Shown here piece after piece: positions 1 through 39,724 of a stretch of 39,724 nucleotides of DNA. The notes beneath the pieces are model-generated. The model saw only the letters and a list, made by a program, of their open reading frames with translations. It was not told the DNA's origin and ran no database searches. Each line of letters opens with the position of its first letter. Positions within the stretch are counted from its first letter, which is position 1. The position numbers and the translations under genes were made by a program. Source of the DNA: Lachnospiraceae bacterium. Its GTDB lineage: Bacteria; Bacillota; Clostridia; Lachnospirales; Lachnospiraceae. The stretch spans positions 1 through 39,724 of the forward strand of contig JAEEZH010000058.1 in NCBI GenBank assembly GCA_016288495.1, given 5' to 3'.

Positions 1-48
1 CTCGATACTGGATATCAGATAGCGGAAAACTGATCTTTCACAAAAAAC

Positions 49-77
49 TTGACGCACTCCTGCGGATGGTGTAGTAT
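49..77 (+). promoter_or_regulatory. Possible upstream promoter for recA (TTGACG-17 bp-TAGTAT)
   Basis: TTGACG at 49-54 and TAGTAT at 72-77 with a 17 bp spacer. Confidence 0.4.
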
Positions 78-140
78 TCAGTTTAAGTGTGTTTGTCTTG
101 GCGGTTCGCCGTATTTTCAAAAATTAATTGTATAAATGTG

Positions 141-169
141 TTGACAAAAGCGAACAAATGTTTTATATT
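141..169 (+). promoter_or_regulatory. recA promoter (sigma-A type)
   Basis: TTGACA 141-146, 17 bp spacer, TATATT 164-169; a LexA box lies in the spacer. Confidence 0.85.
151..164 (+). promoter_or_regulatory. LexA/DinR SOS box 1
   Basis: CGAACAAATGTTTT matches 13/14 of the Gram-positive SOS box CGAACRNRYGTTYG. Confidence 0.8.
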
Positions 170-177
170 CAATAAAG

Positions 178-191
178 CGAACAGATGTTTG
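178..191 (+). promoter_or_regulatory. LexA/DinR SOS box 2
   Basis: CGAACAGATGTTTG is a full match to CGAACRNRYGTTYG, 27 bp downstream of box 1. Confidence 0.85.
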
Positions 192-218
192 AATCTGCAG
201 ACTTGATCGGAGGTTTTT

Positions 219-1283
219 ATGGAAAGAGAAGATAAACAAAAGGCATTGGACGCCGCACTGGCCCAGATAGAAAAGCAGTTCGGCAAGGGCTCGGTCATGA
301 AGCTGGGCGATGATAACCGTTCGATGAATGTGGAGACTATCCCTACCGGCTCGCTGAGCCTTGATATAGCACTGGGACTGGGAGGCATACCCAAGGGCAG
401 GATAGTGGAGATATACGGCCCCGAATCTTCGGGTAAGACCACAGTTACCCTTCATATGATAGCAGAGGTACAGAAAAGAGGTGGGATCGCAGGTTTCATA
501 GATGCGGAGCATGCGCTGGATCCCGTATATGCGAGGAATATCGGCGTGGATATTGATAATCTGTATATATCCCAGCCGGATTGCGGAGAGCAGGCGCTGG
601 AGATCGCGGAGACCATGGTGAGGTCCGGCGCCATCGATATCCTGGTTGTGGATTCCGTTGCGGCACTGGTACCGAAGGCGGAGATAGACGGGGATATGGG
701 TGATTCCCATGTGGGCTTGCAGGCCAGGCTGATGTCACAGGCCCTGAGGAAGCTTACCGCCGTTATCAGCAGATCCAACTGCAGCGTCATATTCATTAAC
801 CAGCTCAGGGAAAAGGTGGGCGTGATGTTCGGTAATCCCGAGACCACCACCGGCGGCCGTGCGCTTAAGTTCTATTCATCCGTGAGACTGGATGTGCGCA
901 GGATAGAGACGCTTAAGCTGAGCGGAGAAGCCATCGGTAACCGCACCAGGGTTAAGGTCGTAAAGAACAAGATCGCACCTCCCTTTAAGGAAGCGGAATT
1001 TGATATCATGTTCGGTACGGGTATATCCAGGACCGGCGATGTGCTGGACCTGGCTACCGATTGTAATATCGTGAATAAGAGCGGAGCCTGGTATGCCTAT
1101 AATGGCGAGAAGATCGGCCAGGGCCGTGAAAACGCAAAGATATTCCTTCAGGATAATCCTGCGGTATTTTCAGAGATAGAGAAAAAGGTGAGAGAACATT
1201 ACGGCATAGGTACTGAGGGCGGCGTACAGGGTGATACGCAGGAGAGCGCTTCGGACAGTGCCGATGTAAAGACAGGTAAATAA
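219..1283 (+). CDS. recA: Recombinase RecA
   Basis: GPESSGKTT Walker [38 protein letters not shown] ggagg upstream. Confidence 0.99.
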
Positions 1284-1753
1284 TGGCTGCCAGAGATCTG
1301 TCCGAAAAAGGAGCAAAGCTTAAAGCTTTGAAGATACTGACCGACAGGGATAAGACCGAAAAGGAACTCAGGGATAAACTGGCGGGATTGGGTTATGATG
1401 ACGGCGCTATAGACGGTGCTGTGGAATATGTCAGAAGCTATGGTTATATCGATGATATGCGATATGCCGAGAATTATGCTTCGTACCGTATGGAGAGTAA
1501 AAGCCGCATGCAGCTTGCCATGGAGCTTCGCCGCAGAGGTGTCGATGAGGGGGTTATCGAATCCGTATTTGACAGGCTGTATGACGGTTTTGACGAAAGC
1601 GGACAGATCATCCGCCTTATTGAGAAAAAACTGAAAGGTAAATACCCTGACTGTCTTGAAAACATCAGCGATGAGAGGAAAAAGGCAGCTCTTTTCAGGG
1701 CTCTTAAGAGCAAGGGTTATTCCTTTGACTCCATACGTCATATCCTCACATGA
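1283..1753 (+). CDS. recX: Regulatory protein RecX
   Basis: Overlaps the recA stop codon (TAATG); RecX-like helical repeats (RDKTEKELRDKL, YIDDMRYAENYASYR); recA-recX synteny. Confidence 0.93.
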   Translation: MAARDLSEKGAKLKALKILTDRDKTEKELRDKLAGLGYDDGAIDGAVEYVRSYGYIDDMRYAENYASYRMESKSRMQLAMELRRRGVDEGVIESVFDRLYDGFDESGQIIRLIEKKLKGKYPDCLENISDERKKAALFRALKSKGYSFDSIRHILT

Positions 1754-1817
1754 TCAGCCTGATCTTGCCCGGTACGCTGAAAGTTGCAGATAATCGTCTC
1801 TTATAGACAATCCCTAC

Positions 1818-1846
1818 TTGACATAACTTCCTTATTGTTTTAAAAT
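1818..1846 (+). promoter_or_regulatory. Promoter for rny
   Basis: TTGACA 1818-1823, 17 bp spacer, TAAAAT 1841-1846. Confidence 0.75.
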
Positions 1847-1989
1847 TTTAATGTTGTGATTTCAATTATTGGAATTATTTTATATATATTCTGATAGTGG
1901 ATGATTCAATATCGCATCCCGTGGTATGTACCATTTAATCGTTTCGCATCCATATCACGGGAATGACAATTTAATAAGGAGGTGCTCCT

Positions 1990-3540
1990 GTGGAAATAGG
2001 AATTGTTATCGGTGTAGCAGTTCTTGCAGTACTGGTGACCATCTTCTTTTCTGTTTCGTGGTGCAAGAAGTATAAAAAGGGCGTGGACGAAAAGATCGGA
2101 AACGCCGATACGAAGGCACGCGAGATCATTGATAATGCGCTGAAGACTGCAGAATCAAAAAAGAAGGAAGGACTTCTCGAAGTAAAGGAGGAATCCATCA
2201 AGGCTAAGAATGAGCTTGATAAGGAGATCCGCGAGAGGCGTTCCGAGATGCAGAGACTGGAGCGCAGAGTTCAGCAGAAAGAAGAAAGCGTCGATAAGAA
2301 GACCGAGGCTGTCGAAAAGAGAGAAGCGGCTCTCAGTGCTGCGGAAGCAAAGCTGGCAAAAAAGCAAGACGAGATTTCCAAGCTGAATGAACAGCGCATA
2401 CAGGAACTTGAACGAATTTCAGGTTTAACCTCCGACCAGGCAAAGGAACAGTTGTTTAAGTCGCTTGAAGAAGAAGTGCGTCACGAAGCCGCAGTCCTTG
2501 TTAAGGAATTGGATACAAGGGCCAGGGAAGAAGCCGACAAGAAGGCCAAGGAATACGTCGTCAATGCCATTCAGAGGTGTGCCGCTGAGCATACTGCCGA
2601 AGCTACCATCACTGTGGTCCAGCTTCCGAATGACGAGATGAAGGGACGTATCATAGGCCGTGAGGGTAGAAATATCCGGGCTTTGGAAACGGCTACCGGT
2701 GTGGATCTGATCATTGATGATACGCCGGAGGCAGTGATCCTTTCGGGATTTGATCCTATCCGCAGAGAGATTGCGAGGATCGCTCTTGAGAGACTGATCG
2801 TTGACGGACGTATTCATCCCTCCAGAGTGGAGGAAATGGTCGAAAAGGCGAGAAAGGAAGTGGAGACTTCTATCCGCGAAGCGGGTGATGAGGCAGCCCT
2901 TGAAGTGGGCGTTCACGGGATCCATCCCGAGCTTATCAGACTGCTTGGAAAGATGAAGTTCAGGACCAGTTATGGTCAGAATGCATTGAGACACTCCATC
3001 GAGGTGGCTCATTTGTCCGGACTTCTTGCCCAGGAGATCGGTGCTGATGTGAGAGTGGCAAAGAGAGCGGGTCTGCTTCATGATATAGGTAAATCCATAG
3101 ATCATGAGCAGGAAGGTTCACATATCCAGTTGGGTGTGGAGCTGTGTCGTAAGTATAAGGAATCTCCCGTGATCATCAATGCCGTTGAAGCACATCATGG
3201 AGATGTGGAACCCACATCCCTGGTGGCATGTATAGTACAGTGTGCTGATACTATTTCGGCCTCCAGACCCGGTGCCAGAAGAGATACCATTGACACATAT
3301 ACCAACAGACTTAACCAGCTGGAGGAGATATCCAATTCCTTCAAGGGAGTTGAGAAGTCCTTTGCGATCCAGGCCGGAAGAGAAGTTCGTATCATGGTGG
3401 TTCCTGAGCAGGTATCTGATTCCGATATGGTTATGCTGGCTCGTGACATATCCAAGAAGATAGAGTCCGAGATGGAATATCCGGGACAGATAAAGGTAAA
3501 TCTGATTCGCGAAAGCAGGGTTTCCGATATTGCGAAATAG
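1990..3540 (+). CDS. rny: Ribonuclease Y (N-terminal TM, coiled coil, KH, HD)
   Basis: GTG start after [26 protein letters not shown] motif; [19 protein letters not shown] motif. Confidence 0.98.
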
Positions 3541-3561
3541 ATTTGGTTTGCATTATGTTTG

Positions 3562-3590
3562 CGGCAGTCAGAGTATTCTGGCTGCCGTTT
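3562..3590 (+). terminator. Rho-independent terminator after rny
   Basis: CGGCAGTCAGA-GTAT-TCTGGCTGCCG stem-loop (11 bp with one G-T pair) followed by TTTCATTTC. Confidence 0.75.
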
Positions 3591-3634
3591 CATTTCGGGA
3601 AATGCTTTCCTGCGGATCCGTGTAAAGGAGTACC

Positions 3635-4009
3635 ATGAATAAAAGAAAGATAGGAAGAGTATGGGAAGATGCGGCCTGTGCTTATCTGCAGCAGCAGGGG
3701 GTAGCCATACGACACAGAAATTTTAAATTATATCGTAAGGGTGAGATCGATATAATCGGGATGGACAGGGAAAAGACCCTGCTCTTCATCGAAGTTAAAT
3801 ACAGAAAAAATGCACATCACGGCAGCCCGGCAGAGGCGGTGGGACCGTCAAAGATAGCCAGTATATGCAGCTGCAGTGATTATTACAGGATCCGCTACGG
3901 GTTTTCGGATTCACAGAAATGCAGATTTGATGTGATCACCGTTACCGGAGCTGAACACAATGATATAAAATGGATCAAAAATGCTTTTGATTATGAAGGG
4001 AGAGGATAG
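3635..4009 (+). CDS. YraN/UPF0102 family endonuclease-like protein
   Basis: GRVWEDAACAYLQQQG...NFKLYRKGEIDIIGMD...LLFIEVKYR; next to rnhB as usual. Confidence 0.92.
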   Translation: MNKRKIGRVWEDAACAYLQQQGVAIRHRNFKLYRKGEIDIIGMDREKTLLFIEVKYRKNAHHGSPAEAVGPSKIASICSCSDYYRIRYGFSDSQKCRFDVITVTGAEHNDIKWIKNAFDYEGRG

Positions 4010-4011
4010 AT

Positions 4012-4782
4012 TTGACCGCTATAAAGGAGATAAAGGCCGATTTTGACAGCAGGGATAAGCAGGATGTAAAAAGCCTGGAGGATTTTATCGAAAAATATTC
4101 GGAAGATACCAGAAGCGGAGTGGAGAGTCTTAAAACAAGGGCTGAGAAAATCATCGCAGCCATGGAAAAAGAGAAGGCCCGAATTTATGCCATGACCGAG
4201 TATGAGCGCAGATATCGTGATGAATATAAATATATCTGCGGTATAGACGAAGTGGGCAGAGGGCCTCTGGCGGGCCCGGTGGTGGCCGGAGCCGTGATAC
4301 TGCCGACAGACTGTGATATCCTCTACCTGAACGATTCCAAGCAGCTGTCCGCGGCAAAGCGGGAAGAGCTTTGCGCTGAGATAAAAGAAAAGGCCGTTGC
4401 CTGGGCAACAGCCGAAGTGTCGTGGGAGATCATAGATGAGATCAATATCCTGAACGCCACCTATGAGGCTATGAGAAGGGCTATACAGTCCCTGAATGTA
4501 ATACCGGATTATCTTTTGAATGATGCGGTGACGATCCCCGGGGTGGATATAGGTCAGTGTCCTATAATAAAGGGAGATGCGAAAAGCGTATCCATCGCCG
4601 CAGCATCCATCGTGGCCAAGGTGACCAGAGATGCAAAGATGACAGAGTATGACAGCATATATCCGGGATACGGTTTCGCTTCAAACAAGGGATATGGGAG
4701 CAGCGAACATATAAAGGCCTTAAAGGAACTGGGTCCCTGCCCGATCCATCGCAGATCCTTTATCTCAAATATTGTCCCGTAG
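4012..4782 (+). CDS. rnhB: Ribonuclease HII
   Basis: YICGIDEVGRGPLAGPVVAGAVIL...NDSKQLS...KGDAKSVSIAAASIVAKVTRD; TTG start as tracked. Confidence 0.97.
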   Translation: MTAIKEIKADFDSRDKQDVKSLEDFIEKYSEDTRSGVESLKTRAEKIIAAMEKEKARIYAMTEYERRYRDEYKYICGIDEVGRGPLAGPVVAGAVILPTDCDILYLNDSKQLSAAKREELCAEIKEKAVAWATAEVSWEIIDEINILNATYEAMRRAIQSLNVIPDYLLNDAVTIPGVDIGQCPIIKGDAKSVSIAAASIVAKVTRDAKMTEYDSIYPGYGFASNKGYGSSEHIKALKELGPCPIHRRSFISNIVP

Positions 4783-5946
4783 ATTATAACGACGGACGAT
4801 CTCCCGGATCTTGTCCGTGGGTGTGATGACTGACTGCAGGGTCACATCGTGATTCATAAAATCTATGATGGAAGCGATAAACTTGCTCATGTCAGCCTCT
4901 ATATGGTAGGGCCTGTTCCTCAGCTCCGGGTGATTGCTGGTTAAGTTCGTGGTGATGATCCTGTCGAACCAGCATTTTTCATAGGCTTCATCAAAGGCCT
5001 TGATGCCGCTGGTGAAGAGACCGAAGGTACAGCAGATGAATACCCGCTTGGCATTCATCTTTTTCAGCTGGCTGGCGGTATCGAGCATGGAATCCCCTGA
5101 GGCTATCATGTCGTCTACGATTATCACATCCTTGCCGTCTATGGCATCTCCCAGGAATTCATGGGAGATTATGGGGTTTTTGCCGTTGGTGACCTTTGTG
5201 TAATCACGGCGCTTGTAGAACATACCGGTGTCCACGCCCATTACGGAGGCGAAATATATGGCGCGGTCCAAGGCCCCTTCATCGGGGGAGATGACCACGG
5301 TGTGTTTTTTGTCAATGTTAAGGTCGTGCTCTGAGTTGAGCAGGGCTCTCAAAAACTGGTAAAAGGGAAGGAAATTGTCAAAGCCGCAGGTGGGAGTGGA
5401 ATTCTGTACCGAAGGGTCATGAGCGTCAAAGGTTATTATGTTTGAAACACCCATTTTGGACAGTTCCTCCAGCATCATGGCACAGTCCAGAGACTCCCTG
5501 GAGGTCCTTTTGTGCTGGCGTCCTTCATAAAGGAAGGGCATGATCACATTTATCCGGTGGGCTTTCCCGGCCACAGCGGCTATGAAGCGCTTCAGGTCCT
5601 GATAATGATCATCGGGAGACATATGATTCGTAAAACCGTTCATGGTGTAGGTCATATAATGGTTTGTCACATCCAGCAGGATGAACAGATCTTTTCCTCT
5701 GACGGTCTCGTGTATCTCGCATTTTCCTTCGCCGGAACCAAAGCGCGGCAGGGAAAAATCCAGCAGATAATTCTCCCTGACATATTCCATAAAGGCTGAA
5801 TTATCATGGTGAGGCTGGTTGATGCTGTGACGGTAGTTGACGAGATGACGGTTTACTTCGTTGCCCAGATTGCGGCTGGATTCAAGTACGCAGAGCCTTA
5901 AGGGGGCTACCGGGATCTTGTCTTCGAGATAATCAATGTTTGGCAT
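4765..5946 (-). CDS. prs: Ribose-phosphate pyrophosphokinase
   Basis: FILLDVTNHYMTYTMNG, KDVIIVDDMIASGDSM PRPP-binding loop, NVIMPFLYEGRQHKR. Confidence 0.9.
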   Translation of the reverse strand: MPNIDYLEDKIPVAPLRLCVLESSRNLGNEVNRHLVNYRHSINQPHHDNSAFMEYVRENYLLDFSLPRFGSGEGKCEIHETVRGKDLFILLDVTNHYMTYTMNGFTNHMSPDDHYQDLKRFIAAVAGKAHRINVIMPFLYEGRQHKRTSRESLDCAMMLEELSKMGVSNIITFDAHDPSVQNSTPTCGFDNFLPFYQFLRALLNSEHDLNIDKKHTVVISPDEGALDRAIYFASVMGVDTGMFYKRRDYTKVTNGKNPIISHEFLGDAIDGKDVIIVDDMIASGDSMLDTASQLKKMNAKRVFICCTFGLFTSGIKAFDEAYEKCWFDRIITTNLTSNHPELRNRPYHIEADMSKFIASIIDFMNHDVTLQSVITPTDKIREIVRRYNLRDNI

Positions 5947-5962
5947 GTGTACTCCTGTTGTG

Positions 5963-5990
5963 ATAATATACTATGACGATCATTTTTCAA
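5963..5990 (-). promoter_or_regulatory. Promoter for prs (minus strand)
   Basis: Reverse complement reads TTGAAA-16 bp-TATTAT upstream of the prs start. Confidence 0.5.
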
Positions 5991-6019
5991 AAACATCACC
6001 GACATAATAACACAATCTT

Positions 6020-7411
6020 ATGAAAAAAAACAGACACATAATTAAAAAAGTCGAGGCGGATAGCATTGCTGCCCAGATGGATATAGAAGCGGGTGATGAA
6101 CTGCTGGCTATCAATGATCAGGAGATAGAAGACATCTTTGATTACAGGTTTCTCATCAGGGATGAATACATCGAGGTGTTTATCAGAAAGACAGACGGAG
6201 AAGAATGGCTTTTGGAGATAGATAAGGATGAGGATGAGGACCTGGGGCTGGAATTCGAAAACTCCATGATGGATGAGTACAGATCCTGCCACAACAAGTG
6301 TATTTTCTGCTTTATCGACCAGATGCCGAAGGGGATGAGACAGACCCTGTATTTTAAGGATGACGATTCCAGGCTGTCCTTTCTTCAGGGAAACTATGTG
6401 ACGCTGACCAATATGTCCGACAGCGATATAGACAGGATATGCAGATACAGGCTGGAACCGATAAATATCTCGTTTCAGACTACCAATCCCGAGTTAAGGT
6501 GTAAAATGCTGGGAAACCGTTTCGCGGGGGAAGCCCTGAAAAAGGTGGACAAGCTGTATGAAGCCGGGATCGAGATGAACGGTCAGATCGTCCTGTGTAA
6601 GGGGATAAATGACGGGGATGAGCTTCGCCGTTCCATCAGGGATATGTGGTTGTATTTCCCTTATCTGCGAAGTGTGTCGGTAGTCCCTGTGGGACTTACC
6701 AGGTTCAGGGAGGGACTGTATCCCCTGGAACCCTTTGAAAAAGAAGACGCAGAGGAAGTGATAGACATCATAGAAGGTTTCCAGAAGGAATTTTACAGCC
6801 GCAGGGGGGCACATTTTGTGCATGCATCGGATGAATGGTATCTCGTTGCGGGCAGGGAACTGCCGGAAGCAGAACGCTATGACGGATATCTGCAGTATGA
6901 GAACGGCGTCGGTATGCTCCGGCTCCTGCGGGATGAGTTTGATATCGCCCTGAACGCCGCAAAGGCCGATGGCAAGGTGGATAAAAATAAGAAAAGAAGT
7001 GTTTCCGTGGCCACCGGAAAACTGGCCTATGCCACCATAGTGTCCATGGCGGAGCGTCTGATGGAGGTATTTCCCTTCGTTTTAGTCCATGTGTACTGCA
7101 TCGAGAATAAGTTTTTCGGCCAAAGGATAACCGTCAGCGGTCTGTTGACGGGCGGGGATATAATAGATGCGCTTAAGGATAAGGATCTGGGAGAGGTGCT
7201 TTTCCTGCCGGAGAATGTTTTGAGAAGCGGTGAAGAGGTGTTTCTTGACGATGTGACGGTCACTTTTATGCGTGAAACTTTACAAGTTGAGACAGATATA
7301 GTAAAATCAAATGGATTATGTTTTTTGGAGCAGCTCTGTGATGTCAGGATCGATCCTGAGATCTACGGGGATGCTTTCGGTGTGCAAAGAGAATTAAACA
7401 AATATGAGTAA
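6020..7411 (+). CDS. DUF512 family protein (PDZ-like N-terminus, radical-SAM-like Cys motif)
   Basis: [42 protein letters not shown]; ends by overlapping der. Confidence 0.93.
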
Positions 7412-8729
7412 ACCCATTGTGGCCGTGGTCGGAAGACCTAATGTGGGCAAGTCTACCTTGTTCAATGCACTGGCCGGAGAGAGAATATCAATAGTCAAGG
7501 ATACACCGGGCATCACCCGTGACCGCATATACGCTGATTCGGAATGGCTGGGACGTCCCTTTACCATGATAGATACAGGCGGAATAGAACCGGATTCGGG
7601 AGACATCATCCTGTCCCGTATGAGGGAACAGGCCCAGATAGCCATAGATACGGCCGACGTGATCCTTTTTATGGTGGATGTGCGTCAGGGACTTCAGGAC
7701 GCCGATTCAAAGGTGGCGGATCTTTTGAGACGTTCCCGCAAAAATGTGATCCTTGTGGTGAACAAGGTCGATGATTTCGAAAAATTCATGGCAGATGTCT
7801 ATGAGTTTTATAATCTGGGCATGGGGGATCCGGTTGCCATTTCTTCCAAAAACAAACTGGGACTGGGAGAATTGCTGGATGAGCTGGTGAAGTATTTTCC
7901 AGAGGGAAATGAATCCGAAGAGGAAGAGGATGAGCGTCCCAAGGTAGCCATAGTAGGCAAGCCCAACGTAGGGAAATCCTCCATCATAAACAAGCTTCTG
8001 GGACAGGAGAGACTCATAGTCTCCGATGTGGCCGGCACCACCAGGGATGCGGTGGACGCAGTGGCTGTCCATGACGGCAGGGAATATGTCTTTATAGATA
8101 CGGCCGGTCTGCGCCGTAAAAACAAGATAAAAGAAGAACTGGAGCACTACATGATACTCCGCACCGTGGCTGCGGTGGAGAGGGCGGATGTGGTCCTGGT
8201 GGTGATAGACGCCACTGAGGGCATTACCGAGCAGGATGCAAAGATCGCCGGGATCGCCCATGACCGGGGAAAGGGTATCATAATAGTCGTAAATAAATGG
8301 GATGCGGTGGAAAAGGATGATAAGACCATCTACCGTTTTACCGAGGATGTAAAGGATGTCCTTTCCTTTTTGTCCTACGCCGAAGTCATGTATGTGTCGG
8401 CCAAAAGCGGCCAGCGTCTTTTGAAGCTGTATGATTCCATAGATGCGGTGCTGCAGAACTGTACGCTGAGGGTGGCTACGGGCGTTCTGAACGAGATCAT
8501 AACCGAGGCGGTGGCTATGGTCCAGCCTCCTGCGGACAAGGGCAAGAGACTGCGTATCTATTATGCCACCCAGGTCTCCGTTAAACCGCCCACATTCGTG
8601 ATCTTTGTGAATGATAAAAAACTCATGCATTTTTCGTATTTGAGATATCTGGAGAACAGGATAAGGGAGGCCTTCGGTTTTGCGGGGACCTCGCTCAGAT
8701 TTTTGATCAGGGAGCGTAAGGAAAAATGA
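7404..8729 (+). CDS. der: GTPase Der (EngA)
   Basis: Two G domains: [12 protein letters not shown]...DTGG...NKVD and [12 protein letters not shown]...DTAG...NKWD; C-terminal KH-like domain. Confidence 0.99.
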
Positions 8730-9397
8730 TATATGCAGTCAGATTGATATGCGTGCTCATAGGGTATTGTTTCGGTCTTTTCCAGACAGCATATATTTAC
8801 GGGAGAATAAAGGGCTTTGATCTGAAGAATACCGGCAGCGGTAATTACGGTACCACCAATATGTTGAGGAGCAAGGGACTGAAGGCAGGTCTTCTCGTGC
8901 TCCTGGGTGATTCCTTTAAGTGTGTATTTGCAGTACTTGCGGTATGGCTCATATTCGGAAAGTCTTATTCCGATATATTTCCTTTGCTGAAGGTGTATAC
9001 GGCGGCAGGGGTCATACTGGGACATAATTTTCCATTTTACATGGGTTTTCGGGGCGGAAAGGGAATTGCCGCCACTGCCGGTCTTATCATGGTGATGGGC
9101 TGGACTTTTATGATACCGGAGCTCATTATTTTTGCCCTGGTGTTCGGCATATCCCATTACGTTTCCCTGGGGTCTCTGACCATTTATCTGTGGCTTTTTG
9201 CCCAGATAGTCATAATGGGTGAAATGGGATACGGACAGTTTGCGTCCATGACGCGGCCTGCCCTTATCGAAATGTATGTTGTGGTGCTGCTTCTGGTCAT
9301 CATGGCCTTTGTGAAGCACCGTGAGAATATCTCGAGGCTCCTCAGCGGGACCGAGAGAAAAACATATCTTACAAAGAAAAAGGAGAGTGATTCTTAA
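8726..9397 (+). CDS. plsY: Glycerol-3-phosphate acyltransferase PlsY
   Basis: [36 protein letters not shown]; overlaps der stop. Confidence 0.97.
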
Positions 9398-10075
9398 ATG
9401 GAACCTTCAGTCGTAAAAAAGATGTCATTATCTTTTTCGATGATGATCTTTATCGCTTCACTATGCTTTTCATCCGCCTTTGTTGTCATGGGTGATGAAC
9501 TGGCTGAGGAGACCGACGGAGTGATGACCGAGGATGAGGCGGAAAAGGATAAAAGCTCGTCTTCTTCGACTTATCAGCGCCCGAAGGAACAGAAAGCAGT
9601 GGAATATACGGATGCCGATCTTAAGAAAAATACACAGATCGCTGATTCCTATAAAGCGATCATCTACGGAAATGAGGACTGGGATGATGTGGGCCCTGCA
9701 GTGGACGACGAGTATGGCGGACTTTCCGTCAAGGATTATAATGCTCTGGTGCGCATGACCTATGCGGAAGCCGGCGGAGAGGGAGAAGAGGGCATGCTCC
9801 TGGTGGCAAATGTGATCCTGAACCGCATGAAGAGTTATAAATATCCGGTTACGGTTTCGGCGGTCATATCACAGACCGGTCAGTTCCAGCCCTATGCAAA
9901 CGGCAGGTATTCCGAGGTGGAGCCCGATGCGGCTGCAGTCAGGGCAGTAAAGAGGGCGCTTTCCGGTGAGAATAACGCACCGGGCGTGCTGTATTTCAAA
10001 AGTGTCAATTCCAACGCCGTATGGTCGAACAAAGAAGTGGCATTCAGGTATAAGAATCATATCTTCTATTATTGA
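9398..10075 (+). CDS. SleB-like cell wall hydrolase, secreted
   Basis: Signal-like N-terminus; LVRMTYAEAGGEGEEGMLLVANVILNRM...PGVLYFKSVNS...KNHIFYY typical of the SleB hydrolase domain. Confidence 0.88.
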   Translation: MEPSVVKKMSLSFSMMIFIASLCFSSAFVVMGDELAEETDGVMTEDEAEKDKSSSSSTYQRPKEQKAVEYTDADLKKNTQIADSYKAIIYGNEDWDDVGPAVDDEYGGLSVKDYNALVRMTYAEAGGEGEEGMLLVANVILNRMKSYKYPVTVSAVISQTGQFQPYANGRYSEVEPDAAAVRAVKRALSGENNAPGVLYFKSVNSNAVWSNKEVAFRYKNHIFYY

Positions 10076-10155
10076 AAAATGGCCGACCTGTGTATCGTAT
10101 GATCATGGGCGGGAGTGTATGCATTAAGGATTTTGGATTAAGGGAGGATTCAGAG

Positions 10156-11175
10156 ATGATCGATTCTGAGGCAGTACGTATAGGTATAATAGGTGCAGGC
10201 AGCTGGGGTACGGCTCTGGCGTGGCATCTTTCAAATAAGGGACATTTTGTCACCATGTGGTCATCTCTGGCCGATGAGATAGATACACTGACGGAGCACC
10301 GTGAGCATATCAAAAAACTCCCTGGAGTGAAGCTTCCCGAGAATGTTTCCTTCACCTCCGTGATCTCCGAGGCGATAAATGATATGAAACTGGTCATAGT
10401 GGCCGTTCCTTCGCCCTACATCAGAAGCACGGCTAAGGAAATGAAGGAATATGTGACGGACGGACAGATAGTCGTAAACGTGGCAAAGGGTATAGAAGAA
10501 AGTACCCTGATGACGTTGTCGGCCATAATCCAGGAGGAGATACCCCAGGCAAAGGTGGCTGTGCTCACAGGCCCTACCCACGCCGAGGAGGTGGGAAAGG
10601 GAATGCCCACCGTGATCGTGGCCGGCTGCAGGGAACACGAAGTGGCAAAGCAGATCCAGGATATCTTCATGAGCGAGAGCCTGAGAGTATATTCCAATAC
10701 CGATGTACTGGGAATGGAAACGGGAGCAGCCCTCAAAAACGTCATAGCCCTTGCGTCCGGAGTGGCGGACGGAATAGGCTGCGGAGACAATCTTAAGGCC
10801 GCGCTTATCACCAGGGGAATACATGAGATGGTAAGGCTGGGCGTGGCCATGGGCTGTAATGCTGAAACCTTTTACGGACTGACGGGACTGGGAGATCTGA
10901 TAGTTACCTGTGCTTCCATGCATTCCAGGAACAGACGTGCCGGTATCCTCATCGGACAGGGCAAATCCGTTCAGGAAGCTATGGATGAAGTGAGCATGGT
11001 GGTAGAGGGCGTTTATGCAGCCAAAGCAGCCCTGAGCCTCGGTAAGAAATACGGTGTGGAGCTTCCCATAGTGGAAGAGATGAACCGGGTGCTCTTTGAA
11101 GGCAAGAGCCCTTCACAGGGACTTGCGGATCTGATGGGCAGATCCAAAAAGCCCGAGACCGATATACCGGTCTGA
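10156..11175 (+). CDS. gpsA: Glycerol-3-phosphate dehydrogenase [NAD(P)+]
   Basis: IGIIGAGSWGTALAWHLSNKGH, AVLTGPTHAEEV, GLTGLGDLIVTC. The tracked ORF opens at 10072, but SD (aagggagg) and homology favour ATG 10156. Confidence 0.97.
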   Translation: MIDSEAVRIGIIGAGSWGTALAWHLSNKGHFVTMWSSLADEIDTLTEHREHIKKLPGVKLPENVSFTSVISEAINDMKLVIVAVPSPYIRSTAKEMKEYVTDGQIVVNVAKGIEESTLMTLSAIIQEEIPQAKVAVLTGPTHAEEVGKGMPTVIVAGCREHEVAKQIQDIFMSESLRVYSNTDVLGMETGAALKNVIALASGVADGIGCGDNLKAALITRGIHEMVRLGVAMGCNAETFYGLTGLGDLIVTCASMHSRNRRAGILIGQGKSVQEAMDEVSMVVEGVYAAKAALSLGKKYGVELPIVEEMNRVLFEGKSPSQGLADLMGRSKKPETDIPV

Positions 11176-11187
11176 TATAATTTGTTC

Positions 11188-11217
11188 TTGACATACAGGC
11201 ATTACCTGTGATATCAT
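11188..11217 (+). promoter_or_regulatory. Promoter for infC-rpmI-rplT
   Basis: TTGACA 11188-11193, 18 bp spacer, TATCAT 11212-11217. Confidence 0.65.
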
Positions 11218-11219
11218 GC

Positions 11220-11395
11220 CTTTTGTTGTGTGTTGTCACACAGTTACAGGAAAGCAGAGTATCCCTCTCACCCGCCGGCTCAGCCGGGCGGCGTTAATAC
11301 TGATTGAGATCTTATCCGATCTTTATGGTCGGGTTTATCGGACGGTATATTCATGAGACGGATACGTATGTATCCGTTTTATTTTGTATTTTTTG
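11220..11395 (+). ncRNA. Structured leader, probable L20-type autoregulatory leader with attenuator
   Basis: About 180 nt untranslated region upstream of infC with GC-rich inverted repeats (CCGCCGGCTCAGCCGGGCGG) ending in a strong terminator; position matches known Firmicutes L20 leaders. Confidence 0.65.
11358..11395 (+). terminator. Attenuator/terminator upstream of infC
   Basis: ACGGATAC-GTAT-GTATCCGT perfect 8 bp stem followed by TTTATTTTGTATTTTTT. Confidence 0.85.
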
Positions 11396-11410
11396 ATGGA
11401 GGGTAGGACA

Positions 11411-11917
11411 ATTAACGACTTAATGATCAACGAGCAGATCAGGGACAGGGAAGTCCGGGTGATCGGCGAAGACGGCGAACAGCTGGGAATCATGTCGGCA
11501 GCTCAGGCGAGGGATCTGGCAGCTCAGGCAGGGGTGGATCTGGTAAAGATAGCTCCCCAGGCGCAGCCGCCTGTATGCAGGATCGTCGATTACGGCAAGT
11601 TCAGGTACGAACAGAGCCGTAAGCAGAAGGAAGCCAAGAAAAAGCAGAAGGTCATAGAGGTAAAGGAGATAAGGATGTCTCCCAATATTGACACCAACGA
11701 CCTGAACACAAAGGTCTCGGCGGCCAGGAAGTTCCTGGAGAAGGGAAACAGAGTAAAGGTTACTCTGCGCTTCCGGGGACGTGAGATGGCTCATATGCAG
11801 TCCGCAAAGCATATTTTGGATGAGTTTGCCGAGGCGCTCTCCGAAATAGCCACCATCGAAAAGGAACCTAAGGTAGAGGGAAGAAACATGACAATGTTTT
11901 TGACCGAAAAGAAATAA
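11411..11917 (+). CDS. infC: Translation initiation factor IF-3 (likely ATT start)
   Basis: [28 protein letters not shown]...; SD GGAGGG 11398-11403 seven nt before ATT 11411. The tracked TTG start (11384) lies inside the terminator. Confidence 0.96.
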
Positions 11918-11936
11918 TTTATGGAGGTTGATAATC

Positions 11937-12137
11937 ATGCCTAAGATTAAAACAAACAGATCAGCAGCGAAGCGTTTCAAGGTTACAGGAACCGGAAAGC
12001 TTAAGAGAAACAAGGCTTACAAGCGTCATATTCTCACCAAGAAGTCAGCTAAGACCAAGAGAAATCTGCGTAAGGCCGTTATAATCGACAGCTCGAATTT
12101 TAAGCCCATCAGGAAGATAACTCCTTATTTGCAGTAA
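11937..12137 (+). CDS. rpmI: 50S ribosomal protein L35
   Basis: [37 protein letters not shown]. Confidence 0.98.
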
Positions 12138-12182
12138 AGAGAGTTATGAAGATCAGATAGTATTTGGAAAGGAGTTAAGAAA

Positions 12183-12539
12183 ATGGCAAGGATCAAAGGC
12201 GGTTTGAACGCAAGAAAGAAGCATAACAGAGTATTAAAACTGGCAAAGGGTTACAGAGGAGCCAGATCGAATCAGTACAGAATTGCAAAGCAGTCTGTGA
12301 TGAGGGCGCTGGCAGAGTCATACAGGGGACGCAAGGAGAGAAAGCGTCAGATGAGAACTCTGTGGATCGCCCGTATAAATGCAGCAGCGAGGATAAATGG
12401 TTTGTCCTACAGCAAATTCATGTTTGGATTAAAAGCTGCCGGAGTGGAGATCAACAGAAAGATGCTGGCAGAGATGGCAGTAAACGATCCCGAAGGATTC
12501 AAGAGTCTGGCCGACCTGGCAAAAGAAAAGGTTGCATAA
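12183..12539 (+). CDS. rplT: 50S ribosomal protein L20
   Basis: [43 protein letters not shown]. Confidence 0.99.
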
Positions 12540-12549
12540 ACTCTGAAAG

Positions 12550-12584
12550 AAGACCGCTCCACTTCATGAAGGTTGGGCGGTCTT
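12550..12584 (+). terminator. Terminator after rplT
   Basis: AAGACCGC...GCGGTCTT with inner ACTTC/GAAGGT pairing. Confidence 0.75.
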
Positions 12585-12595
12585 AATGTTTTATC

Positions 12596-14077
12596 ATGAA
12601 CAAGAAACAGATTAAAGGCTGGCTCAAGCATGGCGATTTTATACTGATAGATATAATCCTGATGCAGCTGGCCTTTATAATTGCATATTGGCTTCACGAA
12701 GAGCCGGGCAATCCCTATGACGATGAGCGTTATGCTTTTCAGGCCGTGGTCATAGGGTTATGTCAGCTTGTCATCATTCTATTTTCCCAGAATTACAAGA
12801 ATATCCTGAGACGCAGGTGGTTTGACGAGATGATGGCGGTCTGCAGGTATATGGGCGAGATCATCATAGCGGCCCTGCTCTTTATCTTCATCATTCACCG
12901 GTATGAATCCACATCCAGACTTCAGTTTGGTTTCACCTCGGTGCTGTTTATCGTTTTCTCTTATACCTGCCGCTGTCTGCGCAAGGTCATACTGTTCAGG
13001 ACCAGTGCTTCGAAAGCGGAGAACAGGTCTATCATCCTGATCACATCCTATTCGCTGGTCCATGAGGCCCTTCAGGGGCTGACCGCTTCGGACGCTTATA
13101 TAGACTTTAAGGTTAACGGCGTGGTCCTTCTGGATGAACCGAATGAGAACATGGAACAGGAGGCCATAGAGCTGGAGGCACAGCTGGATATCCCGGTGCT
13201 TCCCCTCAATGATGAAGCCATATTTGAGATGGGACACGGCTGGGTGGACGAGGTGTTCATCCTTCAGCCCGACGATCTGCCTTTCCCCAGACAGATCATG
13301 GATGATTTCATGGAGATGGGCATCACCGTGAACTATTCTGTTCCGGCCATCAACAACGATAAGTGGCCTGTGGCGGACATGCGCAAGCTGGGGCGTTTCA
13401 GGGTGCTTACCAACAGCATAAAATTCATATCCGCGGGAGATATGATACTGAAGAGGCTGATGGATATCGCAGGCGGTATTCTCGGCTGTCTTATGACGGG
13501 CATCATTTTTATCTTTATCGCGCCCATCATATATATTAAATCCCCCGGTCCCATATTTTTTAAGCAGGAGAGAGTGGGTCTTAACGGAAAGACCTTTAAA
13601 ATGTATAAATTCCGAAGCATGTATATGGATGCGGAGGAGAGAAAAGCCGCCCTCATGGCCCAGAATAAGGTGGAGGACGGTATGATGTTCAAGATGGACG
13701 ACGATCCGAGGATCATCGGCAGTGAGAAAAAGGATAAGAAGGGACGTCCCGTGGGTATCGGCAATTTTATCCGCCGTACTTCGCTGGATGAATTCCCGCA
13801 GTTCATAAACGTGCTCAAGGGAGACATGTCGCTGGTGGGTACCAGGCCGCCCACATTGGATGAGTGGCAGAAGTATGACATGTCCCACAGAGTGAGGATG
13901 AGTATAAGACCCGGTATCACCGGTATGTGGCAGGTCAGCGGACGCAGCTCCATCACTGACTTTAACGAGGTGGTGAGACTGGACCGCGAATATATAGAAA
14001 ACTGGAAACTGTCGCTGGATATAAAGATCCTGCTCAAGACCGTGGTGGTGGTGATCATGCGAAGCGGGGCTTCATAG
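12596..14077 (+). CDS. Polyprenyl glycosylphosphotransferase (exopolysaccharide-type sugar transferase)
   Basis: N-terminal TM helices; KRLMDIAGGILG...IKSPGPIFFKQERVGLNGKTFKMYKFRSMYMDAE...RRTSLDEFPQFINVLKGDMSLVGTRPP...RPGITGMWQVSGRS. Confidence 0.95.
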   Translation: MNKKQIKGWLKHGDFILIDIILMQLAFIIAYWLHEEPGNPYDDERYAFQAVVIGLCQLVIILFSQNYKNILRRRWFDEMMAVCRYMGEIIIAALLFIFIIHRYESTSRLQFGFTSVLFIVFSYTCRCLRKVILFRTSASKAENRSIILITSYSLVHEALQGLTASDAYIDFKVNGVVLLDEPNENMEQEAIELEAQLDIPVLPLNDEAIFEMGHGWVDEVFILQPDDLPFPRQIMDDFMEMGITVNYSVPAINNDKWPVADMRKLGRFRVLTNSIKFISAGDMILKRLMDIAGGILGCLMTGIIFIFIAPIIYIKSPGPIFFKQERVGLNGKTFKMYKFRSMYMDAEERKAALMAQNKVEDGMMFKMDDDPRIIGSEKKDKKGRPVGIGNFIRRTSLDEFPQFINVLKGDMSLVGTRPPTLDEWQKYDMSHRVRMSIRPGITGMWQVSGRSSITDFNEVVRLDREYIENWKLSLDIKILLKTVVVVIMRSGAS

Positions 14078-14104
14078 GCGGCATAACCATGGAGGAATGA
14101 TATA

Positions 14105-14608
14105 ATGTCCGAAAGACTGACAAGAGGCGATATAAAAAAGATAGAGGCTGAGATCGAAGAGCGCAAGCTGGTCATCCGGCCCAAGGCGATAGAGGACGTA
14201 AAGGTCACCAGAGCCCAGGGAGACCTGTCCGAGAATTTTGAATATCACGAAGCGAAGCGCTTCAAGAACCAGAATGAGAGCAGGATCAGATATCTGGAAA
14301 AAATGCTCAAGAACGCCCAGATCGTGGATGAGGATTCCAACGAGGATGAAGTGGGGATAAACAACACGGTAACGGTCCTGTTTGAAGAGGACGGTACCCG
14401 GGAGGAATACAGGCTGGTCACTTCCATAAGGGGTGATTCCATGAAGAATCTGGTGTCCATAGAGTCGCCCATAGGACGGGCTCTTCTGGGCAAAAAGGCC
14501 GGAGACAGGGTCAGCGTCAAGGTGAACGACGACTATTCTTATTTCCTTAAGATCTTATCCATAGACAAAACAGGGGACGATGAAGATCTGGAGATCAAAA
14601 AGTTTTAA
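14105..14608 (+). CDS. greA: Transcription elongation factor GreA-family
   Basis: RPKAIEDVKVTRAQGDLSENFEYHEAKRFKNQNESRIRYLEKML...SPIGRALLGKKAGDRVSV. Confidence 0.92.
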   Translation: MSERLTRGDIKKIEAEIEERKLVIRPKAIEDVKVTRAQGDLSENFEYHEAKRFKNQNESRIRYLEKMLKNAQIVDEDSNEDEVGINNTVTVLFEEDGTREEYRLVTSIRGDSMKNLVSIESPIGRALLGKKAGDRVSVKVNDDYSYFLKILSIDKTGDDEDLEIKKF

Positions 14609-14652
14609 TTGCCCCGTTTTTCGTAAAAGTGGCAAGTGTTGCCCTGTTGTGG

Positions 14653-14658
14653 TATAAT
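14653..14658 (+). promoter_or_regulatory. Extended -10 element (TGGTATAAT) of the Dlt-like operon
   Basis: TG-G-TATAAT; 13 bp inverted repeat GGCAAGTGTTGCC (14631-14643) sits just upstream. Confidence 0.7.
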
Positions 14659-14666
14659 AACACGAT

Positions 14667-16205
14667 ATGCAGACAAATATTTTGGAATATCTGGAATACA
14701 GTGCCGGACGGCTTCCCGACAAGGTTGCCTACGGCGACATAAAGGATTCCTTACGCTATGGTGAGCTGCTGGCTCTCTCAAAGCGTATCGGGTCGGTGAT
14801 AGCGCGTTCTCTTGAGGGAGTCAGAGTGCCTGTGCCGGTCTTCCTTAAAAAAAGTCCGGCTGCCCTTGCCGGCTTTTTCGGCGTTCTCTATTCGGGAAAT
14901 GCTTATGTTCCCCTGGATGTGGAGATGCCCGCTGCCAGACTGTCGCTTATCAAAGAGAATCTGAAGCCTGCCCTGGTGCTTACCGATGAGGAGCACAGGG
15001 AGACTGCCTCCGCTGTATTCGGTGAAGATGTCAGGATCCTGACCTGCGAAGAGATCCTCAGGGAAGAAGCGGATGAAGCTTTGCTCGAGGGCATAAGGGG
15101 CAGACATCTGGATACGGATCCGGCTTATGTGCTCTATACTTCGGGATCCACCGGAGTTCCCAAGGGCGTGGTGGTAAGTCACAGAAGCCTTATCGATTAT
15201 ATGGAGAGCTTCTGTCCCGCCGTAGGCGTGAGGGAGGATGATGTGATCGCTTCCCAGGCTCCCTTTTATTTTGACGCCTCATTGATCGATATTTACTGCA
15301 CCCTCAAAATGGGTGCCACTCTTTATATAGTGCCGCTGGAGCATTTCAGCATTCCCATAAGGCTCATGGAGTTTTTACAGGAAAGAGGCATCACCATGAT
15401 CAGATGGGTGCCTTCCGCCATGGGTATAGTTTCCACCTTCAAGGCGTTTAAGTCATTAAGGCCGGACAAATTAAGGCTTATAATCTTCGGTGCCGAATCC
15501 ATGCCGATGAAGTGCTTCAATTACTGGAGAGAGAATTATCCCGAGGCCGATTTTGTGCAGATCTACGGCCCCACGGAGATCACGGGCATATGTACCTATC
15601 ATTTTATAAAGGGAGATGTGTCGGATCTTACTGTCCTGCCCATAGGCAGGGCTTTGAAGAACAGCGGGGTATTCCTGCTGGATGAAAAGGATGAGCTGAT
15701 AGATGAAAAGATGAGCGGACAGGTGGGAGAGATCTGTGTGAAGGGCACCTGCCTGGCCCACGGATATTACAACGATCCCGAGAGGACTGCAGCTTCCTTC
15801 GTGAACAATCCCCTGAACCCGTATTATCCCGAGCGGATATACCGTACCGGTGACATGGCGTCATACAACGGAAAGGGTGAACTTGTCTTTGCGGGACGCA
15901 GGGATTTCCAGATCAAGCACATGGGTCACCGCATCGAACTGGGGGAGATAGAGAACGCTGCCAATTCCCTGGAGGCGGTGAGACGCTGCGCCTGTTTCTT
16001 TGATGAGAAAAAAAACAAGATACATATGGTCTTTGAGCCGGAGTCCGATAAAGAAGCCGGAGCGGATGAGACATATCTTATAAATGCTTTGGGAGAGAGG
16101 CTTCCCAAATATATGATACCGAATGTATTTCACAGTGTGGATTCCCTGCCCCAGACGGCTACCGGCAAGGCAGACAGGGTGAGACTGAAGGAAATGTTTT
16201 TGTAA
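14667..16205 (+). CDS. DltA-like amino acid adenylation enzyme
   Basis: YVLYTSGSTGVPKGVVVSH, FYFDASLIDIY, IYGPTEITGICTYH, YRTGDMASY, GHRIELGEIE, TATGKADR: A-domain core motifs. Confidence 0.93.
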   Translation: MQTNILEYLEYSAGRLPDKVAYGDIKDSLRYGELLALSKRIGSVIARSLEGVRVPVPVFLKKSPAALAGFFGVLYSGNAYVPLDVEMPAARLSLIKENLKPALVLTDEEHRETASAVFGEDVRILTCEEILREEADEALLEGIRGRHLDTDPAYVLYTSGSTGVPKGVVVSHRSLIDYMESFCPAVGVREDDVIASQAPFYFDASLIDIYCTLKMGATLYIVPLEHFSIPIRLMEFLQERGITMIRWVPSAMGIVSTFKAFKSLRPDKLRLIIFGAESMPMKCFNYWRENYPEADFVQIYGPTEITGICTYHFIKGDVSDLTVLPIGRALKNSGVFLLDEKDELIDEKMSGQVGEICVKGTCLAHGYYNDPERTAASFVNNPLNPYYPERIYRTGDMASYNGKGELVFAGRRDFQIKHMGHRIELGEIENAANSLEAVRRCACFFDEKKNKIHMVFEPESDKEAGADETYLINALGERLPKYMIPNVFHSVDSLPQTATGKADRVRLKEMFL

Positions 16206-16230
16206 ACGCAGGTTTAGAGGAGGAAAAATT

Positions 16231-16458
16231 ATGAAAGACAGGATTATCGAAATGCTGGAGGCGATCCATCCGGGGATCGATTATGAGACCGCATCTTCTC
16301 TGATCGACGACAGGATACTGGATTCCTTCGATGTGGTATCCCTGGTGGGAGATCTGATGGATGAATTCGACGTGGAGATCGGTGCCGATCTGATGGTGCC
16401 CGAAAACTTTAATTCCGTAGCCGATATAGTGGCTCTTATCGAGGGCCTGGAGGGCTGA
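16231..16458 (+). CDS. DltC-like acyl/peptidyl carrier protein
   Basis: 75 aa; IDDRILDSFDVVSLVGDLMDEFDVEI phosphopantetheine Ser motif (DSF). Confidence 0.92.
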   Translation: MKDRIIEMLEAIHPGIDYETASSLIDDRILDSFDVVSLVGDLMDEFDVEIGADLMVPENFNSVADIVALIEGLEG

Positions 16459-18044
16459 TGAGTTACGCATCTCTTTCCTTTGCCCTTTTTGTGATGGCTG
16501 CGCTGGTACTGTACTATATAGTTCCGGCCAGGTTCAGGTACATCATCCTTCTCATATTCAGTTATGTGTTTTATGTGATGGCCTGCAACAAATACGTGAT
16601 ATACATCATAGTCACCACGGTGAGCACCTATTTTGTGGGCGGCATGATGGACAGGGCCGATATATCGCTTAAAGAAGCGTTGGCCGCCGAGGGAGTACAA
16701 AAGGAAGAGAAAAAGGCTCTTAAGAAAAAGAACAAGAGCAGGAAAAAGACTTTGCTGACGGCGGCGCTGTTGTTCAATTTCGGGATCCTTGCGGTACTTA
16801 AGTACGGAGATTTTGTCATAGCGAATGTAAATCTCATAAAGCTGAACATCTTTCATTCCACGGATTTTATCGGTTTTATCAATCCCGTGCTTCCGCTGGG
16901 TATCAGCTTTTATACCTTCCAGTCTATGGGCTATCTCATAGATCTGTATTACGGAAAATATGAATATGAAAAGAGTTTCCTGAAGACCGCCCTTTATGTC
17001 AGCTATTTCCCGCAGATCATACAGGGCCCCATCAGCCGTTTCAACGAACTGTCAAAGACTTTGTTCACGGGGGCATCATGGGACAGCCTGAATCTGAAAT
17101 ACGGACTGTACCGGATATTCTGGGGGCTGTTTAAGAAACTGGTGGTCGCGGACAGAGTGGCCGTATACGTGACAAATACCATCGGTCAGTACAAGGAAGT
17201 GAGAGGGGTGTATCTGCTCATCGCCATCTTCTTTTATTCCATGCAGATCTATGGGGATTTTTCCGGAGGAATAGATATCACCATAGGCGTTTCCAGGCTG
17301 TTCGGGATAAATGTCACGGATAATTTTGACAGACCCTTTTTCAGCAAATCCGTTTCGGAGTACTGGAACCGCTGGCATATGACGCTGGGTACCTGGTTCA
17401 GGGATTATATCTTTTATCCCATGACGGTTTCCAAGGGGATGATAGACCTGGGGAAAAAGTGCAGGAAGATCTTCGGCGAAGCCCTAGGGAAAAGGGTTCC
17501 CATATATATAGCCATGTTTACCGTATGGTTTACCACGGGACTGTGGCACGGCGCCCAGTGGAGATATATCGTCTGGGGACTGCTGAATTTCCTCATCATC
17601 CTCATTTCCACCGAGTGTGAGGGCCTGTATGGACGGATAAACGCCCTTATGAAATGGGAGGGCACATTTGCCCAGCGGCTTTTCAGGGTGGTGCGGACCT
17701 TCCTGATAATGAGCTTCCTGAGGGTCTTTGACCTGTCATCCGAAGGCATATCACAGGCACTTTTCGTGATCAGAAAAGCCCTTACGGATATATCCGTCCC
17801 CGCCATGGATGTGATCACCGGGCTGGGACTGGATGAAAAGGAACTTAAGGCAGCTGTCATCGGGATCGTGATCATGTTTGTTTTTGATCTGATACAAAGA
17901 CGTGGCAGCGTTACCGACAGGGTAATGAAGGCTCCCCTCCCTTTGAGATGGGCCATCAGTGCGGCCCTGGTCATAGCCGTTGTGATATTCGGCAGTTACG
18001 GACCGGGATATGATGCCAGGACATTTATTTATCTTCAGTTCTGA
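16458..18044 (+). CDS. MBOAT family O-acyltransferase (DltB/AlgI-like) with C-terminal FxYxxF
   Basis: EYWNRWHMTLGTWFRDYIFYPM, FTTGLWHGAQWRYIVWG; protein ends TFIYLQF. Confidence 0.94.
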   Translation: MSYASLSFALFVMAALVLYYIVPARFRYIILLIFSYVFYVMACNKYVIYIIVTTVSTYFVGGMMDRADISLKEALAAEGVQKEEKKALKKKNKSRKKTLLTAALLFNFGILAVLKYGDFVIANVNLIKLNIFHSTDFIGFINPVLPLGISFYTFQSMGYLIDLYYGKYEYEKSFLKTALYVSYFPQIIQGPISRFNELSKTLFTGASWDSLNLKYGLYRIFWGLFKKLVVADRVAVYVTNTIGQYKEVRGVYLLIAIFFYSMQIYGDFSGGIDITIGVSRLFGINVTDNFDRPFFSKSVSEYWNRWHMTLGTWFRDYIFYPMTVSKGMIDLGKKCRKIFGEALGKRVPIYIAMFTVWFTTGLWHGAQWRYIVWGLLNFLIILISTECEGLYGRINALMKWEGTFAQRLFRVVRTFLIMSFLRVFDLSSEGISQALFVIRKALTDISVPAMDVITGLGLDEKELKAAVIGIVIMFVFDLIQRRGSVTDRVMKAPLPLRWAISAALVIAVVIFGSYGPGYDARTFIYLQF

Positions 18045-18050
18045 GGTGAC

Positions 18051-19100
18051 ATGATAAAGTATTTAAGACCCATGGCGGCGGTGGTGATCACCGTGGCCTG
18101 CCTGATGATAGCGGACAGGGTGTTCACGCCGAAATACATAAAAGAAAATACCGACGGCCGGATAACAGGTGAGTTTTATACACAGGCAAAGGACCCCGAT
18201 GTGGTCTTCCTGGGGGCATCTACCGTACATTACTGCGTGAGCCCGGCCCATATGTGGAAAACTGCCGGATTTACTTCCTACGACCGCTCCAATGCGTCAC
18301 AGACCATGTGGCAGAGCTATTATATGCTGAAGGATACTCTCAGATACACAAAGCCTTCACTGGTGGTACTGGATATCAGCTTTGTGAGGAACGGTGAGGA
18401 ATTCATAGAGGAGCCGTCCAACCGTAAAGCCATAGACGGAATGAGGGATCCCGCATCAAAGCTGGGGGCCGTTCTGAGTTCAAAGGGGGAAGATGAGGAG
18501 GTCTTATCCTACTTTTTCCCGGTCCTTCGTTTCCATTCCAGATGGAAGGAGCTTAGCGGGGATGACTGGCTATATGCTTTTAAAAGAGCCGATGTGACCT
18601 ACGATGGTTATCTGATGGACTTTGGCATAGCTCCCGAGCAGCATATATATGAGAATTCGGAGCCTCCCCTTGAGGCCTTTCCGGCAAAATCTTCCGATTA
18701 TCTTCACAGGATCATCTCCCTGTGCAGGGAACAGGGGATACAGCTGTTTCTGATGCGGACGCCTTCGTTTCAGACGGGATGGTATGATGAATACGATGAG
18801 ATGATGGGGGATATCGGTGAGGCCGAGGGTCTTAACTATGTGAATTTCACAAAGTATGTGGATGATATGGGAGTCGATGTGAGAGTGGATTATATCGACG
18901 ACGGCCAGCATATGAATGTGGTGGGCGCCCATAAGTTTTCCGGATATCTGGGGGACTATCTTAGGGAAAATTATGATCTGCCCGTCCATACCGGTGACGA
19001 AGTGTCGGCGCGCTGGGAGCAAAAGCTCAGACGTTACGAACAGGCTGTGGAAGAAGGCATGGATGATTATGAAGGGGCTCTTGAGTCCCTGCAGATATAA
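18051..19100 (+). CDS. DltD-like / SGNH-hydrolase-like membrane-anchored protein
   Basis: N-terminal TM; VVFLGASTVHYCVSP (block I Ser) and DDGQHMNVVGAHKF (D..H block); position after MBOAT. Confidence 0.82.
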   Translation: MIKYLRPMAAVVITVACLMIADRVFTPKYIKENTDGRITGEFYTQAKDPDVVFLGASTVHYCVSPAHMWKTAGFTSYDRSNASQTMWQSYYMLKDTLRYTKPSLVVLDISFVRNGEEFIEEPSNRKAIDGMRDPASKLGAVLSSKGEDEEVLSYFFPVLRFHSRWKELSGDDWLYAFKRADVTYDGYLMDFGIAPEQHIYENSEPPLEAFPAKSSDYLHRIISLCREQGIQLFLMRTPSFQTGWYDEYDEMMGDIGEAEGLNYVNFTKYVDDMGVDVRVDYIDDGQHMNVVGAHKFSGYLGDYLRENYDLPVHTGDEVSARWEQKLRRYEQAVEEGMDDYEGALESLQI

Positions 19101-19124
19101 ATTTTGACGGAGATTATTTATCAA

Positions 19125-20342
19125 ATGGAGAGTTCAAGAGAGATTTCCTTAAACAGAGCAGGGCAGCTGAAGGCGGCGATGAGTGATTATGTCTCTTTCA
19201 GGAAGTCGCACATAGAAGAGGAAAAGAAAAAAGACGTGGCCGGTATGAAAAAACGCCTTCTGGAGTATTTCGGTGCCGGTGAAGATGAGTGGAACGACTG
19301 GAAATGGCAGGTTAAAAACCGCATATCCTCCGCCGATGTGATAGGTGAATTCTTAAGCCTTTCAGAGGAGGAGAAAAAGGGGATAACCGATGTGGAAAAG
19401 ACTTACAGATGGGCTTGCACCCCCTATTATCTGTCTCTCATGTCACAGTCGGACCATACCTATCCCATAAACAGGATGGCCATCCCCAGCATAATGGAGA
19501 TGGATGATTACGGCAGCGCCGATCCCATGGATGAAGAGCATACAAACCCGGCTCCCTGTGTCACCAGAAGGTATCCGGACAGGCTCATCATAAATGTTAC
19601 CAGCTCCTGCGCCATGTTCTGCAGACATTGTCAGAGGCGAAGGCTTATCGGGGAATGCGATTCCACCAGGTCAAAGGAAGATATCCTTGCGGCCATACAG
19701 TATATCAGGGAAAATGAAGAAATCAGGGATGTGCTGGTGACAGGCGGAGATCCCCTTCTTCTGGACGATTCATATATCGAATTTGTCCTCAGGGAGCTGC
19801 GTACCATAGAACATGTCCAGATATTGAGGATAGGTACCAGGGTCCCCGTTACCATGCCCCAGAGGATCACTCCTGAGCTTTGCGCGATGCTTAAGAAATA
19901 CCATCCGCTTTTTATCAATCTGCAGTTTAACCATCCTGACGAGGTGACCGTGGAGGCAAAGAGAGCCTGTACGGCCCTGGCAGACGCAGGGATACCCCTG
20001 GGTAACCAGATGGTGTTCCTTAAGGGGATAAACGATGATAAATATATAGTCAGGCTGCTGAATGAGAGGCTTCTGATGGCCCGGGTAAAGCCTTATTATA
20101 TTTTCCATCCCAAGCAGGTGATGGGTACCAGACATTTTTCCATCCGCATATCAGAGGGGCTGGAGATCATGCGCTATTTAAGAGGACAGACATCGGGACT
20201 TGCGATTCCCACATACATTCTGAATGCTCCCTTCGGCCTGGGAAAGATACCGCTGCTTCCAGAATACATAATCGAGAATTCCGGCGGTACGGTCAAGCTC
20301 AGGACCTGGGAGGGCGGAGAAATAGAGATAAATGAAGAATGA
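19125..20342 (+). CDS. eam: KamA-family radical SAM aminomutase, predicted glutamate 2,3-aminomutase
   Basis: SSCAMFCRHCQRRR (CxxxCxxC), VTGGDPLLL, PLFINLQFNHPDE, FHPKQVMG, ILNAPFGLGKIPLLP. Tracked TTG at 19104; ATG 19125 preferred. Confidence 0.9.
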   Translation: MESSREISLNRAGQLKAAMSDYVSFRKSHIEEEKKKDVAGMKKRLLEYFGAGEDEWNDWKWQVKNRISSADVIGEFLSLSEEEKKGITDVEKTYRWACTPYYLSLMSQSDHTYPINRMAIPSIMEMDDYGSADPMDEEHTNPAPCVTRRYPDRLIINVTSSCAMFCRHCQRRRLIGECDSTRSKEDILAAIQYIRENEEIRDVLVTGGDPLLLDDSYIEFVLRELRTIEHVQILRIGTRVPVTMPQRITPELCAMLKKYHPLFINLQFNHPDEVTVEAKRACTALADAGIPLGNQMVFLKGINDDKYIVRLLNERLLMARVKPYYIFHPKQVMGTRHFSIRISEGLEIMRYLRGQTSGLAIPTYILNAPFGLGKIPLLPEYIIENSGGTVKLRTWEGGEIEINEE

Positions 20343-23340
20343 TTATTTCCTGGAAAATGACATAAGGGTTAATGAGAGACTGACAAAAGCGCTGCTGTTT
20401 TTTGTTCCGCTGATCTTTGTTTTCTATCTTCTGGTCAGCCGGCATATCTTTTCTTTTTCCGCAGGGCAGGTAACCGCTCTGGTCCCTGCGTGCTGTTTCT
20501 TTTTGCTTTCGCCTTATATCATCAGCCGCTTTAAGGTAGACAATACCTTTCTCAAATATTATATAGTCATCGATATTTCCATCTTTGTGGCCTTTCTCAA
20601 TATGGTCCCCCAGAGCAGGCTTTATCTGGCCTGTGTATTGGGTGTTGTTATTTCCCTATTATATTTTGACCCCATACTGACGGCTTTTTCCGGGGTCATG
20701 AATTATCTGCTGCTTTTTGCCATTGTGCTCTATGAAGCCTTTCTTAAGACCGACAGTTACCGCAGCGCCTTTTCGTCGGCCTTTTTAGGTCTGGGGATCT
20801 ACACCATAGAGTTTCTCATAGTATCGCCGGTGGCATATTTTATAGCCCTTAACGTGAAAAAGCGGATAGAAGAGGAAAACCATCTGGCCATGAGGCTGGA
20901 GGGGGCCACAAAGAGATATGAGCTGGCCCTTGAAAGCTCCAGGGACGTGATCTATGAATACGACATAGCGGAGGACAGGTTTACCTATTACGGCGTGCTT
21001 CTGGGAAGCGATAAGAGAGACCGTGAAGAGGCCAGGGAGGCAGTGGTCATCGAGCATATGATGGTAATGCTCCAGAGCGGGCACGTGCTCCATCCCGATG
21101 ATGTACGTCTCATTGAGAGCATCATAGCCGGAAACGATCAGGATCTGGTCCAGATCAGGATGGTAAATGGGGATGATTTTGACTGGTTTGAGGTAGAGAG
21201 CAACCTGATTTATGAGGATAATTATGCGGTGAGGATCGTCGGAAAGATCAGAAACATCACCGAAGCGAAGCTTGAGGAACAGGAGTTTCTGCATACTTCC
21301 AGAAAGGATTCCCTGACCGGTTTCTACGATAAGATAGTGGGCGTCAGGATCATACGCAGACATATGACCCAGGTGGGCAGGACAGATACACAGCAGTTTC
21401 TGTATATAGCCCTTAAAAATGCGGATGAGATCGCCAAGACCTGCGGTCAGGTTTATCTGGACGCGCTCCTTCTGAGGCTGGCGGATATTCTCATTGAGGA
21501 GATCTCGGATATGGATCTGCCGGTACGCCTTTCCAGGACGGAATTTGTCCTCTATCTGGTAAACAGGAACCCTGCCATGACAGACCAGCTCATGGTGAGG
21601 ATCAGGACGGAGCTTTCAAGAGTCTTTGTCAGTGAGGATATTCCCGAGGGAATGAATATCAGGATGGATGTTTTTGAATCCCTTAATGCCCTGGAGGAGG
21701 GCACTCAGATCAGCGAGGCTGACAGGGGATATTATGACGGCGAGGCTGACAGCTACAGAAGCGATATGGTGAGCTTTGCCTTCAACCTGTTGGAGAGGTC
21801 AAAGGATTTCGAGAGTGCGGTCAATCTGCTGCTGGACCGTATAGGCAATATGTACCGCCTGGATTCCGTGAGGATCCTGAAGGGTACCTCCATCAGGAAT
21901 GTGTACAGATGTGTCTATGAATGGATATCCGTGGAGGCCGAGAATGACAGCATAGGAAAGATACTGGGCACGGATACGGACGTCAGCGGCCTGAGACAGA
22001 AGCCGGATGTATTTTTGTGCGACAGTGCGGATATCAGTGAGGACGGAGGCTATTTCCTGTTCCAGGGAGCCACTTTTAAGGGCGCCATGAGAGCGATGCT
22101 CGAGGATACCCTGATGGAGATCACGAATAGCATGGCCACCTTCATCGGAAAGAGATTCGCGGACAGTGCCAACAGGGCAAAATCCGACTTCCTTTCCTCT
22201 GTTTCCCATGAGATACGCACTCCCGTGAATGCCATAGCAGGCTATGCGGACCTGATACTTCAGGAGTCCACTTCAAACGTGGTGGAAAACTATGCCGAGA
22301 ATATAAAGACTTCCTCAAACAATCTGTTGGGTATCATCAATGATATCCTGGATCTGTCAAAGATAGAGGCCGGAAAATTCCAGATTGTTCCCGACAGATA
22401 TTTCTTCCATGAGATCGTTCAGGAAGTCAAAAACATCATGTATATCCAGATCGGTGAAGCTCCCGTTTCGCTGGTCACCAACATAGATCCGAACCTGAGC
22501 GACGGACTCATCGGAGACGGTATGCGCATCAGGCAGATACTGATAAACCTGTTGAACAATGCCATCAAATTTACCGAAGAGGGTGAGATAGGGCTGGATA
22601 TCAGCTGGACCATAACCGCTCCCGAAGAGGGCGTGATGACCTGTTGTGTATGGGATACCGGGATAGGTATCAGGGAAGATGAGGTGGACAAGATCTTTTC
22701 GGCCTATGAACAGGCGGATACCAGACGTAATCACCGTATAAAGGGAACAGGTCTGGGCCTTGCCATCACAAAGGAACTGGTGGAGCTGATGAACGGTTCC
22801 ATAAGAGTGGAGAGTGAATACGAGAAGGGAACGAGGATCACCTTCACCCTTCCCCAGGAGGTATTTGATCCCACCCCCTATGATTATAATGAGAGCAAGG
22901 AAGTCAAAGCCTCAAAGAAACCTGTGGTGCCCTTTACCGCACCCTGGAGCCGCGTGCTCCTGGTGGATGACAACCAGGTCAATCTGGAGGTTGCAAAGGC
23001 TCTGCTCAGCCACTATAAGGTTATGATGGAGACGGCTTCAAGCGGCCGTGAGGCCCTGGCCCTTCTGGAGCAGGATACCTTCTTTGACCTCATCTTTATG
23101 GATCACATCATGCCCGAGATGGACGGCCTGGAGACGGCAACTGCCATAAGAAAGAGCGGGAACCCCGTGCTGGAGAGTATTCCCATAGTGGCCCTTACCG
23201 CAAATGCGGCGGCCAGGGATATGGAAGAACAGTTTATCCTGGCGGGGATGAACGGGTATCTGCAAAAGCCCATTGACCTCAATGAGCTGGCAAAGGTGAT
23301 GGTACGTTTCATACCGGAAGAGAAGAAGGAAGTATCCTGA
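20332..23340 (+). CDS. Hybrid sensor histidine kinase (TM - PAS-like - degenerate GGDEF - HisKA - HATPase - REC)
   Basis: SDFLSSVSHEIRTPVNAIAGY, GTGLGLAITKELVELMNGS, VLLVDDNQVNLEVAKAL...FMDHIMPEMDG; GGDEF-like region reads SRTEF. Confidence 0.93.
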   Translation: MKNDYFLENDIRVNERLTKALLFFVPLIFVFYLLVSRHIFSFSAGQVTALVPACCFFLLSPYIISRFKVDNTFLKYYIVIDISIFVAFLNMVPQSRLYLACVLGVVISLLYFDPILTAFSGVMNYLLLFAIVLYEAFLKTDSYRSAFSSAFLGLGIYTIEFLIVSPVAYFIALNVKKRIEEENHLAMRLEGATKRYELALESSRDVIYEYDIAEDRFTYYGVLLGSDKRDREEAREAVVIEHMMVMLQSGHVLHPDDVRLIESIIAGNDQDLVQIRMVNGDDFDWFEVESNLIYEDNYAVRIVGKIRNITEAKLEEQEFLHTSRKDSLTGFYDKIVGVRIIRRHMTQVGRTDTQQFLYIALKNADEIAKTCGQVYLDALLLRLADILIEEISDMDLPVRLSRTEFVLYLVNRNPAMTDQLMVRIRTELSRVFVSEDIPEGMNIRMDVFESLNALEEGTQISEADRGYYDGEADSYRSDMVSFAFNLLERSKDFESAVNLLLDRIGNMYRLDSVRILKGTSIRNVYRCVYEWISVEAENDSIGKILGTDTDVSGLRQKPDVFLCDSADISEDGGYFLFQGATFKGAMRAMLEDTLMEITNSMATFIGKRFADSANRAKSDFLSSVSHEIRTPVNAIAGYADLILQESTSNVVENYAENIKTSSNNLLGIINDILDLSKIEAGKFQIVPDRYFFHEIVQEVKNIMYIQIGEAPVSLVTNIDPNLSDGLIGDGMRIRQILINLLNNAIKFTEEGEIGLDISWTITAPEEGVMTCCVWDTGIGIREDEVDKIFSAYEQADTRRNHRIKGTGLGLAITKELVELMNGSIRVESEYEKGTRITFTLPQEVFDPTPYDYNESKEVKASKKPVVPFTAPWSRVLLVDDNQVNLEVAKALLSHYKVMMETASSGREALALLEQDTFFDLIFMDHIMPEMDGLETATAIRKSGNPVLESIPIVALTANAAARDMEEQFILAGMNGYLQKPIDLNELAKVMVRFIPEEKKEVS

Positions 23341-23347
23341 TAAAGAC

Positions 23348-23384
23348 AAAAAAACGCTCCGGCATATGCCGGAGCGGTCTTTGT
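23348..23384. terminator. Bidirectional terminator between the kinase gene and rpsT
   Basis: Perfect palindrome CGCTCCGGCATATGCCGGAGCG (23355-23376), flanked by A7 on the left (T-run for minus-strand rpsT) and a T-rich tail on the right. Confidence 0.88.
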
Positions 23385-23401
23385 AAAAATGTGATGCACT
23401 C

Positions 23402-23668
23402 TTATGCCTCGATCTTATTGACTGCAAGGGAAAGACGTGACACCTTTCTGGATGCGGTGGACTTGTGCATAACGCCCTTTGAAGCGGCCTTTGAAAGAGC
23501 TGAGATGGCTCCCTTTAAAGCCTCATCGGCTGCTGCCTTATCCTTTGCATCCACGGCTGCATAGACCTTTCTGATGGCGGTCTTTACGCCGGATCTGATT
23601 GCCTTATTTCTCTCGTAACGGGTTTTGGTCACGAGGATGCGCTTTTTGGCTGATTTGATATTTGCCAT
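23402..23668 (-). CDS. rpsT: 30S ribosomal protein S20
   Basis: MANIKSAKKRILVTKTRYERNKAIRSGVKTAIRK; SD GGAGG on the minus strand. Confidence 0.98.
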   Translation of the reverse strand: MANIKSAKKRILVTKTRYERNKAIRSGVKTAIRKVYAAVDAKDKAAADEALKGAISALSKAASKGVMHKSTASRKVSRLSLAVNKIEA

Positions 23669-23755
23669 GATAACCTCCGAAACATAACCATTTACTGTTC
23701 AAATCTGTGTCATGCTTTTTGAGACACGGAAAGCAAAGCAAAAGACACAACGAGT

Positions 23756-23784
23756 ATTCTATAAAAAAACGGTTGATTTGTCAA
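23756..23784 (-). promoter_or_regulatory. rpsT promoter
   Basis: On the minus strand: TTGACA-17 bp-TAGAAT. Confidence 0.8.
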
Positions 23785-23808
23785 CACTGAAAGGAGACTT
23801 TTTATATA

Positions 23809-25614
23809 ATGGACAGCAGATTTATCCGAAATTTTTGCATAGTGGCCCATATCGACCATGGGAAATCCACTCTGGCCGACAGGATAATAGAAGGTACGGG
23901 ACTTCTGACCGACAGGGAAATGCAGGCCCAGGTACTGGACAATATGGAGCTGGAGCGGGAGCGGGGGATCACCATCAAGTCCCAGGCCGTGAGGACCATC
24001 TATAAGGCAAAGGACGGAAACGAGTATATATTTAATCTGATCGACACCCCCGGACATGTGGATTTCAACTATGAGGTGAGCAGATCCCTGGCCGCCTGCG
24101 ACGGAGCCATCCTGGTGGTGGACGCAGCCCAGGGGATCGAGGCCCAGACCCTGGCAAACGTGTATCTGGCCCTGGATCATGATCTGGACGTATTCCCGGT
24201 GATAAACAAGATAGATCTGCCTTCGGCGGACCCCCAGAGGGTAAAGGACGAGATAGAGGATGTCATAGGCATAGAGGCTCAGGACGCTCCCCTTATCTCT
24301 GCCAAAAACGGCATAGGTATAGATGAGGTGCTGGAGGCCATAGTCCATAAGATCCCTGCCCCGGTGGGGGATACGGACAAGCCCCTGAAGGCACTGATCT
24401 TTGATTCCATATACGACCCCTACAAGGGGGTGATCGTGTTCTTCAGGATCATGGACGGAAGCGTGCGCAAGGGCAGCCACGTGAGGATGATGGCCACGGG
24501 CGCCGAGTTTGAAGTGGTGGAGACCGGTTATTTCGGGGCCGGACAGTTCATTCCCTGTGATGAACTGACTGCAGGCATGGTGGGGTATCTTACCGCCAGT
24601 ATCAAAAACGTCAAGGATACCCGGGTGGGCGATACCATAACGGATGCCGATAACCCCTGTGACGAAGCCATGCCGGGATATAAAAAGGTCCAGCCCATGG
24701 TATATTGCGGGCTGTATCCCGCGGACGGCGCAAAATATCCGGATCTTCGGGATGCGCTGGAAAAGCTTCAGCTCAACGATGCTTCTCTTTTCTATGAACC
24801 CGAGACCTCGGTGGCTCTGGGCTTTGGTTTCAGATGCGGTTTTCTGGGACTGCTGCATCTGGAGATCATACAGGAGAGACTGGAGAGAGAGTATAATCTG
24901 GATCTGGTGACTACCGCTCCCGGAGTGGTTTACCGTATACACAAGACTGACGGGGAGATGATAGAACTGACCAATCCTTCCAATCTGCCGGACCCTTCGG
25001 AGATAGAATATATGGAGGAACCCGTGGTGGATGCCCAGATCATGGTGACCACCGAATTTGTGGGTCCCATCATGCAGCTGTGCCAGGAAAGACGCGGCGT
25101 CAGCAAGGGAATGGAATATATAGAACAGACCAGGGTCATGCTGTCTTACCAGCTTCCCCTCAACGAGATAATATATGACTTTTTTGACGCACTCAAGTCA
25201 CGGTCCAGAGGTTATGCTTCCTTTGAATATGAGCTTAAAGGCTATGAGACCGCCAAGCTGGTAAAACTTGATATCCTCATCAACAGGGAGGAGATAGATG
25301 CCCTTTCCTTTATCGTACATGCGGACAGTGCCTACGAAAGAGGCAGGAAAATGTGCGAAAAGCTTAAGGAGGAGATCCCCAGACATCTGTTTGAGATCCC
25401 TATCCAGGCAGCCATCGGTTCAAAGATAATCGCCAGGGAAACCGTAAAGGCCATGAGGAAGGATGTGCTGGCAAAGTGCTACGGCGGAGATATCACGCGA
25501 AAGAAGAAGCTTCTGGAAAAACAGAAGGAAGGAAAAAAGCGCATGAGGCAGATAGGAAATGTGGAGATCCCCCAGAAAGCGTTCATGTCCGTGCTGAAAC
25601 TTGATGAATCATAG
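23809..25614 (+). CDS. lepA: Elongation factor 4 (LepA)
   Basis: [81 protein letters not shown]. Confidence 0.99.
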
Positions 25615-25681
25615 TTTTTTCTTGATAATACAGGTGGAAATGTTGTAAAATTGTTATATCTTGAGAAAAGGAGATTTCCGT

Positions 25682-26779
25682 ATGCTTTTTGTAAAAAACG
25701 CCGACCTTAAGGTGGGCATGAGACTTGCAAAACCCATATACAATAAAAAGGGAGTCCTTTTGTATGACCGTAACTCAAAGCTTACGGATCAGGGTATAGA
25801 TTCCGTTAAGAATTTCGGTCTCATAGGTCTGTATATCCTGGAACCGGCGGAGCCGGTACCTCCCATGAGTGAGGATGATATGGAATTTGAGCGGTTCCAG
25901 ACTGTGGCGGTATTCCAGATCAAGGATGAACTGGAATCCATCGTGAACTTGGGCAAGGCTCCCAAGATACAGATGTTTGTGGCGGAGATGGTAAAGCGCT
26001 ACGGCAGGCTCACGAAAAAGATAAATTTTGTACAGAATCTGAGGAGCAACGATGATTACGTGTTCAAACATTCATTGAACACGTCCATGCTCTGCGCCAT
26101 GATGGCACACGTTCTCAATGTACGTCTGGATGGGCAGAGTGAAGCGGTGATAGCGGGAGTGGTCCACGATGTGGGTAAGCTGAGAGCTCCCAAAGAACTG
26201 AAGGAAAAGGGAACTGCCCTTAATGATGAGGAGCAGGCCCAGATGGACAGATACGAGCGCGAAGGCTCTTCGCTGGTGGAGGAGGTATTTACTTCCCAGC
26301 CCAACATAAAACGTATAGTGGTCCAGTCTAATAAGGCCCTCAATGATTTTAAGCGCGGGATCCTGCCGGCCAACGGCCTGGACAAGATAGTGATCGGAGC
26401 CAGGATCCTTATGGTGGCCGAGACCTTTGATACCATGACGGCCATGAACGACTACAGAGAGCCTTCTTCCGAGATAAGCGCCCTTAAATTCCTTAAGGCC
26501 AATCCGGGGGTTTTTGACCCCAAGGTGGTTTCCGCTCTGGTGGACAGCATCAATTTCCTGACCAACGGCTGTACCATAGAGCTGACCAACGGAGAGAAGG
26601 GTCTGGTGATAGCGGCAAATGACGACGATGTGTTAAAGCCCATGGTGCTTCAGTTCTCCAACAATACCATCATCGATCTGGCCAGATCCAGCCTGGGACT
26701 GGAGATAAAGGATGTCATGAAGACCATGGACAACAGATGCGTGGTGGATAAGGAGATGCTCAAGAGCATTAATGTATAG
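25682..26779 (+). CDS. Degenerate HD-GYP-like protein
   Basis: DDYVFKHSLNTSMLCAMMA...VVHDVGKLRAPKELKEKG...ARILMVAETFDTMTAMNDYREPSS; SD AAAGGAG before ATG 25682 (track starts at TTG 25661). Confidence 0.87.
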   Translation: MLFVKNADLKVGMRLAKPIYNKKGVLLYDRNSKLTDQGIDSVKNFGLIGLYILEPAEPVPPMSEDDMEFERFQTVAVFQIKDELESIVNLGKAPKIQMFVAEMVKRYGRLTKKINFVQNLRSNDDYVFKHSLNTSMLCAMMAHVLNVRLDGQSEAVIAGVVHDVGKLRAPKELKEKGTALNDEEQAQMDRYEREGSSLVEEVFTSQPNIKRIVVQSNKALNDFKRGILPANGLDKIVIGARILMVAETFDTMTAMNDYREPSSEISALKFLKANPGVFDPKVVSALVDSINFLTNGCTIELTNGEKGLVIAANDDDVLKPMVLQFSNNTIIDLARSSLGLEIKDVMKTMDNRCVVDKEMLKSINV

Positions 26780-26784
26780 CCGAT

Positions 26785-27867
26785 ATGCTTGATCTGAACG
26801 CACTTCTGAAATATGCCGGGGAAAACGGCGCTTCCGATATACATATCACGGTGGGGGTGTCCCCGCTGATCAGGGTTTCCGGAAAACTGCGCCCCACGCC
26901 GTTCCAGAGGATGACGACAGCCGATACGCTGGAGGTCTTTCTCGGTATAGTTTCCCCTATTCAGAGAGACAAATTCGAAAACGCCGGTGAGATCGACCTG
27001 TCGGTATCCATTCCGGGAGCCGGCAGATACAGGGTTAACGCCTACAAGCAAAGGGGCAGCATCACGCTGGCTCTTCGTCTGGTGGAGATGGAGATACCCG
27101 ATCCCCAGATGCTGATGATACCCGATGTGGTGCTGGATCTGTGCAATAAACACAGAGGACTCATCATTATCTCGGGACCTTCAGGCAGCGGCAAGAGCAC
27201 GCTCATGGCCTCCATGATCGACCGTATCAACGAGGTCCGTCAGGCCTGTATAGTCACTTTGGAAGATCCCATCGAATACCTTCACAGCCATAAGAATTCA
27301 ATAGTGTCACAGCGGGAGATAGGGCTGGATACAGCTTCCTATCTGACGGGCCTTGGCGCTGCATTGAGGGAAGACGCAGATGTGATCAGCCTGAGTACCC
27401 TGCCGGATGAGGAAGTGGCCACCAGGACCTTCAGGGCCGCCCAGACAGGACGACTGATATTTTCGGCCATGTATACCACCGGCATTGTGGAGACCATAGA
27501 TTCCATCATAGCGCTTTTTCCCGAATATCAGCAGGAGATGGCGCGTAACCAGCTGGCATCATGCCTTCGGGCTGTGGTCACCAGACAGCTGTGCGACGGC
27601 GTAGGCGAGGGTGAACGTATCCCCGCTTACGGTATCATGCTGAACAACAAAAAGATAGCTTCATATATCCGTTCCGGTCAGACCCTGAAGATAATGGATG
27701 TGGTCAGAGAAAGCTCGGACCAGGGTATGATAAGCATGGACGATTCCCTTTTTGACCTTTGCAGGAGAGGTCTTATCTCATCTGCCACGACCCTCGCCCT
27801 GTCCATAGACCAGGAGAGCATGGAAGAACGCCTGGGAGAGAGCAGGAACGAGGCTTTGAATCAGTAA
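26785..27867 (+). CDS. PilT/GspE-family ATPase homologue
   Basis: DIHITVGVSPLIRVSGKLRP, GPSGSGKSTLMASMID, TLEDPIEYLHSHKNSIVSQREIG, RTFRAAQTGRLIF. Confidence 0.9.
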   Translation: MLDLNALLKYAGENGASDIHITVGVSPLIRVSGKLRPTPFQRMTTADTLEVFLGIVSPIQRDKFENAGEIDLSVSIPGAGRYRVNAYKQRGSITLALRLVEMEIPDPQMLMIPDVVLDLCNKHRGLIIISGPSGSGKSTLMASMIDRINEVRQACIVTLEDPIEYLHSHKNSIVSQREIGLDTASYLTGLGAALREDADVISLSTLPDEEVATRTFRAAQTGRLIFSAMYTTGIVETIDSIIALFPEYQQEMARNQLASCLRAVVTRQLCDGVGEGERIPAYGIMLNNKKIASYIRSGQTLKIMDVVRESSDQGMISMDDSLFDLCRRGLISSATTLALSIDQESMEERLGESRNEALNQ

Positions 27868-27911
27868 GAATTCTTAAATATTTCCCATATTAAAAAAATT
27901 TATTTTTCCTC

Positions 27912-27941
27912 TTGACTTTTGCAGACTGTATGGTGTATATT
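27912..27941 (+). promoter_or_regulatory. Promoter of the GntR-ABC operon
   Basis: TTGACT 27912-27917, 18 bp spacer, TATATT 27936-27941. Confidence 0.6.
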
Positions 27942-27944
27942 AAC

Positions 27945-27965
27945 TGTACTACTTCGCATAGTACA
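27945..27965 (+). promoter_or_regulatory. Probable GntR operator palindrome
   Basis: TGTACTA-CTTCGCA-TAGTACA: perfect 7 bp inverted repeat with 7 bp spacer just after the -10. Confidence 0.75.
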
Positions 27966-27988
27966 CATAGAACACCAAAAAAGGGGGA

Positions 27989-28360
27989 ATGATCTTGAAG
28001 ATAATAGACTACAGAGATCCGAAGCCTATCTATGAACAGATCGCAGACTATTACAGACAGATGATACTTTGTGGCGTGCTCCAAAACGATGAGCAGTTGC
28101 CGTCTGTAAGAACTCTGGCCATTGAACTGGGCACCAATCCCAACACGGTTCAAAAAGCTTTCGCTTTGCTGGAAAGCGACGGTTATATTTACGCTGTAAA
28201 GGGAAGAGGAAACTTTGTCAAGGCCGGGGATGACCTGACGCAGAAGAAGAGTCTGGAACTGGTGGAAAAACTGAAGCGGCTGTTTGAAGAGGCAAGGAGC
28301 ATTCATCTTAATGTGGATGAATTGATCAAAAAAGCAAAGGAGGGCATGAAAAATGATTGA
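27989..28360 (+). CDS. GntR-family regulator (short, YtrA-like)
   Basis: DYRDPKPIYEQIADYYRQMILCGVLQNDEQLPSVRTLAIELGTNPNTVQKAFALLESDGYIYAVKGRGNFV. Confidence 0.93.
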   Translation: MILKIIDYRDPKPIYEQIADYYRQMILCGVLQNDEQLPSVRTLAIELGTNPNTVQKAFALLESDGYIYAVKGRGNFVKAGDDLTQKKSLELVEKLKRLFEEARSIHLNVDELIKKAKEGMKND

Positions 28361-29261
28361 GATAAGCGGCCTGAACAAATCCTTTGAAGGCGGGATAAAG
28401 GCGGTGAACGATCTGAATCTGACCATAGCCGACAATCATGTATTCGGCCTCATCGGTACCAACGGAGCCGGGAAGAGCACACTGATGCGTATGATGTCAG
28501 GCGTACTCAAGGCGGACAGCGGAGATATAAAGGTGGATTCGGAGCAGGTTTATGAGAATCCGCAGGTGAAAAAGCAGATATTCTTTATCCCCGATGAAGC
28601 TTTCTTTTTCCAGTGGGCCGATGCGGATACCATGAAGAATTATTATGCCGGTATATATGAGGGCTTTGACACAGCGCGTTTTGATAAGCTGTTGGATGAG
28701 TTTAACCTGAAAAAAGGCAATAAGGTATATACCTATTCCAAGGGTATGAAAAAACAGCTTTCCCTGATCCTGGGGCTGTGCGCAAAGACCAGATATCTGT
28801 ACTGCGACGAGACCTTTGACGGTCTGGATCCGGTGATGAGGCAGGCGGCCAAGGCCCTGCTGGCAAAGGAGATAGATGAGAGGGATTTCACTCCGGTCAT
28901 CACCAGTCATAACCTGAGAGAACTGGAGGATATCTGCGAACATGTGGGACTCCTTCATCAGGGCGGAGTGCTTCTGTCAAAGGATATAGACGATATGAAG
29001 CTCAACCTGCAGAAGGTACAGTGCGTGTTTGCGGATGAGGGCAGGCGTGAAGAGTTTGAAAAGGCGCTTGATATCATGCTCCATGAGGAGAGAGGACGTC
29101 TGCATACCTATACCCTCCGGGGGGACAGGGAAACGGTAGAGGCTTTGTTTGCAAAAGAGGAAATGATATTCTTTGAGAATTTAAGTCTGACTCTCGAGGA
29201 AATATTTATAAGTGAAACGGAGGTGGCAGGATATGATGTCAGAAAACTCATCACAGGCTGA
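28353..29261 (+). CDS. ABC transporter ATP-binding protein
   Basis: GLIGTNGAGKSTLMRMMSG, YSKGMKKQLSLILGL, YLYCDETFDGLDP. Confidence 0.95.
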   Translation: MIEISGLNKSFEGGIKAVNDLNLTIADNHVFGLIGTNGAGKSTLMRMMSGVLKADSGDIKVDSEQVYENPQVKKQIFFIPDEAFFFQWADADTMKNYYAGIYEGFDTARFDKLLDEFNLKKGNKVYTYSKGMKKQLSLILGLCAKTRYLYCDETFDGLDPVMRQAAKALLAKEIDERDFTPVITSHNLRELEDICEHVGLLHQGGVLLSKDIDDMKLNLQKVQCVFADEGRREEFEKALDIMLHEERGRLHTYTLRGDRETVEALFAKEEMIFFENLSLTLEEIFISETEVAGYDVRKLITG

Positions 29262-31404
29262 GACAAAGAAGGTGAAAGTTCCGGATGGCATGAGCCAGAG
29301 AGCCCTTTTTGCACGCAGAAAATGGGTGGTGGTCATAACTGCCATTTCATGCCTGCTGATCTATCCGGTTGCCTCTGTCATAGCATTTATCAGTACCATA
29401 AATCTGAATATGTTCGACACCTCGGTTCCCATGGGAGTGAGGCTGGTCAATGTATTCAACACGCTGATAAGCGGGAACCTGGTGGGATTCGCCGCAGCGG
29501 TCCTTCTGGCCGTGCTGACCGCGACCCAGGGCTTTGCCTATCTTTTTAACAGAGCTACGGTGGATTTTTATGAATCATCGCCCCATACGAAAAAGGAGAG
29601 ATTTACGGCGATATATGTAAACGGTCTGCTGATATTCTATATCTCGATAACAGTCAGCTTCATATTATGCTTTCTGTCCGCCGGCGTGATGGGGGCGATG
29701 AACAGCGCAATGATCCCCCAGGGTATCATACAGCTTCTGGAACTGATGCTCCTGTATTCGGCAGTATATTCCATCAGCACAGTCGCTTCCATGCTTTCGG
29801 GCAATCTGTTGGTGTCCATGCTGCTCAACGGTTTTTTGCTCCTGGTTGAGGACGTGTTCTATATGGCAGTGGATGCCTGCGGGGTTACCTATTACGCCAC
29901 CTGGTTTAATGGTAACGGTGAAGACCGTCTGCACTTTTTCTCACCCATGGCCTGCTATATCACTAACCATATGCCCGAATTCTACAGCGGCACGGAGCCC
30001 TTTGGCATGACGCTTGTCAGAAGTCATATTGAAAAGAATCTGGGTTTTGATATAAAACTCCTGCTGTTTTTCATAATATTTACAGTGGTTGCGTTCCTTC
30101 TGTATAAAAAGCGTCCCATGGAGTCGGCAGGCAGGCCTTTTGTCTACGTCAGGGTCGGATATGCCGTCAAGATGATCATCGCGGTCTTTACGGCACTGTT
30201 CACAGCCATTATGATGGAGAATGTGACAGGCGGCGATGTCCCGGTGGTCTTCGCGGGAGTCATCATAAGCTCGGCTCTGATCTGTGTGATGATGCAGGCA
30301 CTGCTGATAGACGGAAATGCAAAAAAGAAGCTGTATCACATCGCAATAAGTTCGGCTGTTATAATCGCCGTGGTGATAGTGTGCCGCTTTGATCTGACAG
30401 GCTATGAGAATTATATCCCGTCCGAGAACAGCATAGAAAGCTGCGGACTGATGAGTTATGATAACAATTGTCTGCCCTACTATGAAAAAAACGATTACGG
30501 CGTGTATGAGGAGATATACGACGGAGAAAAAAGATTAAATCTTATGATGCTGAAAAACATCAGCTATGTGGTGGAACTTGCACGTACGGGACAGCGGCTT
30601 AAGAGCGAGTATGACAGGACCTACAACGGATTTGCCAGGGCTTATATGCTGGATCTGGAAGAGGATGAGATAAACGGTCCCAACGGATGGAATTATGTGG
30701 TGGCTTACAATCTTAAAAACGGGAAGACGGTTTATCGTGTGATATACATTCCCGTGGATACGGATACGGCCCTGCTTGACAGGATCACCACTTCCCCGGA
30801 ATACAGAAGCACGGTCTTCCAGTGTGAAGAGGATTTCGTGAATGTGGTAGCGTCGGCAGGTGAACATCATAAGCTCAGCTTTTACAACGGCTGCAGGGAG
30901 AGCAAAATGATAGACGGAACCTACATAAGAGACTTTATGGAAGCATATAAAAAGGATATAGACGAAAAGTATTCCTATTCTGTATCGAGATTCCATCTGT
31001 CCAAGGGGACCGTCCAGTTTACCGGGGATGATGATTACCAGGATTATATATCCGGCGATATCTTTTATCTGAATTATCCGGTATACGATGACTACGAAAA
31101 TACAGTCGCTTTTCTGAAGCAGCACGGGATATATATGGATGAACAGGTCCCTTTGGATGTGATCGACAGCATCAGGGTGACGCAGACGGATGAGGATGGT
31201 AACAGCGAAGTGACGGAGTACGAGTCAGAGGAAGAGATTGAAAAGCTCATGCCGAAGTTGTATACTGATTTCGGTATGTGGGAATGGCAGGAGCCGAATC
31301 TGGTGGACTACGACAGGCAGGCTGAGATCTTTACCAAAAAAATGGTCTATGAGGATGAATATTTCGGCAGCGAAAATTATACCTTGTATTTCCTGAACGA
31401 ATAA
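29233..31404 (+). CDS. ABC transporter permease-like membrane protein with large C-terminal soluble region
   Basis: Multiple hydrophobic helices, then a roughly 320 aa acidic soluble tail; overlaps the ATPase gene. Start at ATG 29233/29236 preferred over tracked 29212. Confidence 0.8.
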   Translation: MMSENSSQAETKKVKVPDGMSQRALFARRKWVVVITAISCLLIYPVASVIAFISTINLNMFDTSVPMGVRLVNVFNTLISGNLVGFAAAVLLAVLTATQGFAYLFNRATVDFYESSPHTKKERFTAIYVNGLLIFYISITVSFILCFLSAGVMGAMNSAMIPQGIIQLLELMLLYSAVYSISTVASMLSGNLLVSMLLNGFLLLVEDVFYMAVDACGVTYYATWFNGNGEDRLHFFSPMACYITNHMPEFYSGTEPFGMTLVRSHIEKNLGFDIKLLLFFIIFTVVAFLLYKKRPMESAGRPFVYVRVGYAVKMIIAVFTALFTAIMMENVTGGDVPVVFAGVIISSALICVMMQALLIDGNAKKKLYHIAISSAVIIAVVIVCRFDLTGYENYIPSENSIESCGLMSYDNNCLPYYEKNDYGVYEEIYDGEKRLNLMMLKNISYVVELARTGQRLKSEYDRTYNGFARAYMLDLEEDEINGPNGWNYVVAYNLKNGKTVYRVIYIPVDTDTALLDRITTSPEYRSTVFQCEEDFVNVVASAGEHHKLSFYNGCRESKMIDGTYIRDFMEAYKKDIDEKYSYSVSRFHLSKGTVQFTGDDDYQDYISGDIFYLNYPVYDDYENTVAFLKQHGIYMDEQVPLDVIDSIRVTQTDEDGNSEVTEYESEEEIEKLMPKLYTDFGMWEWQEPNLVDYDRQAEIFTKKMVYEDEYFGSENYTLYFLNE

Positions 31405-31425
31405 GACACAGGGAGATATCGTGTT

Positions 31426-32454
31426 ATGACCGATATCAGATCCATGTCCATGGAAGAACTGGAAGAGCTGGTTTTGTTCATGGGAGAGAAAAAATTCAGA
31501 GCAAAGCAGATCTATAAATGGCTTCATAAGGAACTGGCGGATGATTATGAAGCCATGAGCGATCTGTCGAAAAACCTGAGGGGAGAGCTTTTAAAAAGCT
31601 GTCCCCTTTATGGCGTACGGGAGATAAAACGTCTGTCTTCGGCAAAGGACGGCACGGTGAAATATCTCTTTGCCCTTCATGATGATAATGTGATAGAGAG
31701 CGTGCTCATGAGGTATAAGCACGGCAACAGTGTGTGTATTTCGTCCCAGGTGGGCTGCAATATGGGCTGCAGGTTCTGTGCATCCACGGTGGACGGCTGT
31801 GTCAGATCCCTGACGGCCTCCGAGATGCTTGCCCAGGTGTATGCCATACAGAAGGATTGCGGGGAGCGTGTGTCGAATGTGGTGGTGATGGGCAGCGGAG
31901 AACCTTTGGATAATTATGAAGCCCTGCTGCGGTTCATAAGGATGATATCGGATGAAAACGGCCTTAATATCAGCCAGAGGAATCTTACGGTGTCCACCTG
32001 CGGCCTGGTGCCTAAGATCAGGGAACTGGCGGATGAGAAGCTACAGATCACACTGGCCATTTCGCTGCATGCTCCCAATGATGAAAAAAGAAGGGAACTG
32101 ATGCCGGTGGCAAAGGTTTATTCCCTGGATGAACTGATGGAGGCCTGCAGGTATTATTTTGACAGGACCGGGAGAAGGGTGACCTTTGAATATGCCCTGG
32201 TGGCGGGCAGCAATGATTCCGATGAGGATGCATCGCAGCTCACAGCACTCCTTAAGGGCCTGGGAGCCCATGTAAATCTCATTCCCGTAAATCCGGTGAC
32301 GGAAAGCGGATTGAAACGCCCGGGGATAAAAAGCTGCGAGCACTTCAGGGATATGCTGCTTAAACATCATGTGAATGCCACCATACGCAGGGAACTGGGC
32401 AGTGATGTCAATGCTGCCTGCGGTCAGCTCAGACGCAGTCATCTGGGCGGATGA
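31426..32454 (+). CDS. rlmN: 23S rRNA (adenine2503-C2)-methyltransferase RlmN
   Basis: SSQVGCNMGCRFCASTVDGC, VVVMGSGEPLDNYE, SLHAPNDEKRRELMPV, GSDVNAACGQLR. Confidence 0.97.
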   Translation: MTDIRSMSMEELEELVLFMGEKKFRAKQIYKWLHKELADDYEAMSDLSKNLRGELLKSCPLYGVREIKRLSSAKDGTVKYLFALHDDNVIESVLMRYKHGNSVCISSQVGCNMGCRFCASTVDGCVRSLTASEMLAQVYAIQKDCGERVSNVVVMGSGEPLDNYEALLRFIRMISDENGLNISQRNLTVSTCGLVPKIRELADEKLQITLAISLHAPNDEKRRELMPVAKVYSLDELMEACRYYFDRTGRRVTFEYALVAGSNDSDEDASQLTALLKGLGAHVNLIPVNPVTESGLKRPGIKSCEHFRDMLLKHHVNATIRRELGSDVNAACGQLRRSHLGG

Positions 32455-32532
32455 TTTATTGCAAAAATATCCCAAAGTGTTTATAAAGGAAACTGTTTTT
32501 TGATCTTTTGTAATACATAGTGCTGACAGTAT

Positions 32533-32587
32533 GGCCTTGTGCCGGTGGATGATTTTCCACTTGACACAAGGCCGTATTTTATTTATT
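32533..32587 (+). terminator. Terminator after rlmN
   Basis: GGCCTTGTG...CACAAGGCC with inner GTGGA/TCCAC, followed by GTATTTTATTTATT. Confidence 0.85.
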
Positions 32588-32589
32588 AT
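32561..32589 (+). promoter_or_regulatory. Promoter for comM-dprA embedded in the rlmN terminator
   Basis: TTGACA 32561-32566, 17 bp spacer, TATTAT 32584-32589. Confidence 0.6.
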
Positions 32590-32595
32590 TCTTAA

Positions 32596-32776
32596 CATAT
32601 CGAGCGGATCAAAATCATTTCATATCCGTTCGCAGGATTTCATGGCGACGCGAATTTCATATCGTCGCAGGATCCCATTTTTACATATTTTAGCGGCACC
32701 GTTTTTTGTGTGTTTGTAGCGGTGTCACCGGAAAACAAAACTGCACTTTGCGCATGGCGCGGAAATGGAGGTGTGG
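32596..32776 (+). ncRNA. Structured comM 5' leader of unknown class
   Basis: Successive hairpins at 32601-32632, 32645-32668 and 32695-32726; a related 3' segment occurs twice. Confidence 0.45.
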
Positions 32777-34348
32777 ATGTATTTTTGCATCAATTCCTTC
32801 GCGTTGAGCGGCCTGTCGGTGCTGCCGGTATCCGTGGAGGCTGACATATCGGACGGCCTGCCGGTCATGGATCTGGTGGGCTATCTGGGCTCGGAAGTGA
32901 AGGAAGCAAGGGAAAGGGTGAGGACTGCATTAAAAAACAGCGGCTTTACCATTCCCGTCAAAAGGATCACCATCAATGTCTCTCCGGCGAGTGTCAGAAA
33001 GCAGGGGACTGCCTTTGACCTGCCCATCGCTTTATCCATGATGGTGTGCATGGACCTGATAGACAGGAATGCTCTGAGGGACTGCTGTGTGATGGGCGAG
33101 CTTAGCCTGAACGGTGATATCCAGGGGATAACCGGCGTGCTGCCCCGGGTCCTCAAGGCGAAGGAAATGGGCTACAGCGCCTGTTTTGTACCTGTTCAAA
33201 ACGCCGCAGAAGGGGCAATGGTGGACGGGATCTCGGTTTACGGCGTGGACTCGCTGCTGGGAATGTATGCTCATTTTTCAGGCGAAGCAGTGATCGAACC
33301 CGTAAAGGCTGATCTTGACCTGATATTGAAAAATGCCGTGGATAAAACAGATGAGGATTTTTCGGATATCAGGGGTCAGCCGCTGATCAAAAGATGTATG
33401 AAGATCGCGGCAGCGGGTCTTCACAACCTGCTTATGATAGGACCGCCGGGAGCAGGTAAGACAATGGCTGCCAGCCGTGTGGCGGGGATACTTCCGCCGC
33501 TTTCCGGAGAGGAATGTCTGGAACTGACCAAGATCTATTCCGTGGCAGGTCTTTTGCCGGAATGCGGGATGATCCTGAAAAGACCGGTGGTGAGTCCCCA
33601 TCATACCTGCACGCCCCAGGCTCTGGCAGGGGGTGGGAGCATTCCCAGACCCGGGGCCGTCTCCCTGGCCCATAAGGCGGTACTCTTTCTGGATGAATTG
33701 CCCGAGTTTAAAAAGGAGGCGCTTGAAATACTGCGGCAGCCTCTGGAGGAAAAGAAGGTACATATCGCCAGGGCAAGTGCCAACTATACCTATCCGGCGG
33801 ATTTTCTTCTGATCGCAGCCATGAACCCCTGCAGATGCGGTTATTATCCCGATATGACAAGATGCAGCTGCAGCGCCCGTGACGTGAAAAATTATATATC
33901 CCGGATCAGCGGGCCTTTGATGGACAGGATTGATCTGTGCATTGAGGTGGGAGAGATAAGCTACGATGAGCTGTCGGGGACTAAAGCGGATGAGCTGCAG
34001 GAGAATGGGGAAAGCCTCGTGGAGGAGAGCAGCGCGGATATACTGCGGGATGTGATGGCGGCAAGGGAAAGGCAGGAGTTTCGCTTTTCGAAAGAGGATA
34101 TCAGCGTGAATTCCGGGATGAGCTCTTCCATGGTGATGAAGTACTGCCAGCTGGGAAGAAGGGAAAACCTGCTTCTCAAGGAGGCATTTAAACGGCTGAA
34201 CATGTCGGCGAGGGCTTATCACAGGACCCTCAAGGTGGCAAGGACCATAGCGGATCTGGAAGATTCGGACCGGATAAGCGAGAAGCATCTGTATGAAGCC
34301 ATATCCATGAAGCTCCCGGATAAGACCTACGGAAATATGGGCGGATAA
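32777..34348 (+). CDS. comM: YifB/ComM family Mg-chelatase-like AAA+ ATPase
   Basis: GLPVMDLVGYLGSEVKEARERVRTALKNSGF, MIGPPGAGKTMAASRVAGILPPL, FLDELPEF, MNPCRCGYYPD; SD GGAGG before ATG 32777. Confidence 0.95.
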   Translation: MYFCINSFALSGLSVLPVSVEADISDGLPVMDLVGYLGSEVKEARERVRTALKNSGFTIPVKRITINVSPASVRKQGTAFDLPIALSMMVCMDLIDRNALRDCCVMGELSLNGDIQGITGVLPRVLKAKEMGYSACFVPVQNAAEGAMVDGISVYGVDSLLGMYAHFSGEAVIEPVKADLDLILKNAVDKTDEDFSDIRGQPLIKRCMKIAAAGLHNLLMIGPPGAGKTMAASRVAGILPPLSGEECLELTKIYSVAGLLPECGMILKRPVVSPHHTCTPQALAGGGSIPRPGAVSLAHKAVLFLDELPEFKKEALEILRQPLEEKKVHIARASANYTYPADFLLIAAMNPCRCGYYPDMTRCSCSARDVKNYISRISGPLMDRIDLCIEVGEISYDELSGTKADELQENGESLVEESSADILRDVMAARERQEFRFSKEDISVNSGMSSSMVMKYCQLGRRENLLLKEAFKRLNMSARAYHRTLKVARTIADLEDSDRISEKHLYEAISMKLPDKTYGNMGG

Positions 34349-34388
34349 AGAGGGATGTTTTCTGAAGACGGAAGATGGTGAGGATGGT

Positions 34389-35288
34389 ATGAGTGATGAT
34401 GAAAAAAACGGATGCAGATATGTCTGCAGACTGGATAAGGATTATCCCTACAGGCTGGAACGGCTGGCAAGGCCCCCTGCGGGGTTCTATGTGAGAGGAC
34501 GACTGCCGGATGAGAACGTGCCGACTGTGGCCATAATAGGCTCCAGGCTGTGTTCCCAGTATGGGCGGCTGGCGGCCGAGGAATTCGGGAGGACTCTTGC
34601 CCTTCACGGGGTTCAGGTGGTGAGCGGCCTGGCCAGGGGTATAGACGGTATCGCACAGAATGCGGCCTGTGATGCGGGAGGCAGCTCCTTCGGCATCCTG
34701 GGCTGCGGGGTGAACGTGGTTTACCCTTCCGAGAATAAAAGAATATATGAGAAGGTTCTGGAAAAGGGAGGACTGATCTCGCTGTTTGAACCGGACGCAA
34801 GGCCACAGAAGGCTTATTTTGCGGAAAGGAACAGCCTGATATCCGCCCTGTCGGACCTGCTTCTGGTGGTGGAAGCCAAGGAAAAGAGCGGAACCCAGAT
34901 CACCGTCGGGTGCGCGCTGGAGCAGGGCAGGGATATCTATGCGGTTCCCGGCAGGATCAACGATATCTGTTCGGCAGGCTGCAATGAACTGATAGCCCAG
35001 GGGGCGGGGATAGCCACAAGCCCTGAAAGCGTGCTGAACGCCCTGGGGATATATCCGGAATATGAATTCAGACAGGCAGTACCAGGCGGGGGAAGACCTA
35101 AGCTGGAGCGTCTGGAAAGGAAGGTTTATGAGCAGCTGGATCTGTACGCCATGCCCATGGACAAAATAGCCGTGCTGACACGGATCCCCGTGCCTGAGCT
35201 TTCCGCCATTTTGTTCCATCTGATGGTAAAGGGATATGTGAGAGAAGAGGGCAGGAATTATTATGCCCGGGTGCAAGATAATCTGTAG
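34389..35288 (+). CDS. dprA: DNA processing protein DprA
   Basis: VAIIGSRLCSQYGRLAAEEFG, VVSGLARGIDGIAQNAA, GILGCGVNVVYPSEN, ALEQGRDIYAVPG. Confidence 0.95.
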   Translation: MSDDEKNGCRYVCRLDKDYPYRLERLARPPAGFYVRGRLPDENVPTVAIIGSRLCSQYGRLAAEEFGRTLALHGVQVVSGLARGIDGIAQNAACDAGGSSFGILGCGVNVVYPSENKRIYEKVLEKGGLISLFEPDARPQKAYFAERNSLISALSDLLLVVEAKEKSGTQITVGCALEQGRDIYAVPGRINDICSAGCNELIAQGAGIATSPESVLNALGIYPEYEFRQAVPGGGRPKLERLERKVYEQLDLYAMPMDKIAVLTRIPVPELSAILFHLMVKGYVREEGRNYYARVQDNL

Positions 35289-35306
35289 AAAAACAGGAGG
35301 GTGGAA

Positions 35307-38300
35307 ATGAAAAAAGATATAAAAGAATCAAATAAGATAATTGCATTTATTGTAGCTTTGAGCCTGCTGCCGGTACAGCTTTGTCCGGCTCTGACGGTCA
35401 GTGCGGCACAGGAAGAGATATGTGTTCAGGAAGAAACCGAATATGCTTCGGAGGAAACTGTATGTGTTCCGGAGGAAACCGGATATGCTTCGGAGGAAGC
35501 TGTATGTGTTCCGGAGGAAGCCGGAACTGAGAAGGAGGGTAAAGATGTATGCGTATCGGAGGAAACCGGGACCGGAGAGGAAAAGCTGTCTGCATCGGAT
35601 GAACAGGAGCAGGAAGATGACAGGCCGTACGATTGCATGGAAAACTGTGACAGCAGGGAAGAGGCATCCGTGAGCGGGAATGAAACTGAAGAAAAGAAGG
35701 AGGAGGTTTACGGAAGGAATGAAAATAAGGAATTATCCCCGGAATATAAGACCATTTCCGTAAATCTTGTAAGAAGGCAGGTGGCGCCGCTTACGGATTT
35801 CTTTCCCCAGGAGCTGCTGGGAGAACTGGATTTTTCCGTGGAAAAGGTGGCACGGCTTGTCAGTGTCAAAAACGGGAGCATAAGGGCAAAGAAAGCAGGA
35901 CGGACCTCCTGGGAGGTCATGCACGGTGAAGAAATATATCTGATCTGTCTGAATATTTACGAACCTGTATTTGAGAGATCAAAGTATACAGTGCTCAAGG
36001 GAGAGAGCATAAAATGCGGATTTGAACATGGGGATTTCAAGCCTGTATATTCCATTCCCGCAAAGTACGCGGACCGGGCCATGGTGGATGAAAACGGAGT
36101 GGTCACCGGACTTTCCAGGGGAAGAGCTGTTTTGTTATCCACGATAAACGGTGTACAGTACAAGACTAAGATAAGGGTAAGGGATCCCTATCTGTCCGTG
36201 ACAAAGGGCTGTGTGGCAAAAGGGGGAAAGCTCCGGATAAAGCTGAAGGATTCGGATAAGTCGGCATCCTGGAAGACTTCGGATGAGAATATAGCCTTGG
36301 TGGTAAAGGGGAGGATAAGGGGACTTAAAAAAGGTCAGTGCGTAATAACCTGTACCTATATGGACAGGGAGTATAACTGCGAAGTCCAGGTGGATGAGGC
36401 CGCCCTCACAACGGGAGAACTGGTGCTTAAATGCGGTGAGACAAAGCGTGTGGGAATTTACGGCATTTCCGACCCGGCATATGAGGAACACTGGTTTACA
36501 AGGAGCAAAAGCGGTGCCTTCACTTTGACCGACAACGGGGCAGTGACCGGAGTGAAAAAGGGCAGCGGCAGTATCTTTGTGCTGAGAGGTAAAAAACGTT
36601 ACAAGGTGAAGATAAAGGTGGTGGATGAGAAGGCAACGGACAATTCCTCCGATGAAAACTATGAGCTGATAAAGGTGATATGTGATGAAGATGCGAAATG
36701 TCATGATATCGTGGAAAAGGTATATGCCAATGAAGCCAATTCCATGTATGTGTTAAGGCAGGAACTGGGGCACGATCCCGAGGAAAGCTCTTTTGTACCT
36801 TCCACTTGTGTGGATCCGGCCTACAGTATCATGAAGTGCAGAAGATGCGGGCAGGAGAGCAGGGAGGATAAAAAGCTGACGGACTATCCTCTTAAGCAGC
36901 ATTCCCTGACAAACATCTCGGAAGGAAAGGGAAAAGGGGCCGGAAGCATATGGAGGTGTTCCGTTTGCGGGGGTGATTTTGTGCTGACAAGCGGCGGAGA
37001 TTATGTGAGACTGGACGATCCTCAGAAGGACAGTTCTTCCTCCTCGGGGAAAGACCATGATTCCTCCTCGGGGAAGGATGATGGTTCCTCCTCCGGCAAA
37101 GACCATGATTCATCTTCCGGAAAGGATGATGGTTCTTCCTCGGGGAAAGACCATGATTCATCTTCCGGAAAGGATGATGGTTCCTCCTCCGGCAAAGACC
37201 ATGATTCATCTTCCGGAAAGGATGATGGTTCCTCTTCGGGAAAGGACCATGGTTCCTCCTCCGGCAAAGACCATGATTCCTCCTCGGGAAAAGATCATGA
37301 TTCCTCCTCGGGAAAGGATGATGGTTCCTCCTCGGGAAAGGATCAGGGTTCCTCTTCCGAAAAAACATACGATCACTCCATCAGTTATGAGAATACCCTC
37401 AGCGCAAACAATCTGAACCCTTCGGGCTATGACGAAAAAGACGGTGTGATATATCTGACTCCTCTGTACCGGAGGGGCTATGAGTTCCTGGGGTGGTTTG
37501 ATGAAGACGGAAACGAGATCGACAGGATCTATACTTCCGATAAGAGAAACCGTGTGATAACAGCCAGATGGGAGCTGATCGAGTACAGGATAACTTATGA
37601 AGGCGATCCTGAAAAATGTGAGATGTCAAAGGACAATCCCACAACATATACGGTGCTGGATGATATCGAGCTGATAAATCCCGTTCCCCTGGAGGGGTAT
37701 GAGTTTTCCGGATGGACAGGGGGCGGTCTGACAGGGGAGACCATGAGAGTGGTGATACCTGCGGGGAGTGTGGGGAGCAGAACCTACAGCGCCCATTTTG
37801 TATACAAAAAATACAGGATAGACTATGTGATGAACGGAGGGGAAAATGATCCGGACAATCCTTCATATTATACGATGGACGATGAGATCGTCTTCAGGGA
37901 GCCCTTCAGGCAGTATTATTCCTTTGACGGGTTTTACACCTCCGGCGTGCTCAGTGCCGGTTCGCTGCTTGAAAAAATAGAGAAGGGAAGCACCGGGGAT
38001 CTGCGTCTTTACGCAAAGTGGAATAAAAATACCTTCATATACGAAGCTGAGGATGTGGATGCGGTGTACAATGCGGGGGGACATTCGGCGGATATAAGCT
38101 GCGATACTCCCGGGACGACCATAAGCTACAGGGATTCAAAGGATGAGACCTGGTCTTTCACAAAGCCGGTGTATATTGATGCAGGGGAGTATGTCACATA
38201 TTACAGGCTGGAAAAGGACAACTATGAGACTTTGACCGGGCATGTGAGCGTGACTGTGGATAAGGCACCGGGACAGGTCAGCGAGACTTCGGCGATAAAC

Positions 38301-39644
38301 AGCGTATACGACGGCAGTGCCAAAAAGCTGATGAATACGGCGAGCAGCAGCACGGGAAAGGTGCTGTACGGAATGGGAAATACATCCATCGGGAATTATT
38401 ATGAATACATTCCCACGGCCGTGGATGCGGGTAGTTATTATGTCTGGTATTACAGCGTGGGAGACAGGAATCATTATGATTCGGATAAGAAGTGTGTCAT
38501 CGCGAAGATAGATAAGGCAGAGGGCAGGGTAAAGACCGCCCCCACCGCCAAAAGCCTGACATACAACGGAGTATCCCAGACCCTGATCAATTCCGGCAGC
38601 GCCGAGGGCGGCACCATGCAGTACAGGCTGGGAAGTGCCTCATCCTTCGCTTCCTACCTGCCCACTGCAACGGACGCCGGAGTCTACACGGTGTATTACT
38701 ATTGCTCCGGGGATGCAAATCATTACGATTCTTCGATCTCTTCCGTAAATATAACAATAGCCAAAAAGAACATGAGCCTGGCAGTCACAAACGGCAGCTT
38801 CGGTTATACCGGTTCGTCAGGTACAGGAGGAGCAAAGGTGGTGGTAAATGAACCCGGCTCCGGCTATACCCTGACCTACGGAACCACCTTGGGGGTATAT
38901 GATAAAACCTCCATGCCTTCATTTTCGGCTGTGGGTACCCATACGGTATATTACAGGGTGGAGGCTGCCAACTATAATGTGGCCACCGGCAGCTTTACCA
39001 TCACGGTGGATAAAGGGACCGGCTCCTGTACGGCGCCCTCTGCCAGATCCCTTACCTATTCGGGAGCGGCCCAGTCCCTGGTAAACGCCGGGAGCAGTTC
39101 CACCGGGACCATGTATTACAGCCTGAAAGCCGACAGCGGCTTTTCCACCGGGATCCCCACGGCTGTAAACGCGGGCAGCTATACAGTGTATTACTATTCA
39201 AAAGGAAACTCCAATTACCATGATACGTCGCTCAGGAGCGTGAAGGTGACCATAGCAAAGGCGTCACTGAACATCAGCTACTCGGCCACTTCGTTTTATA
39301 AGACGGGATATCCCATTTATCCTGACATCAAGGTTTCCTCCTCTGCCAAACTGTCAGGAGACGAAAAGGTCTGCGTCTATATCAAGAATCCCAAGACCGG
39401 AGGCTGGTATACCTTTAAAGGGTCGGATGTCATCAATCCCGGATACAGCTCAAGCCTGCCCTTCACCTTTGTGCTGAAAAAGTCGAACTCATCCCATCTG
39501 ACGGAATACTATAACGTGGACGCCGGCACCTATTCCATGGATCTGAAGTCGGCGGTCCTGAACGGAGGGTACGGAGGAACCGACAGCGGCAATTTCAATG
39601 TGGTGACCACCACCTGTACATACACCATAGTGAACTACGGTTGA
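35307..39644 (+). CDS. Large secreted repeat protein (Big2-like, low-complexity, InlB B-repeat-like and MBG-like domains)
   Basis: Signal-like IIAFIVALSLLPVQLCPALTVSAA; YRRGYEFLGWFDEDGNEI...VITARWE; repeated DAG.YTVYYY...Y..S...V.ITIAK units. SD ggagg before ATG 35307. Confidence 0.88.
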   Translation: MKKDIKESNKIIAFIVALSLLPVQLCPALTVSAAQEEICVQEETEYASEETVCVPEETGYASEEAVCVPEEAGTEKEGKDVCVSEETGTGEEKLSASDEQEQEDDRPYDCMENCDSREEASVSGNETEEKKEEVYGRNENKELSPEYKTISVNLVRRQVAPLTDFFPQELLGELDFSVEKVARLVSVKNGSIRAKKAGRTSWEVMHGEEIYLICLNIYEPVFERSKYTVLKGESIKCGFEHGDFKPVYSIPAKYADRAMVDENGVVTGLSRGRAVLLSTINGVQYKTKIRVRDPYLSVTKGCVAKGGKLRIKLKDSDKSASWKTSDENIALVVKGRIRGLKKGQCVITCTYMDREYNCEVQVDEAALTTGELVLKCGETKRVGIYGISDPAYEEHWFTRSKSGAFTLTDNGAVTGVKKGSGSIFVLRGKKRYKVKIKVVDEKATDNSSDENYELIKVICDEDAKCHDIVEKVYANEANSMYVLRQELGHDPEESSFVPSTCVDPAYSIMKCRRCGQESREDKKLTDYPLKQHSLTNISEGKGKGAGSIWRCSVCGGDFVLTSGGDYVRLDDPQKDSSSSSGKDHDSSSGKDDGSSSGKDHDSSSGKDDGSSSGKDHDSSSGKDDGSSSGKDHDSSSGKDDGSSSGKDHGSSSGKDHDSSSGKDHDSSSGKDDGSSSGKDQGSSSEKTYDHSISYENTLSANNLNPSGYDEKDGVIYLTPLYRRGYEFLGWFDEDGNEIDRIYTSDKRNRVITARWELIEYRITYEGDPEKCEMSKDNPTTYTVLDDIELINPVPLEGYEFSGWTGGGLTGETMRVVIPAGSVGSRTYSAHFVYKKYRIDYVMNGGENDPDNPSYYTMDDEIVFREPFRQYYSFDGFYTSGVLSAGSLLEKIEKGSTGDLRLYAKWNKNTFIYEAEDVDAVYNAGGHSADISCDTPGTTISYRDSKDETWSFTKPVYIDAGEYVTYYRLEKDNYETLTGHVSVTVDKAPGQVSETSAINSVYDGSAKKLMNTASSSTGKVLYGMGNTSIGNYYEYIPTAVDAGSYYVWYYSVGDRNHYDSDKKCVIAKIDKAEGRVKTAPTAKSLTYNGVSQTLINSGSAEGGTMQYRLGSASSFASYLPTATDAGVYTVYYYCSGDANHYDSSISSVNITIAKKNMSLAVTNGSFGYTGSSGTGGAKVVVNEPGSGYTLTYGTTLGVYDKTSMPSFSAVGTHTVYYRVEAANYNVATGSFTITVDKGTGSCTAPSARSLTYSGAAQSLVNAGSSSTGTMYYSLKADSGFSTGIPTAVNAGSYTVYYYSKGNSNYHDTSLRSVKVTIAKASLNISYSATSFYKTGYPIYPDIKVSSSAKLSGDEKVCVYIKNPKTGGWYTFKGSDVINPGYSSSLPFTFVLKKSNSSHLTEYYNVDAGTYSMDLKSAVLNGGYGGTDSGNFNVVTTTCTYTIVNYG
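35412..35526 (+). repeat. N-terminal acidic tandem repeat (about 42 nt unit)
   Basis: EEICVQEETEYAS / EETVCVPEETGYAS / EEAVCVPEEAG. Confidence 0.85.
37038..37373 (+). repeat. 24-nt tandem repeat, 14 units, encoding SSSGKDHD/SSSGKDDG
   Basis: 14 consecutive 8-aa units counted in the translation; last unit degenerate (SSSEKTYD). Confidence 0.95.
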
Positions 39645-39724
39645 GGGCTGTATTGAAGAGGTAAATAAAAAGATTTTGGCCGGGGATAAAAGATTGTTAA
39701 AAAAAAGACTTGTTTTTTTAAAAC

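Follow-up and report, generated by a model that had tools for sequence, protein, structure and literature searches.

Which amino acid does the KamA homologue of this locus rearrange, and why is its gene placed behind a set of dlt-like genes? KamA homologues include lysine 2,3-aminomutase (LAM) and glutamate 2,3-aminomutase (GAM). The gene was found in a stretch of 39,724 nucleotides from a Lachnospiraceae bacterium (contig JAEEZH010000058.1, assembly GCA_016288495.1), which is called the window below. The operon features of the window listed here are on the + strand.

Signature Residues of the KamA Homologue

The open reading frame at 19125–20342 is real and encodes 405 aa counted from its ATG; an in-frame TTG is present at 19104. 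It is annotated here as GAM, a radical SAM enzyme with PLP, based on residues, family model, alignment and tree. The phmmer alignment to LAM (PDB 2a5h, E = 1.7e-115) has a single 2-residue gap, located upstream of the Cys motif; the region between this motif and the PLP Lys is free of gaps, as the first-pass annotation had read by eye. In ATG numbering, C162/C166/C169 (19608–19631) and K374 (codon 20244–20246) pair with C125/C129/C132 and K337 of LAM, so the radical SAM CxxxCxxC motif and the PLP Lys are both present. LAM D293 is opposite K330 in FHPKQ (codon 20112–20114), and LAM D330 is opposite N367 in ILNAP (codon 20223–20225). The two substrate-contact sites are 37 residues apart in both proteins. 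The earlier claim that Lys and Asn replace the two Asp residues at this spacing is thus borne out; the residue positions were also right, but their numbers had been counted from the TTG at 19104 and are 7 above the ATG numbering. The Arg corresponding to LAM R134, which binds the substrate carboxylate, is present in all KamA homologues tabulated. No second KamA homologue was found in the genome assembly that contains this gene, which is 82% complete.

Family Models, Survey and Phylogeny

The protein scores 600.4 bits against the GAM model TIGR04368 and 431.7 bits against the LAM model TIGR03820. It fails the LAM model, whose cut-off is 525.4 bits, and has Asp at neither lysine-contact site. 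It also misses the curated GAM cut-off of 650 bits. In the clade of sequences with Lys and Asn at the two sites (K/N), two members reach 695 bits (L026) and 650.1 bits (L028), and several others fall to 526–637 bits. The 650-bit cut-off is a conservative naming threshold and does not represent a mechanistic feature, so the assignment as GAM rests on the residues and the tree. Automatic annotation may label such excluded K/N GAMs merely as KamA family.

Among 97 KamA sequences, which take in 2a5h and a few sequences sharing one genome, 16 show K/N, 78 show Asp at both sites (D/D) and three are EpmB-like with Arg. In the class Clostridia, 42 of 391 genomes contain a match to the GAM model at E < 1e-158, of which 18 are over the curated cut-off. 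All 30 Clostridia GAM loci examined, including 18 over this cut-off, are K/N, and so is every one of the 8 to 10 order-level GAM loci examined. Judged from these sequences, the K/N signature is not a matter of chance. GAM of C. difficile was reportedly described by Ruzicka and Frey in 2007. That this enzyme itself has Lys and Asn, as stated in the first-pass annotation, is supported only indirectly, as the above-cut-off members of TIGR04368 examined are all K/N.

In the maximum-likelihood tree, K/N sequences and GAMs form a single clade (100/100) with a long stem. The lysine-type KamA sequences are D/D and are separated from it at 100/100. The GAMs linked to the operon described below constitute one subclade of the K/N clade (100/99).

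An enzyme that is a LAM after all, in an operon attaching β-lysine, would fit the overall similarity to LAM, but is hardly tenable. Both lysine-contact Asp residues are replaced, the GAM model is ahead by about 170 bits, the K/N clade is apart from the D/D sequences at 100/100, and the Arg in the pocket of the neighboring adenylation enzyme would be expected to repel the side chain of lysine. The identification as GAM, not LAM, which the first-pass annotation had proposed, is strongly supported by alignment, family model and tree, and the activity is inferred from it. Very probably the enzyme makes β-glutamate, an unusual amino acid, although there are no activity data.

Two other GAM loci show peculiar structures. 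In G059, the GAM gene has an in-frame TGA in place of the codon for the first radical SAM Cys (L134:9367–9369). As a search for tRNA-Sec gave nothing over the gathering score, a mutation or a sequence error is likelier than selenocysteine. In Clostridiales UBA1742 (L031:9998–15575), a K/N GAM gene is directly upstream of an NRPS-like gene, in which condensation, adenylation, carrier and reductase regions were recognized by eye, along with an apparent frameshift. This is a second pairing of GAM with an adenylation function.

Components of the Operon

In the window, four genes precede GAM in a compact dlt-like operon, whose order is adenylation enzyme, carrier protein, MBOAT, SGNH protein and GAM. 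This context, which the first-pass annotation had overlooked, is more informative than the GAM residues.

The first gene (14667–16205) encodes a stand-alone adenylation enzyme of the DltA/NRPS A-domain type (PF00501; TIGR01733 over cut-off). Its pocket code is DAIRIGIGIK, in which Asp235, Arg278 and Lys517 correspond to D203, R246 (codon 15402–15404) and K501. It stays under the DltA equivalog model TIGR01734 (291.8 bits; cut-off 559.85). The closest PDB structures to its AlphaFold model are A-domains, and the fold search could not separate the DltA type from the other A-domains in PDB. A consensus scan alone, with 10 of 12 matches, indicated a promoter-like site, GTGGCA-18-TATAAT with an extended TG -10 (14629–14658). 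Its end is 9 nt away from the start codon of the adenylation gene; if this site is used, the operon mRNA may therefore be nearly leaderless.

The second gene (16231–16458) encodes a putative acyl/aminoacyl carrier protein of 75 aa with a DSFD motif and Ser32. Its database matches are weak, but the best ones are all carrier proteins, and it is 51–96% identical among the operon relatives. The third gene (16458–18044) encodes a DltB-like MBOAT protein (PF03062), which matches DltB in PDB at 2e-23 and scores 144.5 bits against the DltB equivalog model TIGR04091 (cut-off 375); membership of the MBOAT family is confirmed, whereas the DltB equivalog level is not reached. As read from the sequence, it contains the catalytic His364 in WHG, two extra hydrophobic segments at the C-terminus, and a terminal FIYLQF (codons 18024–18041) corresponding to the acyl-shuttle motif FXYXXF.

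The fourth gene (18051–19100) encodes an SGNH protein for which no Pfam family reaches its cut-off. The fold was recognized with an AlphaFold model (pLDDT 88.5), whose top PDB match is DltD of Enterococcus faecium (E = 5.6e-5); a second DltD-type entry is at rank 20. The protein has an N-terminal membrane helix, the Ser nucleophile block GAST, and D283 and H287, both unchanged in 20 relatives. The features of an MBOAT-SGNH pair are thus present on both proteins.

Downstream, a hybrid sensor histidine kinase gene (20332–23340) overlaps GAM by 11 nt and is followed by a terminator-like hairpin (23355–23376, consensus scan). The kinase is beside GAM only in the genus of the window and not in G267 and G299; it was therefore rejected as a core member. 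A sugar transferase gene (12596–14077) was also rejected as a part of the system, as G002, the nearest relative, is the only other genome in which it adjoins the operon.

No DltX was found in the operon, which was the only region considered, and the 58-nt gap upstream of the adenylation gene is too short to contain one. With the DltA and DltB equivalog scores unmet, a different pocket (near-canonical DltA pockets are DLMVLCTVCK and DLAVVVGVAK) and a gap ahead of the adenylation gene that is too short for DltX, a D-alanylation operon was rejected. By analogy, the operon would nevertheless work like a Dlt operon; its function is inferred.

Conservation of the Operon

The five-gene set is common to six Lachnospiraceae species in three genera (the window, G001, G002, G003, G267 and G299). 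It is on single contigs in G002, G267 and G299 (Bacterium C-53), and extends over contig breaks in G001 and G003. Intergenic distances in the GAM operons range from -35 to 112 nt. None of the other operon genes was seen within the ~1.5 kb flanks of 30 other Clostridia GAM loci and 10 order-level ones, or at the GAM loci L026–L032. No acceptor-polymer genes recur together with the operon.

β-Glutamate is a known compatible solute (review PMC1224877). It is conceivable that GAM makes free β-glutamate as a solute or a nitrogen store and that its position in the operon is incidental, especially as most GAM genes in Clostridia are not near dlt-like genes. This is considered improbable: the gene order is identical across the three genera and their six species, the SGNH and GAM genes of G267 overlap by 4 nt, and the pocket code of the adenylation enzyme tracks GAM and is altered where GAM has been lost, as described in the next section.

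Adenylation Pocket Codes and Supply Genes

Close relatives of the adenylation enzyme (E < 1e-90) were found in 160 of 394 Lachnospiraceae genomes. For 82 operons, the ten pocket residues were taken from a MAFFT alignment, in which the control GrsA returned its known code. In operons with the code DAKC, an amino-acid racemase of the Asp/Glu superfamily (TIGR00035, PF01177) is adjacent in 26 of 30 cases, suggesting that they load a D-acidic amino acid. The code DVK..CNK is accompanied by a PLP decarboxylase of the DAP/ornithine type in 28 of 35 operons, usually directly after the adenylation gene. Arg at position 278 is seen in six operons, four of which contain GAM; those with GAM have the code DAIRIGIG[IV]K, and no code other than the Arg-278 type accompanies GAM in the 82 operons. 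Each pocket code represents one clade. Codes and supply genes are therefore not independent observations, and their association corresponds to a few evolutionary events.

The two Arg-278 operons without GAM have different explanations. In G003 there is a contig break. The G219 operon truly lacks GAM, and the sole KamA encoded elsewhere is a distant D/D homologue. G219 is the sister of G267 within the GAM-linked clade (99/95). Since this placement is within the Arg-278 clade, an ancestral GAM-less state was rejected, and loss of GAM is the simplest interpretation. Its pocket has changed to DAVRIGNGVK (I322 to N), and the shuttle end of its MBOAT is FIYGNI. G219 is the informative event for the link between the code and GAM.

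The sister clade of the GAM-linked adenylation enzymes is racemase-linked. Between the two, Arg replaces Cys at 278 and Ile replaces Lys at 239. Asp-type adenylation codes have Lys at 278, and Glu-type codes may have Lys at 239. By these codes, each of the two pockets appears fit for an acidic amino acid, the charge having shifted position between them. Arg278 is compatible with any acidic amino acid, so L-Glu, D-Glu and Asp are not excluded as substrates. The adenylation enzyme could then use α-glutamate, D-glutamate or aspartate, and GAM could tune the glutamate pool or run backwards, a possibility to which the Asp/Glu-type racemase beside the sister clade lends some weight. It is still unlikely: the sister keeps Lys239 and Cys278, the pocket change coincides precisely with the clade to which GAM was added, and L-glutamate needs no dedicated supply gene.

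Several other structures were observed in these operons. The racemase gene is just upstream of the adenylation gene in DAKC operons (e.g., L181:11814–12527 and L170:5515–6228), and in racemase-linked operons (L170–L173, L176, L180–L183) the nucleophile block of the SGNH protein is GDCE, with Cys where GAM-linked proteins have Ser (GAST, GSST, GPST). Examples of the decarboxylase genes are L178:6917–8110, L175:8088–9380, L184:6775–7968 and L185:9005–10255. The distant D/D KamA of G219 (L188:259–3546) is flanked by two genes whose products resemble, by eye, a phosphopantetheinyl transferase of the Sfp type and an ATP-grasp ligase.

Proposed Pathway and Its Significance

In the proposed pathway, GAM would act as the supply enzyme, converting L-glutamate to β-glutamate (3-aminoglutarate). 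The adenylation enzyme would activate β-glutamate and load it onto the carrier protein, with Asp203 predicted to contact the amino group and Arg246 the free carboxylate. In the β-amino-acid adenylation enzymes of macrolactam pathways, a conserved Asp also holds the amino group (PMC11284099). The carrier protein would pass the β-glutamyl group to MBOAT, which may move it across the membrane, to the Tyr residue in the FIYLQF motif at its own C-terminus. The FXYXXF motif carries the acyl group in PatA and is found on DltX in Dlt systems (PMC12148441). Finally, the DltD-like SGNH protein would take the acyl group from the MBOAT tail and esterify an exported extracellular polymer.

It is likely that GAM supplies β-glutamate to an aminoacylation system of the dlt-like kind. 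The signature residues, the clade, the operon and its conservation, the pocket code, the shuttle motif and the DltD-like fold are directly observed; the activity, the adenylation substrate, the direction of transfer and the product are inferred. The evidence also leans, less firmly, to a wider interpretation: in some Lachnospiraceae, β-glutamate would be attached to an extracellular polymer by a carrier-protein MBOAT-SGNH system having its own aminomutase, and this system would belong, as one branch, to a large set of dlt-like operons that do not use D-alanine but other amino acids, with a dedicated supply gene in each case. Independent GAM-linked lineages are few, which weakens the β-glutamylation reading.

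Production of a small secreted β-glutamate conjugate, without any polymer ester, must also be considered, since GAM adjoins an NRPS in L031 and participates in incednine biosynthesis. A condensation domain is, however, absent from the operon, and an MBOAT with a shuttle motif and a membrane-anchored DltD-like SGNH protein are parts for the acylation of envelope polymers, which makes such a conjugate very unlikely.

D-Alanine is the mainly known case of envelope aminoacylation. The operon suggests a cell surface decorated with β-glutamate, with β-glutamylation itself being inferred. A β-amino acid that is charged both positively and negatively would shift the surface charge differently from D-alanine, and its ester might be more stable than the D-alanine ester. 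The GAM family is already known, but its use in a surface aminoacylation operon seems new, and a role of GAM besides osmolyte or antibiotic synthesis is suggested. No report linking GAM or β-glutamate with Dlt or the cell wall was found in the open literature; most subscription journals were outside the scope, and an earlier description is still possible. Because pocket codes and supply genes are linked, testable amino-acid predictions can be made for dozens of uncharacterized operons of gut bacteria.

Comparison with Known Systems

The GAM of the window shares with the TIGR04368 family the radical SAM Cys motif, the PLP Lys, the Lys and Asn sites, and a clade with above-cut-off members. It differs in its sub-cut-off score and in its dlt-like operon, which is unseen at the other loci examined.

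The Dlt D-alanylation system consists of DltA, DltC, DltB, DltD and DltX. An adenylation enzyme, a carrier, an MBOAT and a DltD-like SGNH protein in one operon are common to both systems. The window operon, on the other hand, has an adenylation enzyme that is not a DltA equivalog and has another pocket, an additional aminomutase, and a shuttle motif fused to MBOAT with no DltX seen in the operon.

With PatA/PatB and other MBOAT-SGNH O-acyltransferases, the system shares the extra C-terminal MBOAT helices, FXYXXF and the partner SGNH protein. Those other pathways are described as carrier-less and acyl-CoA-using (PMC12148441), whereas here an adenylation enzyme and a carrier protein are encoded. 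The combination of a carrier donor with an MBOAT-fused shuttle is thus a mixed architecture.

The incednine pathway (aminomutase IdnL4, β-amino-acid adenylation enzyme IdnL1 and a stand-alone ACP) also combines a GAM-like radical SAM enzyme, an adenylation enzyme and a stand-alone carrier. In that pathway, decarboxylation of β-glutamate first yields 3-aminobutyrate, which is then activated and incorporated into a polyketide (PMC11284099). Both the decarboxylation preceding activation and the polyketide product distinguish it from the pathway proposed for the window. The operon seems to represent a novel variation on envelope acylation by MBOAT-SGNH systems.
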